From Natronococcus sp. CG52 (GTDB lineage Archaea > Halobacteriota > Halobacteria > Halobacteriales > Natrialbaceae), in contig NZ_CP099391.1 in assembly GCF_023913515.1 (NCBI RefSeq), positions 1,302,001 to 1,366,000 on the forward strand: a DNA stretch of 64,000 nt. Reading direction: 5' to 3'. Below are positions 1 to 64,000 of this stretch, piece after piece. The position numbers and the translations under genes were made by a program. The notes beneath the pieces were generated by a model. It did no database searches. It was given only the letters and a program-made list of their open reading frames with translations, and had not been told where the DNA came from. Positions within the stretch are counted from its first letter, which is position 1. Each line of letters opens with the position of its first letter.

Positions 1-241
1 CGGCCTCCTCGAGGACGTCGTGGAAGCCCTGGCAGTCCTGCTCGGCGTGGCCGTAGAGCGAAGAAACGAGTACAGCCTCCGCGGAGTGTGCTACTGCGGC
101 GTCCGCGAAATCCTTCTGGGAGGTCTGGACGCCGAGGTTGACGACGTCGAAGCCAGCTGCACTGAGGGCCTGCTCTAGGATGGTAATGCCAACGACGTGG
201 GCGTCGGAGCCGATCACGCCGAGGACGACCGTTCGGGACAT
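1..241 (-). CDS. glmS: Methylaspartate (glutamate) mutase, S subunit, partial
   Basis: This is the N-terminal part (about 80 residues) of the cobalamin-binding small subunit of glutamate mutase; the rest lies beyond the left edge. Glutamate mutase converts L-glutamate to threo-3-methylaspartate with coenzyme B12. The start MSRTVVLGVIGSDAHVVG carries the DxHxxG signature, whose histidine replaces the dimethylbenzimidazole ligand of cobalt in this family. The gene is divergent from the CoA-transferase at 394, another methylaspartate-cycle step, which supports the call. On this strand a TATA-like box (268-280) lies about 31 nt before the ATG at 241, suggesting a short or absent leader. Confidence 0.88.
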   Translation of the reverse strand, partial: MSRTVVLGVIGSDAHVVGITILEQALSAAGFDVVNLGVQTSQKDFADAAVAHSAEAVLVSSLYGHAEQDCQGFHDVLEEA

Positions 242-263
242 CGTGTCCACAACCATGATGAAT

Positions 264-284
264 CGCCGTATAAACTTAATGGTC
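264..284 (-). promoter_or_regulatory. TATA-like box upstream of the glutamate mutase gene
   Basis: Read on the minus strand the sequence is attaagtttatacg, AT-rich in a GC-rich background and centred about 31 nt before the ATG at 241. That is the spacing expected for a haloarchaeal leaderless transcript. The assignment rests on composition and spacing only. Confidence 0.5.
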
Positions 285-393
285 GATCATGATAATACTC
301 CTTATACACCCTAACAGCCCCCCTTTGGCACACAACCACACCTTCATGATCTATTGCAAAGGTTTTTGCGCCTGTCCGCAGACAGTCGGTTCC

Positions 394-1572
394 ATGGGTG
401 CACTCTCGAATCTGCGAGTGATCGACCTGACGCAGGTGCTCGCCGGGCCGTACTGTACGATGTTGCTCGCGGATATGGGTGCGGACGTGGTCAAGATCGA
501 ACGCCCCGGCGGCGACCTGATCCGGTCGAACCCGCCGTTCGTCGAGGACGCCGAGGAAGAGGCCTACGGCGGCTACTTCCAGAGCGTCAACCGCGGCAAG
601 CGAAGTCTCGAACTCGACTTCAACGACGACGAGGACCGCGAGGACTTCCTCTCGCTCGTCGAGGGGGCCGACGTCGTCGTCGAGAACTACCGTTCGGGGA
701 CGATGGAGAAGTACGATCTGGGCTACGAGACGCTCGAGGAGCGCAACCCGGAGCTGATCTACTCTTCGATCCGGGGCTTCGGCGACCCGCGTACGGGCGA
801 GACCCACCGCCAGGGCCAGCCGTCGTTCGACCTCATCGCCCAGGCGCTGGGCGGCGTGATGGAGATCACCGGCCAGGAAGACGGCCCGCCGACGAAGGTC
901 GGTCCCGGTATCGGCGACCTCTTTACGGCGACGCTGAACTGTATCGGCATCCTCGCCGCGGTCAACCACCGCGAGCAGACCGGGAAGGGGCAGTACGTCG
1001 ACACCGCGATGTACGATGCCATGCTCAGCATGACCGAACGCGCCGTCTACCAGCACTCCTACACCGGCGAGCCGCCCTCGCGTCGCGGGAACTCCCACCC
1101 GACGCTGTTCCCGTACGACGCCTTCGAGACCCGGGACGGCTACGCCGTCGTCGCCGCCTTCGGGACCAACCACTGGAACGAGGTCTGTGCGGCGATGGAT
1201 CGGGAGGATCTGGCTGCGGAGTATCCCACCGCCGCCGACCGTCTCGAGCACCGCGACGAACTGCGCGAGGAGATCGCCGCGTGGGCGGCCGACCTCGAGA
1301 CGGAGGCACTCGTCGAGACGCTCGAGGGCCGCGTTCCCGTCGCGCCGGTTCAGAACACGGCCGACATCTTCGACGACCCGCACGTCCAGGACCGGGAGAT
1401 GCTCGTGCCGGTCGAACAGCCCGGTTCGAACGAGACGGTCGAGATTGCGGGTTCGCCGATCAAGATGACCGAGACGCCGCCGGAACCACACGGTCGCGCG
1501 CCGCTGCTCGACGAGCACCGGGAGGAACTCCTCGGATCCGAAACGGACGTCGAGACGGCGGCTGACGACTGA
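394..1572 (+). CDS. mct: Succinyl-CoA:mesaconate CoA-transferase (CaiB/BaiF family)
   Basis: A 392-residue class III CoA-transferase (CaiB/BaiF fold). The N terminus has the family signature with DLTQVLAGPYCTMLLADMGA and the KIERP that binds the CoA moiety; the mid-region FDLIAQALGG and DLFTATLNCIG are also typical. In haloarchaea a member of this family moves CoA from succinyl-CoA to mesaconate in the methylaspartate cycle, the acetate-assimilation route that also needs glutamate mutase. The divergent mutase gene at 1-241 makes that the best role; other acyl-CoA:carboxylate transfers cannot be excluded. The frame is open from 289, but ATG 394 matches the family N terminus and is chosen. Confidence 0.85.
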   Translation: MGALSNLRVIDLTQVLAGPYCTMLLADMGADVVKIERPGGDLIRSNPPFVEDAEEEAYGGYFQSVNRGKRSLELDFNDDEDREDFLSLVEGADVVVENYRSGTMEKYDLGYETLEERNPELIYSSIRGFGDPRTGETHRQGQPSFDLIAQALGGVMEITGQEDGPPTKVGPGIGDLFTATLNCIGILAAVNHREQTGKGQYVDTAMYDAMLSMTERAVYQHSYTGEPPSRRGNSHPTLFPYDAFETRDGYAVVAAFGTNHWNEVCAAMDREDLAAEYPTAADRLEHRDELREEIAAWAADLETEALVETLEGRVPVAPVQNTADIFDDPHVQDREMLVPVEQPGSNETVEIAGSPIKMTETPPEPHGRAPLLDEHREELLGSETDVETAADD

Positions 1573-1756
1573 TCGGCGGTTACGACTCCCCGACGCGATC
1601 GAACCGAGTTTTGCGAACTGCGGTCCAGTATACGAGAACAGCAGCCGTCGCATCGGTCCGGTAGAGTTCGGCCGGTGTGCTCTCGTCGGTGACGAACGTC
1701 GAAGTCCTCGTCGGGAAGGAGTAATCCTTTTGCGCCCCCCACACACACCTCGGAGT

Positions 1757-2077
1757 ATGGACTGGCCACACGACCCGGACGGCGAGGAGGGGAGCGAGGG
1801 CAAGCGGAAGTACGACATGGCGATCATCGCCAAGAAGGTCGACGAAGACGAGGACTTCCCCCTCGACCGCGACGAGTTCGTCGCGGAGTACGGCGACGAC
1901 CCGATCCGAATCAACTACGAGCGAGTGGTCCCGCTCCGCGAGATCTTCGAACACGTCGAACCCGAGGAGTTCGAGACGATGGTCGACATGCACAAGGCCG
2001 TCGGCGCGGCGATGCGCGCCGGTAATTTCTGGGAGTACCACCCGCAGGGTGCAGACCCCGAGAAGAAACGCGCTTGA
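1757..2077 (+). CDS. Conserved haloarchaeal protein, DUF5785-like
   Basis: A 106-residue acidic protein starting MDWPHDPDGEEGSEGKRKYD. It is soluble, has no signal peptide or membrane segment, and looks like the small haloarchaeal family I recall as DUF5785. No catalytic motif is visible and the function is unknown. An AT-rich stretch with cctttt at 1725-1733 lies about 28 nt before the ATG at 1757, fitting a leaderless transcript; the longer frame from 1730 would start inside that promoter and is rejected. Confidence 0.7.
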   Translation: MDWPHDPDGEEGSEGKRKYDMAIIAKKVDEDEDFPLDRDEFVAEYGDDPIRINYERVVPLREIFEHVEPEEFETMVDMHKAVGAAMRAGNFWEYHPQGADPEKKRA

Positions 2078-2103
2078 GTCGGCATCACGGATCTGGATTA
2101 CGT

Positions 2104-2116
2104 ATCACTTATACGA
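2104..2116 (+). promoter_or_regulatory. TATA-like box for arfA
   Basis: The sequence cacttatacg is centred near 2111, 30 nt before the GTG start at 2141. This spacing supports both the GTG start and a leaderless message. Confidence 0.55.
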
Positions 2117-2140
2117 CGGCGTTCGAAACCTTCGGTCACC

Positions 2141-2902
2141 GTGACTAACACGCAGGTTACGCTCCTTCAGATCGACAACTACGGGCCGTGGACGGTGACG
2201 CCCGAGCCGCGACGGGAGGCCGACCTTCAGACGCTCCAATCGCGGCTGTACGCCGATATCTCCCAGTTCGTCGGCAACCGCGGCGGATACGTCTTCTTCA
2301 CTCGCTTCGACAACATGATCGCCGTCACGAACGGACTCTCCTTCGAGGACCACGCCCTCCTCCAGGAGTCCGTCGGCAACCGCTACCCCGTTACGCTCAG
2401 TCTCGGCGTTGCAACCGGAAAAACGCCCGTCCAGGCGCTTTCGGACGCGACCGCCCTGATCCAGGACGCCGGCAGCGCCCAGGACAAGAACCGCCGCGAG
2501 TGTCTCGAGGGCCGCGTCATCGACGACGACCACCGAACCGACGACGACGTTCAGATCGCTCACTTCGACGTCATCGACGCGACCGGCGAGTACACGGACG
2601 AACTCAACGCGTTCGACACGTTCATCGAGATCGAGCAGGGGTACGCCTCGCTCATGCGCTACATGCGCGAGGCCCACGACAGCCTCGCCTTCTTCGTCGG
2701 CGGCGACAACGTCATCGTCGTCTGCCCGGATCTCGAGGAAGGGGAGTACGAGGATGCGATCTATCACGTTCAGGAGGAAGTCGACGTCGAACTCCAGGTC
2801 GGCGTCGGTCGAGGGAAAAGCCCCCACGAGGCGGGTATCGCCGCGAAACACGCGCTGGAGGTCTGTCGCGCCGACGGAACCAGGGTCGAACTCGGCTGGT
2901 AA
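2141..2902 (+). CDS. arfA: GTP cyclohydrolase III (IIa-type)
   Basis: A 253-residue archaeal GTP cyclohydrolase that opens GTP to 2-amino-5-formylamino-6-ribosylaminopyrimidinone 5'-phosphate, the first step towards riboflavin and the deazaflavin coenzyme F420. It has two nucleotidyl-cyclase-like halves: the first contains FFTRFDNMIAVTNG and SLGVATGKTPVQAL (about residues 61-110), the second repeats the pattern with FFVGGDNVIVVCP and VGVGRGKSPHEAG (about 185-230). The length matches the family (about 250). The start is GTG, chosen because the protein begins at the family N terminus (TQVTLLQIDNYGPWT) and a TATA box sits 30 nt upstream. Confidence 0.92.
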   Translation: MTNTQVTLLQIDNYGPWTVTPEPRREADLQTLQSRLYADISQFVGNRGGYVFFTRFDNMIAVTNGLSFEDHALLQESVGNRYPVTLSLGVATGKTPVQALSDATALIQDAGSAQDKNRRECLEGRVIDDDHRTDDDVQIAHFDVIDATGEYTDELNAFDTFIEIEQGYASLMRYMREAHDSLAFFVGGDNVIVVCPDLEEGEYEDAIYHVQEEVDVELQVGVGRGKSPHEAGIAAKHALEVCRADGTRVELGW

Positions 2903-2991
2903 CCGATCCCCACGAACCGCAGATCTTCGCTACGTGTTCACTTAACGGTGCCGGAGGTAGTTTTTAGCCCGTCCGTGAGCTTTGTTCACAT

Positions 2992-3603
2992 ATGGAATCG
3001 GAACTGTCAGTCAGGGACGTCCTGACAACTGAATACGTCGGCGTCAGCGAGTCTGACCCTGTCCTGGGCGCCGTTCGACTGATGCGCGAGGAGCGATCGG
3101 GCTGTGTGCTCGTCGTTCGCGGGTCGAAGCCGGTCGGGATCATGACCGAGTGGGACGTGCTCGGACTCGTCGCGGACGAGGGCGATCCCGCCGAAACGAC
3201 CGTCGAGGAAATCATGACGAGCCCCGTTATTTCGGTCGGTGCCGACTGGTCGCTCGCCGACGCCGCCACGACGATGGCCCGTCAGAACATCCGCAACCTG
3301 GTCATCGAGAGCGACGACGGGATCCTCGGTCTGCTCACTCAGCGCGACGTCATCGCCGCCGCCGGTTCCTTCCAGGCCGCGACGTCTCCGACCGGCGGAT
3401 CGAACGATTCGCTGCTCGAGCCGGACCGCCCGATGGACGAGACGGCTCGAGCAGCCTCCGGCGAGGAGGTCGACGCCCAGTTACTCCCGAACGGCGGCGA
3501 CGAGTTCTCGACGCAGGGCGTCTGCGAGGCGTGCGGCTCGCTCGCGGACTCGCTGTGGGATGCGAACGGACAACTGGTCTGTTCGGACTGTCGATCGGTG
3601 TGA
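2992..3603 (+). CDS. CBS-pair protein with C-terminal zinc ribbon
   Basis: A 203-residue soluble protein. Two CBS motifs occupy residues 1-130: the first has VRDVLTTEYVGVSESDPVLG with VGIMTEWDVLGL, the second has VEEIMTSPVISVGADWSLAD with LLTQRDVIAA. CBS pairs bind adenosyl ligands and act as energy or redox sensors. After a flexible linker, the last 30 residues carry two CxxC pairs (CEAC and CSDC), a small zinc ribbon. The partner protein is not evident from the neighbours. Stand-alone CBS-zinc ribbon proteins are common in haloarchaea and their targets are mostly unknown. Confidence 0.8.
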   Translation: MESELSVRDVLTTEYVGVSESDPVLGAVRLMREERSGCVLVVRGSKPVGIMTEWDVLGLVADEGDPAETTVEEIMTSPVISVGADWSLADAATTMARQNIRNLVIESDDGILGLLTQRDVIAAAGSFQAATSPTGGSNDSLLEPDRPMDETARAASGEEVDAQLLPNGGDEFSTQGVCEACGSLADSLWDANGQLVCSDCRSV

Positions 3604-3645
3604 TCGCGCGTCGCTCAGCCTCGATGGCAAGGGCTTTCGGCCCCT

Positions 3646-3744
3646 ATGACCGACCGACGAACGATGAGCGACGACGCTGACGCCTGTCCGAACGACGACT
3701 CGCGAGACGCCAGCGACAGTTCCGAACGGCAGTGTCGCACATGA
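3646..3744 (+). CDS. Possible 32-aa leader peptide overlapping the GNAT gene
   Basis: A short open frame starting ATG at 3646 (an in-frame second ATG is at 3664) encodes a 32- or 26-residue polar, acidic peptide ending SSERQCRT. Its stop overlaps the start of the acetyltransferase gene as ATGA (3741-3744), the arrangement typical of translational coupling. No family is recognised. It could be a coupled leader peptide or chance; the frame is too short to judge by codon use. Confidence 0.3.
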   Translation: MTDRRTMSDDADACPNDDSRDASDSSERQCRT

Positions 3745-4253
3745 CCGCGAATCCACGACCGGCTATCGAACCGGCGACGCAGGACGATCTCGAGGCGATC
3801 ACGGAGCTGTGGGTCCGACTGGCTCGCGACCAGCGCGACCACGACTCGTTCGTCCACGCCGACGCCAACCGCGAGACGATGCGAGAGACCCTCGCGGCGC
3901 ACGCCCACACCGACGGACTGCTCGTCGCACGCGATGACGGCCGCGTCGTCGGGTTTACGTCGTTCTCTATCGAACGCGGCGCGCTGTCACTGGACGCGAC
4001 GCGAGGGGTACTGTCGAACATCTACGTCGATCCCGCGTACCGCGAGCGCGGGGCCGGGACGGCGCTCCTCGAGGCGGCCGAGGGAGCGCTTCGCGAGCAG
4101 GGCGCGGAGGTCGTGATTCTCGAGGTGATGGCGGACAACGAGGCGGCGAGACGGTTCTACGAGCAACGGGAGTACGAGACGTACCGGGTCGCGATGAAAC
4201 GATCGCTCGGGAATCCATCGGAAAACGATACACACTCAAAGGAGGACGGCTAA
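3741..4253 (+). CDS. GNAT-family N-acetyltransferase
   Basis: A 170-residue acetyl-CoA-dependent acetyltransferase with the GNAT fold. Motif A is visible as LSNIYVDPAYRERGAGTALL (about residues 92-112), including the R/Q-x-x-G-x-G/A pyrophosphate-binding loop, and motif B as EVMADNEAARRFYEQREYE (about 132-150). The substrate is not predictable; small-molecule or protein amine acetylation is possible. ATG 3741 is preferred over the in-frame GTG at 3732 because it overlaps a short upstream frame as ATGA. The gene ends 12 nt before the tRNA-Thr gene. Confidence 0.82.
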   Translation: MTANPRPAIEPATQDDLEAITELWVRLARDQRDHDSFVHADANRETMRETLAAHAHTDGLLVARDDGRVVGFTSFSIERGALSLDATRGVLSNIYVDPAYRERGAGTALLEAAEGALREQGAEVVILEVMADNEAARRFYEQREYETYRVAMKRSLGNPSENDTHSKEDG

Positions 4254-4265
4254 CCAACCGACTGC

Positions 4266-4339
4266 GCCAGGGGAGCATGGGCGGTTCATGCACTCGACTT
4301 GTAATCGAGACTTCGTGGGTTCAAATCCCACCCCTGGCT
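4266..4339 (+). tRNA. tRNA-Thr (anticodon UGU)
   Basis: A 74-nt cloverleaf can be folded by eye. The acceptor stem is GCCAGGG with CCCTGGC, the D stem GCAT with ATGC, the anticodon stem CTCGA with TCGAG around the loop CTTGTAA (anticodon TGT), and the T stem GTGGG with CCCAC around TTCAAAT. The discriminator base is T and CCA is not encoded. UGU reads the threonine codon ACA. The 3' end of this gene is duplicated 99 bp downstream. Confidence 0.93.
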
Positions 4340-4438
4340 CTTTCCGTTCGAGCGGCAGTGAGAACGAAAGAGCGACCGGTGGGATTCGAATCAGGGAACA
4401 GCTTTGCTGCGACCGCAGTTCAAATCCCACCCCTGGCT
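4319..4438 (+). repeat. 21-bp direct repeat of the tRNA-Thr 3' end (att-like)
   Basis: The T-arm and acceptor 3' segment of tRNA-Thr at 4319-4339 recurs exactly at 4418-4438, offset 99 bp. Duplicated tRNA 3' ends are the usual footprint of integrases that target tRNA genes. Only about 78 bp lie between the copies, so no element remains there. The second copy also forms an 8-bp inverted repeat (gtgggatt at 4379-4386 with aatcccac at 4423-4430). It lacks the D and anticodon arms and is not a tRNA. Confidence 0.7.
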
Positions 4439-4908
4439 TCCTGACGGACACTCCTGTGCGGCCGTCGGTAAACACGTAGTACCACACACATGGTACACCG
4501 TCCACATTAGTCGACTGTCAGGTCCGGGGAGAGGGGAGTCGTTCGGCTCGGTGTTAGCCTTCATCCTTCAGTAAATCTGATATAGAACGAACGACGGCCG
4601 TATTCAGTTCTGCAATCGGATCGTCGAATAGGTGCAAATTCTGCAACGTTCCGTTTCAGAATTCGAAACCGTTCGATAGGTATAAACGCCTGTGTCGGTC
4701 CGCGACGAAACTGTTCTATCTCTACACCCGTCAGCTGCTAGTTTCTTATGTAGCTGATAAGGAGTCGGTGCACCAACGGGTACAGACCGGATGCAGACTT
4801 TCGCTACGGGCCCAGAAACAGTTGAGGAGCGCCCGTTCGCGAACTGAGATAATTTCCCCTCAGATTACTTCGAGTATATGTATTACTTACCCGTTTCTAG
4901 GGAGGAAC
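4340..4908. other. Gene-poor spacer between tRNA-Thr and the beta-helix gene
   Basis: About 570 bp with no convincing intact gene and lower GC than its surroundings. It holds the tRNA 3' duplicate (4418-4438), a short palindrome around 4477-4495, and a 30-codon open stretch on the minus strand (4646 down to 4554) whose translation, ending SISDLLKDEG, looks protein-like but has only a TTG start. That stretch may be a gene remnant. AT-rich sequence near 4873-4890 is a possible promoter for the next gene. Confidence 0.5.
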
Positions 4909-6408
4909 GTGACGTCGAACGACTCACGTAATTGGCTGACAGGTAGACGATCGTATCTGAAGGGGTGTCTCGCTGGGATCGGGACAGCACTTTCGGTCAC
5001 TGGTGTCGCGGCTGCAAGCGCACAAGAGGAGCAATACAACACCGTCGTCGACATGGTCGATGCCGGTGCGGATCCGGAAGGGAACGAATCGGTTTCCTCT
5101 GTTATCCAGGAACATATCGACGACAACACGCTTCTCAAGTTCCCCGAAGGAGAGTACTACATGGACCAGCAGGTCCGGTTTACCTCCTTCGAGAACGTCG
5201 GCATCGTCTCGGAGGCCGGGGCCAAGGCGACGCTGGTTCCGGCGAGCTACGACGACTTCGACGGGCCACCCCGTCTGTTCCGACTCGGGACCGGTTCGAA
5301 TCCCGGCCGCGACCTGCACTTCGAGGGGTTCCACGTCGACCAGACCGCCGAAAACACGGGAATCCGCGTCATCAACGCCGAGGTCGAAGACGGGCTTCAC
5401 GTGAAGCACGTCTTCATCCACGGCGAGCACGACAGCGGAACCTGGGGTCCTGGACTGTTCAACATTCGCGACCCGAACGGAGAGGGTGTCGTCGAGTGCT
5501 TCCGAGCGTTCGACGGTGGGACGTTCTCCGATGAGACGCCGAACAGTGGAACGGTTCGACGGGGCCCGACTGGGATCCACGTCAACAACCACGTGGGAGC
5601 GCTCACCTTCAAAAACTGTGTGCTCGGTGGCTTCGCGGGAACCGGTCTGTACGCGTCCAGCGACGGCCGAGTCGACGTCGAGGGGGGCTGGTTCGAGAAC
5701 AGCGTCACCGGTTCGATCCGACTCGGTGTAACCGAGGGACGGATCGAAGACGCGATCCTCGTCGTCGACGATCCGATCGAGGACCGCTCGGTACTCCAGC
5801 ATCCGATCCGCCTCGATTACGGCAACCAGATCGAGGTCAAGAACGTTACCATCGACGCTCCGGACCCGAACGGCAACGCGGTCAGGGTGATGGAGGGAGT
5901 CGACGACGCGACGGTCTCGAACACCCGAATCCTCGTCGGAGGCGATAGCACCGCGGTCCGGATCGACGAGGGCGCGGGGGCGACGACGTTCGAAAACGTC
6001 GAAGTCGAAATGGACGGCGACGCGTACGCGTTCCGTCTTCTCGGTGACGACGCCGGTGCAGTCACGCTCCGGAACGTCGATATCACCGGCGACGCGAGCG
6101 GCTCTCCGGTTCAGCCGGCGATCTTCTGTACGCGAAACAACTGTACGTTCGAGAGTATCGCCGTCGATCAGCCGGGCGACAGCCGTCGACGGGGGCTCGA
6201 ACTTCGCGGCGAGAACTACGTCGTCTCCGACAGCGAGTTCGAAACGACCGAAATTCCGATCGTCGTTCACAACGCGGACGACGTTCTCATCGAAAACACC
6301 TACGCGGAGGCGGACGAGGGCAACTACTCGGTGCGTATTTTCGGCAACTCCGGCGCTGTCACTCTCCAGAACAACGAGTTCCCTGATGGCGTAGACGACC
6401 GCCGGTAA
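4909..6408 (+). CDS. Tat-exported right-handed beta-helix protein
   Basis: A 499-residue secreted protein. The N terminus has a twin-arginine signal (TGRRSYLKG followed by a hydrophobic stretch ending GVAAASAQ), so it is exported folded. The rest is a string of beta-helix coils with repeated short motifs such as FENVGIVSE, ALTFKNCVLGG, QIEVKNVTIDA, ATVSNTRILVGG and VTLRNVDITGD, as in pectate-lyase-like and related polysaccharide-active or adhesive proteins. No catalytic triad is obvious. The frame is open from 4768, but GTG 4909 is chosen: it is preceded by a strong GGAGG (4901-4905) and puts the Tat motif close to the N terminus. Confidence 0.8.
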   Translation: MTSNDSRNWLTGRRSYLKGCLAGIGTALSVTGVAAASAQEEQYNTVVDMVDAGADPEGNESVSSVIQEHIDDNTLLKFPEGEYYMDQQVRFTSFENVGIVSEAGAKATLVPASYDDFDGPPRLFRLGTGSNPGRDLHFEGFHVDQTAENTGIRVINAEVEDGLHVKHVFIHGEHDSGTWGPGLFNIRDPNGEGVVECFRAFDGGTFSDETPNSGTVRRGPTGIHVNNHVGALTFKNCVLGGFAGTGLYASSDGRVDVEGGWFENSVTGSIRLGVTEGRIEDAILVVDDPIEDRSVLQHPIRLDYGNQIEVKNVTIDAPDPNGNAVRVMEGVDDATVSNTRILVGGDSTAVRIDEGAGATTFENVEVEMDGDAYAFRLLGDDAGAVTLRNVDITGDASGSPVQPAIFCTRNNCTFESIAVDQPGDSRRRGLELRGENYVVSDSEFETTEIPIVVHNADDVLIENTYAEADEGNYSVRIFGNSGAVTLQNNEFPDGVDDRR

Positions 6409-6444
6409 TTCGGCCACGAAACGGCAGGGGATTTCGCGGTTCGT

Positions 6445-6471
6445 ATCGATCAGTGGGTGATCGATTCTTTT
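6445..6471 (+). terminator. Hairpin and T-run after the beta-helix gene
   Basis: A perfect 8-bp stem (ATCGATCA at 6445-6452 with TGATCGAT at 6458-6465, loop GTGGG) is followed by tctttt. It lies 37 bp after the stop codon. Archaeal termination mainly needs the T-run, so the stem may instead stabilise the 3' end. Confidence 0.5.
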
Positions 6472-6753
6472 CGTCCCGAGTGGTTCTCGGAGTGACAACG
6501 ACGCCGCACTCTGGCAGAACGTTCGCTCGAGAACTGCAGATCTGGCCATCCACAACCGACTTGCAAGTACGGGACGATTCCCGAAATCGATCACAGCACG
6601 AGCTTGTAAGACGAATAGTATCTGTTGAACAGTTCCCACAAAAAAGAATTTTACAATTTTAACCTCCAGGAGGTACCCAAATAGATCTTCAATGTACTAT
6701 TTTGTACTGAACTGGGCAGAGATGTGTGACAAGATCGAGCTGAGGACAGTGGA

Positions 6754-6763
6754 TTTATATACC
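6754..6763 (+). promoter_or_regulatory. TATA box for the HalOD1 gene
   Basis: The sequence tttatatacc is centred about 27 nt before the ATG at 6785 and decides that start over the upstream in-frame ATG at 6692. Confidence 0.65.
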
Positions 6764-6784
6764 CCGACAGAAAGATTCCGATCA

Positions 6785-7078
6785 ATGCTACTCTCAGTCG
6801 ATCGCTCGAACACAGCTACCGCGAAGCCGCTGAGTTACGAGGTAATCACCGCTGTCGCCGAACGAGAGGGTGTCGAACCGACTGAAATCGAGCCGCCGAA
6901 GTACGACGCACTCTACGAAGTCGTCAACCCAGAGGCCCTCGATTCTCTGTTTGCGCCGCGCGAGAACGGCGCCCACCGAGCGACCGGACATGTCGAATTC
7001 GACTACTGTGGCTACCACATCGTCGTGACTAGCGACGGCGAGGTCGAGGTTACCGATCACGATCAGCAGCACGACTAG
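6785..7078 (+). CDS. HalOD1 output-domain protein
   Basis: A 97-residue protein made almost entirely of a HalOD1 domain: PLSYEVITAVAEREGVEP, then the DALYEVVNPEALDSLF segment and a C-terminal strand pair with EFDYCGYHIVVTSDGEV. HalOD1 is a haloarchaeal domain often found at the end of response regulators or alone; its molecular action is not established. The in-frame ATG at 6692 would place about 30 poorly fitting residues ahead of the domain and upstream of a clear TATA box, so 6785 is used. It follows the beta-helix gene in the tRNA-linked patch. Confidence 0.8.
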   Translation: MLLSVDRSNTATAKPLSYEVITAVAEREGVEPTEIEPPKYDALYEVVNPEALDSLFAPRENGAHRATGHVEFDYCGYHIVVTSDGEVEVTDHDQQHD

Positions 7079-7180
7079 GTTTGCGAACGCTACCGACGCG
7101 CTGACTAGCTCCGACTGACTCGAACCTGATCAGCAACAGCCAACTCGAGCGTACGCCCATCGGTTCCGGGCCCGTCGCGG

Positions 7181-7978
7181 TTACTCGCCCCGGCACGCCG
7201 CTTCGAACACCGACTCGTGAAGACGATCCGCGACGAGATTCATCAAGGGCTCCATGTTCTTCGTGTCCGCACGGTTGTACTCGACGAGCGTCTCGAGCGC
7301 GCCGTCGTCCCCGCGCTCGTACTCGTGCCAGAGCCGAACGGCGTCGCGGCCGCTGAGATCGGGCATATCACGGTCGATGCCGAGATCGCGCTCGATCGTC
7401 TTCAGTCCGCCGTCGAGGCCGACCTTCTTGCACGGATACATGAGGTCGACGTGGGGCACCGTGACGTCCAGATCGTAACACGTCTCGAGGAACGGTACGT
7501 CGAAGCGCTGTCCGTTGAAGGTGACGAGCAGCGACGCCCGCTCGAGTTCCGACGCCAGCCGCCGAGCGGTCAGGTCCCGACCGTTGACGAACGTCTTGGT
7601 CTCGCCGTTGCGGTGGAGACTGACCGTCGTCACGTCGTTACAGCTCGCGTCGAGACCGGTCGTCTCGATGTCCAGAAAACAGGTCTCCTCGCGGACGTTC
7701 TCGTAGAGGCGCCACCGGCTCGCGGCCGGCAGCGCGTCGGCAAAGACGGAGACGTCGCCGCGCTCGAGGTGATCCCACCCCTCGTCGATGAACGACTCGA
7801 TCCGGTCGGCGACCGTCTCGCCGACGACGCTGCCGTCGAACTCCTCCCAGTGGGTGATTCCGTTCTCCCAGAGCCGGCGTTCGGTGACTTCCCCGACGCC
7901 CCGGACGGGAATGAAACTGTTCTCGATTCGCACACCCGTGTAGGGGACCCAGCGGGGCAAAAGCGCTTGGTTCCGCAC
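7181..7978 (-). CDS. RNase H-like 3'-5' exonuclease (YprB-type)
   Basis: A 265-residue predicted nuclease. The N-terminal third holds a helix-hairpin-helix-like segment (FIPVRGVGEVTERRLWENG, about residues 22-40). The C-terminal part is a DEDD exonuclease domain of the YprB type with CFLDIETTGLD (about 100-110), LVTFNGQRFDVPFLE (about 152-166) and a closing YNRADTKNMEPL. DNA or RNA 3' trimming is the family expectation. It is divergent from the 8056 gene. A larger protein of related fold is encoded at 39457-41022 beside a helicase, so the window has two such nucleases. Confidence 0.8.
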   Translation of the reverse strand: MRNQALLPRWVPYTGVRIENSFIPVRGVGEVTERRLWENGITHWEEFDGSVVGETVADRIESFIDEGWDHLERGDVSVFADALPAASRWRLYENVREETCFLDIETTGLDASCNDVTTVSLHRNGETKTFVNGRDLTARRLASELERASLLVTFNGQRFDVPFLETCYDLDVTVPHVDLMYPCKKVGLDGGLKTIERDLGIDRDMPDLSGRDAVRLWHEYERGDDGALETLVEYNRADTKNMEPLMNLVADRLHESVFEAACRGE

Positions 7979-8055
7979 GAGCGGATCGGGAGAGGTGATC
8001 GAACGGAAATCTCACCGATCACCCGGCTTTTCATCCCGGCGGCCGTAGAGCAGGT

Positions 8056-8829
8056 ATGGCCGAGTCCGACGACGACGACGACCTCGCCGACGCCATCCGG
8101 GAGCTCACGCGAACGATCGACGAACTTCGAACCGAACTCGAGGACTCGCGAAACCGGACGCCGCGTCGACCGCCCGCGCTTCGTCCGCCGACGCCCCGTG
8201 AGCTGCTTCGGGTGGCCGACGAGGTCGCCATTCCGGCGCTGCTCGCGGGCCTCGAGTCGAGCGTGCGCGCGCTCGAGGCCGTCCAGCGCGGACTCGAGAT
8301 CGTCCGAACGGAACGGGAGGTTCGCGAGCAGGTCGACGAGACGACAGACCGGACGAGGACGCGCGCGAGCGACCTGCGCCGGACGACCCTCTCGCAACTG
8401 GACACCGTGCTGGCCGAACTCCAGCGGGCGGCATCCGACGGATCGCTGCCCGCAGACGAGGACGCGCGCGATCTCCTCACGGAGGCGCGCGAACTCCGCG
8501 ACGAGGTCGACAGCCGACTACAGCGCGCCGTGAACGACCGGGATCCGGACCAGAGGGGACCGATTCAGATCGACATCGAAGACTCGGGCGAGGGCGTGGA
8601 TTCCGCCGGCGACGCCGAGGACCTCGCGGACGACCCCGATCCGAGCGTCGACGTCGATGCGGAACTCGAGACGCTCAAGGACCGGTACACGCCGGACGAA
8701 CGCCCGGACGGGGACGAGACGGACGGCAGCGACGCGGAAGACTCGGAGGACGCCGAAGGCGCGAACGACGGACGCGACAGTACCGAAAACGAAGACGACG
8801 GCGACGATCAGGCCGGTTCGAACCGGTAG
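8056..8829 (+). CDS. Conserved haloarchaeal protein with helical core and acidic tail
   Basis: A 257-residue soluble protein of unknown function. The first 30 residues are charged and predicted helical, residues 45-170 are rich in long amphipathic helices (for example IPALLAGLESSVRALEAVQR), and the last 90 residues are a disordered, very acidic tail. No enzyme motif is visible. Its 3' end overlaps the 3' end of the convergent DUF35 gene by 22 nt (8808-8829), so the two transcripts must be complementary at their ends. Confidence 0.65.
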   Translation: MAESDDDDDLADAIRELTRTIDELRTELEDSRNRTPRRPPALRPPTPRELLRVADEVAIPALLAGLESSVRALEAVQRGLEIVRTEREVREQVDETTDRTRTRASDLRRTTLSQLDTVLAELQRAASDGSLPADEDARDLLTEARELRDEVDSRLQRAVNDRDPDQRGPIQIDIEDSGEGVDSAGDAEDLADDPDPSVDVDAELETLKDRYTPDERPDGDETDGSDAEDSEDAEGANDGRDSTENEDDGDDQAGSNR

Positions 8830-9185
8830 CCGTCCCAGTCCTGACTCTCGGGCTCTCTGATGCCGGCACCGGGTTCGCGAAGCTCCTCGGCGTAGACGGG
8901 GCGGACCTCGTCGCCCGTCTCGACGTCGCCGGTGGTGAGTTGGACGAGCGCCCGGACGGACTCCTCGTCCTCGTCGACCGCGTCGCCGACGTCGAACTCG
9001 ACGATCGCGAGGTGGTTCGGTTCGCGGACGCCGGGCGGGGTTGCGGTGCTGGTCGTCCACGTCACGACCTTCGCGGTGTGCTCGCTCAGATCGATCGTCT
9101 CGACCGGCTCCGCGCCGTTCCGGCTGCGCGGGTGGCCGGGGTAGCTGATCGTGCCGTCGTCGTAGCGGGTTGCTTCCATCGTCAT
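8808..9185 (-). CDS. DUF35-type OB-fold protein without zinc-ribbon cysteines
   Basis: A 125-residue protein of the DUF35 family, which normally combines a rubredoxin-like zinc ribbon with an OB fold and works as a partner of archaeal thiolase or HMG-CoA synthase, holding CoA substrates. The OB-fold pattern is visible (AKVVTWTTSTATPPGVREPN, then IVEFDVGD and VRALVQLTTGDVETGDEVRP). No cysteine is present, so the zinc ribbon is absent. It is translationally coupled to the thiolase gene: the thiolase stop and this ATG overlap as ATGA (9182-9185). The tail overlaps the gene ending at 8829. Confidence 0.78.
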   Translation of the reverse strand: MTMEATRYDDGTISYPGHPRSRNGAEPVETIDLSEHTAKVVTWTTSTATPPGVREPNHLAIVEFDVGDAVDEDEESVRALVQLTTGDVETGDEVRPVYAEELREPGAGIREPESQDWDGYRFEPA

Positions 9186-10339
9186 CGTGCTGCCTCCATG
9201 ATCGTGGTGATAACGCAGTTCCCGAAGCCGCCGACGTTACAGCAGAGGCCGACGTCGGCCTCGACCTGTCGCGGACCGGCCTCGCCGACGAGCTGTTCGT
9301 AGATCTCGACGCCCTGTGCGACGCCGCTCGCCCCGAGTGGATGCCCCTTCGACTTGAGGCCGCCGGAGGTGTTGATCGGCAGTTCGCCGGTGTCTCGCTC
9401 CGTGTACCCCTCCTCGACGAGCTTCCAGGCCTCGCCCTGGTCGGCGAAGCCCAGTCCTTCCATCTGGAGGAACTCGAGGATGGTGAACATGTCGTGGAGC
9501 TCCGCGACGTCGATATCTTCTGGGTCGCGGCCGCTCATCTCGTAAGCGCCCTTCCCGCTTTCGACGACGCCGCCCATAACGGTCGGATCCTCCCGTTCGT
9601 GGACGACGTGCGTGTCGGTCGCGCCGTCGATCCCCGAAATCAGGACGTAGTCGTCGGCGTACTCCTCGGCGACAGACTCCGGACAGAGCATGAGGGCCGC
9701 CGAGCCGTCCGTGATCGGACAGAAGTCGTACAGCCGCAGCGGGTCGGCGACGATCGGCGACTCGAGCACCGTCTCGAGGTCGACTTCCTTCCGGAACTGC
9801 GCGTGAGGGTTGTCGACGCCGTTCTTGTGGTTCTTGACGGCGACCTTCGCGAGACTCTCGCGGGGCGCGTCGAACCGCTCGAGGTAGTGACGCGCGGTCA
9901 TCCCCGCAAACGAGGGGAGCGTGACGCCCGTCTTGTATTCGACCGGGTGAGTGAGTGACGCGATGACGTCGGTCGCCTCGCCGGTCGTCCGATGGGTCAT
10001 CTTCTCGCCGCCGACGAGCAGCGTCATCTCGCTGGCGCCGCTGGCGACCGACTGCCAGGCGGCGTAGATCCCCGCACCGCCGCTGGAACTCGTCTGATCG
10101 ATTCGCTGCGTGTACGCGGGTATCGCGCCGAGGTCGTGTGCCAGTCCGTTCATCACGCCGGTCTGTCCCTCGAACTCGCCGCTGGCCATGTTCGAGACGT
10201 ACAGGTGTTCGACGTCCGTCGCGTCGACGCCTGCGTCCTCGAGACACTCGAGTCCGGCCTCGGCGAGGAGGTCCTGGATCCAGCCCTCGCGTTGCCCGAA
10301 CTGGGTCATCGAGCAGCCGATGATTGCAACACGTTCCAT
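9182..10339 (-). CDS. Thiolase-family protein, nucleophilic cysteine replaced
   Basis: A 385-residue protein with the whole thiolase fold: VAIIGCSMTQFGQ at the N terminus, LHDMFTILEF with His282, GGLKSKGHPLGASG with His333, and a C-terminal VGLCCNVGGFG. Thiolases join or cleave acyl-CoAs through a cysteine in a conserved C-[AS]-S-G motif near residue 85-90. Here the segment reads RIDQTSSSGG, with serine (Ser84) at the expected cysteine position. The adjacent DUF35 gene matches the archaeal thiolase/DUF35 module. It may be a thiolase with altered chemistry, a decarboxylase-like enzyme or a regulatory CoA binder. A TATA box lies about 27 nt before the ATG. Confidence 0.82.
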   Translation of the reverse strand: MERVAIIGCSMTQFGQREGWIQDLLAEAGLECLEDAGVDATDVEHLYVSNMASGEFEGQTGVMNGLAHDLGAIPAYTQRIDQTSSSGGAGIYAAWQSVASGASEMTLLVGGEKMTHRTTGEATDVIASLTHPVEYKTGVTLPSFAGMTARHYLERFDAPRESLAKVAVKNHKNGVDNPHAQFRKEVDLETVLESPIVADPLRLYDFCPITDGSAALMLCPESVAEEYADDYVLISGIDGATDTHVVHEREDPTVMGGVVESGKGAYEMSGRDPEDIDVAELHDMFTILEFLQMEGLGFADQGEAWKLVEEGYTERDTGELPINTSGGLKSKGHPLGASGVAQGVEIYEQLVGEAGPRQVEADVGLCCNVGGFGNCVITTIMEAAR

Positions 10340-10360
10340 ATCCTACGGGACTCGAGTCAG

Positions 10361-10372
10361 CGATTTATATGG
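10361..10372 (-). promoter_or_regulatory. TATA box for the thiolase/DUF35 operon
   Basis: On the minus strand the sequence is ccatataaatcg, centred 27 nt upstream of the ATG at 10339, the spacing of a leaderless transcript. Confidence 0.65.
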
Positions 10373-10530
10373 AGGGGGTCGCGGCAGCGTTCGAGAGCGG
10401 TGGGCTCGGGACGGCATGGGGAGCGCCGTCGTCGAGGCGTCGAAAATGTCGGCTCTCTGCTGCTATATCTGTGAATAATTTGTGGATAGAAACGCTCATT
10501 AGGGGAACAAGCCGTTCGAATCGGTGGGGA

Positions 10531-10734
10531 ATGGCGAACAGGGACGATGTGACACGAGAGCTAGCAGAGTGTATCGAGTGCGGCTCCGTTTACGCGGCCA
10601 GGCGCTGGCCCGACGGCGACATTCAGACGATCGGTAGCGACGGCTGCAGCTGTGGCTCGACCGATTTCGTCCTCGTCGACGACCTCGAGAGCGTCGATAG
10701 CGACGGCTCGCCCAGCGGAGTCGGAACGGAGTGA
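10531..10734 (+). CDS. Small zinc-binding protein
   Basis: A 67-residue acidic protein starting MANRDDVTRELAECIECGS. It has one CxxC pair (CIEC) and a second cysteine pair (CSCG) 25 residues later, the layout of a small zinc finger. Small haloarchaeal zinc-finger proteins of this size are common and largely uncharacterised. The frame is open upstream to 10324, but ATG 10531 starts directly before the conserved-looking acidic segment and the upstream part lacks haloarchaeal composition. Confidence 0.65.
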   Translation: MANRDDVTRELAECIECGSVYAARRWPDGDIQTIGSDGCSCGSTDFVLVDDLESVDSDGSPSGVGTE

Positions 10735-10762
10735 GAGCCGAACGGGGCGCTCGAGGGGCGAA

Positions 10763-12064
10763 CTACGCCGATTCCGCCGCGGTCGTCTGGAGCTCGCTCG
10801 CCCGCGAGCGCGCCTGCGAGATCACGGCGGGCCGCGCCTCGAAGGCGACGAGGACGTCGTCGTCGCCGTAGGTGACGTCCTCGACGTGAGCGTTGTCGTG
10901 AAGCCACGAGACGACGCTCATCGTGTCTTCGGTCATCGGGAGGACGAGTCGTTCCTCCTCCCAGTCGGGGAGTTCCCTGTCGATCCGCTCGAGCAGCCCA
11001 TCGACGTTCGTCCCCTCCCTGGCGCTGACGACGACGGGGTTCGGTGCGAGCGCCGAGAGTGCTTTCCGCTTCGTCTCGAGTTCCTCCTCGTCGACCTTGT
11101 CGGTCTTGTTGAGCACCGTGACGATCGGCGCCTCGTTGCGCTCGTAGAGGGTGTCGTGGCAGGTGACCAGCTTCTCGTGGATCTCGTCGACGTCCTCGCT
11201 GACGTCGACGACAAGCAGGACCAGATCCGCCCGGTAGACCGAATCGAGCGTCGACTTGAACGATTCGACCAGCCAGTGGGGCAGATCGCTGATGAAGCCG
11301 ACGGTGTCGGTCACCAGCACGTCCCGCGGCTCGATCGCGGCTCGCCGGGTCGTCGTCCCGAGCGTCGTGAACAGCTTGTCCTGTGATTCGGCGGTCGTGT
11401 CGAGGTCCGGGTGGAGATCCTCGTTCTCCTCGACGTCGAGATCGGACGCGAGACGGCGCAGTAGCGTCGATTTTCCGGCGTTGGTGTAGCCGGCGAGTGC
11501 GACCAGATCGAAGCCCGAATCCCGCCGACGCTCCCGGCGGTGTTCCTCGGTCTGTTCGATCTGCTCGAGTTCGTCCTTGATGCGGCTGATCTGGGCCTTG
11601 ATGTCCCGCTCGCGGCTCTCGTCGTACTCGCCCAGGCCCATGAAGCCGGGGTGTTCCTCGCGTTTGGCGAGGCTCGTCTTGGCCTCGGCGCGCGGCAGTT
11701 CGTAGCGGAGTTCGGCGAGTTCGACCTGGAGCTGGGCCTTTCGGGTCTGGGCGCGCTGGCCGAAGATCTCGAGGATCAGCGTGAACCGATCGATGACTTC
11801 CACCCCCTCGGGCAGCAGCTGGCCGAGGTTGTACGTCTGGTACGGACCGAGCCGGTTGTCGAAGATGACCGTCGTCGCTTCGGTCCGTTCGGCCGTCTCG
11901 GCCAGTTCCTCGGCCTTTCCTTCGCCGAACTGGAGGGCCGCATCCGCCGTTCGCGACTGTGTGAGTTCGCCAACGACGGTGTAGCCCGCGGCTTGGGCGA
12001 GGTCACGGATCTCGGTCGTATCTGCGGTTCCGGTATCGACGCGTTTGGCAATGATCGCGTTCAT
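10763..12064 (-). CDS. hflX: GTPase HflX
   Basis: A 433-residue ribosome-associated GTPase. The N-terminal HflX domain (residues 1-110) includes FGEGKAEEL and the VIFDNRLGPYQTYNL segment. A coiled-coil linker follows (about 125-185, with RYELPRAEAKTS), then a TRAFAC G domain with G1 GYTNAGKST (about 197-205), G3 DTVGF and G4 NKTDK. The C-terminal region has the family closing sheet. HflX proteins bind the large ribosomal subunit and rescue or split ribosomes under stress; the archaeal role is less studied. It is convergent with the small zinc protein. Confidence 0.93.
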   Translation of the reverse strand: MNAIIAKRVDTGTADTTEIRDLAQAAGYTVVGELTQSRTADAALQFGEGKAEELAETAERTEATTVIFDNRLGPYQTYNLGQLLPEGVEVIDRFTLILEIFGQRAQTRKAQLQVELAELRYELPRAEAKTSLAKREEHPGFMGLGEYDESRERDIKAQISRIKDELEQIEQTEEHRRERRRDSGFDLVALAGYTNAGKSTLLRRLASDLDVEENEDLHPDLDTTAESQDKLFTTLGTTTRRAAIEPRDVLVTDTVGFISDLPHWLVESFKSTLDSVYRADLVLLVVDVSEDVDEIHEKLVTCHDTLYERNEAPIVTVLNKTDKVDEEELETKRKALSALAPNPVVVSAREGTNVDGLLERIDRELPDWEEERLVLPMTEDTMSVVSWLHDNAHVEDVTYGDDDVLVAFEARPAVISQARSRASELQTTAAESA

Positions 12065-12351
12065 GCGGGGGGTCCTGCGTGCATCGGGCGTGCGTGCGTA
12101 CTCGAGACGGATCGCTCGTCACCGGTACGATCAGCCGTCGTCGTGGCGCGTTCGCCGCTCGTGTAACGGCGCGCGCGCCCGGACACGCTACTGATGCCGG
12201 CCGAACACCTCCGTTCGACTGCCGTAGCACATATGTCGAGTTATGCGTCGGATCGTCTTGAATCCCGTGCACGATACGCTGTCACACGGCGGCGGTCGAA
12301 CGCCGGTCGGAGCCACAACAGTCATTATCGGTGACGCGAATGCCTGCCGTG

Positions 12352-12666
12352 ATGATCGACGTCGATCCGACGGCGCTCGGGCTCGAGTTCGGTGCTGGTG
12401 CGGTGGTCGGTGGACTCATCGGCTTCGCAGCGAAGAAAATCGCAAAGCTGCTCGCAGTCATCGTCGGCGTACAGCTGATGCTCTTTCGGTATCTCGAGTC
12501 CCAGGAGATCGTCGTCGTGGACTGGAATCGCCTCTCTGCCGGTCTCGTCGGCGCCCAGGAGTACACGCCGGGAACGGAGGTCCACTGGCTCGAATCGGTC
12601 CTCTCGACGCTGTCGCTCGGTGCCGGCTTTACCAGCGGCTTCCTGGTCGGCTTCTACAGAGGGTAG
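12352..12666 (+). CDS. FUN14-family membrane protein
   Basis: A 104-residue membrane protein of the FUN14 family. It has two or three hydrophobic segments, one after LGLEFGAGAVVGGLIGFAAK, one at LLAVIVGVQLMLFRYL and one at the C terminus (SLGAGFTSGFLVGFYRG). Archaeal FUN14 proteins have no assigned function. Three in-frame starts exist (GTG 12331, ATG 12340, ATG 12352); 12352 is preferred because homologues I recall start MIDVDPT-like and an AT-rich stretch (cattatc, near 12323-12329) sits about 26 nt ahead of it. Confidence 0.78.
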   Translation: MIDVDPTALGLEFGAGAVVGGLIGFAAKKIAKLLAVIVGVQLMLFRYLESQEIVVVDWNRLSAGLVGAQEYTPGTEVHWLESVLSTLSLGAGFTSGFLVGFYRG

Positions 12667-12683
12667 CTTATCCGGCCGGACGC

Positions 12684-13409
12684 CTACCGCGTATCGAGAT
12701 CGTCTTTATCCTTGATGAGTTCGGTTTCGGCCTCGCCGCTCGAGTGCTCGTTGACGGTGTCGTAGAAGTCGTTCTGTAGCCCGGCCGGGAACGTCAGTAC
12801 GCCGATCCACGAGCCGTCGGCCTGCCACTCCTCGCGTTCGAGGTCGCCGAATCCGCGGATCTTCGACTGGGCGCTTCCGGCGTACTCCGCGGGAATCTGG
12901 ACGGCCATCGTCACCTCCTCGAACCGGATCGGGATCACCGGTCGCAGGTCGTCCAGCGCGTCGTCGACCTGCTGTTGAACCGGTTCCATCGGGTCGACCG
13001 TAAACCCCGCCTCCTCGAGCGCGTTGTCGATCCGCTCCGGGGGATGGGGCGCGTTGTCCATCTGGGGATTGACGGCGTTGCGCGTGATGGTATCGATCAG
13101 CTGTTTGCGCTTCTGCTCTTGCATCTCGCGGCGCTGCTCTGCGGTGATCTGGATCTCCCCTTCCCTGATTACCTCGGGAATGATCTCGAGGGGATCGGTC
13201 GTCTCGAAGACCGTCTCGAGGTCGTCTTCGGCCGGACGGTCGCCGCGGGCGGCGTTTTCGAACACGTCTTCGGCAGCGATAACCTCCTCGAGGTCGCCCT
13301 CGAACTCGCCGCGCTTGATCTCGAGTGCCGCGTCCGGGTCGACCAGCACTTCGAAGCGCGCCCCGTGTGACTCGAGTCGCGCAGTCACCGCCTCGTCGAG
13401 TGATATCAT
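12684..13409 (-). CDS. Ribosome assembly factor SBDS
   Basis: A 241-residue protein of the SBDS family, which with an EF-2-like GTPase releases the anti-association factor aIF6 from the new large subunit. The three-domain order is present: the N-terminal FYSH domain (SLDEAVTARLESHGARFEVL, with ALEIKRGE and VIAAEDVFENAARGD), a helical middle domain (QKRKQLIDTITRNAVNPQ, PHPPERIDNALEEAGF), and a ferredoxin-like C-terminal domain with RFEEVTMAVQIPAEYAG. It is last in a same-strand run with psmA, rnp2, a methyltransferase and rnp3, the conserved archaeal proteasome-RNase P neighbourhood. Confidence 0.93.
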   Translation of the reverse strand: MISLDEAVTARLESHGARFEVLVDPDAALEIKRGEFEGDLEEVIAAEDVFENAARGDRPAEDDLETVFETTDPLEIIPEVIREGEIQITAEQRREMQEQKRKQLIDTITRNAVNPQMDNAPHPPERIDNALEEAGFTVDPMEPVQQQVDDALDDLRPVIPIRFEEVTMAVQIPAEYAGSAQSKIRGFGDLEREEWQADGSWIGVLTFPAGLQNDFYDTVNEHSSGEAETELIKDKDDLDTR

Positions 13410-13493
13410 ACCGGAGCATACCTCCGGCCGGTTAAAAGAGCTTTTCCTGCCGAGACGCCGTCGGCGGGTTATCGTCGACCCCGTGACGCTCGA

Positions 13494-14249
13494 TTACTCG
13501 TCGGTCTCGTCTTCGCCGTCGTCGAGCAGGTCGTTCTCTTCGAGGTGGCTCTCGATGCGGTCGTAGTCGAACTGTTCGAAGCGCTCCGTCTCGACGTCGA
13601 TGGTGGCGAGTCCGACTTCGTTCGGCAGCAAGGAGCCGTCGTTGACCGACGCGAGCGCGTCGAGCGCGAGCGAGATGCCGCCGTCGAGGTCGGCCTCGTC
13701 GTCGTAGTTCTCCTCCAGGTACTCCTGGAGTTCGCCGCGGTCGGAGCCGACGGCGAGGGCCTTCCACTCGTAGGGCGTGCCGGAGGGGTCGGTCTCGAAC
13801 AGGCGCGCCTCGCCGTTCTCGACGCCGCCGACGATCAGCGCGACGCCGAACGGGCGGGCACCGCCAACCTGCGTGTACTGCTGGATGTGGTCGGTAACTT
13901 CCTTCGTCAACGTCTCGACGCCGACCGGCTCACCGTAGCGCAGCTGGTTGACCTGTGCCTGACGGCGGGCGAAGTCGATCAGCTGGCGAGCGTCGGCGAC
14001 GTGGCCGGCGCTGGCGATGCCGACGTGGTTGTCGGCCTTGTGTATCTTCTCGACGCTCGAGTCCTCGAGCAGCGGCGACGGGACTCGCTTGTCGACGGCG
14101 AGAACGACACCATCACTCGTTCGAACGCCGATGCTTGCTGTTCCTCGCTTGACCGCCTCGCGAGCGTACTCGACCTGGTAGAGTCGGCCGTCGGGCGAGA
14201 AGATCGTGATGCCTCGGTCGTATGCCTGCTGTTGTTGTTGTCCCTGCAT
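13494..14249 (-). CDS. psmA: Proteasome alpha subunit
   Basis: A 251-residue alpha subunit of the archaeal 20S proteasome, which forms the outer gating rings of the protease barrel. The N-terminal gate and alpha signature are present: YDRGITIFSPDGRLYQVEYA (about residues 9-28), then AVKRGTASIGVR. The acidic C-terminal tail is a halophilic extension. Alpha subunits lack the catalytic threonine, as here. The start follows rnp2 closely (5 nt between the rnp2 stop and this ATG), consistent with one operon. Confidence 0.95.
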   Translation of the reverse strand: MQGQQQQQAYDRGITIFSPDGRLYQVEYAREAVKRGTASIGVRTSDGVVLAVDKRVPSPLLEDSSVEKIHKADNHVGIASAGHVADARQLIDFARRQAQVNQLRYGEPVGVETLTKEVTDHIQQYTQVGGARPFGVALIVGGVENGEARLFETDPSGTPYEWKALAVGSDRGELQEYLEENYDDEADLDGGISLALDALASVNDGSLLPNEVGLATIDVETERFEQFDYDRIESHLEENDLLDDGEDETDE

Positions 14250-14253
14250 AGTA

Positions 14254-14739
14254 TCACGCTAGATTGTAATCGAGGTCTGTCGCACCCGCAAACGCATCAT
14301 CGAGTCGCACGTCTGCAGACCCGTCGCGCACGACGGCGACTCGCTCCTCGTTCCCGAACACGACGTTTCTCTCTTCGGATTCTTGCCGGCGGCGTCCTAA
14401 ATAGTTTTCTTCACCGGCACGGATCGTACCACTGATACCGCGGATCCGAATTCCGACCGGAGAGCCGTCTATCTCGTCGATACAGGCGATCGCCGCTCGA
14501 GCGGGCTCCGTCTCGCCGCGGCGCACCCTGACGATCGCCGACCCGACTCCCTCGCCGAACTCGAACCTGACGACCGTCAGATCGGCCGCCGCGCTGCCCG
14601 GATCGCCCAGCAGGTTCTGGCCCGCGTACCAGCACTCCCGCTGGAACGCCCGCCTGTCGATCGAGGCGTCGGGCCACCCCTCGAGTTCGACGGTGAGGTA
14701 TCGCCAGCGGGGCTGGAGATGTTTTGGCAGGTGTTTCAT
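14254..14739 (-). CDS. rnp2: Ribonuclease P protein component 2 (Pop5-type)
   Basis: A 161-residue Pop5/Rpp14-family subunit of RNase P, which cleaves 5' leaders from pre-tRNAs. The N terminus KHLPKHLQPRWRYLTVELEG matches the family, and the middle carries VVRFEFGEGVGSAIVRVRRG with the small beta-sheet seen in Pop5. Pop5 pairs with Rpp30, encoded two genes upstream (rnp3), in the catalytic half of archaeal RNase P. Its ATG overlaps the stop of the methyltransferase gene (14736-14739), a coupling arrangement. The C-terminal 30 residues extend beyond the usual family length. Confidence 0.9.
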   Translation of the reverse strand: MKHLPKHLQPRWRYLTVELEGWPDASIDRRAFQRECWYAGQNLLGDPGSAAADLTVVRFEFGEGVGSAIVRVRRGETEPARAAIACIDEIDGSPVGIRIRGISGTIRAGEENYLGRRRQESEERNVVFGNEERVAVVRDGSADVRLDDAFAGATDLDYNLA

Positions 14740-15380
14740 TCGCGTGGCTGCGTCTCAGGCGTCTCGGCGCCGGCCATCGGACCGCGCTCGGCGACCAGCA
14801 CGCCGACCTGGTCGTGGACGCGTTCGACGGCGGTCAGCGAGAACCCCGCGTTCGTGAAGGCGTCCGCGAGGGTTCCGACGGTCGCGGGGTCGTCGACGTC
14901 GGGCGAGTAGAACGGCTCGCTGGGGTCCGGATCGCCGAAGAACATCACGTCGCCGAGGATGAATTTACGCGGCTCGAGGTCCGCGATCACGTCGATCGCT
15001 TCGCGCTTTTGCTCGTCGGAGAGGTGGTGCATCGCGAAGTTCGAGGTCACCACATCGACCGGCCCGTCGTACTCGGGTTCGCGGAAGGTTCCGCGGTCGA
15101 ACTCGAGGTTATCGAGCCCTGCTTCCTCGGCCTTCGCTCTGGCCTCGTCCATCATCCCCTCGCTGATATCTCGGCCGACCACGCGCTCTGCGTCGGGCGC
15201 GAGGGCGAGCGCGATAGCGCCCGTTCCGGTCCCCAGGTCGAGCACGACGGCATCGCTCTCGGGGCTGGCGTGTTCGATCACCAGGTTCGCACAGGCGCGG
15301 TACTCCTCGGACTTCGAATCGTCGTACTCGCTGGCTTTCTCGTCGAAGCGGGCCGCGTGATCCTCAAGATTCCTCTTCAT
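14736..15380 (-). CDS. Class I SAM-dependent methyltransferase
   Basis: A 214-residue Rossmann-fold methyltransferase. Motif I is VVLDLGTGTGAIALAL (about residues 44-59), followed by an acidic residue at the end of strand beta-2 in VVGRDISEGMM, and motif IV region VDVVTSNFAMHHL. The substrate is unknown. Its position inside the rnp3-rnp2-psmA operon, conserved among haloarchaea as far as I recall, suggests an RNA- or translation-linked target, but this is inference. ATG 15380 is chosen over ATG 15407 because it reduces the overlap with rnp3 to 17 nt and begins the conserved part. Confidence 0.85.
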   Translation of the reverse strand: MKRNLEDHAARFDEKASEYDDSKSEEYRACANLVIEHASPESDAVVLDLGTGTGAIALALAPDAERVVGRDISEGMMDEARAKAEEAGLDNLEFDRGTFREPEYDGPVDVVTSNFAMHHLSDEQKREAIDVIADLEPRKFILGDVMFFGDPDPSEPFYSPDVDDPATVGTLADAFTNAGFSLTAVERVHDQVGVLVAERGPMAGAETPETQPRE

Positions 15381-16068
15381 ACCTGCCCCGTTCGACCCCC
15401 GGCTCAATGAACGACTCGGACTGGATCTGACGATTCCGCTCGATCAGTCGCCCCCACTCGGCGAGCCCGTCCTCGATAAAGTCGCTCGAGAACCCGATCT
15501 CCTCGCCGAGCGCCTTCAGCTCTCGGGGTGCGCGGAGTTCGAGGTGCGAGCGCGGATCCGCGCTCACGACGTAGGGTGCGTCGTAGTAGTCGACGATCTC
15601 ACCCAGCTTTTGCAGCGACTGGATGGTCCGCACGCGGCGGCCGCCGCTCGCCCGGAGCACGCCTGAAAGGTTGAACTCGAGTCGAACGCCGTTCTCGACG
15701 GCGGCTTTCGCGAGGACGTGGTTGACGTCGCCACTGCCGGCCATCGGCCCGGCGAGGACGTCGATCTTCGGCTGCTCGACGGCGAACCGGTTCAGGGCGT
15801 TCGAGCCGCCCTCGAGGGCGACGATGGTGTGGGAGGGGCGGTAGTTCCCGACGGAGCCGCTGGCCTGCTCGGGGTCGTCGGCTCGGATCTCGACGCCCTC
15901 GACGACGTCGATCCCGTACTCGTCGGCGATCCGGTCGGCGTCGTAGTCGGCCCGGTCGCTCGAGTGGTTGCGCACGACCACGCCCTCGAAGCCGTAGTCG
16001 GCCGCCGTTTTCGCGAGCCTGGCGACCGTGCTCTCTCCGTCGGGGTGGGCGTGGACGGCCTCGTACAT
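15364..16068 (-). CDS. rnp3: Ribonuclease P protein component 3 (Rpp30-type)
   Basis: A 234-residue TIM-barrel-like Rpp30 subunit of RNase P, first gene of the operon with the methyltransferase, rnp2 and psmA. Features are MYEAVHAHPDGESTVARLA, GFEGVVVRNHSS, the central VEIRADDPEQ and DVLAGPMAGSGDVNHVLAK, and the closing PYVVSADPRSHLELRAPRE (about residues 170-190). The length fits archaeal Rpp30 (about 210-240). Its start is 5' of a 370-bp spacer that holds the first triloop-hairpin element. Confidence 0.92.
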   Translation of the reverse strand: MYEAVHAHPDGESTVARLAKTAADYGFEGVVVRNHSSDRADYDADRIADEYGIDVVEGVEIRADDPEQASGSVGNYRPSHTIVALEGGSNALNRFAVEQPKIDVLAGPMAGSGDVNHVLAKAAVENGVRLEFNLSGVLRASGGRRVRTIQSLQKLGEIVDYYDAPYVVSADPRSHLELRAPRELKALGEEIGFSSDFIEDGLAEWGRLIERNRQIQSESFIEPGVERGRYEEES

Positions 16069-16224
16069 ACTCGAACCGTCTCACGGCTGCGACTTGGGCG
16101 TTGCGCCACGGACCAGCCCGACGATGGAAGCAACAAGTGCAACGAACGGCCAGGAACGCGACCGAACGAACGTGAGGGCGCGTGACTCGGGGAAAGGCAG
16201 GCCGTTCACCGAGATACACCGCGA

Positions 16225-16441
16225 GCGCCACAGGCGCGAGCGGGCCGACGACCGATGTGAGCGAGGACGAAGGACGAGCGAACGGAGGGAGGAGCGCTTT
16301 TGATCAACCTTTTACTGAGTGCCGACGCGCCGTGTGGCAGCTACGCTGCCGTCGGCGCGGAACAAACGTGGTTCGAGACGCCTTCGGCGTTTCGTCATCG
16401 CGAGAGAGCTCTGCTCTCTCGAACGACAGAGTAAAAGGTTG
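16225..16441. repeat. Triloop-hairpin element 1 with 12-bp terminal inverted repeat
   Basis: Within the 370-bp spacer between rnp3 and the tbsP stop are four perfect inverted repeats, each with a 3-base spacer: 16225-16237 (5 bp, ACA), 16336-16350 (6 bp, TAC), 16378-16390 (5 bp, TTC) and 16401-16421 (9 bp, TCT). The last three lie inside a perfect 12-bp inverted repeat, CAACCTTTTACT at 16305-16316 and AGTAAAAGGTTG at 16430-16441, whose right arm touches the tbsP stop codon. The 9-bp stem CGAGAGAGC recurs unchanged in element 2 at 60764. No protein-coding signal was seen here. Confidence 0.75.
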
Positions 16442-17260
16442 TTAGTTGAGAATGCTCTGTGCCACTGTCGCGAGCTGACCGTTGTCGGCCTCGTTGAGGC
16501 GATCGTCGCCGATCTTCAGGCGCAGGCGCGGACGGCCGACATCGATCGGGACCTTCTCGGTGTCGATCAGGCCCATATCCTCGAGTTTGGTCTTCGTTCG
16601 GCTGAACGTCGCCTTCGAGGCGATGCCGACGTCTTCGCCCCACTTGCTGATGTCGTAGAGCAGCGCCTCGTTTTTGGCGGCGACGAGCAGCGAGATGGTG
16701 ACTTCGTCGAGGCCGTCGCCGTCGCCGCGGGCGGTCTCGAGCGAGTTGAGGATCGCGGTGAAGTCCTCCTCGGCGTCGGGACTGATCTCCTCGGAGAGCG
16801 TCTCGCGGACGTTCGTGATCGGCGGCGTCCGGAGGTTGAACGTCGGGGCGTCCTCCCAGCGGGCCGCGTAGGCGTCGCGGGTGTCCTCGACGAAACTCTC
16901 GTCGTCGGTGATGAGTCCGCCGACGCGGTCGCCGGCGTGGACGACGGCGACGACGCGGTCTTCGGTGATCAGCAGCGAGTTCTCGGGAGCCTCCTCGAGG
17001 GTCCGAAGCGCGAGCGCGTCCTCGGTGATGAGGTCGGCGGCGTTCGAGGCGACGATGAAGTCGTCCATGACGTCCTTGAGCGTGCGTTCGTCGGCGAGCA
17101 TGTGTACCGACGGGAGCGTCCCGTCGAACGACGTCGCGACGGAGACGAACTCTTCGATGGCATCCCAGGAGGGATTGACCATGTAGACGTCCCCGGACGC
17201 ATCTTCGAGGATCGATTCGAGGATATCGTCAATTTGGTGGTTGAGTAAATTCGAGGTCAT
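16442..17260 (-). CDS. tbsP: Transcriptional regulator TbsP
   Basis: A 272-residue haloarchaeal regulator. Residues 1-150 form the conserved N-terminal domain (NHQIDDILESILEDASGDVY, LHMLADERTLKDVMDDFIVA-like segment), and residues 190-272 form a winged helix-turn-helix with LLVAAKNEALLYDISKWGED and ASKATFSRTKTKLEDMGLID. I recognise it as TbsP, reported in Haloferax to act with the sugar sensor TrmB on gluconeogenic gene expression. ATG 17260 matches the family start; the ATG 27 nt further upstream is less likely. AT-rich DNA before it (about 17280-17295) probably contains the promoter. Confidence 0.82.
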   Translation of the reverse strand: MTSNLLNHQIDDILESILEDASGDVYMVNPSWDAIEEFVSVATSFDGTLPSVHMLADERTLKDVMDDFIVASNAADLITEDALALRTLEEAPENSLLITEDRVVAVVHAGDRVGGLITDDESFVEDTRDAYAARWEDAPTFNLRTPPITNVRETLSEEISPDAEEDFTAILNSLETARGDGDGLDEVTISLLVAAKNEALLYDISKWGEDVGIASKATFSRTKTKLEDMGLIDTEKVPIDVGRPRLRLKIGDDRLNEADNGQLATVAQSILN

Positions 17261-17299
17261 GCCAGTACAGAAGTAAACGAGATACAATTACTTAATTTT

Positions 17300-17513
17300 G
17301 GTGGCCGTTTCGCCGTCAGAACCCTTTCACGACGGCTGAACTGGACTTTTTGATCCAGAACCCATCAATTCTCCATAGTTGTTCACCGGCTGGAGAATAT
17401 ATTATTTTACGTATATTGATTCTGATTGTTACTGTCGGAAATCTGCCCTCTACCTGTAGTTGTATCGAATATTACAATAAATATATAACCTCCATCTGTT
17501 ATTGTAAGATCGT
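17300..17513. other. AT-rich island between tbsP and the CHAT gene
   Basis: About 210 bp with strikingly low GC for this genome, running up to a strong TATA-like box. It contains no gene that can be supported, and it directly precedes a 40-codon open frame. The composition suggests regulatory DNA or an old insertion. Confidence 0.5.
17479..17489 (+). promoter_or_regulatory. TATA box ahead of a 40-codon frame
   Basis: The sequence aaatatataac is centred about 30 nt before the ATG at 17514, the spacing seen at leaderless genes elsewhere in this window. Confidence 0.5.
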
Positions 17514-17636
17514 ATGGGAGTCATTGACTATCGGCTACGGACGGTGTGCGACTTCGTCGAACGACAGTTGATGGATCGGCAGGTGGAACAGCGACTTATC
17601 CGCGCCAGCGGCATAAGCACCTATAGCGGCCCGTAG
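17514..17636 (+). CDS. Possible 40-aa protein
   Basis: An ATG-started frame of 40 codons beginning MGVIDYRLRTVCDFVERQ and ending GISTYSGP. The first 30 residues could form one amphipathic helix; there is no membrane segment or recognised family. Support comes from the TATA-like box at leaderless spacing and from an otherwise empty intergenic region. It is convergent with the CHAT gene, whose stop lies 79 bp away. Its base composition is mixed and the residues are less acidic than the proteome, so chance is possible. Confidence 0.4.
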   Translation: MGVIDYRLRTVCDFVERQLMDRQVEQRLIRASGISTYSGP

Positions 17637-17714
17637 ATCGGTCACACTGCCTACCGGCGATTTTGGAGGTCTCGACCGAGCGGTCGTCGAAACCCGTCAG
17701 TCGTTCCGTCCGTC

Positions 17715-19826
17715 TCAGGCGAACTGCGGCCAGAGTTCTTCGGACCAGTAGACGTCACCGTCGTAGATGACGGACGCCTCGGTGTCCCTGAGCAGCGACG
17801 ACAGCTCCGATCCGGTCACCGTAAAACTGGATTCGTTGCCACAGAGGTAGGCGTACTCCTGGTCTACGGTGTGCGGAACGTAGTACGATCCAGTTGCGCG
17901 CGTCGAGTAACAATCGAAGGTCAGCAGGTAGCGGTCGTCCTCGAGTTCCTCGAGCGTCGCCGTCGCCGGAAGACGGCTGTCGCTCTGGGTGAGCGAGTGG
18001 GTGCCGTCACCGACGACGGCGTAGTCCTTTCCCATCATGATGCGTCTGCGCGCGAGACGCAGCGCCCGTTCGATGCTGAATCCGTGGACGAGGAGTTTAG
18101 CGAACGTTGAACCGACCTTGACGGCGTGGTCGTTCAGGACCGTTCTGAACGTCACCGCGCCCGCGACGCTCCCCTTCTCGACGAGATTCATCCCCTGGTA
18201 GAAGGAGCCACAGGCGTTGAGAAAGAACGTCTGTGCGGAACACTGCTCGAGGCTCGCGGTCGAGAGGTAGCCGTCGGTACAGCGGAGTCCGTCGGTTTCG
18301 CAGTGGCCGATGTAGTGGACGAAGTCGTAGTCGTCCTCGAACACGCGGGCGAGTTCGGCCGTCGTGAGCCCCTCCTCGACGGTAACGTCCATCGTCACCT
18401 CCTTCGATCGACGGCGGTAGATCGCCGCGACGTCGTCGTGCTCGCCGGCCATATCGGGATCGTTCAGAACGACGCAGATCGAGGTCGACTCGCTCGAGCG
18501 CTCGAGGTACTCGAGGCGGTTGTGGTAGGCTGCGGGTGTGGATTTGAACACGTCGATCGGAACCCCGTCGGCGAGCCAGCCGTGGATCCGCGCGTCTCTG
18601 AGATCCGGCTTGACGATATCCACCGAGGCGACCCGTCCGGAGTGAGCCCTCGGCCCCGACGGTTCGTCGCCGCCGCGGTAGAAGTCGGCCAGGGAGCGTT
18701 CGATCAGTTCCCGCCCCTCGAGTTCGGACGTTCGCGGCGTGTAGAGCATGCTCATGCGGTCGAGCAGGAAGGGAAGCGTCTCGGCGAGTTCGTAGTCGGG
18801 ACTCACGTACGTCGCGAGGTGCCACTCGGGAAGGCGGTGTTCGACCGCCTCGTACGGCACGTCGAGGTACGCCGCGAGTCGATCGGCCGCGGACGTCTCG
18901 TAGAGGCTGTTGCCGTCCAGTCCTAGCACCTCGAGGAGGCTCGACTCCGCGAGCGACGTCCCGTAAGGGCCGGCGTTGCGAACCAAACAGTCCAGGAAGA
19001 AGGTCTTGCGGAGGAGCCGTTCGACGGACCGCTCGAGACCGGGCATGGACGTGAGCCGTGTTTCGATTCCGTGATCAGGAATTCGAAGTCGGGGTCGCGT
19101 GCGGCCGCCGCCGTCGGTTCCGCGGCTTCCGGGGTCTCCGTCGGTCGTTCGCACCGTCGCCTGGAGGTAGTACGCGAGCGGTGCAGTGACGTACAGCGAC
19201 TCGTAACAGGGCGGGACGACGAGTTCGATCCCGGTGTCGTGTCTCCTGGACCGGATTTCGTCGGGAATGTCGAGCTCGTCGCCGGACTCGATCAGCGGCG
19301 GGTGTCCGCGGAGCGTCGGGTAGGTGCGATCCGGTCGGTCGGTCTTGTGCGAGGACGCGAGGTGGGTGATCGCGGTCGCGACGTCGGCCGGCGAGTCGGG
19401 GACGGTTATCGTCCCCGCGGGAAACTCGTGGCGGCTTCTGAAGCCGACGATGACGCGCGTTCGTTCCGGAAACGAGACCACGATCGACTCGAAGTCGTCG
19501 GTCTTCTCGATGGTGGCCGGCCCGGAAAAGCGAAGGTAGCTCTTGATCTCCGTGTCGACGTCGACGACGTACTCGCTGGGCGGCAGGGAGAGGGGGTCAC
19601 CGCTGTGATCGAGTTCGTATCGGGTGCTCGAGCCGAGCGCGAAGGCGTAGACGATCGCGTGCGGGAACCGGAGTTCGTCCGTCGTGACGGTGACCGTCTC
19701 GTCGACCGGACGGGAAATCTCTCGGCCGGATCCGGAGACCGCGAGATTAGATCCCTCTACCGAGAGTTCCGCGTTGTCCGTGTCCATGACGTGGAGCGTA
19801 TCCCCCGCTGACGCCCACTCTATCAT
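17715..19826 (-). CDS. CHAT/caspase-like protease domain protein
   Basis: A 703-residue protein. The C-terminal part looks like a CHAT (clan CD cysteine protease) domain: the segment FVHYIGHCETDGL carries the candidate catalytic His508, and FFLNACGSFYQG carries the candidate Cys539, followed by the typical VAGAVTFRTVLND and ALRLARRRIMMGKD helices. The first 400 residues are beta-rich and of unknown family. No signal peptide or membrane segment is seen, so it is probably cytosolic. ATG 19826 is chosen because a TATA-like box (19848-19857) lies 27 nt upstream; the longer frame would start at 19976 inside glyA's promoter region. Substrate and role are unknown. Confidence 0.72.
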   Translation of the reverse strand: MIEWASAGDTLHVMDTDNAELSVEGSNLAVSGSGREISRPVDETVTVTTDELRFPHAIVYAFALGSSTRYELDHSGDPLSLPPSEYVVDVDTEIKSYLRFSGPATIEKTDDFESIVVSFPERTRVIVGFRSRHEFPAGTITVPDSPADVATAITHLASSHKTDRPDRTYPTLRGHPPLIESGDELDIPDEIRSRRHDTGIELVVPPCYESLYVTAPLAYYLQATVRTTDGDPGSRGTDGGGRTRPRLRIPDHGIETRLTSMPGLERSVERLLRKTFFLDCLVRNAGPYGTSLAESSLLEVLGLDGNSLYETSAADRLAAYLDVPYEAVEHRLPEWHLATYVSPDYELAETLPFLLDRMSMLYTPRTSELEGRELIERSLADFYRGGDEPSGPRAHSGRVASVDIVKPDLRDARIHGWLADGVPIDVFKSTPAAYHNRLEYLERSSESTSICVVLNDPDMAGEHDDVAAIYRRRSKEVTMDVTVEEGLTTAELARVFEDDYDFVHYIGHCETDGLRCTDGYLSTASLEQCSAQTFFLNACGSFYQGMNLVEKGSVAGAVTFRTVLNDHAVKVGSTFAKLLVHGFSIERALRLARRRIMMGKDYAVVGDGTHSLTQSDSRLPATATLEELEDDRYLLTFDCYSTRATGSYYVPHTVDQEYAYLCGNESSFTVTGSELSSLLRDTEASVIYDGDVYWSEELWPQFA

Positions 19827-19847
19827 TCGGTACGCTGAATGTTCGCC

Positions 19848-19857
19848 CGATAAGTTA
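19848..19857 (-). promoter_or_regulatory. TATA-like box for the CHAT gene
   Basis: Minus-strand aacttatcgg is centred 27 nt before the ATG at 19826. A second box for glyA faces the other way about 95 bp further right, so the two genes share a divergent promoter region. Confidence 0.5.
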
Positions 19858-19942
19858 GGTGTATCGGACGGGACCTCTTCGTGACGGCCGACGGGCCGAA
19901 CGCGACCGCGCGTATACTGGCACGACTCGCCGAAGACGGGTA

Positions 19943-19952
19943 CACTTATACG
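19943..19952 (+). promoter_or_regulatory. TATA box for glyA
   Basis: The sequence cacttatacg is centred 28 nt before the ATG at 19975, matching the arrangement and wording of the arfA box. Confidence 0.6.
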
Positions 19953-19974
19953 GTCACCAGACCGCACACCAGAC

Positions 19975-21222
19975 ATGGAACACGAGCACGTCCGGGAGGT
20001 CGATCCCGCCGTCGCCGACGCTCTCGAAGCGGAGGTCGATCGCCAGCGAGACTCGCTCCAGATGATCGCCAGCGAGAACCACGTCAGTCGCGCCGTCGTC
20101 GACGCTCAGGGGAGCATTCTGACGAACAAGTACGCCGAGGGCTACCCCGGTTCCCGGTATTACGGCGGCTGCGAGCACGCCGACGAGGTCGAACAGCTCG
20201 CGATCGACCGCGCGAAGGAGCTGTTCGGCGCCGAGCACGTCAACGTCCAGCCCCACTCCGGCACGCAGGCCAACCAGGCGGTTTACTTCGCGATGCTCGA
20301 GCCCGGCGACAAGATTCTCTCGCTGGATCTGACCCACGGCGGGCACCTGAGCCACGGCCACCCCGCGAACTTCGTGGGACAGCTGTACGAGGTCGAACAG
20401 TACGAGGTCGACACCGAGACGGGCTACCTCGACTACGAAGGCCTCGCCGAGCACGCCGACGAGTTCGAACCCGATATCATCGTCTCGGGCTACTCGGCGT
20501 ACCCGCGCGAGGTCGAATGGGGCCGAATCCAGGAGGCCGCCGACGACGTCGGCGCGCTCCACCTCGCCGACATCGCTCACATCACGGGGCTCGTCGCCGC
20601 CGGCACTCACGAGTCGCCGGTCGGCGTCGCCGACTTCGTCACCGGCAGCACTCACAAGACCATCCGCTCCGGACGCGGCGGCATCGTCATGTGCGACGAG
20701 GAGCACGCCGACGACATCGACGCGGCGGTCTTCCCCGGCGGTCAGGGCGGTCCCCTCATGCACAACGTCGCCGGCAAGGCCGTCGGCTTCGAGGAAGCGC
20801 TCGAGCCCGAGTTCGAAGACTACGCCGAGCAGACGGTCGCGAACGCGAAAGCGCTCGGGGACCAGCTCTCCGAGCACGGTTTCTCGCTGGTCTCGGGGGG
20901 GACCGACAACCACCTCGTGCTCGTCGACCTCCGCGAGAGCCACCCCGACACCAGCGGCGGTGACGCCGAGGAGGCCCTCGAGGAGGCCGACATCGTCCTC
21001 AACGGGAACACCGTTCCCGGCGAAACCCGCTCCGCGTTCGATCCGTCGGGGATCCGCGCCGGCACGCCCGCGCTGACGACTCGCGGCTTCGACGAAGACG
21101 ACTGTCGAACCGTCGCCGACCTGATCGCCCGAGTCGTCGACGCGCCCGACGACGAGGACGTCATCGCCGAGGCTCGCGACGAGGTCTCGGCGCTCTGTGA
21201 GGAGAATCCGCTCTACGAGTAG
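19975..21222 (+). CDS. glyA: Serine hydroxymethyltransferase
   Basis: A 415-residue PLP enzyme that converts serine and a tetrahydrofolate-type carrier to glycine and the methylene carrier. Family landmarks are LQMIASENHVSRAV, NKYAEGYPGSRYYGGCEHAD (about residues 43-62), NVQPHSGTQAN, LADIAHITGLVA and the PLP lysine in VTGSTHKTIRSGRGG (Lys about 226). The length matches the family. folD follows 790 bp downstream on the same strand and thyA-folA lie at 41-42.7 kb, so this window holds much of the one-carbon set. Confidence 0.96.
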   Translation: MEHEHVREVDPAVADALEAEVDRQRDSLQMIASENHVSRAVVDAQGSILTNKYAEGYPGSRYYGGCEHADEVEQLAIDRAKELFGAEHVNVQPHSGTQANQAVYFAMLEPGDKILSLDLTHGGHLSHGHPANFVGQLYEVEQYEVDTETGYLDYEGLAEHADEFEPDIIVSGYSAYPREVEWGRIQEAADDVGALHLADIAHITGLVAAGTHESPVGVADFVTGSTHKTIRSGRGGIVMCDEEHADDIDAAVFPGGQGGPLMHNVAGKAVGFEEALEPEFEDYAEQTVANAKALGDQLSEHGFSLVSGGTDNHLVLVDLRESHPDTSGGDAEEALEEADIVLNGNTVPGETRSAFDPSGIRAGTPALTTRGFDEDDCRTVADLIARVVDAPDDEDVIAEARDEVSALCEENPLYE

Positions 21223-21314
21223 GGAACCGTCTCCGACCGCTTTTTTGCTCGCGCTCGCCGGGACTGTCAGTCGCTGGCACGCGGCTTATCCGGCCCCTCG
21301 ATGTACGGCCGGCC

Positions 21315-21716
21315 ATGTCGAAGCGTCCGACCGGCACGACGATGGACGACGATCGATTACACGAATTCAGAGAGACCGACGAGACGACGGCATCGACGCT
21401 CGCGATCGACGTCTCGGCGCTCGCCGACCGGATGCGGGCCAGTCCCGGCGATCCGACCGACTGGACCGTCGACGACGACCGGCGCGAGGAGTTCCCGATG
21501 CTCGTCGTGAACGCGATCGACGAGGCGGAAACCGACGACGTCGACGAGACCGCACTCGATATTGCCCGCGAGGTGCACGAACGGCAGGCGGAGCAGCTGA
21601 TCGAGACGGCGGACGATCCCGAGTACCGCGACGCCGTCTCGGAGTACGACGTCGCGGTCACCGACGTGCGCGATACCTCGGAGTGGGAGTTCTCGGAGCC
21701 GGGAACGAGTCGCTGA
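21315..21716 (+). CDS. Conserved haloarchaeal hypothetical protein
   Basis: A 133-residue very acidic soluble protein (MSKRPTGTTMDDDRLHEFRE...). It is mostly predicted helical, has no cysteines, signal or membrane segment, and no motif I recognise. The segment ADRMRASPGDPTDWTVDDDR and the later helix with ALDIAREVHERQAEQLIETA are its most ordered parts. It sits between glyA and folD on the same strand, 92 nt after glyA, and could share the glyA transcript. Function unknown. Confidence 0.6.
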   Translation: MSKRPTGTTMDDDRLHEFRETDETTASTLAIDVSALADRMRASPGDPTDWTVDDDRREEFPMLVVNAIDEAETDDVDETALDIAREVHERQAEQLIETADDPEYRDAVSEYDVAVTDVRDTSEWEFSEPGTSR

Positions 21717-21802
21717 ACTATAGTAGCTACTGGAATTCAGTGCACATTCGACCGCACGGCGGCTGTGCGATCGGTGTGTGAACCGTTTCAGTTGTTATTG
21801 TA

Positions 21803-21982
21803 GTGGGCCTCGGCGGAGCCGCGACGCTCGTCGGATTGGTCCCGTTCGATTGCCGTTGGCGAACCGGATTGGTCGTCGAGGACGGCCATACTCTGTTCAC
21901 GACAGGAACCCTCGAGTTACCACACGAACATGGATATGTTGCTGTTCTCGAGCATGAGTATGGGCACGAACCCGAGGGTTGA
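21803..21982 (+). pseudogene. Metalloprotease-like fragment with HEYGH motif
   Basis: Between the 21315 gene and folD is a 59-codon frame starting only with GTG (21803). Its translation has a hydrophobic start (GLGGAATLVGLV) and ends HGYVAVLEHEYGHEPEG, where HEYGH (21953-21967) fits the zinc-binding HExxH of M48/M56-type metalloproteases, preceded by the usual strand-turn LFTTGTLELP. Such proteases are several times longer, so this reads as a truncated remnant. Codons such as tta, tat and gct are unlike neighbouring genes. A tiny intact gene is the alternative; HExxH alone is a weak motif. Confidence 0.4.
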
Positions 21983-22009
21983 TTAGCCTCGCGGCCGCCC
22001 ACTCGAGTG

Positions 22010-22903
22010 ATGACCGAGATCATCGACGGCAAGGCCGTCGCGAGCGAGATCCGTGACGACCTGACGGGCGCGATCGAGAACCTGGCCGACGCCGGCGCGC
22101 GACCGGGGCTGGCAACGGTGCTGATGGGCGACGACCCCGCGAGCCAGACCTACGTCAACATGAAGCAGCGCGACTGCGAGGAGGTCGGAATCGAGAGCAT
22201 CCACGTCGACGTCGACGGCGACGCCCCGCCCGAGGAACTGTACGACGCGATCGCGGACCTCAACGACGATCCGGCGGTCCACGGCTACATCGTCCAGGCC
22301 CCCGTTCCGGACCACGTCGACTACCGCGACGTGATCCGCCGGGTCGATCCGCGCAAGGACGTCGACGGCTTCCACCCCGAGAACGTCGGCCGACTCGTCG
22401 CCGGCGACGCTCGGTTCCGTCCGTGTACCCCCCACGGAGTCCAGAAGCTCCTCGAGTCCGCCGGCGTCGACCTCGAGGGCGCGGACGTGACGATCGTCGG
22501 TCGGTCGGACATCGTCGGCAAGCCGCTGGCGAACCTGCTGATCCAGAAGGCCGAGGACGGCAACGCGACGGTCACCGTCTGTCACTCCCGGACGAAGAAT
22601 CTCGCAGAAAAAACCCGACGCGCAGATATCGTCGTCGCGGCCGCGGGTGCCCCCGAACTGATCGACGGCTCGATGATCGGCGAGGGTTCAGTCGTGATCG
22701 ACGTCGGCGTCAACCGTGTGGAGGCGGACACCGAGAAGGGGTACGAACTCGTCGGCGACGTCGAGTTCGAGAGCGCCGAGGAGCAGGCCAGCGCGATCAC
22801 GCCCGTTCCCGGCGGCGTCGGCCCGATGACTCGCGCGATGTTGCTCTACAACACTGTCAGAGCCGCGAGCCAGCAGGAGGACGTGGCCGTCGACCTTCCC
22901 TGA
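22010..22903 (+). CDS. folD: Methylenetetrahydrofolate dehydrogenase/cyclohydrolase
   Basis: A 297-residue bifunctional FolD, interconverting methylene-, methenyl- and formyl-tetrahydrofolate. Key parts are LATVLMGDDPASQTYVNMKQRDCEE-like N terminus (split here only by length), the substrate loop GYIVQAPVPDHVD, the signature RFRPCTPHGVQKLLE, the NADP-binding VTIVGRSDIVGKPLAN (about residues 163-178) and the closing ITPVPGGVGPMTRAML. The active-site lysine falls in YVNMKQRD. ATG 22010 is used; a GTG directly before it (22007) is in frame but unneeded. Confidence 0.95.
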   Translation: MTEIIDGKAVASEIRDDLTGAIENLADAGARPGLATVLMGDDPASQTYVNMKQRDCEEVGIESIHVDVDGDAPPEELYDAIADLNDDPAVHGYIVQAPVPDHVDYRDVIRRVDPRKDVDGFHPENVGRLVAGDARFRPCTPHGVQKLLESAGVDLEGADVTIVGRSDIVGKPLANLLIQKAEDGNATVTVCHSRTKNLAEKTRRADIVVAAAGAPELIDGSMIGEGSVVIDVGVNRVEADTEKGYELVGDVEFESAEEQASAITPVPGGVGPMTRAMLLYNTVRAASQQEDVAVDLP

Positions 22904-22933
22904 CGACGACCGTTCACGCGTCGACGCTTTTCT

Positions 22934-23656
22934 TCACTCGACCCCGAACTCGAGTCCCTCGAGTCGTTCCTGCGCCTGCGTGAACGCGAGGTCGTCGCCG
23001 CGGAGTCCGTTCGCGAGGTCGCGGGTCGCGTCGACCAGCCGCTCGGCCGTTCGGGGATCGACCTCGCCGTCGAGCATCCGGATCCGCTTGACGTGTTCGC
23101 CGAGCGTCTCTACGGCGGCGCGCTCGGCCGGCGTCAGCTCCCGGTCTTCGGTCCAGGTCCGGATATCTCGACGGTACTCGCGAACCGCGTTCGCGTACGC
23201 GAGTCCGCGAGCGCCCCGGAGCGTCGGCGGAACCCCGTCGATCGGCGGCCGCTCGCCCTCGTCGGCGTCGCGCAACAGCGAGAGGAAGTACAGTTCCTCG
23301 CGCTCCTCGAGGCGGACCTCGCGGCCGACGACGTCGGCGACGTGAAGCAGTTCGGCCGCCGCCAGGTAGGTGTCGTCGAGTTCGCGGAGGTCGCCGGCGC
23401 TGATGAAGCCGCGACGGCGAACGTATTCTCGCGCGTGCTCGCGCGAACGATCCGCGAGGTCGTCGGTCGAGACGTCGTCGATGGCGTTTCGCACGCCGGT
23501 GAGGTCGAACTCGACCGACAGGTCGGTGTGTTCGGTTCGGTCGTCGAGTCCGACGCTGCGGAGACTGCCGCAGGCCGGACAGCCGACGCTGCCGGTCTCG
23601 TAGTACGACCAACGCGTCCCGCAGTCCTGACACTCGCGCTCGCCCCGGATCTTCAT
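22934..23656 (-). CDS. Conserved haloarchaeal protein with N-terminal zinc ribbon
   Basis: A 240-residue soluble protein. It opens with a TFIIB-like zinc ribbon, MKIRGERECQDCGTRWSYYE then CPACGS, giving two CxxC pairs about 15 residues apart. The rest is predicted helical, with RSREHAREYVRRRGFISAGD and ELHVADVVGREVRLEEREEL-like segments. The function is unknown; a nucleic-acid or protein contact through the ribbon is plausible. ATG 23656 begins the ribbon directly; the frame extends upstream to 23692 without support. It is convergent with folD. Confidence 0.68.
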   Translation of the reverse strand: MKIRGERECQDCGTRWSYYETGSVGCPACGSLRSVGLDDRTEHTDLSVEFDLTGVRNAIDDVSTDDLADRSREHAREYVRRRGFISAGDLRELDDTYLAAAELLHVADVVGREVRLEEREELYFLSLLRDADEGERPPIDGVPPTLRGARGLAYANAVREYRRDIRTWTEDRELTPAERAAVETLGEHVKRIRMLDGEVDPRTAERLVDATRDLANGLRGDDLAFTQAQERLEGLEFGVE

Positions 23657-23701
23657 GTGCGAGGCTACGGTCGGAACGCCCAAAAGACCCATCGACCTGC
23701 G

Positions 23702-24751
23702 CTACGGCTCGCGGAGCAACAGGACGCCGGCAGCCGCCCCGCCGACGCCGATCGTGAGCCAGTACGTACAGGCGCGGTAGATGAGCGCGACGGTCAGGGC
23801 GGCTGCCGGGCTGAGACCCCCGAGGGTCGTGAGGACGGCCGTAACCATCGCCTCGACGCCGCCGGTGCCGCCGGGTGCGGGGACGGCGGAGCCGAGCTTT
23901 CCGAACGCGACGGCGAGGGCGACGACCGAAAGCGGGAGCTGATAGCCGAGCGACGCCGCCCCGACGTACACCGGGAGCATGAGAAAGGCCATCCCGAGAT
24001 GGGCGTACGCGGCCGCGACGACCACGGTTCGTCTGTCGGCCGTGATCGTGCCGACGGTGGCGTAGAACCCCTCGAGACGGCTCCGAACGGATTCCGCGGC
24101 GAGACGGTCGTCGAACCGGGTGGTGAATCGACCGATAAGACGACGAACGACGTTCGCCACGCCAACGACCAGCGAGTAGACGAGTTCGGGTTGCCGCACG
24201 ACGAGGACGACGACGGTGGCGATAACGAGAAACAGCACGCCGAAGGCCACGAACTGGTTGATCAACCCGTCACCGAGCGCGTCGTCGGCGACGATCAGTC
24301 CGAGCGCGGCGAAACCGAACGTGTAGTAGGGAGCGTAGTTCAGGAGGTCCGCGGAGAGAACGCTCGCGAGTCCGTCCTCGTAAGCCATCTCCTCGTCTCG
24401 AGAGACCAGGTAAGCGACGAATGGCTCCGTCGCGATCTGTCCGTACGGCGTGACGTACTTGACGAACATCGCGGTCAGGAACAGCCCCGCGATCTGTCCG
24501 CGGGAGAGACCCTCGTCGATCAGCGAGAGGAACTGTTCCCAGACCAGTCCGCGAAACGTCAGCGCGAGGAGCCCGGAGAGAACGCCGAACGTGAGGAGAC
24601 GGTAATCCGCCCGTGAGAGCTCCGCGAGAAGATCCTGGCTGCCGACGACACTTATCAGGACTACGAGGAGAAACACGGCGAACGTGAACCCGACCGCGAT
24701 CCGTCGTTTCACAACGCTAACGTCGCACCGGGTATTCAATTGTGTTGTCAT
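23702..24751 (-). CDS. Lysylphosphatidylglycerol synthase TM-region/UPF0104 membrane protein
   Basis: A 349-residue membrane protein with about eight hydrophobic segments, of the UPF0104/LPG synthase transmembrane family. The first segment is at residues 16-34, and the C-terminal signature GKLGSAVPAPGGTGGVEAMV (about 282-302) is typical. Members act in lipid or glycan-lipid transfer or flipping; AglD-related haloarchaeal proteins have such a membrane half, but no glycosyltransferase domain is attached here. ATG 24751 is chosen because it leaves a short cytosolic N terminus before the first segment. Confidence 0.8.
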   Translation of the reverse strand: MTTQLNTRCDVSVVKRRIAVGFTFAVFLLVVLISVVGSQDLLAELSRADYRLLTFGVLSGLLALTFRGLVWEQFLSLIDEGLSRGQIAGLFLTAMFVKYVTPYGQIATEPFVAYLVSRDEEMAYEDGLASVLSADLLNYAPYYTFGFAALGLIVADDALGDGLINQFVAFGVLFLVIATVVVLVVRQPELVYSLVVGVANVVRRLIGRFTTRFDDRLAAESVRSRLEGFYATVGTITADRRTVVVAAAYAHLGMAFLMLPVYVGAASLGYQLPLSVVALAVAFGKLGSAVPAPGGTGGVEAMVTAVLTTLGGLSPAAALTVALIYRACTYWLTIGVGGAAAGVLLLREP

Positions 24752-25018
24752 CTTCGTGCGGCTGTCGCCGCGGAAAATCACTCGTTGCGTTGTGGATCGC
24801 ACTCACGATGCGTGTTTAACCGGGCAACACCCCGCTATTGGTTCGCCGTTCCCGGAGACGAGCGTTCCGCCAACCGATTCTCGTTCGATGACGTTCTCGA
24901 TCGGTGAACGATACGTGTCCGATGAGAGTCATGAGATCCTGTCTACTTTTCAATAGGTCATTAACGTACGGCAGGTGCAGGCCACATCGAAACCAATGTG
25001 AGCGTTCTATCTGGAGAT

Positions 25019-25672
25019 ATGTCACGCCCAGAACTCAACCGACGTAAGTTCGTTGCTGCAGCAGGTACCGCAAGTGCGCTCGTGCTCGCCGGCTGTGCCG
25101 ACGAGGGCCCTGGCGACGAGGAAGACGACGAGATGATGAACGACGACGAAGAGGAGCCGGGTGCTGACGGCGAGGAAGATAACGACACGATGGGCGACGA
25201 CGAGGACGAGACTTACACGCTGACGGTAACCGTCGAAGACGAGGAAGGTGAACCCGCCGAGGGTGCGACCGTCACCCTCGAGGAAGCGGACATGCTGGAC
25301 GATGACGACGAGATGGAAGACGACGACGGAACGGGCGAAGACGGTAATGAGACGGAAGAAGACGATAATGAGACGGAGGAAGACGACGGAATGGGCGAAG
25401 ACGGTAATGAGACGGAAGATGACGACGGAACGGGAGAAGACGACGAGGAGATGGACGAAGACGATTGGGAAGACGAAACCGACGAGGACGGTGAAGTCGA
25501 GTTCGAGGACCTCGAGGACGGCGACTACACCGTGACCGCCGAACACGAGGGCGAAGAAGCCGAAGAGGACGTCGAGATCGACGGCGACGACGAGGAAGTT
25601 ACGGTGACGCTCGGCGAGGATGGCGAAGACAGCGAGACCGACGAAGAAGAGGAGGACGACGACGGCATCTGA
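25019..25672 (+). CDS. Tat lipoprotein with acidic repeats
   Basis: A 217-residue exported lipoprotein. The signal has twin arginines (LNRRKFVAAAG) and a lipobox (LVLAGC, lipidated Cys about residue 28). Two halves of an Ig-like, carboxypeptidase-regulatory-type fold can be seen (TLTVTVEDEEGEPAEGATV and GEVEFEDLEDGDYTVTAEHE), separated by an acidic, repetitive insert (about residues 95-150). The protein is extremely rich in Asp and Glu and probably sits on the outer membrane face; no enzyme motif is seen. ATG 25019 is used because it starts directly before the Tat motif. Confidence 0.78.
   Translation: MSRPELNRRKFVAAAGTASALVLAGCADEGPGDEEDDEMMNDDEEEPGADGEEDNDTMGDDEDETYTLTVTVEDEEGEPAEGATVTLEEADMLDDDDEMEDDDGTGEDGNETEEDDNETEEDDGMGEDGNETEDDDGTGEDDEEMDEDDWEDETDEDGEVEFEDLEDGDYTVTAEHEGEEAEEDVEIDGDDEEVTVTLGEDGEDSETDEEEEDDDGI
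25315..25455 (+). repeat. Imperfect acidic tandem repeat inside the lipoprotein gene
   Basis: Units encoding GEDGNETEEDD-like peptides are repeated four or five times, with the DNA words acgggcgaagacggtaatga and gagacggaagaagac recurring. Such repeats expand and contract by slippage, so length may vary between strains. Confidence 0.7.
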
Positions 25673-25986
25673 TCGGCCGGCCGCGCCCGAATCGACTCCG
25701 AACCGACGCCGTCGATGTGTCCTATTCGCTTTTTCGAGCCGAACCGAGACCGGAAGCGGTCCGTAGCGTTCGAACTGAGTCGATCTGGTCGACGGAGTTG
25801 AAACCACGCCGCTGTTAGGTCTCCCCTTGCGATTCGGTAACAAGGGTCTTTTGTGAAGGCGAAAGACACCACTTACCCCTGAAACGGATTCGAGTGGCGA
25901 TTACGGATCGAGCGCGGGCGTGCTAACGACTCACTAGCAGTCGGTCACGGCGAGCTTTTTTGCGTGTCACCGAGGTAGTGGGGGGT
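25673..25986. other. Spacer between the lipoprotein and a 48-aa gene
   Basis: About 310 bp in which no gene could be supported. A poly-T run (cttttttgcg, near 25955-25965) lies about 25-30 nt ahead of the small gene at 25987 and could act as terminator of upstream transcription or as a weak promoter. Confidence 0.4.
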
Positions 25987-26133
25987 ATGCGTGACGAGGA
26001 AGAAATCCGGGAGCAGTACGAGTTCCTCGAGGAGCAACTCGAGAGCGAGGAGATGCGACACGACGGCGTCAGAGAGATGTTTACCCACTATAAACGTGCG
26101 CTCGGCTGGGTGCTCGAAGAGGAACACATCTGA
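25987..26133 (+). CDS. Small conserved-looking acidic helical protein (48 aa)
   Basis: A 48-residue protein starting MRDEEEIREQYEFLEEQLES and ending GWVLEEEHI. The heptad-like spacing of Leu, Phe and Tyr predicts a helical hairpin or coiled coil, the acidity is haloarchaeal, and codon use matches nearby genes, so it reads as a real small gene. No family name is certain. It stands alone between two spacers; the next gene is padR on the same strand, 450 bp away. Confidence 0.65.
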   Translation: MRDEEEIREQYEFLEEQLESEEMRHDGVREMFTHYKRALGWVLEEEHI

Positions 26134-26214
26134 GCGTCCCACAGTCCGGCGAGACGTATCATCTGGTCAGCCGGTTGCGACATGTTTAAGTACAGGGAGC
26201 GGAATCTTTCAAGT

Positions 26215-26242
26215 GACGCTTCGCTTGGAGGGCCGAAGCGTC
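26215..26242 (+). other. 9-bp hairpin at a predicted transcript start
   Basis: GACGCTTCG (26215-26223) pairs perfectly with CGAAGCGTC (26234-26242) across a 10-nt loop. It begins close to the transcript start predicted from the TATA-like word near 26186, so it may be the 5' end of a structured or small RNA. Confidence 0.35.
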
Positions 26243-26512
26243 AGCGGGGACCAATTCAGGGCGGCAAGCGGTCGTGCGACATTTTCCGTCGTACGACTGC
26301 TTTCCTGTTTCCTGTTGCTGACTCACGTCCGAGCGGTTAGCAACTCGTTTGCAGCTGTCCGAGTAGTGCCAGATAACAGTGGTACGGACACCGGTACAAA
26401 CGAGACGCACTGTAAACATGAAACTAGTATTATGTATCCAGAGCCGTCCGATCCATCACTGAGATTACTATTTAAAACTGGCCGAAACAGCTATCTTCGA
26501 TGGTAATATCCC

Positions 26513-26528
26513 TGTTTCGACCGAAACA
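26513..26528. promoter_or_regulatory. Candidate PadR operator
   Basis: TGTTTCG and CGAAACA form a perfect 7-bp inverted repeat with a 2-bp centre, ten bases before the padR TATA-like box (26538-26548). A second CGAAACA half-site occurs at 26483-26489. Autoregulation through a palindrome near the promoter is common for PadR proteins. Confidence 0.45.
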
Positions 26529-26579
26529 ACCCGATAGCCTTATTAAAATTCGACAGTAAGAACAGGTGGTACTTTCCCA

Positions 26580-26855
26580 ATGTACGACCTGACAGGATTC
26601 CAGCGTGATCTACTCTACGTCATCGCTGGCGAGGACGAGCCCCACGGACTGGCGATCAAGGAGGAACTCGAACAGTACTACGAGAAGGAGATCCACCACG
26701 GCCGCCTCTATCCGAACCTCGATACCCTCGTCGACAAGGGTCTCGTCGAGAAGGGGCGCCGAGACCGGCGAACCAACTTCTATACGCTGACTCGCCGCGG
26801 TCGCCGGGAACTCGAGGCGCGCAGGGAGTGGGAAGCCCAGTACGTCGATCTGTAG
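26580..26855 (+). CDS. PadR-family transcriptional regulator
   Basis: A 91-residue winged helix-turn-helix protein of the PadR family. The DNA-binding part is LTGFQRDLLYVIAGEDEPHG, AIKEELEQYYEKEIHHGRLY (recognition region, about residues 25-45) and LDTLVDKGLVEKGRRDRR with the wing NFYTLTRRGRREL. The family's C-terminal dimer helices are very short here, as in the minimal haloarchaeal PadR type. A membrane zinc-ribbon gene follows after 3 nt and is surely co-transcribed. Ligand and targets are unknown; the palindrome 52 bp upstream suggests autoregulation. Confidence 0.86.
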   Translation: MYDLTGFQRDLLYVIAGEDEPHGLAIKEELEQYYEKEIHHGRLYPNLDTLVDKGLVEKGRRDRRTNFYTLTRRGRRELEARREWEAQYVDL

Positions 26856-26858
26856 GGC

Positions 26859-27140
26859 GTGGTCTCCTCACGGGCGGTTACCGCGATCGTCGGACTGGGG
26901 GCCGGACTCGCCGTGAGTGTCATCGCCTGGATATACCTCGACACGTTCCTGCTGTTTCTGTTCCTTCCGTTCGTTCCGTTTCTGTTTCCCGGCGGGAGCC
27001 GCGGTACCGAACCCGAACGCGAGTATCGCCGGTGCCCCCGCTGCGGGTTCGAGACGACGGACCCGGACCACGAGTACTGTCCTCGAGACGGGGAGCGACT
27101 CCGGGAGCGAACGACCGACGATCGCGGTGGAGTGCGGTGA
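26859..27140 (+). CDS. Small membrane protein with C-terminal zinc ribbon
   Basis: A 93-residue protein with one long or two short hydrophobic segments (about residues 7-46, AVTAIVGLGAGLAVSVIAW then LLFLFLPFVPFLF) and a cytosolic zinc ribbon with CPRCGF and YCPRDG. It starts with GTG at 26859, 3 nt after the padR stop, so the pair forms a tight operon. The ribbon might sense or bind a partner. No characterised homologue is recalled; a membrane stress or sensing role with PadR is only inference. Confidence 0.72.
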   Translation: MVSSRAVTAIVGLGAGLAVSVIAWIYLDTFLLFLFLPFVPFLFPGGSRGTEPEREYRRCPRCGFETTDPDHEYCPRDGERLRERTTDDRGGVR

Positions 27141-27241
27141 GATCCGAGGTATCGCTCGGCGGAAGAGGTCCCCAGCCCGGGCGCCGATGAGGTTCGAAAT
27201 CCGGCAGACCGTTTATGTGCGCCCGCGGTGAACTACGTGGA

Positions 27242-28534
27242 GTGAACGAGGTCACGTTGCAGGTCGCGGAGGGGCCGCTCGACGAAACCGTCGTTCGGAT
27301 CGCGCTCGCCGGCGCGCTCGGGCTGTTCCTGGGACTCGAGCGCGAGTGGTCACAGAAATCTGCCGGGATCCGGACCTTCTCGCTGATCAGTCTCCTCGCC
27401 GCCGTCTTCACGATTCTCGTACTCGAGACGGACATCGGAGAGAGTTTGCTGATTCTCGGTGGACTGCTCGTGATCGTCCAGGGAATATTGCTCGCCACGC
27501 AGGGACTCATGGGCGACGAGGAGGCCGGGCTCTCGCTGACGACGTCGGTCTCGATGCTCGTCGCCTACGGCGTCGGTGCGCTCGTGGCAGCCGGGTTCAT
27601 TATCGAAGGCATCACCGTCGCCGTACTCTCGTCGCTGCTGCTCGTACTGAAGCGGGAACTCCACGAGTTCGCGTGGGGGCTCTCTCGGGAGGAGATGCGC
27701 TCGACGGTCGAGTTCGCCATTCTCGCGTTCGTTATCTATCCGCTGCTCCCGGCCGAGACGGCCCTCGATCTCGGCGGCCTGACGATCCCGCTCGAGCCGC
27801 AGGTTATCTGGCTGATGGTCGTCGCGGTCGCCGGTATCGGGATCGTCAACTACGCGATCGTCTCGACGTACGGCGGTCGCGGTATCGCCGTTACGGGCTT
27901 TTTCGGCGGGCTCGCCTCGTCGACGGCCGTCGTCGGGACCATGCTCGATCACGTTCGCCAGCGACCGGAGGCCGCTTCGTACGCCGTCGCCGCAATCTTG
28001 TTGGCGAACGCGGCGATGGCCGCGCGGAACCTCGCGATCGCCGTCGGTTTCACGATCGGCAGCGGCACCGCCGTTCTTCTCGAAGCAATCGTTCCGCTCG
28101 GAGCCGTCATCCTCGTGGCGTTCGCTATCGCCGGACTCACGGCCGACTGGAGCGAATCCGGTGCGATGGAGCTCGAGAGTCCGTTCTCGATGAAGAACGC
28201 GCTCGCGTTCGGCGCCGTCTTCCTCGTCGTGCTCGTGTTCGGGTCGCTCGCGGAGACGTGGTTCGGGACGCTGGGTTTCTACGCGACCGCCGTCGCGAGC
28301 GGTTTCGTCTCGAGTGCGGGTGCGACCACGTCGGCCGTCGTCCTCTACCGCGGCGGACAGCTCACCGCTCCGGAGGCGACGATCGCGATCCTGCTGGCGA
28401 CGGTCTCGAGCATTCTGGTCAAGGCCGCGCTGGTGGCAACCTCTTCGAACCACCGCTTCCGCAACCAGGTCGCAGCCTACAGCGCGTTGTTGCTGCTCGG
28501 CGGTGCGTTAGCGACCCTGGTCGTCGTCATCTAA
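27242..28534 (+). CDS. MgtC/DUF4010-family membrane protein
   Basis: A 430-residue polytopic membrane protein with about 12 hydrophobic segments. Residues 15-140 match the MgtC/SapB N-terminal domain (ALAGALGLFLGLEREWSQKS, the GLERE-like signature) and the remainder the DUF4010 domain with GGLASSTAVVGTMLDHVR and the related SAGATTSAVVLYRGG. MgtC proteins are linked to magnesium limitation and ATPase control in bacteria; DUF4010 members are uncharacterised. GTG 27242 is chosen because a TATA-like word (gtttatg, 27211-27217) lies 28 nt upstream and the domain begins soon after. Confidence 0.82.
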   Translation: MNEVTLQVAEGPLDETVVRIALAGALGLFLGLEREWSQKSAGIRTFSLISLLAAVFTILVLETDIGESLLILGGLLVIVQGILLATQGLMGDEEAGLSLTTSVSMLVAYGVGALVAAGFIIEGITVAVLSSLLLVLKRELHEFAWGLSREEMRSTVEFAILAFVIYPLLPAETALDLGGLTIPLEPQVIWLMVVAVAGIGIVNYAIVSTYGGRGIAVTGFFGGLASSTAVVGTMLDHVRQRPEAASYAVAAILLANAAMAARNLAIAVGFTIGSGTAVLLEAIVPLGAVILVAFAIAGLTADWSESGAMELESPFSMKNALAFGAVFLVVLVFGSLAETWFGTLGFYATAVASGFVSSAGATTSAVVLYRGGQLTAPEATIAILLATVSSILVKAALVATSSNHRFRNQVAAYSALLLLGGALATLVVVI

Positions 28535-28585
28535 CGGCGACGAACAGGTCGGACATGTTTAATTGATGCGGTCCAACAGGACTGC

Positions 28586-29941
28586 ATGGACCGCGATACG
28601 GTCGAACCCGAGGTGGAGACGATTCCCGGTGAGCGAGCGAAACGGTGGGCCGAGTACCACCACCAGTACGCCGCTCCGAGCACGTACGTCTACGAATTCG
28701 TCTGGGACGCCCAAGCCGAGGCGACCGGTCCGTTCTGTACGGACGTCGACGGCAACGTCCTGCTCGACTTCACGAGTCACGTCGCCGCCGCCCCGCTCGG
28801 CTACAACAACCCCGTCATCCGCGAGAAGCTCGAGGAGTTCGATCTCGTCGATCCGCTGAAGATCGCCGGCCAGGACTTCTACGTCAGCGGCGGCTGGCCG
28901 CCGGAGGAACCCGAGTTCCCCGGCCCGACCCAGCTTCAGGATCGACTGATCGCGATGACCGACCACTACGACATGGATCGGGTCTTCCTCTCGAACTCCG
29001 GCGCGGAGGCCGTCGAGAACGCGATCAAGAGCTGCTACGCCGCCGGCGGCCACCGCGCGTTCACCTTCGACGGCGCGTTCCACGGCCGCACCCTGGGTGC
29101 CCTGTCGCTCAATCGTTCGAAGGCCGTTCACCGCACCGGCTACCCCGAAGTGCCCGGCGTGATCAGCGTCCCCTATCCATCCACACGGGAGGCCTACGAG
29201 GCAGACTGGCGGACCGACGGTCCCGGCGGGAACGTCATCGCCGACAAACTCCATCCCGACCGCGGCGTCGTCGACCCCGCGGAGGTCGCGTACATCATCC
29301 TCGAGCCAATCCAGGGCGAAGGCGGCTACCGCGTCGCCCACCCCGAGTTCGCTCGCGACCTCGAGGAGCTGCGCGAGCGCTACGACCTGAAGATCATCGC
29401 CGACGAGATCCAGTCCGGGCTGGGTCGAACCGGCGAACTCTGGGGCGTCGATCACCTCGATCTCACGCCCGACGTCATCACCAGCGCGAAGGGGCTTCGC
29501 GTCGGTGCGACCATCTCCCGGTCGGACGTCTTCCCCGAGGAGACGGGACGACTCTCGTCGACCTGGGGTGCCGGCGACGTGATGGCCGCGATGCAGGGCG
29601 TGCTGACGATCGATACCATCCACGAGGAGAACCTCCTCGAGAACGCCCGCGAGCGCGGCGACCACCTCCGGAGCCGTCTCGAGGAGTCCGACGCGCCCGG
29701 ACTGATCGACGTCCGCGGACGCGGGCTGATGCTCGCCGTGGAGTTCGATACCAAGGAGCGACGGGAAGCCGTCGTCGAGGCCGCGTTCGAGCGCGGGCTG
29801 CTCACGCTCGGCTGCGGCTACAAGACGCTTCGACTGCTGCCGCCGCTCGACGTTACCGAACGGGAGATCGACCTCGGTGCGGATCTCTTCCTCGAGGCGA
29901 TCGACGACGTCGCCGCGGAGATCCGGACGCCATCCTCGTAG
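28586..29941 (+). CDS. Class III PLP-dependent aminotransferase
   Basis: A 451-residue fold-type I aminotransferase of class III (ornithine/GABA/lysine type). Visible are NSGAEAVENAIKSCY, the HGRTLGALSL active-site segment, EPIQGEGGYRVAHPEF, the IIADEIQSGLGRTGELWG motif with the PLP-binding Asp, and the Schiff-base lysine in VITSAKGLRVGATI (about residue 302). The exact amine donor is uncertain: 4-aminobutyrate, lysine or ornithine are candidates. A TATA-like word (gtttaattg, 28556-28564) sits about 26 nt before the ATG. Confidence 0.88.
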   Translation: MDRDTVEPEVETIPGERAKRWAEYHHQYAAPSTYVYEFVWDAQAEATGPFCTDVDGNVLLDFTSHVAAAPLGYNNPVIREKLEEFDLVDPLKIAGQDFYVSGGWPPEEPEFPGPTQLQDRLIAMTDHYDMDRVFLSNSGAEAVENAIKSCYAAGGHRAFTFDGAFHGRTLGALSLNRSKAVHRTGYPEVPGVISVPYPSTREAYEADWRTDGPGGNVIADKLHPDRGVVDPAEVAYIILEPIQGEGGYRVAHPEFARDLEELRERYDLKIIADEIQSGLGRTGELWGVDHLDLTPDVITSAKGLRVGATISRSDVFPEETGRLSSTWGAGDVMAAMQGVLTIDTIHEENLLENARERGDHLRSRLEESDAPGLIDVRGRGLMLAVEFDTKERREAVVEAAFERGLLTLGCGYKTLRLLPPLDVTEREIDLGADLFLEAIDDVAAEIRTPSS

Positions 29942-30019
29942 GATCGCGTCGCTTCGTACCGATTCGCTTCCCCACGAAAGCCGCACGCTCTTGCCGTCAC
30001 CGGTGCTACAGTAGCCACT

Positions 30020-30427
30020 ATGATCGGTGCACTCACCGTGGGGCAGAAAGCAGTAAAATTCGGCTACAAACGCTACGGAGTTCCGGGTGCGGTCGCCGCA
30101 GGAGGGGCCGTGCTGGTCGGATACGTCGCCGTCCGGCGGGCGCTGAACGCGGCCGCCGACTCCGATCGCATCAACGAATCCGTCGACGTCGAACTGCTCC
30201 AGTCCACGGCCGAAAACGAGGGACTGGAGGCGATAGCCGATCCCGACCTCCTCGACGAGGCGATCGATCCGGAGGGACAGGGCTCTTCGGTCGCGATGAA
30301 CGACCTCGAGTCCGAGAACGCCGACGACCTCGACGCCGGTTCGATCGACGATATCGACGACCTCGACGACAGGTCGACCGACGACGCCTCCGACGACACG
30401 CGGGACGACTCGAACGGAGAGCGATAG
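30020..30427 (+). CDS. Small haloarchaeal membrane-anchored acidic protein
   Basis: A 135-residue protein with one hydrophobic segment near the N terminus (GVPGAVAAGGAVLVGYVAVR, about residues 21-40) after a basic patch (KAVKFGYKRYG), then a long disordered acidic region rich in Asp, Glu and Ser. This suggests a tail facing the cytosol or outside from a single anchor. No family or function is recognised. It lies 78 nt after the aminotransferase and may share its transcript. Confidence 0.62.
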   Translation: MIGALTVGQKAVKFGYKRYGVPGAVAAGGAVLVGYVAVRRALNAAADSDRINESVDVELLQSTAENEGLEAIADPDLLDEAIDPEGQGSSVAMNDLESENADDLDAGSIDDIDDLDDRSTDDASDDTRDDSNGER

Positions 30428-30490
30428 CGACCGGCGCTAATACCGACGCAGTCGGCCCAAAAAGGCGTATTCGACGGCCGGCGAGATCGG

Positions 30491-31020
30491 TTTCCGGGCG
30501 TCGAGGGTGGCGTTCACTGCGACGAAGGCGTCTTCGTCGGCTATCGGCACTTCGACGCCGCCGGCCGGGAGCCGACGTATCCGTTCGATCACGGTCACAG
30601 CTACGCCGAGTTCGAGGACGCCGACGCGCGGATCGACGACGGCATCGTTCGCGTCACCGTCGAGAACACGGCGGAACGCGACGGACGGGAGGTCGTTCGA
30701 GTCTACGTTCGTCCGCCGGCGGTCTCGAACGCCGACCGACCGGTTCGCGAACTCGCCGACTTCGAGAGCGTTGCGGTCGCCGCTGGCGAAGGCGAATCAG
30801 TTGCGATCGATCTCGACGAACGAGCGTCGACGAGCGAGCGCTGGCCCGCTACGACGAAGCTGACGGCTGGACGGTCGATTCTGGCAAGTACGCCCTCGAG
30901 ATCGGCCGTTCCTCGCGGGACGTTCGTGGGACGCTTCGGATGGACGTCGACGGTCGGTTTCGAGAAATGGTTCGTCGTTCGCTCGCTCCGGCGGCTGACT
31001 CGAGGGACGACCGCCGCTAA
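30491..31020 (+). pseudogene. Remnant of a GH3 beta-glucosidase C-terminus
   Basis: Translation of 30491-30826 gives GVEGGVHCDEGVFVGYRHFD, PTYPFDHGHSYAEFE and a fibronectin III-like segment with VRVTVENTAERDGREVVRVY, matching the C-terminal end of glycoside hydrolase family 3 beta-glucosidases. The matching frame then shifts: DERALARYDEADGWTVDSGK continues in another frame from about 30829 to the TAA at 31018. The shift is explained by an imperfect 14-bp tandem duplication (30814-30827 and 30828-30841). The catalytic domains are missing, so the gene is truncated as well as frameshifted. The end overlaps the purD stop. Confidence 0.82.
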
Positions 31021-32309
31021 CGGTCCCTGAGTTCCGCGACGTGATCGATCCGCTGCTGGACGAGGTCGGGTTTGCCGATGTCGTGGCGCATGTGGAGTCC
31101 TTCTTCGCCGGCGACTGCGAGCGCGTCCTCTGCAATTTCCTCGGCCTCAGTGATCGAGTCGGCGAGACCGACGACGGCGAACGAACGCGAAGTGGTCGTG
31201 TAGACGCCGTCGTCTCGCTCGTCCACGCTGGCGTAGTACAGCAGTGCGTCGCCCGCACTCTCCTCATCTACTTCCACCTTCGCGCCCGCCTCAGGATCCG
31301 TCGGGTACCCCTCCGGTACGGCGTACTTGCAGACGGTCGCCTGGGAGGCGAAGGAGAGGTCCGGCAGCCGTTCGCCGTCCCGGGCGGCGGTCAGGATCTC
31401 GAGGAAGTCGGACTCGAGAACGGGGAGCGTGTTCATCGCCTCGGGATCGCCGAAGCGGGCGTTGAACTCGATGACCTTCGGCCCCTCCGCGGTGAGCATG
31501 AACTGGCCGTAGAGGATCCCGCGGTAGTCCTCGAGCGCGTCGGCGGTCCCCTTGATGATCGAGACGGCCTCGGCGTAGTCCTCCTCGGTCATGAACGGAA
31601 GCTCGAAGGTGGCGTCGGAGTAGCTCCCCATCCCGCCGGTGTTGGGTCCCTCGTCGCCCTCGTAGGCGCGTTTGTGGTCCTGCACCGCGGGGGCGGTCCG
31701 GACCTCGTCGTTGGCGACGAACGCCTGGATCGTGAACTCCTCGCCGACGAGCCGTTCTTCGAGGACGATCCGGTCGTAGTCGGAGTCGCGGATGTACTCC
31801 TTGCCCTCCTCCGGGGTGACCTGGTCGCCGATGACCTTCACACCCTTGCCGCCGGTCAGTCCGGCGGGCTTGATCGCGAGGTCGCCGTCGTACTCGTCGA
31901 TGAAGTCGCAGGCGGCGTCCGTGTCGTCGAAGGTCTCGAAATCCGGACAGCCGGGGATCTCGTTCTCGGCCATGAACCGCCGCTGGAAGGCCTTGTCCGT
32001 CTCGATCCGGGCGTCGGCTTCCTTCGGTCCGAAGGCGTAGATGCCCGCGTCCTCGAGTTCGTCCGCGACGCCGGACTCGAGGGGCGCCTCGGGGCCGACG
32101 ACGGCGATCGTCGCCTCGACTGACTCGGCGTACTCGCGGACGGCCTTGGGGTTGGTCGTCTCGAGCGTCTCGAACTCGGTCGCGATCCGAGCGATACCCG
32201 GGTTTCTGTTACCGGCGCAGGCGTAAAGGTCGGCCTCGCTTTTCTCGAGCGCACGCGCGATGGCGTGTTCGCGGCCACCGCCACCGATCAGGAGCACCGT
32301 CTCTGTCAT
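31017..32309 (-). CDS. purD: Phosphoribosylamine-glycine ligase
   Basis: A 430-residue ATP-grasp enzyme that joins phosphoribosylamine and glycine in purine synthesis. The N-terminal LLIGGGGREHAIARAL and VVGPEAPLESGVADEL, the ATP-grasp core KPAGLTGGKGVKVI and VLEERLVGEEFTIQAF, and the signature region PNTGGMGSYSD and EFNARFGDPEAM are all present. The length fits PurD (about 420-440). It is convergent with the GH3 remnant, whose stop overlaps this gene's stop by 4 nt. Confidence 0.96.
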   Translation of the reverse strand: MTETVLLIGGGGREHAIARALEKSEADLYACAGNRNPGIARIATEFETLETTNPKAVREYAESVEATIAVVGPEAPLESGVADELEDAGIYAFGPKEADARIETDKAFQRRFMAENEIPGCPDFETFDDTDAACDFIDEYDGDLAIKPAGLTGGKGVKVIGDQVTPEEGKEYIRDSDYDRIVLEERLVGEEFTIQAFVANDEVRTAPAVQDHKRAYEGDEGPNTGGMGSYSDATFELPFMTEEDYAEAVSIIKGTADALEDYRGILYGQFMLTAEGPKVIEFNARFGDPEAMNTLPVLESDFLEILTAARDGERLPDLSFASQATVCKYAVPEGYPTDPEAGAKVEVDEESAGDALLYYASVDERDDGVYTTTSRSFAVVGLADSITEAEEIAEDALAVAGEEGLHMRHDIGKPDLVQQRIDHVAELRDR

Positions 32310-32407
32310 GGTCGATAGCGGAACGCACGAACCTGTAAACGTTGCTCTTTCTTCGAGTGCGTATTATGCACGAACGCGACCAGGGCCGGACAGTCGAATC
32401 AACGAAA

Positions 32408-32420
32408 CGACTATACAGCC
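32408..32420 (+). promoter_or_regulatory. TATA box for the Tat lipoprotein at 32440
   Basis: The sequence cgactatacagcc is centred about 27 nt before the GTG at 32440 and supports that start. Confidence 0.5.
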
Positions 32421-32439
32421 GCCCACAACTGTCACGTGC

Positions 32440-33255
32440 GTGAAACGCCGTCCGTTCCTTCAAGCGATTGCAACCGGAGGTGCCCTCCTCTCGGCCGGCT
32501 GTGTGGAATCGATCCCGTTCACGACGACACGACTCGAGTCGGAGGACGTGTTCGAGGAGCACTGGTACGAGGAGACGGAACTGATCGTCCAGTTCCGCGA
32601 GGACGTCGACGTCGAACGCGCAGTCCTGACCGAACTCGGGACCGACGAGGAGTACGAGACGGTCGAACGGCCCGGTTCGACCGTTCGATTCCCGGTCGTC
32701 TTCCCGGAGCGACGGGAGACGTACCTCTCTCGTTCGTTGCGCGTCGCAGCCGAAACGCCTGACGGAGAGGCTCCGCTGAGGGTGGGAGGCCCGGTCCACG
32801 CGTACGTAGACGTGGTCGAATCCCTTCTGGACGGTCGAGCCCGACTCGAGATCGAAAGCCAAACCGACGCACCGCTGCTCGTCGGGTTCGTCGGCATCTA
32901 CGGCGACGTCCCGAACCCGACGGCCGACCCGCAGAGCGATTCGTTCGACCGGTCGACGCTCGAGACAGGACCCGGCGTCGTCGGCGTCGGCGAGAACCGG
33001 CCAATGTCGCCGTCCAGAACCGATCTCGTCGTTCCGCCCGGAGAGACCCGGTCCTTCGAGACGACGTACGCGCCGTTCGCGTTCCCGAACGACGCCGACG
33101 AGATCGACTGCGACGGTACCGAACGCCGGGGGCAGATTGCGGTCGTCCACGGCTCGGGGGGCAGCGCCGCCTACGGCTTCACGTACCGTCTCGAAGGCGA
33201 CCCGGAGGCCCTGGACGGGGACGCGACGGTCTGTGACGGACTCGATTCCGGGTGA
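32440..33255 (+). CDS. Tat lipoprotein of unknown function
   Basis: A 271-residue exported protein. The N terminus, read as MKRRPFLQAIATGGALLSAGC from a GTG start, has twin arginines and a lipobox (LLSAGC, Cys at residue 21). The mature part is beta-rich, with no cysteine-based or catalytic motif recognised; segments such as ETELIVQFREDVDVERAVL and VPPGETRSFETTYAPFAF suggest an immunoglobulin-like fold. GTG 32440 is chosen because the open frame upstream lacks a signal and a TATA-like box lies 27 nt before it. Confidence 0.72.
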   Translation: MKRRPFLQAIATGGALLSAGCVESIPFTTTRLESEDVFEEHWYEETELIVQFREDVDVERAVLTELGTDEEYETVERPGSTVRFPVVFPERRETYLSRSLRVAAETPDGEAPLRVGGPVHAYVDVVESLLDGRARLEIESQTDAPLLVGFVGIYGDVPNPTADPQSDSFDRSTLETGPGVVGVGENRPMSPSRTDLVVPPGETRSFETTYAPFAFPNDADEIDCDGTERRGQIAVVHGSGGSAAYGFTYRLEGDPEALDGDATVCDGLDSG

Positions 33256-33340
33256 TCGGCGGAAACTGCTCTCTCGCAGACGCCGACACGGCGGTTCCGC
33301 GACCGGTCGGTTCAAGGTATCAGCATCAAATACGGTCGAT

Positions 33341-35386
33341 ATGAACTCGGCCGGTCCTCCGCCGACGAAACGCGAGAACACGAGTTACGAACGACACGGC
33401 GACATCGTCGAGGATCCGTACCTCTGGCTCGAGAACGGCGGCGAGGCGGTCGACGAGTGGGTCGATCGACAGAACGAGTACGCCGACGCCTTCCTCGAGT
33501 CGGTCGACGTCCGCGAGGAGTTGCGACCCCGGTTCGAGTCGCTCGCGCGGACGATCGACTACGGGACGATCACGGCCGCTCCGGCGGGCTACTTTCAGGA
33601 GGTCGAACACCCCGAGGACGACCAGCCGGTCCTGTACTTCCGGGAGTCGCTCGAGGACGAGCGGGAGGTCCTCGTCGACCCCAACGAGTTCAGCGAGGAC
33701 GCCACGAAGTCGATGGGGTGGTGGACCGTCTCGCCGAACGGCGAGCGCCTCGCGTACGGCGTCGACGAGGGGGGCAACGAGCTGTACGACGTGGCCGTCG
33801 TCGAAGTCCTCTCGGGAACCGTCGTCGAGGAGCTGTCAGACCTCGGCCGCGTGAATCCCGGAATGTTCGCGTGGACACCCGAGGGATTCTACTACGGTCG
33901 CACCGGTCTGGTCGACGAGGCCCAACTCGAGAAGGCGATCCGCTACCACGAGCACGGCGACGATCCCGACGAGGACGAACTCGTCCGCGAGGTCGACGAG
34001 CCGTCCACGTGGCCGCTTCTCTCGACGGATCGGGACGGAACCCACCTGCTCGTCGCGCTCGTGACCGGCTGGGAGCGAAGCGACCTGCTGTACGTCGAGG
34101 TCGGCAAAACCGATCTGACGTCCGTCATCACCGATTCGGAACACTTCTACACGCCGTTGATCCACGGCGACACGGCGTACGTACGAACCGACCTGGACGC
34201 ACCGTACTACCGATTCCTCGAACTCGATCTCTCGGGCGACGTCGGCGAGGTCGACCCCGCGGAGTTGCCCGAAATCGTCCCCGAACGCGACGCGATCGTC
34301 ACGGGTGCGACGATCGCGGACGATCGCCTGCTGGTCCAGTACGAGCGCGCGGCGGTCTCCGAACTCGAGGCGTTCGACCTCGGGGGCGACCACCTGCGCT
34401 CGATCGATCTGCCCGGGACGGGGACGGTGACCGGGCTAAGCGGCAACCGCGACGCGCCCGAGGCGTTCTTCAGCTACCAGTCGTTCGACCACCCGCCCGC
34501 GGTGTTCCGCTACGACCTCGACGCGGACCACGCCGAGGAACTGGACCGACCCGACGTCGCCCTCGAGTTCGACGTGACCGTCGAACAGGTCCGGTACGAG
34601 TCGGCCGACGGGACCGAGGTCCCGATGTTCGTCGTTCATCGCGCCGGCCTCGAGCGCGACGGCGACAACCCGACGCTGCTGTACGGCTACGGCGGCTTCG
34701 AGAACAGCCTGACGCCGGGCTTCCAGAAGTTCGGCCGCGAGTTTCTCCGCTCGGGCGGGGTCTACGCCCAGGCGAACCTCCGCGGCGGCGGCGAGTTCGG
34801 AAAGGAGTGGCACGAGGCGGCCCGCCACGAGCACAAGCAGAACACGTTCGACGACATGATTGCCGCCGCGGAGTACCTGATCGACGAGGGGTACACCTCG
34901 AGCGAGCGGCTGGCGATCCAGGGCGGCTCGAACGGCGGGCTAACCGTCGGCGCCGTGCTGACCCAGCGGCCGGACCTGATGACGGCGGTCTGCTGTCACG
35001 TTCCCCTGCTCGATATGCTTCGCTTCCACAGCTTTCTGCTCGGCGCGTCCTGGACGAGCGAGTACGGGTCGCCCGACGATCCGGAGGCCTACGAGTGGAT
35101 CGAGGAGTACTCGCCGTATCATAACGTATCGGGCGGCGAGGACGGCCCCGAGTATCCGGCCGTCTTCTTCAAGACCGCCGAGGGCGACACTCGCGTCCAC
35201 CCGGTTCACGCCTGGAAGATGGCCGCCCGCATGCAAGCCGTCGCGGACGGCGGCCCGTTCCTCTGCAAGACCAACCGCGACACCGGTCACGGGACGGGCA
35301 AGCCGACCTGGATGGTCGTCGAGGAGCAACTGGACGTCTGGTCGTTCGTCTTCGACCGGCTCGAGGGCGACTACGTCGAGCCGTAG
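33341..35386 (+). CDS. Prolyl oligopeptidase family serine peptidase (S9)
   Basis: A 681-residue S9A-type peptidase. The N-terminal half is the beta-propeller (DIVEDPYLWLENGG, SPNGERLAYGVDEGGNELY, later YGRTGLVD), which restricts access to short peptides. The C-terminal alpha/beta-hydrolase domain holds the triad: Ser530 in GGSNGG, Asp616 in GDTRVHP and His650 in DTGHG. It cleaves short peptides after proline in the cytosol. ATG 33341 matches the family N terminus PPPTKRENTSYERHGD; there is no signal peptide. Confidence 0.94.
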   Translation: MNSAGPPPTKRENTSYERHGDIVEDPYLWLENGGEAVDEWVDRQNEYADAFLESVDVREELRPRFESLARTIDYGTITAAPAGYFQEVEHPEDDQPVLYFRESLEDEREVLVDPNEFSEDATKSMGWWTVSPNGERLAYGVDEGGNELYDVAVVEVLSGTVVEELSDLGRVNPGMFAWTPEGFYYGRTGLVDEAQLEKAIRYHEHGDDPDEDELVREVDEPSTWPLLSTDRDGTHLLVALVTGWERSDLLYVEVGKTDLTSVITDSEHFYTPLIHGDTAYVRTDLDAPYYRFLELDLSGDVGEVDPAELPEIVPERDAIVTGATIADDRLLVQYERAAVSELEAFDLGGDHLRSIDLPGTGTVTGLSGNRDAPEAFFSYQSFDHPPAVFRYDLDADHAEELDRPDVALEFDVTVEQVRYESADGTEVPMFVVHRAGLERDGDNPTLLYGYGGFENSLTPGFQKFGREFLRSGGVYAQANLRGGGEFGKEWHEAARHEHKQNTFDDMIAAAEYLIDEGYTSSERLAIQGGSNGGLTVGAVLTQRPDLMTAVCCHVPLLDMLRFHSFLLGASWTSEYGSPDDPEAYEWIEEYSPYHNVSGGEDGPEYPAVFFKTAEGDTRVHPVHAWKMAARMQAVADGGPFLCKTNRDTGHGTGKPTWMVVEEQLDVWSFVFDRLEGDYVEP

Positions 35387-35527
35387 TCCGGACGCGGAGT
35401 CCCACGGTCGTCGCGTTTCGAACGCCCGACGCCTCCACGCGATCGATCGAATCGACTACAGTCGGTCGCTCGACGCATTCTGTTGCGACCCCCGGTACTA
35501 TGACGGCCACAGGTGTAGGCCGGGTAC

Positions 35528-36760
35528 ATGTCCGAGGGGGCCTCCCGCTATCGGTGGCGATTCGTCGTCGCCGCGGCGCTCGCCGCCGGTCTCGCCGGCA
35601 CCTACCAGTTCGTCTGGCCGGTGCTCCGGGATCCGATCGTCACCGAGTCCGGCGCCTCGAGCGTCACGATCGGGACCGTATTCACCGTCCTGGTCGTCAC
35701 CCAGACGCTCGCGGCGTTCCCGTCGGGGTGGGTCCGCGACCGCGTCGGGCCGCGGATCCCGATGCTGGTCGCGACGCTGTTCGTCGTCGTCGGCTACGCT
35801 GGCGTCGCGCTCGTCCCCGGGGTACCCGAACTCTACCTCTGGTTCGCGATCGGCGGCGCGGGCGTCGGCATCGCCTACAACGTGGCGATCAACACGCCCG
35901 CGGAGTGGTTCCGCACCCGCCGCGGGCTGACGACCGGCGTGGTGAGCATGTCGTTTAGCCTGACGAGTTTCGTCCTCGTTCCGGTCCTCCGCTGGAGCGT
36001 CCACGCCGACTACGCCGCGACGATGCTCGCGCTCGCGGCCGCGGCGGGCGCCACCTCGCTGCTCGCCGCGCTCGTCCTCCGAGACCCGACGCCCGGAGGC
36101 GGAGCCGTCGACGCGACCGCGACCGACGGCGGAACCAGGCCCGTCGGTGACGATGCCTCCGCCGAGCCGGAACGAGTCGTCCCCTGGAGGGCGATGATCC
36201 GAACCCGTGAGTTCTGGCTACTGTATGCGATCTTCGTCGCCGTCAACGGCGTGGGGCTCATGGTCCTCGAGAAGGCGGTCACCTACGGGAGCCAGCTGGG
36301 TTTTACCGGGGCCCAGGCGACCGCTGCGGCGGCGGTCATCGCGCTCGGGCAGGGGATGGGCGTGCTCTTCGGCGGGGCGGCCTCCGATAAACTCGGGCCG
36401 AAACGAACGATCGCCGGCTCGCTGTTCCTCTCGGGGATCGCCGTCTGCGGGATCGTCTCGGCGGACCAGCTCGGCCTCGGCTGGGTCTTCGTCGCCTGTG
36501 TCGGGCTCGTGATGTTCTTTCGGAGCCCCGCGTTCGGCATCCTGCCGGGCGTGGTCAACCAGCGCTACGGACAGGCGTACGCCTCGGAGAACTACGGCGT
36601 CATGCTCACGGCAAAGCTCTGGGGCGGCGTCTTCGGCGGCACCCTTACCAGCCTGCTCGTCGCGCGGGTCGGCTGGTCCGCGACGTTCCTCGTCGGCGCG
36701 GCGCTGGCCCTCGGCGTCGGTGCGCTCGCGCTCGTCGCGTTCCACCGTGAAACCGCATGA
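35528..36760 (+). CDS. MFS transporter, OFA-like
   Basis: A 410-residue major facilitator with about 12 membrane segments. The loop 2-3 motif GWVRDRVGPRIPML, the repeated motif SDKLGPKRTI between segments 8 and 9, and the general length resemble the oxalate/formate antiporter (OFA) family. A hydrophilic, acidic central loop (about residues 190-225) joins the halves. The substrate is not predictable; a monocarboxylate is the family expectation. It is convergent with the helicase gene. Confidence 0.8.
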   Translation: MSEGASRYRWRFVVAAALAAGLAGTYQFVWPVLRDPIVTESGASSVTIGTVFTVLVVTQTLAAFPSGWVRDRVGPRIPMLVATLFVVVGYAGVALVPGVPELYLWFAIGGAGVGIAYNVAINTPAEWFRTRRGLTTGVVSMSFSLTSFVLVPVLRWSVHADYAATMLALAAAAGATSLLAALVLRDPTPGGGAVDATATDGGTRPVGDDASAEPERVVPWRAMIRTREFWLLYAIFVAVNGVGLMVLEKAVTYGSQLGFTGAQATAAAAVIALGQGMGVLFGGAASDKLGPKRTIAGSLFLSGIAVCGIVSADQLGLGWVFVACVGLVMFFRSPAFGILPGVVNQRYGQAYASENYGVMLTAKLWGGVFGGTLTSLLVARVGWSATFLVGAALALGVGALALVAFHRETA

Positions 36761-36776
36761 GCGGGACGGCCAAGAG

Positions 36777-39455
36777 CTACGAGTAGAACAGTGGCGGCCG
36801 GCGATCGCCGCCGTACTCGCCGTCAGGCAGGTAGGCGTCCAGCACGTCGACGTCCTCGTTCCCGAGAAGTTGATCCAGCACGTCGATCGCACACGCCCGG
36901 TGTAACGGCTGGTTGTCGTTCCCGCACTGGTCGTCCATCACGCAGGCCGGACAGCCGTCGGCGCGGCCGCAGTCGCAGTCGGCGATCAGGTCGCGCGCCC
37001 GCACCGCGACCGCCTCGAAGTTCTCGTAGATCGCCCGCGCGAAGCCGAGCCCGCCGTCGATCCCGTCGTAGATGAACCAGCCGCTGACCGGCTCGCGCTC
37101 GAGGCCGTTCGCGATCTCCCGAACGGTGGCCTCGGCCGCGGCGACGTTCCGGGGTTCCGCACCGCTCGCCGTATCTCCGGATTCCGCGTTCGGCTCCTGC
37201 TCGAGGTGCGAGTCGATCGAGAGCGTCGCGAGTCCGCCGAGGTCGCGCTTGTCGACCATCAACTCGAGCGGGGCGACGCCGATCGTCGCGTGCTCGGCGG
37301 CGTGGAGGCCGCCGGCGTAGCCGAGGTGTGCGGTCTCGGCGAGGTCGCCGTCCATCTCCGGCACCGAAAAGTCGCGATACTTCTCGACGAGTGCGGTCTC
37401 GACGCGGTCGGGCACCTCGAGCCAGCAGAGCTGCGTCTCGATCGACAGCGGCGGGTTCTCGGTCGGGATCCCCTGCTCCTTCTTCTCGCCGCCGTGGACG
37501 GCGACCTCGTCGTAGGTGCCGTGGTAGACCAGCACCCGGCCGGAGCCGAAGTGGAGCGTGAACGCACCGACGTCGCGGGACTCCTCCGAGACGGCGTCGA
37601 GAACCGTCACGTCGGTTCGGGTCCGCGTGTAGTAGTCGACGTCCGTCGGCCGGAGCGTCACTGTGGGTCGCGGCGAGCTACGGTCGACCTCGCACACCTC
37701 GTACTGCTGACCCTGGTGAAGCCTGACCGCTCCTTCGTGGAAGTCCCGCAGAACGCGCTCCTCGGCGAGGGGCTCCATCCCCGGGTCGTGCGCCTCGTCG
37801 ACGCCGTCCGCGAGTTCGACCTCGTACTCCTCTCCCGACGTCGCGTACAGCGAGATCGATCCCTGCGGCCGCGGCGGGCCGACGTACGAGACGCCCGTCT
37901 CGAGGTGGCCCGCAAGCTGGCCCGCGCGCCGCCACATCTCGACGGCGCGCTCGAGGCGCTCGCGGTCGGCGAACTCGTCGGCGTCGGCCTCCTCGAGCGC
38001 GAGTTCGTCGGCCGCACACCGGAGATGTCGAGCGAAGACGGCGTCGTTGTCGACGTCGACGACCGCGTCCTCGACGTCGCTCTCGAGCAGGTAGTCGGGA
38101 TTCGAGACGACGTACTGGTCGAGGGTTCGGTGATCGGCGACGAGCACCGAGAGCGCGCGCTTGGTGCCACGGCCCGCGCGGCCGATTTGCTGCCAGAACG
38201 ACTGTCGCTGACCGGGATAGCCGAGCTGGACCGTCGCGTCCATCTCGCCGACGTTGATCCCCAACTCGAGGGCGTTCGTCGAGGCGACGCCGTCGAGGAT
38301 GCCCGTTTTGAGCTGGTGTTCGGTGCCGTGGCGGTTGGCCCGCGAGTGACCCGCGTGGTAAGGCTGGATCGCGCTGCCGCGGTCGGGGTTCGTGTAGTAC
38401 CGCCGTCGGTCGCGGCGGTGTTTCGACGCGCGCTTGACCGAGAGTTCCGCCAGCTTTCTCGAGGGCGTAAACAGCAGCGTCTGGGCGTCGTGGTAGGTCA
38501 GGTGCGAGAGCAGTTTCGGCGCCTCGACGGTCGCCGGGACCCGCTCGACGATGGCGTCCTCCGTCTCGTCGGTCTCGCCGCCGCCCTCCTCTCCCTCCTC
38601 ACCGTCCTCGCTCTCTCGCGCACGAGGCGGGGGATTCCAGAGCACGAGATCCCGCGGCCCCGTCGGCGAGCCGTCCTCGTCGACGACGGCGACCGGTTCG
38701 TCGATCAGCGCGCTCGAGTGCGCTCCCGGATTGCCGATCGTCGCGCTCGTGAGGACGAACTGCGGGTCGGCGCCGTAGTAGTCGAGGACGCGCTTCAACC
38801 GGCGGACGATCCAGGCGACGTGCATGCCGTGGACGCCGGTGTAGGTGTGGGACTCGTCGATCACGAGGAGGTCGCAGGCCGAGAGGAATCGCGCCCAGCG
38901 GTCGTGATCGTGCAGGTAGGTGTTCACCCCCGCGAAGTTCGAAATCACGACGTCGGCGTCCTCGCGGATCCGCCGGCGCGTCTCGCCGGACTCGGTGTCG
39001 CCGTCGTAGACCCGAACCGAAATATCGAGTCCGAGATCGTCGAAGAAGTCGTTCAGTTCCCGCTCCTGGTCCCGCGAGAGCGCCTTCGTGGGGTAGAGCA
39101 CGTACGCCGTCGCGTCCTCGTTTCGAGCGCGCGCCTCGAGGTAGTTCCGGGCGATCTGGAGGGCGTAGATCCGGGTCTTGCCCGATGAGGTGCTCGTCGC
39201 CGCGCACACGTTCTCGTCCCGTCCGAGCGCGGAGAGCGCTTCGGCCTGGTGAGAGAAGAGGTCGTCCTCGAGCGGCCCGGCGAGTTCGGGTCGGAGCACG
39301 TCCGCGTTCGGGGCCGTCGCCGCCGAACGGCCGGGAATCTCGAGGACGGAGACGTCCCCCTCCTCCCGATACCGGGGGAACGTGTCGATCAGCTCCTCGC
39401 CGGTGATCGGGATCGTTTTCGAGGAGTTGGTCCGCTCGTCGTCTTCGGTGTGCAT
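36777..39455 (-). CDS. DEAD/DEAH helicase with MrfA/Hrq1-type zinc domain
   Basis: An 892-residue superfamily 2 helicase. Motif I is STSSGKTRIYA (about residues 88-98), motif Ia region LYPTKALSRDQ, motif II DESH (about 200-203), motif III TSATIGNP, and motif VI QQIGRAGRG. The C-terminal DUF1998/MZB region has five cysteines in CDCGRADGCPAC and QCGND (about 827-844), a zinc site of the kind found in MrfA (YprA) and fungal Hrq1. Its start nearly touches the exonuclease gene's stop (1 nt), so the two form an operon like bacterial mrfAB, which repairs mitomycin-type damage. Repair here is inference. Confidence 0.88.
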   Translation of the reverse strand: MHTEDDERTNSSKTIPITGEELIDTFPRYREEGDVSVLEIPGRSAATAPNADVLRPELAGPLEDDLFSHQAEALSALGRDENVCAATSTSSGKTRIYALQIARNYLEARARNEDATAYVLYPTKALSRDQERELNDFFDDLGLDISVRVYDGDTESGETRRRIREDADVVISNFAGVNTYLHDHDRWARFLSACDLLVIDESHTYTGVHGMHVAWIVRRLKRVLDYYGADPQFVLTSATIGNPGAHSSALIDEPVAVVDEDGSPTGPRDLVLWNPPPRARESEDGEEGEEGGGETDETEDAIVERVPATVEAPKLLSHLTYHDAQTLLFTPSRKLAELSVKRASKHRRDRRRYYTNPDRGSAIQPYHAGHSRANRHGTEHQLKTGILDGVASTNALELGINVGEMDATVQLGYPGQRQSFWQQIGRAGRGTKRALSVLVADHRTLDQYVVSNPDYLLESDVEDAVVDVDNDAVFARHLRCAADELALEEADADEFADRERLERAVEMWRRAGQLAGHLETGVSYVGPPRPQGSISLYATSGEEYEVELADGVDEAHDPGMEPLAEERVLRDFHEGAVRLHQGQQYEVCEVDRSSPRPTVTLRPTDVDYYTRTRTDVTVLDAVSEESRDVGAFTLHFGSGRVLVYHGTYDEVAVHGGEKKEQGIPTENPPLSIETQLCWLEVPDRVETALVEKYRDFSVPEMDGDLAETAHLGYAGGLHAAEHATIGVAPLELMVDKRDLGGLATLSIDSHLEQEPNAESGDTASGAEPRNVAAAEATVREIANGLEREPVSGWFIYDGIDGGLGFARAIYENFEAVAVRARDLIADCDCGRADGCPACVMDDQCGNDNQPLHRACAIDVLDQLLGNEDVDVLDAYLPDGEYGGDRRPPLFYS

Positions 39456-39456
39456 A

Positions 39457-41022
39457 TCAGAAGTCACCCAATCCGGTCTGTTCGCCGTCGGTCGCGGTGT
39501 TCGAGGCCGATCTTCCCGAGCCGGAATCGCTCGAACCCGTCGATCCGGTCGTGTTCCCGTCCTGCGGCACCCGTTCCGCCTCTCGGAGTCGCTCGTAGAC
39601 GCGCCACAGCGCTCGGCAGTCGTCCTCGCAGTAAGCTTCGTGGCGGTCCCACTCGAGTTCCCGGCCGGTTCGCATAAACCGCTGGTAGGCCGCCGCAGTT
39701 TGCGCCCCGTCGAGGCCGGTCTCCCTCCCCTCGTAGCCGAGCGCGTCGGCGACGACCGCGAGTTCGTTCGTCCGGCCGGGAAGGATCGCGTTCTCGTTCC
39801 CGACCGCCCAGTAGTAGAGGTCGAACTGGGGGATCGACTCCCACTCGTCGACGTAGTAGGGGAGGTGGCGGGCGATGAAGGCTCCGAGGTGGCGGTAGTC
39901 GAACCGCCAGCCGTTCCAGGTGAGCAGCGCCCTGTTCGGGTGGACGCCGAGGAGCCAGTCGCAGAAGGCCTCGAGCACCGACACCGGGTCGTCGGGATCG
40001 TCGCGCTCGACGAACGCGCGGTGGGTGTCCGTCGCGGGATCGTAGACCCCGACCTGCCAGACGATCGTCGGCGAGAGGCCGTCGGTTTCGACGTCGAGAC
40101 ACAGCGGCGGCTCCGACCAGTTCTCGCCCGGCAGCGACTCGTCGGTGAGTCGTCGCGGCTCGCCCGTCTCGAGGACGGTCGCGTGGTGATGCATCGTACG
40201 CGCGCGGGTTCGACCGACGCCGGGACAGTCGGCGAGCGTCTCGATCGGCGTCTCGAGAAGCGCCGAGCGCGCCGTCACGCCGCGCTCAGCGAGCCGTCCG
40301 GCGGTTTTCGGGCCGACTCCGGAGACCGCCTCGAGGCCGAAGTCGGTCGCCGCGCGCGTGTCGGCGGCGACGGTACCGTCGGCTGCGAGTTCGAGGATGC
40401 CGATCGATTGCGAACCGCCGTATCCCTCGGCGGGGCCCGATCCCTGTACGCGAACGGAGACGCAGTCGTCGCCGGCGGGTTCGCAGCCGAGCGCGGGATC
40501 GTGATCGACGGCGCGGATCGTCCCGGACTCGGCTTCGAGGTGCCACAGCGCGTCGTAGCCGGCCGGTTCGCCGCCCGTCAGGACGGTCGTTACGCGGCCG
40601 GCGGGGAGCGCGTCGGTCAGCGCCGGCGCGTGCTCGAGAGTCGTCTCGAGGGCCGTCGGTCGGGTCGCCGTCGCGACGTCGTCGCAGACGAGGGCGACGA
40701 CGTCGGGATCGCACAGCGCGTTCGAGACCGCGTCGGGGGACACGCGAAGCGCGCTCGGTCCCTGGACGGCTGCAACCTCGAGACCCGGTGCGAGCGGCTG
40801 TCGGGAGATGCGACCGTCGCCGGTCTCGAGCGGCGGGTGAAAGGTCGGCGCGTCGAACGTCCGTCGAACGCGGGCGAACGCCTGCGACTCGCGCGACGGG
40901 CCGAGCACCCAGACGCCGTCGGGCTCGAGGGTCGCGTCGATATCCCGAAGCGTCGCGATCGGCCGATCGGCGATAGCCGACGGCGGGAGGGCGAGCAGGC
41001 GGGCGCCGTCGCGACCGGTCAT
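39457..41022 (-). CDS. DEDD exonuclease with helix-hairpin-helix motifs (MrfB-like)
   Basis: A 521-residue protein, first gene of the helicase operon. Two helix-hairpin-helix motifs occur at about residues 234-250 (VSGVGPKTAGRLAERGV) and 265-277 (DCPGVGRTRARTM). The C-terminal part is a YprB/MrfB-type DEDD exonuclease: CLDVETDGLSP (about 308-318), LTWNGWRFDYRHLGAF and the closing YCEDDCRALWRVYE. The N-terminal 220 residues have no recognised family. ATG 41022 is chosen over ATG 41064 because it starts the compact acidic-hydrophobic domain. Helix-hairpin-helix plus exonuclease plus partner helicase suggest DNA damage processing. Confidence 0.83.
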   Translation of the reverse strand: MTGRDGARLLALPPSAIADRPIATLRDIDATLEPDGVWVLGPSRESQAFARVRRTFDAPTFHPPLETGDGRISRQPLAPGLEVAAVQGPSALRVSPDAVSNALCDPDVVALVCDDVATATRPTALETTLEHAPALTDALPAGRVTTVLTGGEPAGYDALWHLEAESGTIRAVDHDPALGCEPAGDDCVSVRVQGSGPAEGYGGSQSIGILELAADGTVAADTRAATDFGLEAVSGVGPKTAGRLAERGVTARSALLETPIETLADCPGVGRTRARTMHHHATVLETGEPRRLTDESLPGENWSEPPLCLDVETDGLSPTIVWQVGVYDPATDTHRAFVERDDPDDPVSVLEAFCDWLLGVHPNRALLTWNGWRFDYRHLGAFIARHLPYYVDEWESIPQFDLYYWAVGNENAILPGRTNELAVVADALGYEGRETGLDGAQTAAAYQRFMRTGRELEWDRHEAYCEDDCRALWRVYERLREAERVPQDGNTTGSTGSSDSGSGRSASNTATDGEQTGLGDF

Positions 41023-41112
41023 TGATCCTCGAGAGACGTCCGGAGACAAAGAGGGTTTGGTCACCGGGGTGAAAGTGAAGGCGTTTGTACGGGCGATTCA
41101 AATGGAGCGACA

Positions 41113-42129
41113 ATGCAACAGTACCTCGATCTCGTCGACTCCGTGCTTTCGGACGGGTCGTACAAGCCCAACCGAACCGGCGTCGACACGATTTCGTCGT
41201 TCAGCGAGCACTACGAGGTCGACCTCCAAGAGGGGTACCCGCTGCTCACGACGAAGCAGATGGACGGCTATCGGTGGAACTCGATGCTTCACGAGGTCTG
41301 CTGGTACCTCTCGGGCGAGGAGCACATCCGCACCCTTCGCGAGGAAACCAAGATCTGGGACGCCTGGGCAGACGACGAAGGGCGACTCGACACCGCTTAC
41401 GGCCGGTTCTGGCGGCGGTACCCGGTTCCGGACGGAGAGAGCCAGCTCGAGGGCGAAAGCTGGCCCGACGCCTCCCAACAGTGGGTCACCGAGGAGGAAG
41501 ACGGCCGCCGCACGTTCGACCAGCTCCAGTACGTGATCGACACGCTCTCCGACTCGCCGAACTCCCGGCGGCTCGTGGTCAACGCCTGGCATCCCGCCAA
41601 CGCGGCCGTCTCGATGCTGCCGCCGTGTCACTACTCGTTCGTCTTCAACGTCCAGGGAGACCGGTTGAACTGCCACCTCACTCAGCGCTCGGGCGACGTC
41701 GCGCTCGGGATTCCGTTCAACATCGCCGCCTACGCGCTCCTCACGAAGGTGATCGCCCAGCAGACCGGCTTCGAGCCCGGGACCTTCGCCCACACCGTCG
41801 TCGACTCGCACGTCTACTGCGGCCGCGGCGAGCGCGGCGAGTGGTACGCCGACAACCTCGAGGAGCTCCAGTCGAGGCTCGCGGACGCCGACGAGCGCGA
41901 GGACTACCTCGAGGTTCGCGAGTGGCTCGAGTCCGAAGCCCCCGCCGAGGTCGAGGGTGAGGAACGCTTCGATCACGTTCCCGGCCTGCTCGAGCAGCTG
42001 TCCCGCGAACCGCTCGAACGACCGACACTCGAGGTCGCCGACGTCTCCATCGACGAACTGTCCGCGGACGACCTCGAGTTGAAGAACTACGACTCCCACG
42101 AGGGACTCGAGTTCGCGGTGGCCGAATGA
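41113..42129 (+). CDS. thyA: Thymidylate synthase
   Basis: A 338-residue ThyA, methylating dUMP with methylene-tetrahydrofolate. The N-terminal SYKPNRTGVDTISSF has the phosphate-binding Arg, and the catalytic cysteine lies in MLPPCHYSF (about residue 176), followed by LTQRSGDVALGIPFNIAAYA and the DSHVYC nucleotide-binding segment. About 60 residues longer than the E. coli enzyme, with an acidic insert (about 255-300) that is common in haloarchaea. The last codons overlap the folA start as ATGA (42126-42129). Confidence 0.96.
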   Translation: MQQYLDLVDSVLSDGSYKPNRTGVDTISSFSEHYEVDLQEGYPLLTTKQMDGYRWNSMLHEVCWYLSGEEHIRTLREETKIWDAWADDEGRLDTAYGRFWRRYPVPDGESQLEGESWPDASQQWVTEEEDGRRTFDQLQYVIDTLSDSPNSRRLVVNAWHPANAAVSMLPPCHYSFVFNVQGDRLNCHLTQRSGDVALGIPFNIAAYALLTKVIAQQTGFEPGTFAHTVVDSHVYCGRGERGEWYADNLEELQSRLADADEREDYLEVREWLESEAPAEVEGEERFDHVPGLLEQLSREPLERPTLEVADVSIDELSADDLELKNYDSHEGLEFAVAE

Positions 42130-42680
42130 CCGGGAGTAGCCGCGACGCCGCGGAACCGGCGGCGCTCGAGACCGACCTCGAACTCGCCGCCATCGTCGCC
42201 GTCGCCGACAACGGGGTGATCGGAAACGACGGGGAGATGCCGTGGCACCTCCCGGCGGATCTGGCCCACTTCAAGGAGACGACGATGGACCACCCGGTGA
42301 TCACGGGTCGGGTGACCTACGAGGGAATCCTCGAGGCACTCGGCGAACCGCTCCCGGGACGGACGACGATCGTACTGACGAGCCGAGAACTCGAGACGCC
42401 CGAAAACGCCGTCGTCGCCGGAAACCTCGGGGAAGCGCTCGAGGCGGCGGAGCGGGCCGCCGAGCGCCACGACGGCGCTGAGAGGGCGTTCGTCGCGGGA
42501 GGCGCCACGGTTTACGAACAGTTCCTGCCCGCACTCGATCGACTGCTCGTGACCGAAGTACACGACGAACCGGTCGGCGATACGCACTTTCCGGACTGGG
42601 ATCGGGACGCGTTCGAGGAGGTGTCGCGCGACGAGCGCGACGGCTTCGCGTTCGTCGAGTACGTCCGCGGGCGCGGGTAA
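42126..42680 (+). CDS. folA: Dihydrofolate reductase
   Basis: A 184-residue DHFR that regenerates tetrahydrofolate after thymidylate synthesis. Family landmarks are LAAIVAVADNGVIGNDGEMP with the catalytic-loop WHLPADLAHFKETT, the NADPH-binding VITGRVTYEGI (about residues 58-68), TIVLTSRE and VAGGATVYEQFLP. The N-terminal 20 residues precede the usual start and are an acidic extension. The ATG overlaps the thyA stop, so the pair is translationally coupled. Confidence 0.95.
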   Translation: MTGSSRDAAEPAALETDLELAAIVAVADNGVIGNDGEMPWHLPADLAHFKETTMDHPVITGRVTYEGILEALGEPLPGRTTIVLTSRELETPENAVVAGNLGEALEAAERAAERHDGAERAFVAGGATVYEQFLPALDRLLVTEVHDEPVGDTHFPDWDRDAFEEVSRDERDGFAFVEYVRGRG

Positions 42681-43402
42681 CCGGCGCAGTGCGATAGGTG
42701 GCACGTCCGGTTCTTTCGTCCGCGCGGCTTTCGAACTGGAGGGGAAACGCGTCGGCGGTCCGGAGACGCGTCGCTTCTTCGACAAGATCGGAGGAAATAT
42801 TCGCGTCCTTATTACGGCAACACAATGACCGTTTGAGAGGGGCGACGGAAAACCGAGCAGTTCGGCGCGGAACCTGCTTCGGTCGTACGGTCTGACTATC
42901 GATCGGCGCCCGACGGGTCGACGGCCAGCGGTGACCGAGAAATCCACGGCCAAATCGCTGTCGGAACCCCGAACGGTTACGAAGCGTGATCCGTTTTCCG
43001 TACTGATTTCCCGACGAACAGTCCGTGGAAATCATCTCTTTTGTCGTATGAAACGTTTCGGCCCGCGGCTTTGCTGTCGCGAACCGCTCCGCAATCCGAC
43101 CGCGACGCGACGTCGCGTCCCGTCGAGCAGCCGCCGCCTGCGAGACGGATCGATCTCGATTCTCGAGAGCGACGCGACGTAACGATCCAGAACGCAGAAC
43201 GAGAACGGCGAAACCCGTTCCGCCCGATAAACGACTATTGGTAGCATCCGTCGGCCGCATTCTCGTAATGTGCCGGAATCCGTCCATAGTTGGGTCAACG
43301 GGCGCATTTTCTGAGTACGGTTCGTCTTAGACCGTGGAACGATCGGGGCCACTTATGCCAGAATTAGATCAAGAATCGTCTACCCCGAACAGGGGAACGC
43401 CG
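42681..43402. other. Upstream region of tandem-duplication unit 1
   Basis: About 720 bp without a supported gene. From about 42840 it is similar over most of its length to 43868-44508, sharing a hairpin whose stem words are GATTTCC (43005-43011) and GGAAATC (43027-43033), the word ttccgcccgataaac, and a final ttcgtcttagaccgtg before the gene. The first 150 bp have no match seen in the window. Confidence 0.6.
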
Positions 43403-43411
43403 GTGAGAGAC

Positions 43412-43837
43412 ATGACAAAAGATAACACTGAAACCCTCAACGACTCGAGAGATTCGCTCGTGAAGAAGGGGGCGCTCGCCGCGACGGCGGTCGCCCTCGG
43501 CGCAGGCGCGACGGCGGGAACCGCTTCCGCCCAGGAAGACGGTGAGGTGGTCGTCCCGGGCGACGACTACCACCCCGATCTCGACTTCGAGGTCACCTCG
43601 CAGCTGGACGAAGGGTCGAAGAACGACCTGCTCGAAACCGCCGGTCTGGACGCAGAGTTCTCCGACCCGGACGACTGGGACGTCTACGTCATCAACTACG
43701 ATATGGGCGGGTCCGCCCAGGCGCTCGGCTACCTGATGACGGAGGACCTCGACATCGAAGCCGGTGACAGCGGCACGATGGACGAGGATGCAACGATTCG
43801 CAACTCCGAGCTGAACCTGATGGAATTCACGCCCTGA
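43412..43837 (+). CDS. Exported-family paralogue 1, twin-arginine motif lost
   Basis: A 141-residue member of the pair. Its N terminus is a degraded Tat-like signal: SRDSLVKKGALAATAVALG, followed by a hydrophobic stretch ending GTASAQ. The second arginine is replaced by aspartate, so Tat export is doubtful. The mature part (VVVPGDDYHPDLDFEV, FSDPDDWDVYVINYDMGGSA, RNSELNLMEFTP) is acidic and beta-rich and matches its neighbour. ATG 43412 is used because GGTGA (43402-43406) sits just ahead as a ribosome site; an in-frame GTG (43403) and ATG (43355) are alternatives. Function unknown; such families are common in haloarchaea. Confidence 0.65.
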   Translation: MTKDNTETLNDSRDSLVKKGALAATAVALGAGATAGTASAQEDGEVVVPGDDYHPDLDFEVTSQLDEGSKNDLLETAGLDAEFSDPDDWDVYVINYDMGGSAQALGYLMTEDLDIEAGDSGTMDEDATIRNSELNLMEFTP

Positions 43838-44508
43838 TTTCGACGACGGAGCGAGCCGCTCGAGACGGTCGAAGGGAAAGCGAACGGTTCGGCGTGGAAC
43901 CCGTTTGAGTCGTGCGATTTCGACCGCCGAGCGACGTCCGGGTTCCCGCTGGTTCGAGGCCCGCAAACCGGTCACCCGCGTCGCCGAGACTGTTCCGTTT
44001 TGCACGGCCGGGACGACGCTCGACGGACCGACGGCCAGGAGTGACCGAGAAACCCAGGGCGAAATCGCTGTCGGAACTGCTGACGATTGTGGAGGATGAT
44101 TGGTTTCCCGTACTGATTTCCGGACGGACAGTCCTGAGAAATCATCTATTTTGTTGTACGAGTGTCCCCGATCCACGATTCTTCTGTCGCGGAATCCCGA
44201 GAATTCGGCTACATCCGGGGTGTCGTACCGACGGATACCATCCACCGCGTACGAGGCGGATCGATATCGGTTCCTATCAGCGACGTGATTTAACGGGTCC
44301 AAAACGGGTGCGGCAAAGTCCGTTCCGCCCGATAAACAACCATTTCTGATATCTGTCGCCGATCTCCGCGTGATGTGCCGAAATCTGGGCGTATCTCGGC
44401 CAATGACCATATTTTGCGAATACAGTTCGTCTTAGACCGTGAAACGATCGGCCTCACTTATGCCAGAATTGGATCAAGAACCGTCTACCCCGAACAGGGG
44501 GAACAAAA
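43838..44508. other. Upstream region of tandem-duplication unit 2
   Basis: About 670 bp similar to 42840-43402. It keeps the hairpin words GATTTC (44115-44120) and GAAATC (44138-44143), and the shared ttccgcccgataaac. At 44460 an ATG-started 28-codon frame repeats the MPELDQE peptide of unit 1 but leaves the gene frame because of a 1-bp length difference near 44496-44508. Confidence 0.6.
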
Positions 44509-44517
44509 GTGAGAGAC

Positions 44518-45093
<576 letters not shown>

Positions 45094-45373
45094 CGCGGCT
45101 CACCGATCCCTATTTTTCTGGTATCGGACCATCTGATAGAGCGGATCTAGAAACCGTTCGATCGGAAGCTGTTGGCTTCCCCCGACTGTCGAGATTGATC
45201 GCGCTACCCGGTCTACCGGGCGATTACCGAGTGACGATACACCGAACGAACGGCAGCACTCGATCCGTCCCCGTGAATCGATTCCGATCGCTCGATCGCC
45301 CGCAGTGAGAGCGTTCGATCCTTCGACCGGTCGCCCGGCGGGCTTTTACAACTCCTGGCCGTAGACGAATCCA

Positions 45374-47611
45374 ATGAGCCACCCGACGGAGCGCAACCGG
45401 CTCGAGGAGGAGCAAAGCCCCTACCTGCGCCAGCACGCGGACAACCCCGTCAACTGGCAGCCCTGGGACGAACAGGCGCTCGAGACCGCCCGCGAGCACG
45501 ACGTCCCGATCTTCCTCTCGATCGGCTACTCGGCGTGTCACTGGTGTCACGTCATGGCGGACGAGAGCTTCGCCGACGAGGAGGTCGCCGAGGTGCTCAA
45601 CGAGCACTTCGTTCCGATCAAGGTCGACCGCGAGGAGCGTCCGGACGTCGACAGCATCTACATGACCGTCTGTCAGCTGGTCAGCGGCGGCGGCGGCTGG
45701 CCGCTCTCGGCGTGGCTCACGCCCGAGGGCAAGCCGTTCTACGTCGGCACTTACTTCCCCAAGGAGCCGAAGCGCGGACAGCCGGGCTTTCTCGACGTTC
45801 TCGAGAATCTCCGCGGCTCCTGGGAGACGGACCGCGACGAGATCGAGAACCGGGCCGACCAGTGGACCGAGGCGGCGGCGGACCGACTCGAGGAGACGTC
45901 CGACGCGGTCGGCGCCGCGGAGCCGCCCTCGAGCGACGTCCTCGAGCGCGCCGCGGACGCGGCGCTCCGGAGTGCGGACCGCCAGTACGGCGGCTTCGGC
46001 TCCGGCGGACCGAAGTTCCCCCAGCCGTCGCGGCTGCGCGTGCTCGCCCGGGCGTACGACCGCACCGGCCGGGAGGAGTACCTCGAGGTGCTCGAAGGCT
46101 CGCTCACCGCGATGATCGAGGGCGGGCTCTACGACCACGTCGGCGGCGGCTTCCACCGGTACTGCGTCGATCGGGACTGGACGGTGCCCCACTTCGAGAA
46201 GATGCTGTACGACAACGCCGAGATTCCGCGGGTCCTGCTCGCCGGCTACCAGCTCACGGGTGAGGATCGCTACGTCGAGGTCGTCGCGGAGACCCTCGAG
46301 TTCGTCTCCCGGGAGCTCACCCACGACGAGGGCGGCTTCTTCAGCACGCTCGACGCCCAGAGCGAAGATCCCGAGACCGGCGAGCGCGAGGAGGGCGCGT
46401 TCTACGTCTGGACGCCCGCCGAGGTTCGGGACGTCCTCGATGACGAAACCGACGCCGAACTCTTCTGCGAGCGCTTCGACATCACGGAGTCGGGTAACTT
46501 CGAGGGGCAGAACCAGCCGAACGTCGACGCGTCGATCCCCGAACTCGCCGAGCGGTTCGACCTCGAGGAGAACGAGGTCGAAGAGCGGCTCGAGTCCGCC
46601 CGCGAGCAGCTGTTCGAGGCCCGCGAGGAGCGGCCGCGACCCAACCGCGACGAGAAGGTGCTCGCGAGCTGGAACGGGATGATGATCGCGACCTGCGCCG
46701 AGGCCGCGCTCGTGCTGGGCGAGGACGAGTTCGCCAGTATGGCGGTCGACGCCCTCGAGTTCGTTCGAGATCGGCTCTGGGACGCGGACGAGAAGCGGCT
46801 GTCGCGGCGCTACAAGGACGGGGACGTGGCCGTCCAGGGCTACCTCGAGGACTACGCCTTCCTCGCACGCGGAGCCCTCGGTTGCTACGAGGCGACGGGC
46901 GACGTCGACCACCTCGCCTTTGCCCTCGAACTCGCCCGCGTCATCGAAGCCGAGTTCTGGGACGACGAGCGAGAGACGATCTACTTCACGCCCGAGAGCG
47001 GCGAGTCGCTCGTCACGCGGCCCCAGGAGTTGACCGACCAGTCGACGCCCTCCGCCGCGGGCGTCGCGGTCGAGACCCTTCTCGCGCTCGACGGCTTCGC
47101 CAGCGAGGCGCAAAGCGCCTCGAGCCGTGCGAGCGGGCAAAGCCCGCGAGCAGAAGCCGTCGACGACGAGGAGTTCGAGGAGATCGCCGCGTCCGTCCTG
47201 CAGACCCACGCCGGTCGCCTCGAGTCGAACGCGCTCCAGCACGCGACGCTCTGTCTCGCCGCGGATCGCCTCGATGCGGGCGCGCTCGAGGTGACGGTCG
47301 CCGCCGACGAACTGTCCGCGGAGTGGCGAGACCGCTTCGCCTCGCGGTACCTGCCGGACCGGCAGTTCGCGCTCCGGCCGCCGACCGAGGACGGCCTCGA
47401 GGACTGGCTCGACCGACTGGGGCTCGAGGGCGCGCCCGCCGTCTGGGCCGGTCGCGAGGCCCGCGACGGGGAGCCGACGCTGTACGTCTGCCGGAACCGA
47501 ACCTGCTCGCCGCCGACCCACGACGTCGACGAGGCGATCGCGTGGCTCGACGGTTCGAGTACTGGTGGGGAAAACGCAGACGCCGAAATCGAAGACGACG
47601 TGCCGTTCTAG
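45374..47611 (+). CDS. Thioredoxin-domain protein, DUF255/YyaL type
   Basis: A 745-residue protein of the spermatogenesis-associated protein 20/YyaL family. The N-terminal thioredoxin-like domain (about residues 5-170) has ERNRLEEEQSPYLRQHADNP, the CxxC in YSACHWCHVMADESF and EVNEHFVPIKVDREERPDVD-like text. The rest is an alpha/alpha-toroid resembling glucosaminidase-type folds (GGGFHRYCVDRDWTVPHFEK, LASWNGMMI). Its substrate is unknown. A roughly 25-residue low-complexity insert (about 577-600) is encoded by DNA with two triloop hairpins. A TATA-like word (cttttac, 45345-45351) lies 28 nt before the ATG. Confidence 0.88.
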   Translation: MSHPTERNRLEEEQSPYLRQHADNPVNWQPWDEQALETAREHDVPIFLSIGYSACHWCHVMADESFADEEVAEVLNEHFVPIKVDREERPDVDSIYMTVCQLVSGGGGWPLSAWLTPEGKPFYVGTYFPKEPKRGQPGFLDVLENLRGSWETDRDEIENRADQWTEAAADRLEETSDAVGAAEPPSSDVLERAADAALRSADRQYGGFGSGGPKFPQPSRLRVLARAYDRTGREEYLEVLEGSLTAMIEGGLYDHVGGGFHRYCVDRDWTVPHFEKMLYDNAEIPRVLLAGYQLTGEDRYVEVVAETLEFVSRELTHDEGGFFSTLDAQSEDPETGEREEGAFYVWTPAEVRDVLDDETDAELFCERFDITESGNFEGQNQPNVDASIPELAERFDLEENEVEERLESAREQLFEAREERPRPNRDEKVLASWNGMMIATCAEAALVLGEDEFASMAVDALEFVRDRLWDADEKRLSRRYKDGDVAVQGYLEDYAFLARGALGCYEATGDVDHLAFALELARVIEAEFWDDERETIYFTPESGESLVTRPQELTDQSTPSAAGVAVETLLALDGFASEAQSASSRASGQSPRAEAVDDEEFEEIAASVLQTHAGRLESNALQHATLCLAADRLDAGALEVTVAADELSAEWRDRFASRYLPDRQFALRPPTEDGLEDWLDRLGLEGAPAVWAGREARDGEPTLYVCRNRTCSPPTHDVDEAIAWLDGSSTGGENADAEIEDDVPF
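47105..47147 (+). repeat. Two triloop hairpins inside the DUF255 coding sequence
   Basis: GAGGCGC (47105-47111) and GCGCCTC (47115-47121) flank AAA; GCGGGC (47133-47138) and GCCCGC (47142-47147) flank AAA. The encoded stretch (SASSRASGQSPRAEAV region) is a low-complexity insert in the family alignment as I recall it. Confidence 0.7.
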
Positions 47612-47617
47612 CGACGA

Positions 47618-48001
47618 TCAGGCCGTTTCCGTCTCGAGTTCGGCCTCGAGTTCCTCCGCGAGCCAGACGGCCGGCGGGACGTCCTCCTCCTCGACGAAGC
47701 GCGTGATCTCCTCGCCCGCGTCGTCTTCGACCACGATCGTCGGGATGTACTCGATATCGTACTCGTCGACGCCGGGGCCCTGCTTGTCCTGGTCGAGGGC
47801 GATCTCGTCGATGCGCTCTTCCGGTACCTCGGCGGCCTCGAGCGCCGCGCCGAAGTCCGGCAGCAGGGCGCGACAGTCCTTGCACCAGTCGCCGCCCCAG
47901 ACCTTGTAGGTCAGGTCGCCGTGGGCGGCGAGCGTGTCGACGGTGTCGTCGTAGGAGGCGGCGTCCCACGTCGGGTTCGGCCGCATGGTTTCGAGACTCA
48001 T
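47618..48001 (-). CDS. Thioredoxin-like protein
   Basis: A 127-residue thioredoxin-fold protein with the active-site WCKDC in VWGGDWCKDCRALLPDFGAA (about residues 35-50) and the cis-proline strand IEYIPTIVVEDDAG. The extra KD between the cysteines differs from the CGPC of classical thioredoxin and matches a halophilic thioredoxin subgroup. It ends 7 nt from the DUF255 stop, convergent with it. ATG 48001 is chosen over the GTG at 48007. Confidence 0.82.
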   Translation of the reverse strand: MSLETMRPNPTWDAASYDDTVDTLAAHGDLTYKVWGGDWCKDCRALLPDFGAALEAAEVPEERIDEIALDQDKQGPGVDEYDIEYIPTIVVEDDAGEEITRFVEEEDVPPAVWLAEELEAELETETA

Positions 48002-48145
48002 GGACACGAGTTTCGCGCCCGGCGGCTTAACGACCGCGTTTCCGACGGGCGTTGCGTTTGAGTGACCGATCCGTTACTCGCGTGCGACGAACGCGACCGG
48101 CGCCGAGTCGGTAGCATTTTTACACCAAACCCAAGAGTTATCACC

Positions 48146-49204
48146 ATGGTATTCGACTCGATCGCCGAACCAGGTCACGAGCAGATATCCTACTTCTCCG
48201 ATCCAGAGACGGGCCTGACGGCCATCGTTGCGATTCACGACACCACTCTTGGCCCGAGCCTCGGCGGGACACGTATCCTCGACTACGAGTCCGAAGACGC
48301 CGCACTGACGGACGTACTGCGGCTCTCGGAGGCGATGACCTACAAGGCGGCCGCGGCGGACCTGCCGCTGGGCGGGGGGAAAGCGGTCATCATCGGCAAT
48401 CCGGAGGAAGTCAAAACCGAGGACGTCCTCGAGGCCTACGGCCGGGCCGTCGACTGTCTGGCCGGCCGCTACGTTACCTCGGTCGACATCAACTCCGGCG
48501 CCGAGGAGATGGACATCGTCGCGCGCGAAACGGACCACGTCGTCGGCGTCAGCGACGGTCTGGGGAACCCGTCGAAGGTCACAGCCCACGGCGTCTTCCA
48601 CGGTATCCGTGCCTCCGTCGAGCACGTCTACGGCACCGACTCCGTCAGCGACCTCGACGTCGTCGTTCAGGGACTGGGCAAGGTCGGTCGCCTGCTCGCC
48701 GAGGAATTACTCGAGCACGGCGCCTCCGTGACGATCTCCGACGTAAACCGGGACGCCGTCGACGACTTCACCGACGCCTACGACGTCGACGTCGTCGCGC
48801 CCGGTGCGGTCTACGAGCGGTCATGCGACGTCTTTGCACCCTGTGCGATCGGCGCTATCGTCAACGACGAGACGATCGACCAGTTCGAGTGTGACATCGT
48901 CGCCGGCTCTGCGAACAACGTCCTCGCCGAGCGGCGTCACGCGGCCGCACTCGCAGAGCGGGACATCCTCTATGCGCCCGACTACGTGATCAACGCGGGT
49001 GGGCTGATCACCGTCGGCAAGGAGTACCTCGGTGGGACCTACGACGAGGCTTACGAGGGGGCCGAAGCGATCGGCGACCGACTCGGCGAGATGATCGAGC
49101 GTGCCGAAGACGAGAATCGCACGGTCCTCGATGCTGCGGAGGCGTACGCCCAGGAGCGGATCGACGATTCTGAGAGGGTGACGCCGGCACTGCCGTCGAA
49201 CTAG
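48146..49204 (+). CDS. Glu/Leu/Phe/Val dehydrogenase family protein
   Basis: A 352-residue amino acid dehydrogenase, closest in layout to leucine/valine dehydrogenases. The catalytic lysine region is TYKAAAADLPLGGGKAVIIG (about residues 72-91), the NAD fold starts at DVVVQGLGKVGRLLAEELLE, and the closing VINAGGLITVGKEYLGGTYD is family-typical. It deaminates an amino acid with NAD to a 2-oxo acid. ATG 48146 begins the family N terminus (MVFDSIAEPGHEQI); a TATA-like catttttacacc at 48115-48126 lies 27 nt upstream. Confidence 0.87.
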   Translation: MVFDSIAEPGHEQISYFSDPETGLTAIVAIHDTTLGPSLGGTRILDYESEDAALTDVLRLSEAMTYKAAAADLPLGGGKAVIIGNPEEVKTEDVLEAYGRAVDCLAGRYVTSVDINSGAEEMDIVARETDHVVGVSDGLGNPSKVTAHGVFHGIRASVEHVYGTDSVSDLDVVVQGLGKVGRLLAEELLEHGASVTISDVNRDAVDDFTDAYDVDVVAPGAVYERSCDVFAPCAIGAIVNDETIDQFECDIVAGSANNVLAERRHAAALAERDILYAPDYVINAGGLITVGKEYLGGTYDEAYEGAEAIGDRLGEMIERAEDENRTVLDAAEAYAQERIDDSERVTPALPSN

Positions 49205-49330
49205 CTGCTATCGCTGCTCTCTACGCGTACTGCCCGCCGATCGGCCCGTTTCTCCCTCCGTCGTGTCACCACCGGCACGTCCTGCCGAGGTCCAGTACGG
49301 GTTTACGTCTCGACTTCCTACGCGTTTCCA

Positions 49331-50311
<981 letters not shown>

Positions 50312-50351
50312 CTGGTTGCTTCGGTAACAAAATCAGTCTTTCACCTTCCCA

Positions 50352-50368
50352 ACCGAATTTATATTAGG
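50352..50368 (+). promoter_or_regulatory. TATA box for the lipoprotein at 50387
   Basis: The sequence gaatttatattagg is centred about 26 nt before the ATG, matching the leaderless pattern. Confidence 0.6.
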
Positions 50369-50386
50369 CTCGCCTGTGAGGAAACG

Positions 50387-51094
50387 ATGACAGACAGCAC
50401 CAGGCGCGGTCTGCTATGTGGCGGGGCAGGATTGCTCGCACTCACCGCCGGGTGTATCGCGGACGATCTCGGCGGGTCGTCCGAGCCTGACGACGGAACC
50501 GACGGTGACGACGACGCTATGGGCGATAACGGAGCCGACGACGAATCCGACGACGGGTCGACCGACGACGAGGAGACGGGAGGGACCGAAACACAGGCGT
50601 TCCGGTACGGCGAGCCCGCGACCGAACCGAACGCAACCCTGTTCCTCGAGCGCGAGGAGGCCGAGGAGTGGCTCGATGAGCGACGTATCGGCGGCGACTC
50701 CGAGGACGCTGTCGCCGAGATCGTCGACGAGACGTCGTTCGAGGAGTGCTCGCTGACCTCACTCGAGGCCGGCGCACCGAACCTGTGTTACGAACTGCTC
50801 CTCGAGTCGGCTACCGTCGAAGACGGGAGACTCGACCTCGAGGCGGTCGTCAGCGACGAGGAGAGCGACGAGATGGGATGTGCCCAACAGGAGACGACGG
50901 TCGGAGTGCTCGTCCGCGCGTCGGACGGCGGCGAACCGGTGACCGACGTCTCCGCGACCGTCGTCGACCGCGAGGGGAGCGAGTACGAGTTCGAACTCGC
51001 CAGCGATAGCGACAGCGACGGGAGCTCCGGTTCGGACTCGACGTCCGACGGCAACGGCGAGGAGGAGACGGACAACGATTCAGACGACGAGTGA
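50387..51094 (+). CDS. Tat lipoprotein with acidic linkers
   Basis: A 235-residue exported protein. The signal has twin arginines (STRRGLLCGGAG) and a lipobox (LTAGC, Cys about residue 23). The first 70 residues of the mature part are an acidic disordered linker, then a folded domain with four cysteines (EECSLTSLEAGAPNLCYELL, DEMGCAQQETTVGVL) and an acidic tail. No enzyme signature is seen; it probably binds a ligand at the cell surface. A TATA box lies 26 nt before the start, and it is convergent with the DUF5804 gene. Confidence 0.7.
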   Translation: MTDSTRRGLLCGGAGLLALTAGCIADDLGGSSEPDDGTDGDDDAMGDNGADDESDDGSTDDEETGGTETQAFRYGEPATEPNATLFLEREEAEEWLDERRIGGDSEDAVAEIVDETSFEECSLTSLEAGAPNLCYELLLESATVEDGRLDLEAVVSDEESDEMGCAQQETTVGVLVRASDGGEPVTDVSATVVDREGSEYEFELASDSDSDGSSGSDSTSDGNGEEETDNDSDDE

Positions 51095-51141
51095 CGCTGC
51101 GTAGTGACCGCCGGACGTGGTGTCTCGGCGGTCCCGCTGAC

Positions 51142-51669
51142 TTACGGCGAGTACTCCGACTCCGTGAGCCGCACGACGAGCGTCTCGTCGACGTCCCGGA
51201 GGTCGTACGTCGGCAGTTCACCCCCCGTTCGGCGGACGTACAGCGGTTCGACGAGCCGCGGCAGCAGGGTCGTCGGACCCATTCCGTCGGTTTCGGTCCC
51301 GTCGGCCGGCTCGTCCTGTTGTTCGTCCTCGCCGGCTCGCTCGAGTCCGTAAATCTTGCAGAACTCGTCGGTGTCGGCGGGCGCGACGGTACCGTTGCGC
51401 AGTTCGCGGGCTAGCGGTCGCGAGAGCCACTCCGTCTCGTTCACCGAGGGTTCCTGGACGAGCGCTTCGTCGACGAACCGGGTCAGGTACCAATCGAGAT
51501 CGTTCAGCAGCGAGACCGCCGCGCCGATGCTGACGGTCCGAACCGCGAGCGCGTTCTCGAACGGTCGCTCGAGGTCGTACGTCGCGAGCGCCTCCCGGGA
51601 CGTCTCTCGCGAGAGCAACTCGTACTGGAGGTTCACCTCGGGGTCGCCGACGAGACAGACGCGGGTCAC
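51142..51669 (-). CDS. DUF5804-like haloarchaeal protein
   Basis: A 175-residue soluble protein starting MTRVCLVGDPEVNLQYELLS from GTG. The first 110 residues are conserved in haloarchaea as I recall (family DUF5804), with ATYDLERPFENALAVRTVSI and WYLTRFVDEALVQEP; the C-terminal part has YVRRTGGELPTYDLRDVDE. No motif shows a function. The frame is open far upstream (to 51984), but homologues start here and the upstream part does not look like protein. Its 5' side is the PQQ-protein gene's 3' end. Confidence 0.7.
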   Translation of the reverse strand: MTRVCLVGDPEVNLQYELLSRETSREALATYDLERPFENALAVRTVSIGAAVSLLNDLDWYLTRFVDEALVQEPSVNETEWLSRPLARELRNGTVAPADTDEFCKIYGLERAGEDEQQDEPADGTETDGMGPTTLLPRLVEPLYVRRTGGELPTYDLRDVDETLVVRLTESEYSP

Positions 51670-51742
51670 TGTTCGGTGGTGGGAGTGTCTCGATAATGTG
51701 CGTTTCGTCTCCCAGTCGCGAATTCCGGGCCCGACGATCTCG

Positions 51743-53329
51743 TTACTCGGTCGGTTCGTCCGCGTCGCCCCGTCGACGGAGCCACTCGAGGCCGAGCGCC
51801 CCGCCGACGATTCCGGCGCCGGTGGTGAACCCGGGCATTCCGTCGTCAGTATCGGTGTCGTCTTCGGAGTCCGACGTCTCGTTCCCCGTTTCGTCTCCGT
51901 TCCCGGTTTCTCCGTCGTCTTCGTCGTCGACGGCTCCGCTCTCATCGCCATCGCCGTCATCGTCGTCTTCACCGGAGCCGCCATCCTCGTCGATCAGGTC
52001 GCCATCGTCTTGCTCGTCCGGACAGTCGGATTCGGTGTCTTCCGGACAATCGGACTCGGTCTCGTCCGTCTCGTCGTCTTCGCCGTCGGTCTCGTCCGGG
52101 CCCTCGTCTCCGTCTTCACCCTCGGTCTCGTCGTCCTCGTCCTCCTCGTGTTCTTCGCCGTCTTCCTCCTCGTCGTCTTCGGCTCGAAGGGCCAGCAACT
52201 CTCCGTCGCGGCTGACGTAAACGGTGTTCTCGTCGGCGGCGATCGACATCCCGGCGGCCGTCCAGTCGCGATCGTCGAAGGTGTATCGCCACGCCTCTTC
52301 ACCCGTCTCGAGGTCGTGGGCCATTAACCGATCTTCGTCCTCCGCTTCCTCGGGCCGATCGGCCGGATCCGGTCCGTACGCAGTGATGACCGTGTCTCCG
52401 ACGAGTGCCGGCATGCTGTGGTCGGAATCGAGGCTCCACGCGTGCGCTCCGCTATCGGAGAGATCGTGCACCGAGAGGCTGCCGTTTCTCCCGTTAGCGA
52501 AGTACGCGTCATCGATGATGGCGTGAGTGAGCGTGATGGAGGTACTGCCGACTACCTCCCGGGAGGACATGTCGAAGAGAGACGTGGCGTCGTACCCGGG
52601 AAAGATGGCAACGTGGCCCGAACCCGCAGTAACCTCCGTTACCGACTCGTCGTGCTGCACCGTTACCTCCGTCTCGCCCGTCGTCGGATCGAGCCCGGCG
52701 AACACTCCTCCATCAGCCCCGACGGAAGAATCGAACGCGTAGACGGTCTCCTCGGAGACGTCGCCTATCAGCAACTCGTCGGCCGTTCTCTCCCCGTCGT
52801 CGGTCTCCACCGTAACGCTCTCGCGCTCCCACCGGATCGAACCGTCGTCAGCGTCGAGCGCGTAGACGGTGTAGTCACTCGACGTATAGACCATGCCGTG
52901 ACCGACAGCGATCGTTTGGCTGCTGATCTCGCTCTCCCAGCGGACCTCACCGGTCTCGGCGTCGATCGCTTGGATCGGATCGCCGGCCACGTAAACGGTG
53001 TCGTCGTCGACAGCGGGCGTTCTTTCGGCCCCGATATCTCCCGTTTCCCACTCTTGGGAGCCGCCTTCGGCGTCGAGCGCGTACACGCTTCCCCCGGTCT
53101 GGGTATAGATACGGCCGTCAACGACCACGGTCGAATCGATGTCGTACGGCCCGTCGTACCGCCAGGCGACCTCGGTGGGACGCTCGACGTCCGAGGGTTC
53201 ATCTCCACCCCCACTGCCGTCGTCCTCTCCGTGTTCGTCTGCGGCCGTCGAACCGATCGACGCGAGTCCGACGCCCGTCGAAAGCGCTGCACCAGTCGCG
53301 AGTATCGAACGGCGATGCCAACGTGGCAT
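51743..53329 (-). CDS. Exported PQQ-like beta-propeller protein with PGF-CTERM tail
   Basis: A 528-residue surface protein. It carries a Tat signal (WHRRSILATGAALSTG then a hydrophobic core), six or seven PQQ/WD-like propeller blades with repeated YALDAEGG and YALDADDGSIRWERE units, a very acidic linker (about residues 370-480), and a PGF-CTERM tail (PGFTTGAGIVGGALGLEWLR then Arg-rich end). In haloarchaea that tail is cut and lipid-anchored by archaeosortase A. Tat export plus archaeosortase anchoring puts the propeller outside the membrane. ATG 53329 is used; a TATA-like box lies about 27 nt upstream. Confidence 0.84.
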   Translation of the reverse strand: MPRWHRRSILATGAALSTGVGLASIGSTAADEHGEDDGSGGGDEPSDVERPTEVAWRYDGPYDIDSTVVVDGRIYTQTGGSVYALDAEGGSQEWETGDIGAERTPAVDDDTVYVAGDPIQAIDAETGEVRWESEISSQTIAVGHGMVYTSSDYTVYALDADDGSIRWERESVTVETDDGERTADELLIGDVSEETVYAFDSSVGADGGVFAGLDPTTGETEVTVQHDESVTEVTAGSGHVAIFPGYDATSLFDMSSREVVGSTSITLTHAIIDDAYFANGRNGSLSVHDLSDSGAHAWSLDSDHSMPALVGDTVITAYGPDPADRPEEAEDEDRLMAHDLETGEEAWRYTFDDRDWTAAGMSIAADENTVYVSRDGELLALRAEDDEEEDGEEHEEDEDDETEGEDGDEGPDETDGEDDETDETESDCPEDTESDCPDEQDDGDLIDEDGGSGEDDDDGDGDESGAVDDEDDGETGNGDETGNETSDSEDDTDTDDGMPGFTTGAGIVGGALGLEWLRRRGDADEPTE

Positions 53330-53350
53330 ACCGGTCACAACCCTAACTGG

Positions 53351-53363
53351 TTCTATTATTATC
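53351..53363 (-). promoter_or_regulatory. TATA-like box for the PQQ-propeller gene
   Basis: Minus-strand aataataga is centred about 27 nt before the ATG at 53329, consistent with a leaderless transcript. Confidence 0.5.
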
Positions 53364-53540
53364 TGGTTATTATCCGTACGTATCCGATCCACAACTATTT
53401 ACCAACGACGAGAAAACGATGGATACTCGCGAAACGATGGGGTTTCGGGTAGTTGTTTTACAGACTCAACACAGGTAACGAATAGATCAGTTCGAGCGTT
53501 CACTCGGAACCAAGTCTCAAAACCGCGCGACGAGCTACCG

Positions 53541-54719
53541 TTACGGCTCGACCAGTTCGGCGTTCTTCGCGGCCTCCTCTGCCCGCTCGAGCAGGTCGTC
53601 GGGTTCGACCGCGAGCAGCGGCTCGAGTCGGGCGTTGGTCTCCGCGCGGTCGGGCGCCACGCGGTTGCAGCCGGCGTCGATCGTCGAGTCGGTGAACGTG
53701 CCGATCTCGCGGGCCTCGGCGACGATCTCGTGTTTGTCCCGGGTGAGCAGCGGCCGGTGGATCGGCAGGCGGGTGACGCGGCTCGTGACGCCGAGGTTCT
53801 GGAGAGTCTGGCTCGACTTCTGGCCGACGGCCTCGCCCGTGACGATGCCGTGGGCGTCGACGCGGTCGGCGAGGACCTCGGCGGCCCGGTAGAAAAAGCG
53901 GCGCATCGAGAGCATTCGGCCCTCTTCCATCGTCTCGACGAGCACGGAGAGCGTCTCGCCGCCGGGGATCTTGTAGACCTGCATGTCGAAGTTCGGGGCG
54001 TACTGCGAGAGCACGCGGACGGTCTCCATCGCGCGCGCCTCGTGGTCGATCCCGCCGAACGGCCCGAGATCGACGTAGACCGGCACGACCGGGCTGCCGC
54101 GTTTCATCATCTCGTAGGCGGCGACCGGCGAGTCGATCCCGCCGCTGATCAGCGCGATCACGGGCTCCTGCGCGCCGAGCGGGAGGCCGCCCGGCCCGGA
54201 GCGCTTCTCGAGGTAGATAAACGAGGCTTCCTCCCGGACCTCGATACCGAACGTGATATCGGGATCGTCGAGGTCGACTTCGGGCTCGAACTCGTCCTCG
54301 ACGGCCTCCCAGATGGCCGTCCCGCCCTCGCGAGCGAGGTCCTCGCTCCCGTAGGGAAGGCTCTTGTCCGCCCGTCGGGCGTCGACGGCGAAGGTGCCGC
54401 CGTCGTAGCGGGTGCGGGCCGTCTCCACGAGGGCCTCGAGGATCGCTTCCATCTCGGTGCCGACGGTGAGACACGGGCTCGCGGAGACGACGCCGAAGGC
54501 GTCGGCTGCGGCCGCTGTCGCGTCCTCGACCGCTTCCTCGCTCGTGTGGATCAGCGGCCGGTTCCACCGGCGCTCGACCTCGCCGGGGATCGACCGGTCC
54601 GCGAGGAGGGCTTCGAGGTTCTCGGCGAGGAGTCCCTCCATGTACCGCTTGACGGTGTTGCTCTTGGTGTTGACGTCACCGTGACGGAGGAGGACGGTGT
54701 CGGCTCCCGGCGGGTGCAT
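53541..54719 (-). CDS. thiI: tRNA 4-thiouridine synthase ThiI
   Basis: A 392-residue ThiI without a rhodanese domain, as in archaea. The N-terminal THUMP and ferredoxin-like part (residues 1-150) contains VLLRHGDVNTKSNTVKRYME, and the PP-loop catalytic part has LISGGIDSPVAAYEMMKRGS (about 190-210) with the nucleotide-binding SGGxDS-type loop. Cys in STIDAGCNRVAPD may carry the persulfide. It makes the s4U8 modification of tRNA and may feed thiamine synthesis. A TATA-like box (54740-54751) lies 26 nt before the ATG. Confidence 0.93.
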   Translation of the reverse strand: MHPPGADTVLLRHGDVNTKSNTVKRYMEGLLAENLEALLADRSIPGEVERRWNRPLIHTSEEAVEDATAAAADAFGVVSASPCLTVGTEMEAILEALVETARTRYDGGTFAVDARRADKSLPYGSEDLAREGGTAIWEAVEDEFEPEVDLDDPDITFGIEVREEASFIYLEKRSGPGGLPLGAQEPVIALISGGIDSPVAAYEMMKRGSPVVPVYVDLGPFGGIDHEARAMETVRVLSQYAPNFDMQVYKIPGGETLSVLVETMEEGRMLSMRRFFYRAAEVLADRVDAHGIVTGEAVGQKSSQTLQNLGVTSRVTRLPIHRPLLTRDKHEIVAEAREIGTFTDSTIDAGCNRVAPDRAETNARLEPLLAVEPDDLLERAEEAAKNAELVEP

Positions 54720-54739
54720 ACATCGGTATAGCCAACCGC

Positions 54740-54751
54740 GGCTATAAGGGG
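54740..54751 (-). promoter_or_regulatory. TATA box for thiI
   Basis: On the minus strand ccccttatagcc is centred 26 nt before the ATG at 54719, giving a leaderless spacing. Confidence 0.55.
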
Positions 54752-54786
54752 GTTACGAGGCAGGGACGGCGCGGTTCCGGCGAGGC

Positions 54787-55677
54787 TCAGCGCCCGGTGA
54801 CCTCGAGCGTCTCCTCGACCGCGGTGCCGACCTCGTCGGCTCTCGCGTCGTCGACCGGGACCAGCGGTGGCCGAACCTCGTCGGTAGAGAGCACGCCGCG
54901 GTGGACGAGTCCCGCCTTGGTCGCCTGGGCGAAGCCGTAGGACGCACACAGCTCGAACAGCGGCGCGATAGCGTCTGCCTGGAGCTCTCGGCCGCGACCG
55001 GTCTCCGCCTCGTCGACCAGCTCCCGGAACGCTCCGGGAACGACGTTCGACAGCGCGTTGATCCCGCCGTCGGCGCCCATCCGTAGCGCCGGAACCACCA
55101 GGGAGTCGTAGCCCATCAGACAGAGGAAGTCGTCGGGTGTCTCCCTGATGACCGACTGGAAGTACGAGAGGTCGCCGCTCGAGTCCTTGATCCCGACGAA
55201 CCCGCCGCGTTCCGCGAGGGCGGCGACCGTCTCGGGTTCGATTCGCCGGCCCGTACACTGGGGAATGTTGTACAGCAGCAGCGGAATCGACGTGGCGTCG
55301 GCCACCGCCTCGAAGAACCGCTGATTTCCCACCGGCGCGTTGGCCGCCGTGAAGTACGGCGGCACCAGCGCGGCGGCATCGGCGCCGACGGAGACGGCGT
55401 TCTCGACGTGAGCGACGGTTTCGTCGACGCTCGTCGCGCCCGCGCAGGCGACGACCGGCCCGTCGGCGTGGTCGACGGACAGTTCGACCACGCGCTGGCG
55501 CTCCTCGGGAGCGAGGCTCGGGAACTCGCCGGTCGTTCCGCAGGCGAAGACTCCGTCGATTCCGCCCTCGTGGAGGTGCTCGAGCAGGTCGACCAGCGCG
55601 GACTCGTCGATCGATCCGTCGTCGAACGGCGTCACGGTCGGGCACGTGATACCGCGGAGCGCGTTCCGGAGATCCAT
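54787..55677 (-). CDS. DapA/NanA-family aldolase
   Basis: A 296-residue TIM-barrel aldolase of the dihydrodipicolinate synthase superfamily. The active-site set is present: FACGTTGEFPSLAPEER (about residues 44-60), the substrate Tyr in LLYNIPQCTGRR (about 137) and the Schiff-base lysine in GFVGIKDSSGDLSYFQ (Lys about 164). It condenses or cleaves a pyruvate-derived aldol. Haloarchaeal homologues act in lysine synthesis or on 2-keto-3-deoxy sugar acids; which applies here cannot be told. It is followed on the same strand by thiI. Confidence 0.87.
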   Translation of the reverse strand: MDLRNALRGITCPTVTPFDDGSIDESALVDLLEHLHEGGIDGVFACGTTGEFPSLAPEERQRVVELSVDHADGPVVACAGATSVDETVAHVENAVSVGADAAALVPPYFTAANAPVGNQRFFEAVADATSIPLLLYNIPQCTGRRIEPETVAALAERGGFVGIKDSSGDLSYFQSVIRETPDDFLCLMGYDSLVVPALRMGADGGINALSNVVPGAFRELVDEAETGRGRELQADAIAPLFELCASYGFAQATKAGLVHRGVLSTDEVRPPLVPVDDARADEVGTAVEETLEVTGR

Positions 55678-55761
55678 GGTTGAGACACCGTCTCTCGAGG
55701 CAAAGCCGTTATCATCGCGGCGATACAGCGGCGGTTCCGAAGGACGGACGTCGACGGTCGG

Positions 55762-57042
55762 CTAGATGGCCGACTCCTCGACGGTCGGACTCAGACTCCC
55801 GGTGTGGGAGTAGACGCCGATGACCAGGACCACGCCGGCCAGCAGCGGGATGATCGCACTGATTGCGTACATCGTCTGGAAGCCGACCGCATCGGCGAAC
55901 GGCAGCGCGACCAGGGGACCGAGTCCGCCGCCGACGTCGCCGAGGACGTTGTTCGTTCCCATCGCTCGCCCCATTCGCTCCTCTACCGTGAGATCGGCGA
56001 GCAACGCGGTCAGCGGGCCGCCGACGCCGCCCTGGCCCGCCCCGATCAGCGCGCAGGCGAGCACGACGTACCAGAACGACGGCGCCACCGTGAGGACGGC
56101 GAAACCGGCGCAGGCCGTCACCAGGAAGAGGACGAGAACGGGGACGCGGGCGCCGAACGAGTCGCTCAACACGCCGCCCGAGATCGTGAAGATCGAACCC
56201 GCGAGAACGGAGACCGCCATCAGTACGCCCGAGGTCCCCTGCTCTCCGTACTCGATCCCGTAGCCGAACGCGGTCGTCGAGATCGTGAGCGTCTCGGCCT
56301 GTAAGTACAGCACCAGCGTCGAGAACAGCACGCCGATGTACGCGAAGTAGAGCCCGAAGTTGACCAGTCCCACGGTGAGCGCGGGCAGCGTTAGCTCGAG
56401 GTCCCACGGTTTGACCGAGGAGTCCGAGCCGTCGACGTGGGTTTCGGGAACGACGAAGTAGGCGATGATGCTCGCGAGACCGGCGAACGCGGCGGCGAGA
56501 ACGAACGCCTCGACGTTCCCGTACGTCTCGCTGACGAGTCCGCCGAGCACGAGTCCCGCGGGGAAGCCGAACGTGATCCCCGCCCGGACGATCCCCATGC
56601 TCGTGCCGCGCGAACTGGAGTCGCTGACGTCGGCCGTGATCGTGTACGCGGTCGCGAACACGAGCGCGCTACCGAGGCCCCACATGATTCGGGCGAGGAC
56701 GAACCACGCCTCGGGGACGTCCGGCAGGAACCCCATCGACGGACGGGATGCGATCAGCGCGATCACGTAGCCGAACGTCGCGACGCCCTCGATCGCCAGT
56801 CCGGCGATGAACGGCTTCCGGGTTCCGATCCGGTCGACGAGAACCCCGGCGGGCGCGTTTGCGACCAGCCGAGTCCACCGATTCGCTGCGAGGATGACGC
56901 CGACCATGAACGCCGAGATGCCGAGCACCTCTCCAAGGTTCGGCAGTATCGGGAAGATGACGCCGCCGCCGAAGCCGACGAAGAAGGTACTCGCGACGAC
57001 GGCGAAGACGACGCTTCGTGGGCGGGGACTCGAGTCGGACAC
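55762..57042 (-). CDS. MFS transporter
   Basis: A 426-residue major facilitator with about 12 membrane segments. The first cytosolic loop motif is LVDRIGTRKPFIAG after segment 2, and the mirrored SDSFGARVPVL lies after segment 8, both standard MFS gates; GLGSALVFATAYTITADVSD includes the segment 4 motif. The substrate is unknown; drug or metabolite export is the default. The start is GTG 57042. It is not obviously in an operon with its neighbours. Confidence 0.82.
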   Translation of the reverse strand: MSDSSPRPRSVVFAVVASTFFVGFGGGVIFPILPNLGEVLGISAFMVGVILAANRWTRLVANAPAGVLVDRIGTRKPFIAGLAIEGVATFGYVIALIASRPSMGFLPDVPEAWFVLARIMWGLGSALVFATAYTITADVSDSSSRGTSMGIVRAGITFGFPAGLVLGGLVSETYGNVEAFVLAAAFAGLASIIAYFVVPETHVDGSDSSVKPWDLELTLPALTVGLVNFGLYFAYIGVLFSTLVLYLQAETLTISTTAFGYGIEYGEQGTSGVLMAVSVLAGSIFTISGGVLSDSFGARVPVLVLFLVTACAGFAVLTVAPSFWYVVLACALIGAGQGGVGGPLTALLADLTVEERMGRAMGTNNVLGDVGGGLGPLVALPFADAVGFQTMYAISAIIPLLAGVVLVIGVYSHTGSLSPTVEESAI

Positions 57043-57416
57043 GTCGATCGTACCTACTGTTTCGAATCGTAACAGCTAGGGGACGGTAGCCCGCCGGGGG
57101 AATTGATTCTATCGAAAGCGGAACCGATTGCTCTTGCGGACCACGACCGGTATCGACGGTAGAGTCGCCACCTGGGCGAGTTATCGGCTGAACGCGGACC
57201 GGTTGGTTTCGGACGGAAGCGGCGGTCCGCTGGTCGCGGGTCGTCTCTCGAGTCACGGTCACCTCACTTCCCCCGAGAGTTCGGTCGGTACGGAGCCGCC
57301 GACCGCCCTCCAATAAAAGAACGCGCCCCCGGTGCGCACGCTCCGATACCGGTCGGCGAGAAGCGAAGATCGAGGTCGAAGCTGGTATCCGGGACGGAAC
57401 GGACTGCCTCGAGCGC
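57043..57416. other. Spacer between the MFS and metK genes
   Basis: About 370 bp. No gene, tRNA or clear palindrome was supported. Both flanking genes are on the minus strand, so this is the 3' side of metK and the promoter side of the MFS gene. No strong TATA-like word stands out near 57065-57075. Confidence 0.45.
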
Positions 57417-58661
57417 TCAGAAGGTCGTGAGTTCGCCGTCGATGACCTGGCGGGTGATCTCGGTGACGTTGCCGAGTTCCTCGTCGACGATGGCCTCGAC
57501 GTCGGCTTCGACGTCCTCGAGCGAGACGTCCTCGGCGGTGACGACGTGGACGTCGGCGACGTGTGGCTCGTCGATCGGGCGGCCGATCTGGGAGAGCAGG
57601 CGGACGCGCAGGTCGCGGATGCCGTCGACGTCGGCGACGACCTCCTCGGCGATCGACGTCGAGAGCAGGTTGTAGATCTTTCCGATGTGGTTGACGGGGT
57701 TCTTCCCGCTCGTCGCTTCCATCGACATCGACCGATTGGGCGTGATGAGGCCGTTCGCGCGGTTTCCGCGGCCGACGGAGCCGTCATCGCCCTGCTCGGC
57801 GGAGGTGCCGGTGACCGTGAGGTAGATCGAGCCCTCCTCGTAGTCGTCGGCCGTGTTGACGTAGACGTTGACGTCGCGGTCGGTGTGTTCGTTCGCGACG
57901 GAGGTGACGAACTCCCTGACGTCCTCGACGGCGTCGGCGTACTCGTCGAGGTCGGCGACGTACTCGTCGACCATCGCCGCCGCGACGGTGACGTCGATCT
58001 GGTCACCCTCGCGCTTGCCCATGATCTTCACGTCGGGGCCGAGTTCCGGGTTGGTCGCGGCGTACTCGCCGTTCAGTCGTCGCTCGGCCTCGAGGACGAT
58101 CTGCTCGGTCTCGGTCAGCGGCGCGTGGCCGACGCCAAAGCTCGTGTCGTTGGCCATCGGGACGCCCACCGGACTGGAGGGCTCGTCATCGTCCGCCGGA
58201 TTCGACTTCTCGTCCTCGCCAAAGACCTCCTGAAGGTCGCCGCTACCCTCCCCGAGTTTGACGTCGACGATGATGTCCTCGCCGTACTCGAGCTGGGGGA
58301 TCGTCTCCTCCAGGTACTCGCGGGCGGCTCGCAGCGCGATCGTCTCCGTCGGAATCGTCTGCCCCTCGTACCGTTTGGTCGCGCGGCCGACGATCAGCAG
58401 ATAGATCGGATCGACGACCTCGCCGCCGCCGAACGCGGGTGCCGCTTCTCCCGCGACGAGCTGGGTCTCGTCGGTGTTGAAGTGCAGTACCTCACCGACG
58501 CGGTCGATGTACTCGCGTGCGAGCGCGCCGGCGACGCTCTCGGCGACGCCGTCGCAGATCGAGTCCGGATGACCGATCCCCTTTCGTTCGACGATTTCGA
58601 CCTCCTGATCCTCGACTGCCTGGCGGTCGATCGGTTCGACCCGGATATTCCGTTCGCTCAT
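57417..58661 (-). CDS. mat: Archaeal S-adenosylmethionine synthetase
   Basis: A 414-residue archaeal-type methionine adenosyltransferase, which makes S-adenosylmethionine from methionine and ATP. The family differs from bacterial MetK; recognisable parts are [20 protein letters not shown] (about residues 22-41), the ATP-binding [13 protein letters not shown] and the C-terminal [20 protein letters not shown]. The length matches the archaeal form (about 400). A TATA-like box (about 58684-58693) lies 27 nt before the ATG, giving a leaderless message. Confidence 0.95.
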
Positions 58662-58683
58662 TATCGGGGATAGATGGTTCGAG

Positions 58684-58693
58684 GTTCTATAAC
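58684..58693 (-). promoter_or_regulatory. TATA-like box for the S-adenosylmethionine synthetase gene
   Basis: Minus-strand gttatagaac is centred about 27 nt before the ATG at 58661. Confidence 0.55.
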
Positions 58694-58908
58694 TTCCGGA
58701 AACAAATCTGGACAGAAAATACCCCGTGGTAATCGAATCTCACGGCCTGTTCGAAATCCGGACCTTCCCGACGGCACTCCGCGGACGGACGCGACGGCTC
58801 GCTCTAACCGTAACGCTCGAACCGAAGCGGCGATGACGCGTCCCGGAGAGTGTGCCTACTTTCCTGAAACTCCGCGTCGAGACACCGCTCAGCGCGCCGA
58901 CGTCGAGA

Positions 58909-59463
58909 TCAGCCGTTCGATCGGGACTCGAGCAGTAGCCCGAGATACGACGTTCGAAGTTGATCGTCCGGATCGAGCCCGAGCCGTTCGAGCACCTCGT
59001 ACGCACCCTCGCGCGCCGACTCGAGGTCGGCTTCGCCTTCGACCTCGGTCTCGACCTCGACGTACTCGCCGACGCCGTCGACCGAATCGAGCGTGACCGT
59101 GTACCCCTCGAGCGCGAACCGCTCGCGATTCTTGCGGACCGTCGCGGCGGCGTCGAAGCCGAGTTTCGTCAGGATAGCGTCGATTTTCTCGTCGCTCCCG
59201 ACTGCGGTTTCGATCTCCTCTCGCGTCTTCGATTCGTCGTCGACGAGCGGTCCCTTGTAGGTGAGACGCGTCACCTCGTCCCCGCTCTCGGGGCGCTCGG
59301 ACCGGATACGGAGCGCCTCGTCGGTCTCCGGAAACGACCGGTGTGGCGCGTCGTAGTAGGTGTCGGCCTGGACGACGGCGTCCGCGGGCGTCGCCTCGAG
59401 TTCGTCCAGCCGATTGCGGACGCGCTCGAGATCGGCGGGTACCTTGATCTCGACCTCGTACAT
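58909..59463 (-). CDS. CYTH-domain protein (class IV adenylate cyclase-like)
   Basis: A 184-residue CYTH protein. The family's N-terminal ExExK is present as YEVEIKVPAD (residues 2-11), followed by the DTYYDAP beta-hairpin, LRIRSERP, and RLTYKGPLVDDESKTREEIE, and the long C-terminal EYVEVETEVEGEADLE. These charged residues line a tunnel that binds triphosphates and metals. Related enzymes are adenylate cyclases or triphosphatases; which activity occurs here is not predictable. It faces the FKBP gene across about 90 bp. Confidence 0.85.
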   Translation of the reverse strand: MYEVEIKVPADLERVRNRLDELEATPADAVVQADTYYDAPHRSFPETDEALRIRSERPESGDEVTRLTYKGPLVDDESKTREEIETAVGSDEKIDAILTKLGFDAAATVRKNRERFALEGYTVTLDSVDGVGEYVEVETEVEGEADLESAREGAYEVLERLGLDPDDQLRTSYLGLLLESRSNG

Positions 59464-59551
59464 ACGGTCCGGAACGGCGACCGCTCGTAAGTATCGGTCG
59501 CTCTCGGGAGAAAACGTCGTCCTTAAATGTAGACGGGGGGACGTACAACGT

Positions 59552-60517
59552 ATGACCGAGGAAGAGGAGGCCGAACTCGAAGAGCAGGCCGATGACGTCG
59601 ACGAGAACGCAGACGACGCCGCCGAAGCCGAAGGGCTTCAGGCCGGCGACTTCATAACGCTCGCCTACACGGCGTACACCGTCGAAGATGATCAGTTGGT
59701 CGACACGACCGACCCCGACGTTGCCGAGGAGGAAGGGGTCGACGACCAGGCGGAGGAGTTCGAGCCGCGCACGCTCGTGCTCGGCGAGGGTCACATCTTC
59801 GACGAGGTCGAAGAAGAGATCATCGGCAGCGAGGTCGGCGACTCCGGCACAGTGACGATTTCCGCCGAGAACGCCTTCGGCGAGTACGATCCCGACGACG
59901 TACAGACCGTCAGCGCCGAGAAGATCGACGAGGACGACCGGTACCCCGGCGCGAACGTCCAGATCGACGGCAAACAGGGCTACATCAGCACGATCGTCGG
60001 CGGTCGCGCTCGCGTCGACTTCAACCACCCGCTGGCCGGCGACGACGTCGAGTACGAGTACGAGATCGTCGACGAAGTCGACGACGTCGAACAGCAGGCC
60101 GCCGGCCTGTTCGAGATGTACCTCGGCATGGAGCCGGATCTCTGGATCGAGACCGACGAGGTCGAGGAAGAGGTCCCCGTCGAATCCGACGAGGATGAGG
60201 ACGAGGACGCCGAACCGGAGTTCGAGACCGAGATCGTCGAGAAGGAGACGCTCTACCTCGAGGCCACGCCCCAGATGACGATGAACCAGCAGTGGATGAT
60301 GGGCAAACAGCAGATCGGTCAGGACGTCATCGACAAACTCGGCGTCGACCGCGTCATCGTCCAGGAGATCATCGACGGCATGGGCGGCATGGGCATGCCC
60401 GGTATGATGGGCGGTATGGGCGGCGCAGGCGGCGAGGCCGACATCGAAGAGGCCCTCGAGGACGCCGACGTCGACGCCGACGAGATCGTCGAAGAGCTCG
60501 AAGGCGCCGAAGAGTAA
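59552..60517 (+). CDS. FKBP-type peptidyl-prolyl isomerase, SlyD-like
   Basis: A 321-residue acidic protein of the archaeal FKBP family. The FKBP domain (about residues 30-170) shows the FITLAYTAYTVEDDQLVDTT strand pair, the insert-in-flap (IF) domain region with AFGEYDPDDVQTVS, and YPGANVQIDGKQGYI. An acidic hinge follows, then a C-terminal helical part with a methionine- and glycine-rich stretch (GMGGMGMPGMMGGMGGAGG), perhaps a metal or membrane interaction site. ATG 59552 is chosen; a TATA-like ccttaaatg (59521-59529) lies 27 nt upstream. Confidence 0.86.
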   Translation: MTEEEEAELEEQADDVDENADDAAEAEGLQAGDFITLAYTAYTVEDDQLVDTTDPDVAEEEGVDDQAEEFEPRTLVLGEGHIFDEVEEEIIGSEVGDSGTVTISAENAFGEYDPDDVQTVSAEKIDEDDRYPGANVQIDGKQGYISTIVGGRARVDFNHPLAGDDVEYEYEIVDEVDDVEQQAAGLFEMYLGMEPDLWIETDEVEEEVPVESDEDEDEDAEPEFETEIVEKETLYLEATPQMTMNQQWMMGKQQIGQDVIDKLGVDRVIVQEIIDGMGGMGMPGMMGGMGGAGGEADIEEALEDADVDADEIVEELEGAEE

Positions 60518-61009
60518 CGACGCAGTTTCTTTCAGTTTTCGCCGTTCGTTCGTCGACCACTGCTCGCTCCGCAGCGCGACCGCCGGCGGGTTTCTCCCGA
60601 CTGGATAAGCCACGACGGGCGGTAATGAAAGGGGCGTTCCGTCTCGAGGAACCCGGACGAAGTCCTCGCGAACGGAGTGAGAGAGGGGGCAGCGAGACGG
60701 TACGCGTCTCGCAGAGCAAACACCGCAGGGAGGGAGTCCTGCGACCGACCGAGGCGCGTGGTTCGAGAGAGCTTGGCTCTCTCGTCACTGAGCGGAGCGA
60801 AGCTCCGCGAGGTCGTCGGGCGGCACTGCCGCCCGACTGCAAGCGATTCCTTCGGAATCGTCCAGTCCAAAAGAGCGCGAAGCGCTCTTTTGAAGATCAC
60901 GAAAATCGAAGATTTTCGAACGACAGCGAATCCCGGGAGTCGAGACGGAACGGGGCTTTCGACACGTTCGTAGCGGAACGGTGCGGGGCCCGTTCGACGA
61001 CGAAACCGA
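60518..61009. other. Convergent spacer holding triloop-hairpin element 2
   Basis: About 490 bp between the stop of the FKBP gene and the stop of the RAD55-like gene. It contains no supported coding frame. Its central 155 bp (60764-60918) are the hairpin array; weaker inverted repeats without the 3-base spacer occur at about 60693-60713 and 60724-60742. The flanks on both sides are ordinary GC-rich sequence. Confidence 0.55.
60764..60918. repeat. Triloop-hairpin element 2
   Basis: Six perfect inverted repeats follow each other in 155 bp, all with a 3-base spacer: 60764-60784 (9 bp, TTG), 60792-60808 (7 bp, GAA), 60815-60836 (10 bp, ACT), 60844-60860 (7 bp, TTC), 60868-60892 (11 bp, GAA) and 60900-60918 (8 bp, GAA). 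The first stem, CGAGAGAGC, is identical to the last stem of element 1 at 16401-16421. Flanking words CGTGGTTCGAGA and TCGAACGACAG also occur in element 1. Confidence 0.82.
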
Positions 61010-61636
61010 CTAGGCGATGTCGCGACTCGTGTCGATCGCGACCTCCTCGGTCAGTTCGAGTTTGATCGCCTCGGTCGGCTGCCGTCCGCTGCGGAACTTC
61101 GGGATGGAGAGGTGGTTCTCGAGTTCGCTTCCGGTGATCTCGGTCCGGAGGTCGAAGACCGCGTCGGCGGCGTGGTGGGTCCGCATCCTGTTCGTCGGCT
61201 CGGTCTCACCTTTCAGACAGTGCAACACCGCGATACCGTCGGTTTCGAGCATTCTCGTCTTGAGATCGTTGAGGAAAGCGACGTAGTCGTTGGCCTCAGC
61301 CTGCTCGAGGACGTCGGCCGTGTCGACGATGAGGTTCGCCCCGTCGGGAAGCGCCCCGACGAACCGTCTGGCTTCCTCGAGCGGCGCGTCACCCGTCACG
61401 TGTCGGACCGTCGGACTGCCGACCGTCGACGGGGAATGTTCAAGTGCGTGACGAATCGATTCGGTGGATCGCTCGGTCGTCAGATAGAGCGTTCCGCGTG
61501 CGGCCGTCAGCTCGTACAGCAGGAGCTCGGACTGGCTGGCCGGATCGGCCGTGAACGCGACGATACAGCCCGGCGGCACACCTCCGTCGAGCTTCCGATC
61601 GAGCACGTCGATCCCCGTCTTCAGCCGACCCACCAT
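61010..61636 (-). CDS. RAD55/KaiC-like protein with degenerate Walker A
   Basis: A 208-residue RecA-superfamily protein of the haloarchaeal RAD55/KaiC type. The N terminus VGRLKTGIDVLDRKLDGGVP matches the family entry. The P-loop position reads TADPASQSELLLYEL, where the GxxxxGKT of active members is lost, so ATP binding is doubtful. A Walker B-like strand NLIVDTADVLE follows. ATG 61636 is chosen because a TATA-like box (minus-strand gaattatacagag, 61661-61673) lies 31 nt upstream; a longer frame exists. It may be a regulatory relative of the KaiC-like ATPases. Confidence 0.75.
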   Translation of the reverse strand: MVGRLKTGIDVLDRKLDGGVPPGCIVAFTADPASQSELLLYELTAARGTLYLTTERSTESIRHALEHSPSTVGSPTVRHVTGDAPLEEARRFVGALPDGANLIVDTADVLEQAEANDYVAFLNDLKTRMLETDGIAVLHCLKGETEPTNRMRTHHAADAVFDLRTEITGSELENHLSIPKFRSGRQPTEAIKLELTEEVAIDTSRDIA

Positions 61637-61660
61637 ACGATTGTGACCATTTGTAACAGA

Positions 61661-61673
61661 CTCTGTATAATTC
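61661..61673 (-). promoter_or_regulatory. TATA box for the RAD55-like gene
   Basis: The minus-strand word gaattatacagag is centred about 31 nt before ATG 61636 and lies downstream of the alternative upstream starts, which argues against them. Confidence 0.55.
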
Positions 61674-61789
61674 TTTGCTTTCCGTAAATTTAGTTCCGTT
61701 GACACCATCTCGCCGGGAGCTGATCGAACTCGAGACGGGCTCCGACGAATGGGGAGATTCAAGGGGGCTGCAGATGGCAGTTCCAACAG

Positions 61790-62725
61790 ATGCGCCACGA
61801 TCACGTCATCACGAGCAAACAACTCTCGCGGTCGGACATCGAGACCGTCCTCGACCGGGCGGCCGAGATCCGCGACGATCCCACGGCCGTCGCGGATCGT
61901 CACGCGGGGGCGTTGCTCGGCCTGCTCTTTTTCGAGCCGAGCACGCGGACGAAGATGAGCTTCGAGACCGCGATGAAGCGACTCGGCGGCGACGTCGTCG
62001 ACATGGGGTCCGTCGAGTCATCGAGCGTGAAAAAGGGGGAGACGCTCGCCGACACGGTGCGAGTCATCGAGGGGTACGCCGACGCGCTCGTCCTCCGTCA
62101 CCCGAAACAGGGTGCGGCGACGATGGCGAGCGAGTTCGTCGACGTCCCCCTGTTGAACGCCGGCGACGGGGCGGGACAGCATCCGACGCAGACCCTGCTC
62201 GACCTCTACACGATCCGGGAGAACGCCGGCCTCGAGGACCTGACGATCGGTATCATGGGCGACCTGAAGTACGGTCGGACCGTCCACTCGTTGGCGTACG
62301 CGCTCTCGAACTTCGACGCCCACCAGCACTTCATCAGCCCGGAGAGCCTTCGGCTCCCCCGCGAGGTCGTTTACGATCTCCACCAGGAACAGGAGCGGGC
62401 CCAGGTCCGCGAACACGAAGCGCTCGAGGAGATCCTGCCGTCGCTGGACGTGCTCTACGTCACTCGGATCCAGCGCGAGCGGTTCCCCGACGAGACGGAG
62501 TACCAGAAGATCGCCGGCGAGTACCAGATCGACGTCGACACGCTCGAGGCGGCGAGCGACGATCTCACTGTCATGCACCCGCTGCCGAGAGTCGACGAGA
62601 TCGCGCCCGAAGTCGACGAGACCGAACACGCGGCCTACTTCGAACAGGCACACAACGGCGTTCCCGTCCGGATGGCACTGCTCGATCTGCTCCTCAGCGA
62701 CGACGAGGGTGAGACCGATGAGTGA
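61790..62725 (+). CDS. pyrB: Aspartate carbamoyltransferase catalytic subunit
   Basis: A 311-residue PyrB, making carbamoyl-aspartate from carbamoyl phosphate and aspartate in pyrimidine synthesis. The carbamoyl phosphate motif [20 protein letters not shown] (about residues 48-67) and the active-site loop [16 protein letters not shown] are clear, as are [12 protein letters not shown] (about 130) and the C-terminal [16 protein letters not shown]. Its last codons overlap the pyrI start by 8 nt, so the two are translationally coupled. Confidence 0.96.
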
Positions 62726-63182
62726 CGACGACCACGAACTGCGCGTCAGCAAGATCCGGAGCGGAACCGTCATCGACCACGTTCCCGGTGGCCAGGCGTT
62801 GAACGTCCTCGCGATCCTCGGCATCGACGGCAGCAAGGGCGAGGAGATCTCCGTCGGGATGAACGTCCCGTCGGATCGACTCGCGCGCAAGGATATCGTG
62901 AAAGTCGAGGGCCGAGAGCTGAGCCAGGACGAGGTCGACGTCCTCTCGCTGATCGCACCCGACGCGACGATCAACATCGTCCGGGACTACGACGTCGTCG
63001 AGAAACACCGCGTCGATCGCCCCGAAGTCGTCGAGGGCGTGCTCTCCTGTCCCAACGCGGGCTGTATCTCGACGGGCGACGAACCGGTCAGTTCGACGTT
63101 CGACGTGTTCGACGACGCCGTCCGCTGTTCGTACTGCGGGACGATCGTCCGCGAAGAGATCGCGTCGCTGATCGACACCTGA
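62718..63182 (+). CDS. pyrI: Aspartate carbamoyltransferase regulatory subunit
   Basis: A 154-residue PyrI. It has the allosteric nucleotide-binding part with [18 protein letters not shown] and [18 protein letters not shown] (about residues 47-64), and the zinc domain with two cysteine pairs (SCPNAGCIS and RCSYCGT), which contacts PyrB. Together they form the allosteric ATCase controlled by CTP and ATP. ATG 62718 overlaps the pyrB stop. Confidence 0.95.
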
Positions 63183-63228
63183 CCGGATCGTCCGTTCCCG
63201 AAGCGTCGCCCGTTGTGAAGAATTTCAG

Positions 63229-63240
63229 AATTGATAAATG
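63229..63240 (+). promoter_or_regulatory. TATA-like box for the 39-aa membrane protein
   Basis: The sequence gaattgataaatg is centred about 26 nt before the ATG at 63261, the leaderless spacing. Confidence 0.5.
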
Positions 63241-63260
63241 GATCCTTCTCGAGTACTCGA

Positions 63261-63380
63261 ATGGATATGTCACGCACTATCAAAATCCTGATCGCCACGT
63301 TCGTCATCGTCGCCCTCTGGAAGGTCGTCTTCAGCGGCCCCTCGGACGTCGAGTACGAGTACGAACCCGAAACGCAGTAA
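63261..63380 (+). CDS. Small single-pass membrane protein (39 aa)
   Basis: A 39-residue protein, MDMSRTIKILIATFVIVALW then a short acidic end (SDVEYEYEPETQ). Residues 7-24 form one hydrophobic helix with a basic residue ahead of it, so the acidic end probably faces out. The TATA-like box at leaderless spacing and the haloarchaeal codon use support a real gene despite its size. No family is recognised. Confidence 0.6.
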   Translation: MDMSRTIKILIATFVIVALWKVVFSGPSDVEYEYEPETQ

Positions 63381-63427
63381 CGCACCGTTCCGAACGGCTT
63401 ACGAGTGCGGCGCCGTACAGTTTTGGT

Positions 63428-64000
63428 ATGTACGGCGTCGTCACGCGTAACGCGGAGGAAGTCCGCTGGCCGGAGTTCGACCGCGGTTTCTACGAGGTCA
63501 AGGACGTTACCGGTCGGTCCGCCGAACCGATCGCCGACGGTGTGAACATGGTGTCCTGTTTCGGCGACAACGCCGCCGCCGACGCCGATCCGTCGCTCGT
63601 TCCGGTCGACGACCTCGGCCGGCCGGCGACCCGGGATCGGCAGTACTTCGACTGGGCGTACGTCTGTCCCTCCCGGAAGGACTACCGCGAGGGGCTGTTC
63701 GAGATCATCGACGACTGCGCCGAGGCGAACGAGGACGTTCGGCTGGACGACATCGGATTCCCGCGGGCCGAGTACTGTCGCTGCGGAATCTGCGAGCGGA
63801 ACTTCGAGGAGAGCGAGTACGACGACCGGTTCGACTGGCGTGCGAGCGTCATCACCGAGTTCGTCGCCGAGGCCGTCGAGCACGTTCCCGGTCGCGTCTA
63901 CATGACGCTCTACCCCGATCCCTACCCGGGCCACCTCTACGAACGCGCGGGGATCGACCTCGAGGCGCTTGAGGAGTACGTCGACGAGTTCGTCGTTCCG
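63428..64000 (+). CDS. Conserved haloarchaeal protein, partial (cut by the right edge)
   Basis: The first 191 residues of a protein that runs off the window. It starts MYGVVTRNAEEVRWPEFDRG and contains a cysteine cluster (YCRCGICERNF, about residues 118-128) of the CxCxxC type, then VPGRVYMTLYPDPYPGHLYE. The order of Asp, Glu and aromatic residues with RLDDIGFPRAEY could belong to a TIM-barrel hydrolase, but I do not recognise the family. There is no signal peptide, so it is probably cytosolic. A short AT-rich word precedes the ATG. Confidence 0.6.
   Translation, partial: MYGVVTRNAEEVRWPEFDRGFYEVKDVTGRSAEPIADGVNMVSCFGDNAAADADPSLVPVDDLGRPATRDRQYFDWAYVCPSRKDYREGLFEIIDDCAEANEDVRLDDIGFPRAEYCRCGICERNFEESEYDDRFDWRASVITEFVAEAVEHVPGRVYMTLYPDPYPGHLYERAGIDLEALEEYVDEFVVP

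Follow-up and report, generated by a model that had tools for sequence, protein, structure and literature searches.

A dispersed haloarchaeal gene-end element with exchangeable triloop hairpins, represented at the tbsP site of Natronococcus sp. CG52

The spacer behind tbsP in Natronococcus sp. CG52 holds a member of a family of gene-end elements dispersed in haloarchaeal genomes. This copy is ∼294 nt long, starts directly after the tbsP stop codon (16442-16444) and carries perfect hairpins with 3-nt loops within a conserved framework. Judging from sequence comparisons, we consider it fairly probable that the family represents a hairpin element with a putative role at gene ends, probably 3'-end formation or termination, and that it is kept by DNA-templated exchange. 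Positions refer to the window, i.e., the whole stretch of 64,000 nucleotides that was analyzed, in which the following features were located.

16442..17287, minus strand: tbsP, transcriptional regulator, upstream gene (NCBIfam NF047393, 415 bits, E 1.5e-124)
16148..16441, minus strand: whole element (tbsP copy), with a framework common to other copies here and in other genomes; laid out as an outer stem with inner hairpins, a pyrimidine-rich spacer, a conserved block and a terminal hairpin block
16430..16441, minus strand: outer-stem 5' arm CAACCTTTTACT, perfect complement of 16305-16316, adjoining the tbsP stop codon
16401..16421, no strand assigned: triloop hairpin CGAGAGAGC-TCT-GCTCTCTCG, from a perfect repeat scan of the spacer
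16374..16394, no strand assigned: second triloop hairpin of the same module, 9 bp with one A·C mismatch, around the perfect core ACGCC-TTC-GGCGT at 16378
16326..16359, no strand assigned: nested hairpin, a 7-bp outer stem around GGCAGC-TAC-GCTGCC (16336), from repeat scan and fold
16305..16316, minus strand: outer-stem 3' arm AGTAAAAGGTTG, then ATCAAAAG; pairs and covaries with the 5' arm
16280..16304, minus strand: framework ATCAAAAGCGCTCCTCCCTCCGTTC, pyrimidine-rich spacer, near-invariant columns in 27 copies
16236..16251, minus strand: framework block TCGTCGGCCCGCTCGC, near-invariant in 27 copies
16225..16237, no strand assigned: fourth triloop hairpin GCGCC-ACA-GGCGC, in a variable slot after the TCGTCGGCCCGCTCGC block, from the repeat scan
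16148..16206, minus strand: terminal block GCCTGCCTTTCCCCGAGTCACGCGCCC...GTTCCTGGCC with a longer-loop hairpin; the same block ends most copies
15364..16068, minus strand: RNase P protein component 3 gene, downstream (NCBIfam NF046111, E 8e-43, below the model's curated cut-off)
60764..60918, no strand assigned: second cluster of nested triloop modules of the same kind, intergenic, without the outer framework

A 753-aa protein with no NCBIfam match is encoded at 17715-19976 on the minus strand; the motifs HYIGHCETDG and NACGSF in it point to a CHAT-like protease.

The initial annotation had described four perfect inverted repeats with 3-nt spacers in the spacer by tbsP, three of them enclosed by a perfect 12-bp inverted repeat whose right arm touches the tbsP stop. 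All are present as described, and in forward-strand reading the 12-bp repeat is CAACCTTTTACT at 16305-16316 and AGTAAAAGGTTG at 16430-16441. Its claim that the cluster is not a product of chance held up as well, since 2000 Markov shuffles averaged 0.29 triloop repeats of at least 5 bp and none reached four. The location at the tbsP 3' end and the capacity to fold as one branched structure were likewise borne out: folded as RNA, the stretch is stabler than its dinucleotide shuffles (z −3.4; whole element, z −3.3), and the other strand folded as DNA gave z −4.0 against shuffles. For the attendant idea of a transcript structure, the 3'-end position and the branched fold speak in its favor, but selection on the sense RNA is weakened by the 13:2 ratio of A·C to G·U mismatches described below. 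The extent first given, 16225-16441, does belong to the element but is too short, since other copies extend it to about 16148. What that reading of otherwise correct repeats had missed is the dispersed, framework-conserved family of ∼294-nt elements with exchangeable hairpins.

This genome has six occurrences of the core AAAAGGTTGATCAAAAG, of which a single one lies on the opposite strand to the remaining five; blastn with the element finds 46 places, full or partial, and a framework profile search yields about 16 copies. Aligned copies share a 5' half that reads CxAxxTTTTxC, CTGC, [hairpins], (C/A)CTCGG, xAAAAxxTxGATCAAAAGCACTCCTCCTTCCGTTC. This is followed, after CCGTTC, by a 3' half composed of [hairpin], CACATCAGTCGTCGGCCCGCTC, [hairpin], a variable stretch, GCCTGCCCTTCCCC and the terminal hairpin block, for a total of about 200-300 nt. 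An alignment of 27 copies has 37 invariant columns in the framework, whereas the hairpin between them cannot be aligned. Other copies hold different hairpins in the slot after the TCGTCGGCCCGCTCGC block. The hairpin CGAGAGAGC-NNN-GCTCTCTCG belongs to an inserted module of two hairpins (TCGTTCG...CGAACCAC), of which the tbsP copy in the window holds one (16374-16394 and 16401-16421). The same module is found in copies L141, L157, L186 and L189, with or without further nested hairpins, and the nested hairpin type of 16326..16359 recurs in L005, L152, L155 and L169. Longer copies (e.g., L157, L180, L186, L189 and L206) contain additional two-hairpin modules, nested and in either orientation, whose insertion points are fixed joints.

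The second cluster contains the hairpins GTTCG-AGAGAGC-NNN-GCTCTCT..., CTGAGCGGAGC-GAA-GCTCCGCGAGGTC and CAAAAGAGCGC-GAA-GCGCTCTTTTG. Separately, the perfect AAA-triloop hairpins GAGGCGC-AAA-GCGCCTC and GCGGGC-AAA-GCCCGC lie in frame at 47063-47160 in a 745-aa CDS (45374-47611, plus strand), as if hairpin modules had been inserted into the gene.

The family is far from being absent in relatives, a possibility raised at the outset. From the haloarchaeal order, 293 genomes representing 87 genera were scanned with the framework profile, and copies turned up in 160 of them, belonging to 49 genera; the per-genome copy counts are lower bounds since few candidates were scored per genome. A phylum-wide sample gave matches inside this order only and none outside. 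An exact-core scan of genome contigs also returned chance matches in unrelated AT-rich bacteria, and a paired 5' arm was required as a filter. On haloarchaeal megaplasmids we saw only short partial matches, and spread by plasmids was rejected. With the Rfam covariance models, the element had no match, either at the gathering score or when E values as high as 1 were admitted, and the open-licence papers, which are the literature covered, yielded no named haloarchaeal element of this design, in agreement with the initial annotation.

Placement was assessed on 138 distinct copies with a recognizable outer stem, a set whose sites are not all independent and in which tbsP orthologues are over-represented, having been gathered deliberately. 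Of these, 114 start 0-6 nt past a stop codon whose coding frame lies on the same strand, the gap being 0 nt in 42 copies, 3 nt in 37, 4 nt in 13 and 2 nt in 11. Further host genes recognized from sequence include engB, pan, tfs and gyrB. Some copies follow RNA genes: L225 and L226 come after an apparent SRP RNA, and L023 after an apparent tRNA 3' end for which ARAGORN gave no tRNA call. About 12 copies are antisense between codirectional genes. The stop codons before the 114 copies are TAA (74), TAG (33) and TGA (7), so that TAA or TAG accounts for 107; about half of the other genes here use TGA. This excess may reflect expression level or a stop codon that travels with the element. Arm class is tied to stop type, with TAG plus 3 nt for the class bearing a C·C mismatch (below) and TAA plus 0 nt for the others, and from this linkage it looks as if the stop codon were part of the exchanged unit. 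The arms present a run of four, sometimes five, T's on both strands. Thus copies have the placement of a terminator, i.e., directly after genes, in sense orientation and with a T-run, and this placement suggests that the element may serve the cell in gene-end formation or protection.

The outer arms covary. Among 30 distinct arm pairs, position 2 is G-C or A-T, position 4 is A-T, C-G or G-C, and position 10 is G-C, A-T, T-A or C-G. At the variable positions, 130 of 150 cells are Watson-Crick, compared with 79 on average, and 100 at most, when the pairing is shuffled. One arm class is mismatched at position 5 (C·C), and GATG always comes next, whereas GATC (or GATT) follows the 3' arm in the matched classes; subfamily inheritance may account for the linkage between C·C and GATG. 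The base of the 3' arm was also seen to be complementary to the base after GAT in three of four classes.

The constant 3-base spacer noted initially is a real signature of the hairpins. In the 138 copies, distinct hairpins of at least 7 bp comprise 144 with 3-nt loops, 22 with 4-nt loops and 5-11 with longer ones, and an equal amount of shuffled sequence gives 12.5 with 3-nt loops. A C-G pair closes 136 of the 144 triloops, and in 85 the loop reads GNA on one of the two strands (35 GNA, 50 TNC). GNA-type loops such as that of GCGAAGC form extraordinarily stable DNA mini-hairpins (PMC4686876 and PMC10527192, both of which use the GCGAAGC hairpin). Read on the sense strand, 21 of 1307 stem pairs are mismatched, comprising 2 G·U, 13 A·C and 6 other, a low wobble rate that is partly built in because Watson-Crick seeds were used to find the hairpins; the ratio of G·U to A·C alone is unbiased by this procedure. 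By that ratio, G·U is the rarer of the two on the sense strand (binomial p 0.007). As a rough yardstick, tRNAs folded by energy contain 11.6% G·U. An A·C on the sense strand is a G·T on the opposite strand, and the bias could stem from strand-biased mutation or from folding of the other strand. Since the stems are nearly all Watson-Crick and G·U is rarer than A·C, their upkeep looks to be at the DNA level and not by selection on the sense RNA.

Hairpins and arms turn over at individual sites and are shared between sites. Three congeners whose tbsP genes are 94-96% identical have different arms and different inner hairpins at the tbsP site, a site at which the element is retained in many genera. 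At the engB site, within the genus, one class is found in this genome and in G093, another in G064, and none or a relic in others; the stem GGCGTGC/GCACGCC is common to G064 and G093, with the loops TTT and AAA, which are inversions of each other. The gyrB-gyrA spacer contains the element here and in G028, while it is short and empty in the other sampled relatives, including two sisters. The stem cassettes GGGCGCGGC, GTGCGGTCGC and GGGTGCGCC each appear at 6-8 unrelated gene sites with varying loops. Arm class is shared by 50% of within-genome pairs vs 29% of same-gene pairs across genomes, the latter equal to unrelated pairs, and 2000 label permutations gave a maximum of 88 same-class within-genome pairs vs 103 observed. 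This likeness of copies within a genome is concerted evolution, through exchange between sites or through recent amplification.

A mechanism can be proposed from these observations. The framework, consisting of the outer stem with its T4/A4 tracts, the pyrimidine-rich spacer, the TCGTCGGCCCGCTCGC block and the CCTGCCC-TCCCC block, begins at the stop codon and has slots that perfect hairpins with 3-nt loops fill. Hairpin cassettes would be exchanged among copies via the shared framework, by ectopic recombination or gene conversion, while DNA synthesis on single strands, by fold-back or template switching, would keep the arms perfect and flip the loops; the case for both steps is moderately strong. 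In fold-back synthesis, 3 nt may be favored as the most compact stable loop. The retained use would be 3'-end formation and/or protection of the mRNA 3' end, to which the data point less strongly. A two-way terminator is proposed because of the T-runs in the arms on both strands, yet the antisense copies and the gyrB-gyrA spacer that is empty in sister species are awkward for an obligate terminator. Going further, the element might be a self-repairing, fast-diversifying structural marker of gene ends across haloarchaea, anchored at stop codons, with interchangeable perfect hairpins written and homogenized at the DNA level by fold-back copying and ectopic gene conversion, and as such neither a transposon nor an ordinary terminator hairpin; we put this forward tentatively, as a possibility. 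With many replicate copies, the family provides a natural experiment in how perfectly paired DNA hairpins form and how they remain so as their sequence changes. It also bears on how haloarchaea define transcript 3' ends, for which, to our knowledge, only T-runs and scattered hairpins are known, and as a compact repeat family it can be used to trace gene conversion in polyploid archaea.

Other explanations were weighed against this gene-end element maintained by DNA-templated exchange. Haloarchaeal spacers are rich in CTCGCTCG-type sequence and short two-copy matches are common, so GC-rich or low-complexity spacer DNA might throw up such patterns by chance. The shuffles, which never reached four triloop repeats in 2000 trials, and the family distribution refute a chance origin, and with a framework conserved over 49 genera and covarying outer arms we regard it as extremely improbable. 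A non-autonomous mobile element of MITE, PATE or REP type is an unlikely but more substantial candidate. Here the hairpins would be transposase recognition structures, and the post-stop location would result from a target there or from loss of other insertions. The dispersed copies, the presence or absence at gyrB and engB between congeners, the nested modules inserted in either orientation and the precedent of transposase-free palindromic elements in Haloquadratum (PMC3119063) are all in keeping with mobility. However, a PF01797 search found no Y1 transposase in the genome while its controls, including Haloferax volcanii, were positive, and on this basis mobilization by IS200/IS605 or RAYT enzymes was rejected. 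Nor was a fixed target sequence seen before the copies, which differ in stop type and gap and in some cases follow RNA genes, and the strong orientation bias and retention at the tbsP site in many genera are unlike random insertion.

Alternatively, the hairpins and compensatory changes could be held by selection on the sense transcript as a structured 3'-UTR RNA (a terminator hairpin, an exonuclease block or a protein-binding RNA), with DNA-level exchange being incidental. The position and orientation at gene 3' ends, the stable branched fold and the covarying arms would all be expected of such an RNA. The excess of A·C over G·U on the sense strand is the opposite of what sense-RNA selection predicts and disfavors it as the sole cause, and whole stems are replaced instead of being compensated stepwise. 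We therefore hold this account to be improbable. Because a sense-RNA constraint alone should tolerate G·U and only 2 of 1307 pairs are of this kind, upkeep at the DNA level is the simplest account of the stems.

Several known systems resemble the element in part. The SMR, MITEs and PATEs of Haloquadratum walsbyi are mobile elements with inverted ends or IS605-related palindromes (PMC3119063). Like them, the present element is short, non-coding, dispersed and palindrome-bearing, with elements nested in one another; unlike them, it is anchored at stop codons, lies mostly in one orientation, has interchangeable stems in fixed slots and is accompanied by no Y1 transposase. PATEs lack terminal inverted repeats, and here a covarying inverted repeat stands at the 5' end without spanning both element ends. 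SMR are characterized by inverted terminal repeats unrelated to transposons and by strain-specific insertions; here presence and absence was seen between species, at gyrB and engB, and the inverted repeat is not terminal on the far side. Bacterial REP/BIME sequences have a conserved stem sequence, GTAG/CGTC tags and RAYT transposases (PMC3733652, PMC2817692), and the text of the REP survey does not mention haloarchaea (PMC3733652). Both groups form extragenic hairpins, often paired with short linkers, and dispersed palindromes of 20-40 bp are found here too. In contrast to REPs, stems vary freely, differing between copies at the same slot, the loops measure 3 nt, and a RAYT-type (Y1) protein was not found. 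In Haloferax volcanii, T-stretches act as terminators, hairpins precede a subset of 3' ends, and some of the hairpins can stop transcription in vivo (PMC7237163). The element shares the location at gene 3' ends and the T-runs with hairpins, but differs from such generic signals in being a homologous ∼294-nt repeat with exchangeable hairpins. Template switching creates and maintains hairpin stems and inverts loops, as described for rRNA and microRNA genes (PMC8794818). Its predictions of perfect stems, instantaneous multi-base changes and loop inversions match what we see, in this instance in a dispersed archaeal element at gene ends. Taken together, the lack of a Y1 transposase, the unconserved stems, the anchoring at stop codons and the lack of an Rfam match mark a distinct variant among dispersed palindromic repeats, and it is there that we place the element, with a putative gene-end function.

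Follow-up and report, generated by a model that had tools for sequence, protein, structure and literature searches.

Element 2, which lies between two convergent genes in the window (the whole stretch of Natronococcus sp. CG52 DNA that was analysed, 64,000 nucleotides), is probably one copy of a small mobile DNA cassette without genes, in which two perfect hairpins with conserved single-stranded joints make up the unit; we put the probability of this at about 0.7. On the best reading it is a transposase-free, REPIN-like mobile cassette that behaves like the SMR-A repeats of Haloquadratum.

Hairpin elements of the window

The six perfect triloop hairpins originally seen at positions 60764 to 60918 are all present and all perfect. 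Compared to 20 first-order Markov versions of the window, in which any 167 bp held at most three triloop hairpins (stem of at least 6), element 2 has six in 167 bp. As the sequence-only reading had it, the stem CGAGAGAGCnnnGCTCTCTCG is common to both elements with different loops, occurring exactly twice in the window (loop TCT at 16401, loop TTG at 60764); at up to three mismatches, 0.31 matches are expected, and two matches were obtained in just 3 of 100 shuffles. The words CGTGGTTCGAGA, TCGTCA and TCGAACGACAG are likewise each found in element 1 and element 2. The flanking genes do converge: a plus-strand ORF ends at 60517 and a minus-strand ORF ends at 61010, encoding a putative FKBP-like PPIase and a putative KaiC-like protein, respectively, as named from their translations.

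Element 2 is larger than first noted. Its core (60758–60924) is situated within a 334-bp palindrome-bounded element (60627–60960), and the window element is a host palindrome, host B, carrying a core. The features, all given on the plus strand, are as follows.

60627–60647 (+): 5′ arm of the host-B palindrome, GAAAGGGGC plus the 12-bp arm GTTCCGTCTCGA; the same architecture has other 12-bp stems in other species
60664–60717 (+), boundaries approximate: extra ~54-bp insert in the left half of host B, with hairpin GCGAGACG-gtacg-CGTCTCGC, recognised by comparison with host-B copies
60758–60924 (+): core (presumed mobile), six-hairpin form GTGGTT ... AACGAC, with the imperfect terminal inverted repeat GT[GC]GTTCGRRA
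60764–60784 (+): hairpin H1, CGAGAGAGC-ttg-GCTCTCTCG
60785–60791 (+): conserved linker TCACTGA
60792–60808 (+): hairpin H2, GCGGAGC-gaa-GCTCCGC, first hairpin of the internal cassette
60809–60814 (+): conserved linker GAGGTC
60815–60867 (+): nested pair, H3 (60815–60837), TGCAAG, H4 (60844–60860), TCCAGTC
60868–60892 (+): hairpin H5, CAAAAGAGCGC-gaa-GCGCTCTTTTG, second hairpin of the internal cassette
60893–60899 (+): conserved linker AAGATCA
60900–60918 (+): terminal hairpin H6, CGAAAATC-gaa-GATTTTCG
60940–60960 (+): 3′ arm of the host-B palindrome, TCGAGACGGAAC plus GGGGCTTTC
16305–16316 (+): 5′ arm of the host-C outer stem, CAACCTTTTACT, enclosing element 1
16368–16427 (+): element 1, a minimal two-hairpin core (H1 16374–16394, TCATCG, H2 16401–16421, AACGAC)
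16430–16441 (+): 3′ arm of the host-C outer stem, AGTAAAAGGTTG; core-free in five congeners

The H1 stem of element 2, CGAGAGAGC, has one further occurrence in the window, in element 1 and with another loop. The window copy is of the CTGA/GAGGTC type described below, with an additional pair (H3–H4) set in the middle joint; this pair is missing from a related four-hairpin copy at C1:3782384. The ~54-bp piece breaks the left half of host B between GACGAAGT and AACACCGC.

Extent and composition of the family

A blastn search with the region and its flanks against the genome of origin (4.74 Mb, three contigs) returned 38 places, many of them built on a single grammar, GTGGTT-[hairpin]-TCATCA-[hairpin]-AACGAC, with or without extra hairpins in between. 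With a covariance model for the 5′ module, ~25 loci were located in this genome, so the further copies that a repeat family would have are indeed present; across the class Halobacteria, the model found copies in 189 of 242 genomes and 64 of 73 genera. With 1857 matches, a loose pattern of this module did not discriminate. When genomes were drawn phylum-wide, none outside the Halobacteria matched, and all 28 positives came from the same order. An exact-pattern scan with named organisms gave matches almost all from Halobacteria, plus one from a Clostridia MAG (L104) that we assume to be contamination or chance. The core was not matched in phage records; one weak phage match, in a mycobacteriophage capsid gene, was taken as chance. 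The sequence-only reading, which favoured a repeat family (mosaic, mobile or recombining) over two unrelated terminators, is supported by the copies found genome- and class-wide, by filled and empty sites and by nesting.

The core measures 55–177 bp, holds no transposase gene and is too short for coding. Copies reside on the chromosome and on plasmids, and their ends are constant while their flanks are not. Imperfect terminal inverted repeats, GT[GC]GTTCGRRA, are found at both core ends, and the unit is joined as GT[GC]GTT-H-TCATCA-H-AACGA[CG], where H is a hairpin. Little change is seen in the joints or in the proximal stem, which is CGAGA at H1 and CGRRA at the last hairpin (for CGAGA this is partly a selection effect, since it belonged to the search pattern), whereas the distal stem and loop vary freely. 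Loops had been expected to be exchanged, and they do differ, but the variation is better put as distal stem and loop varying freely on fixed linkers and a fixed proximal stem.

Perfectly parsed copies with both ends intact have two, four or six hairpins, and those counted with one or three include an imperfect hairpin. Internal additions are therefore pairs, with joints of their own. One type reads CTGA-H-GAGGTC-H-AAGA (in reverse, TCAA-H-GGACCTC-H-TCAG), a second TGCTC-H-TCGCAGGTT-H-CT, and a third TAGCA/TTGCA, which is duplicated in tandem in locus L178. A stem vocabulary is common to different loci. Two identical copies with identical flanks, at C2:5174 and C2:362434 of the genome of origin (G000), lie on one 393-kb replicon, which suggests a duplicated segment.

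Sequences of other kinds adjoin some cores. Another repeat (CACTGAAAGTCGGTGCACACC...GTTTCAGTGGTTACTATAG) stands next to the cores of L015, L016 and L017 and looks like a separate MITE-like family. The Halorubrum cores L059, L060 and L074 adjoin tandem units of ~60 bp with GGCTGGGGCTTTGG and TTTATAA. At L068, L070, L125 and L020, cores lie in hairpins whose arms resemble the T-arm/3′-end of a tRNA (GATTTGAAC...GTTCAAATC), beside tRNA-like sequence.

Host palindromes and orthologous sites

Cores sit within the loops or arms of other palindromes, of which there are at least three host types, each also found in a core-free version. The flanks pair over at least 9 bp in 28 of 73 copies, compared with 5.3 for swapped partners and 1.8 after shuffling. 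In host A, the core is placed in the loop of CTCGGGGTCAAG^CCCCGAGG (also read CTCGGGGTCAAG^CCCCGAGGCACTCGGCCTG, with ^ marking the joint), a sequence that is intact in 29 of 116 genomes. Since the ORF upstream of host A coincides with PF01797 matches (e.g. G106:C25, G062:C14, G059:C4 and G092:C3), host A is the right end of IS200-type elements, the right-end hairpin receiving the core.

Host B is an element of ~100 bp, GAAAGGGGC-stem...GCGCAGCGAG...stem-GGGGCTTTC. Core-free forms measure 96–107 bp and those with a ~60-bp core 152–166 bp, mostly joined at GCG^CAGCGAG; further hairpin pairs are set in host B at other positions, also in the other orientation. Host B had no Rfam match at the gathering threshold. 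Bounded by GGGTGGGACT before GAAAGGGGC and by TGGCTGTT after GGGGCTTTC, it is itself a widespread haloarchaeal palindrome, and substitutions in its 12-bp outer stem are compensatory. Host C is the AACCTTTTAC...GTAAAAGGTT stem (TTTTAC/GTAAAA) that surrounds element 1. A C and a G are conserved a few bases outside the joint, but host families are over-represented in the sample, and the flank conservation comes partly from these repeated families.

Comparison of the element-1 spacer in nine congeners showed the core in G000, G003, G005 and G008 and none in G001, G002, G004, G006 and G007. Two hairpins are present in G000 and G008, four in G003 and G005. The break is always at the same G^C or G^T, and target duplication is absent. 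Thus, the empty site of G007, aacaagcG^CAGAGTAAAAGG (gcggaacaagcG^CAGAGTAAAAGG), corresponds to the filled site of G000, aacaaacG-TGGTT...AACGA-CAGAGTAAAAGG (gcggaacaaacG-TGGTT...), and the empty site of G002 and G006, gatagaccG^TAGAATAAAA, to the filled site of G003, gatagaccG-TGGTT...AACGA-CAGAATAAAA. On a two-gene tree, parsimony by hand requires at least four changes at this site. The H1 and last stems are the same in G003 and G005, but the hairpin pair inside them is inverted in one relative to the other.

Three congeners have the PPIase/KaiC-like spacer in which element 2 lies. Elements with different inner hairpins are found in G000 and G004 and none in G008, where the difference spans most of host B, not just the core. 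The possibility that identical elements are fixed at orthologous sites is thereby set aside: presence and absence are exact, and stems and whole internal pairs differ.

Relatives, mobilisation and alternative explanations

Three kinds of known repeat invite comparison. The SMR-A repeats (HqIRS42/43/55) of Haloquadratum walsbyi are portrayed in the relevant parts of a 2011 report as three families without sequence similarity, ~110 bp long and from one species; they are transposase-free, with inverted ends and no target duplication, inserted in palindromes near the termini of PATEs and IS605-type elements, and their mobilisation is called "enigmatic" there (PMC3119063). When tested for these features, our core proved to have no transposase gene, inverted terminal repeats and no target duplication, and its location in such near-terminal palindromes holds for host A, one of at least three host types. 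It differs in being one family that reaches across 64 genera; its hairpins number 2n, its joints are constant and its stems vary, and its host palindromes are of several kinds, the SMR-A repeats being compared by description only. The 52-bp terminal-only form among the PATEs and IS200-IS605 terminal-only elements, as outlined in that report (PMC3119063), resembles host A; however, PATEs carry IS605 ends, whereas the core ends are unrelated to that end and are situated inside it.

REPIN/BIME elements with RAYT transposases are described, in the sections of the literature dealing with their structure, as intergenic, non-autonomous inverted hairpin doublets with a GT(A/G)G-like head that are excised as a unit and whose spacers show compensatory changes (PMC3116915, PMC2817692, PMC3733652). 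An inverted hairpin doublet is also the unit here. In contrast to REPINs, a GT(A/G)G head is not present on both hairpins (the core has GTGG on the left and GTCG on the right), and the genome of origin has no associated RAYT/Y1 transposase (PF01797). REP sequences, as characterised in those sections, vary little within a genome and are linked to a RAYT, whereas the core stems vary; nor do those sections describe REPINs nested in hairpin loops (PMC3116915, PMC2817692, PMC3733652).

We propose that folded single-stranded DNA is the form in which the cassette moves or is exchanged. A trans-acting enzyme may recognise the joints and the feet of the hairpins, in the way that Y1/HUH enzymes read IS200 and REPIN ends; a Y1/HUH enzyme would be the natural analogue of the mobiliser. 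Growth to four and six hairpins would follow from later insertion of further pairs into the central joint. The mobiliser may be another recombinase, a Y1 that has since been lost, or template switching during replication.

It is possible, though not probable, that the core is a bona fide REPIN/IS200 miniature mobilised by a specific Y1 (RAYT-like) transposase that is, or recently was, in the lineage. The GTGG/GTCG heads and the inverted doublet resemble REPINs, target duplication is absent, and host A is an IS200-type end, several intact examples of which adjoin Y1 transposase genes. Y1 genes occur in 165 of 242 genomes and copy number is slightly higher where they are present, an association that is weak (Mann-Whitney p = 0.04). 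However, a Y1_Tnp (PF01797) profile search gave no match in the genome of origin or in G005, with controls detected, and 11 Y1-free genomes hold at least seven copies. Moreover, stem conservation of the kind seen in REPs is lacking, no fixed target tetranucleotide stands 5′ of the joint, and among the loci read there is neither a Y1 gene flanked by core ends nor any other autonomous, gene-bearing copy. TnpB-type genes are present; TnpB is not a transposase. Plasmid "transposase" neighbours were considered as autonomous copies and rejected, the core lying in both at the 3′ end of the annotated transposase gene, not around one.

Similarly possible but not probable is a mobility that is addressed by structure and needs no dedicated transposase. 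Template switching at the replication fork, or a host enzyme not yet described, would copy or paste folded pairs into other hairpins' joints, so that hairpins nest in hairpins class-wide.

Somewhat less likely, the palindromes are immobile, homologous recombination reshuffling between strains the alleles that have or lack the core or have swapped inner pairs, and gene conversion carrying hairpins from locus to locus. Haloarchaea recombine freely, inner pairs differ or are inverted at one site, and different loci draw on the same stem vocabulary; precise excision would leave filled and empty sites too, as would allele exchange through homologous recombination, which is possible at single sites. 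Nevertheless, allele reshuffling leaves unexplained the same clean G^C joint in unrelated hosts, and the constant ends amid non-constant flanks and the spread over chromosome, plasmids and 64 genera likewise speak against it.

Pairing of the stems is strongly maintained. Across 19 cores of equal length, pairing in the two stems reaches 98.6%, and double-change cells number 45 compared with 14.9 after shuffling (0 of 500 shuffles as high). Hairpins are perfect in 261 of 298 cases, H1 being biased to perfection by the way copies were found and the last hairpin less so. Selection on an RNA strand would be expected to leave more G.U than A.C on that strand. Counted by strand, mismatches in 2704 pairs were 19 G.T and 16 A.C (p = 0.74), and 12 and 7 for the last hairpin alone. 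Since G.T and A.C are equally rare, pairing is kept at the DNA level rather than in a single RNA strand; read most simply, it is in DNA that the pairing has a role or is restored.

Near-identical four-hairpin copies in the genome of origin (L012/L015 and L021) have unchanged stems and loops in inverted forms (gtc/gac, aga/tct). Such reverse-complemented loops are what spacer inversion by template switching would give; template switching between arms homogenises the arms and inverts loops, according to the portion of a published account that treats it (PMC8604942). Arm-templated repair synthesis (quasipalindrome correction) could re-perfect stems and flip loops of the cassette.

A structured RNA or a bidirectional terminator/3′-UTR element, with hairpins acting in the transcript and stems covarying under RNA-fold selection, is not supported and appears very improbable: the strong covariation, the conserved joints and the position of element 2 between convergent ORFs are in its favour, but neither strand has a G.U excess, the core is cleanly absent at orthologous sites and is found within IS200-type ends, the element region has no Rfam match (a tRNA is the sole match in the window), and ten annotated plasmid sites are not confined to convergent spacers (three convergent, of which two are orthologous, three divergent and four same-strand, from an incomplete gene table).

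Covariation that is strong yet free of RNA-type wobble bias cautions against taking intergenic hairpins for structured RNAs because they covary. Small repeats inserted in palindromes were earlier reported in one species (2011); the family described here extends the phenomenon to a whole class, is defined by sequence and has exactly delimited empty and filled sites, which makes the mechanism testable in laboratory haloarchaea.
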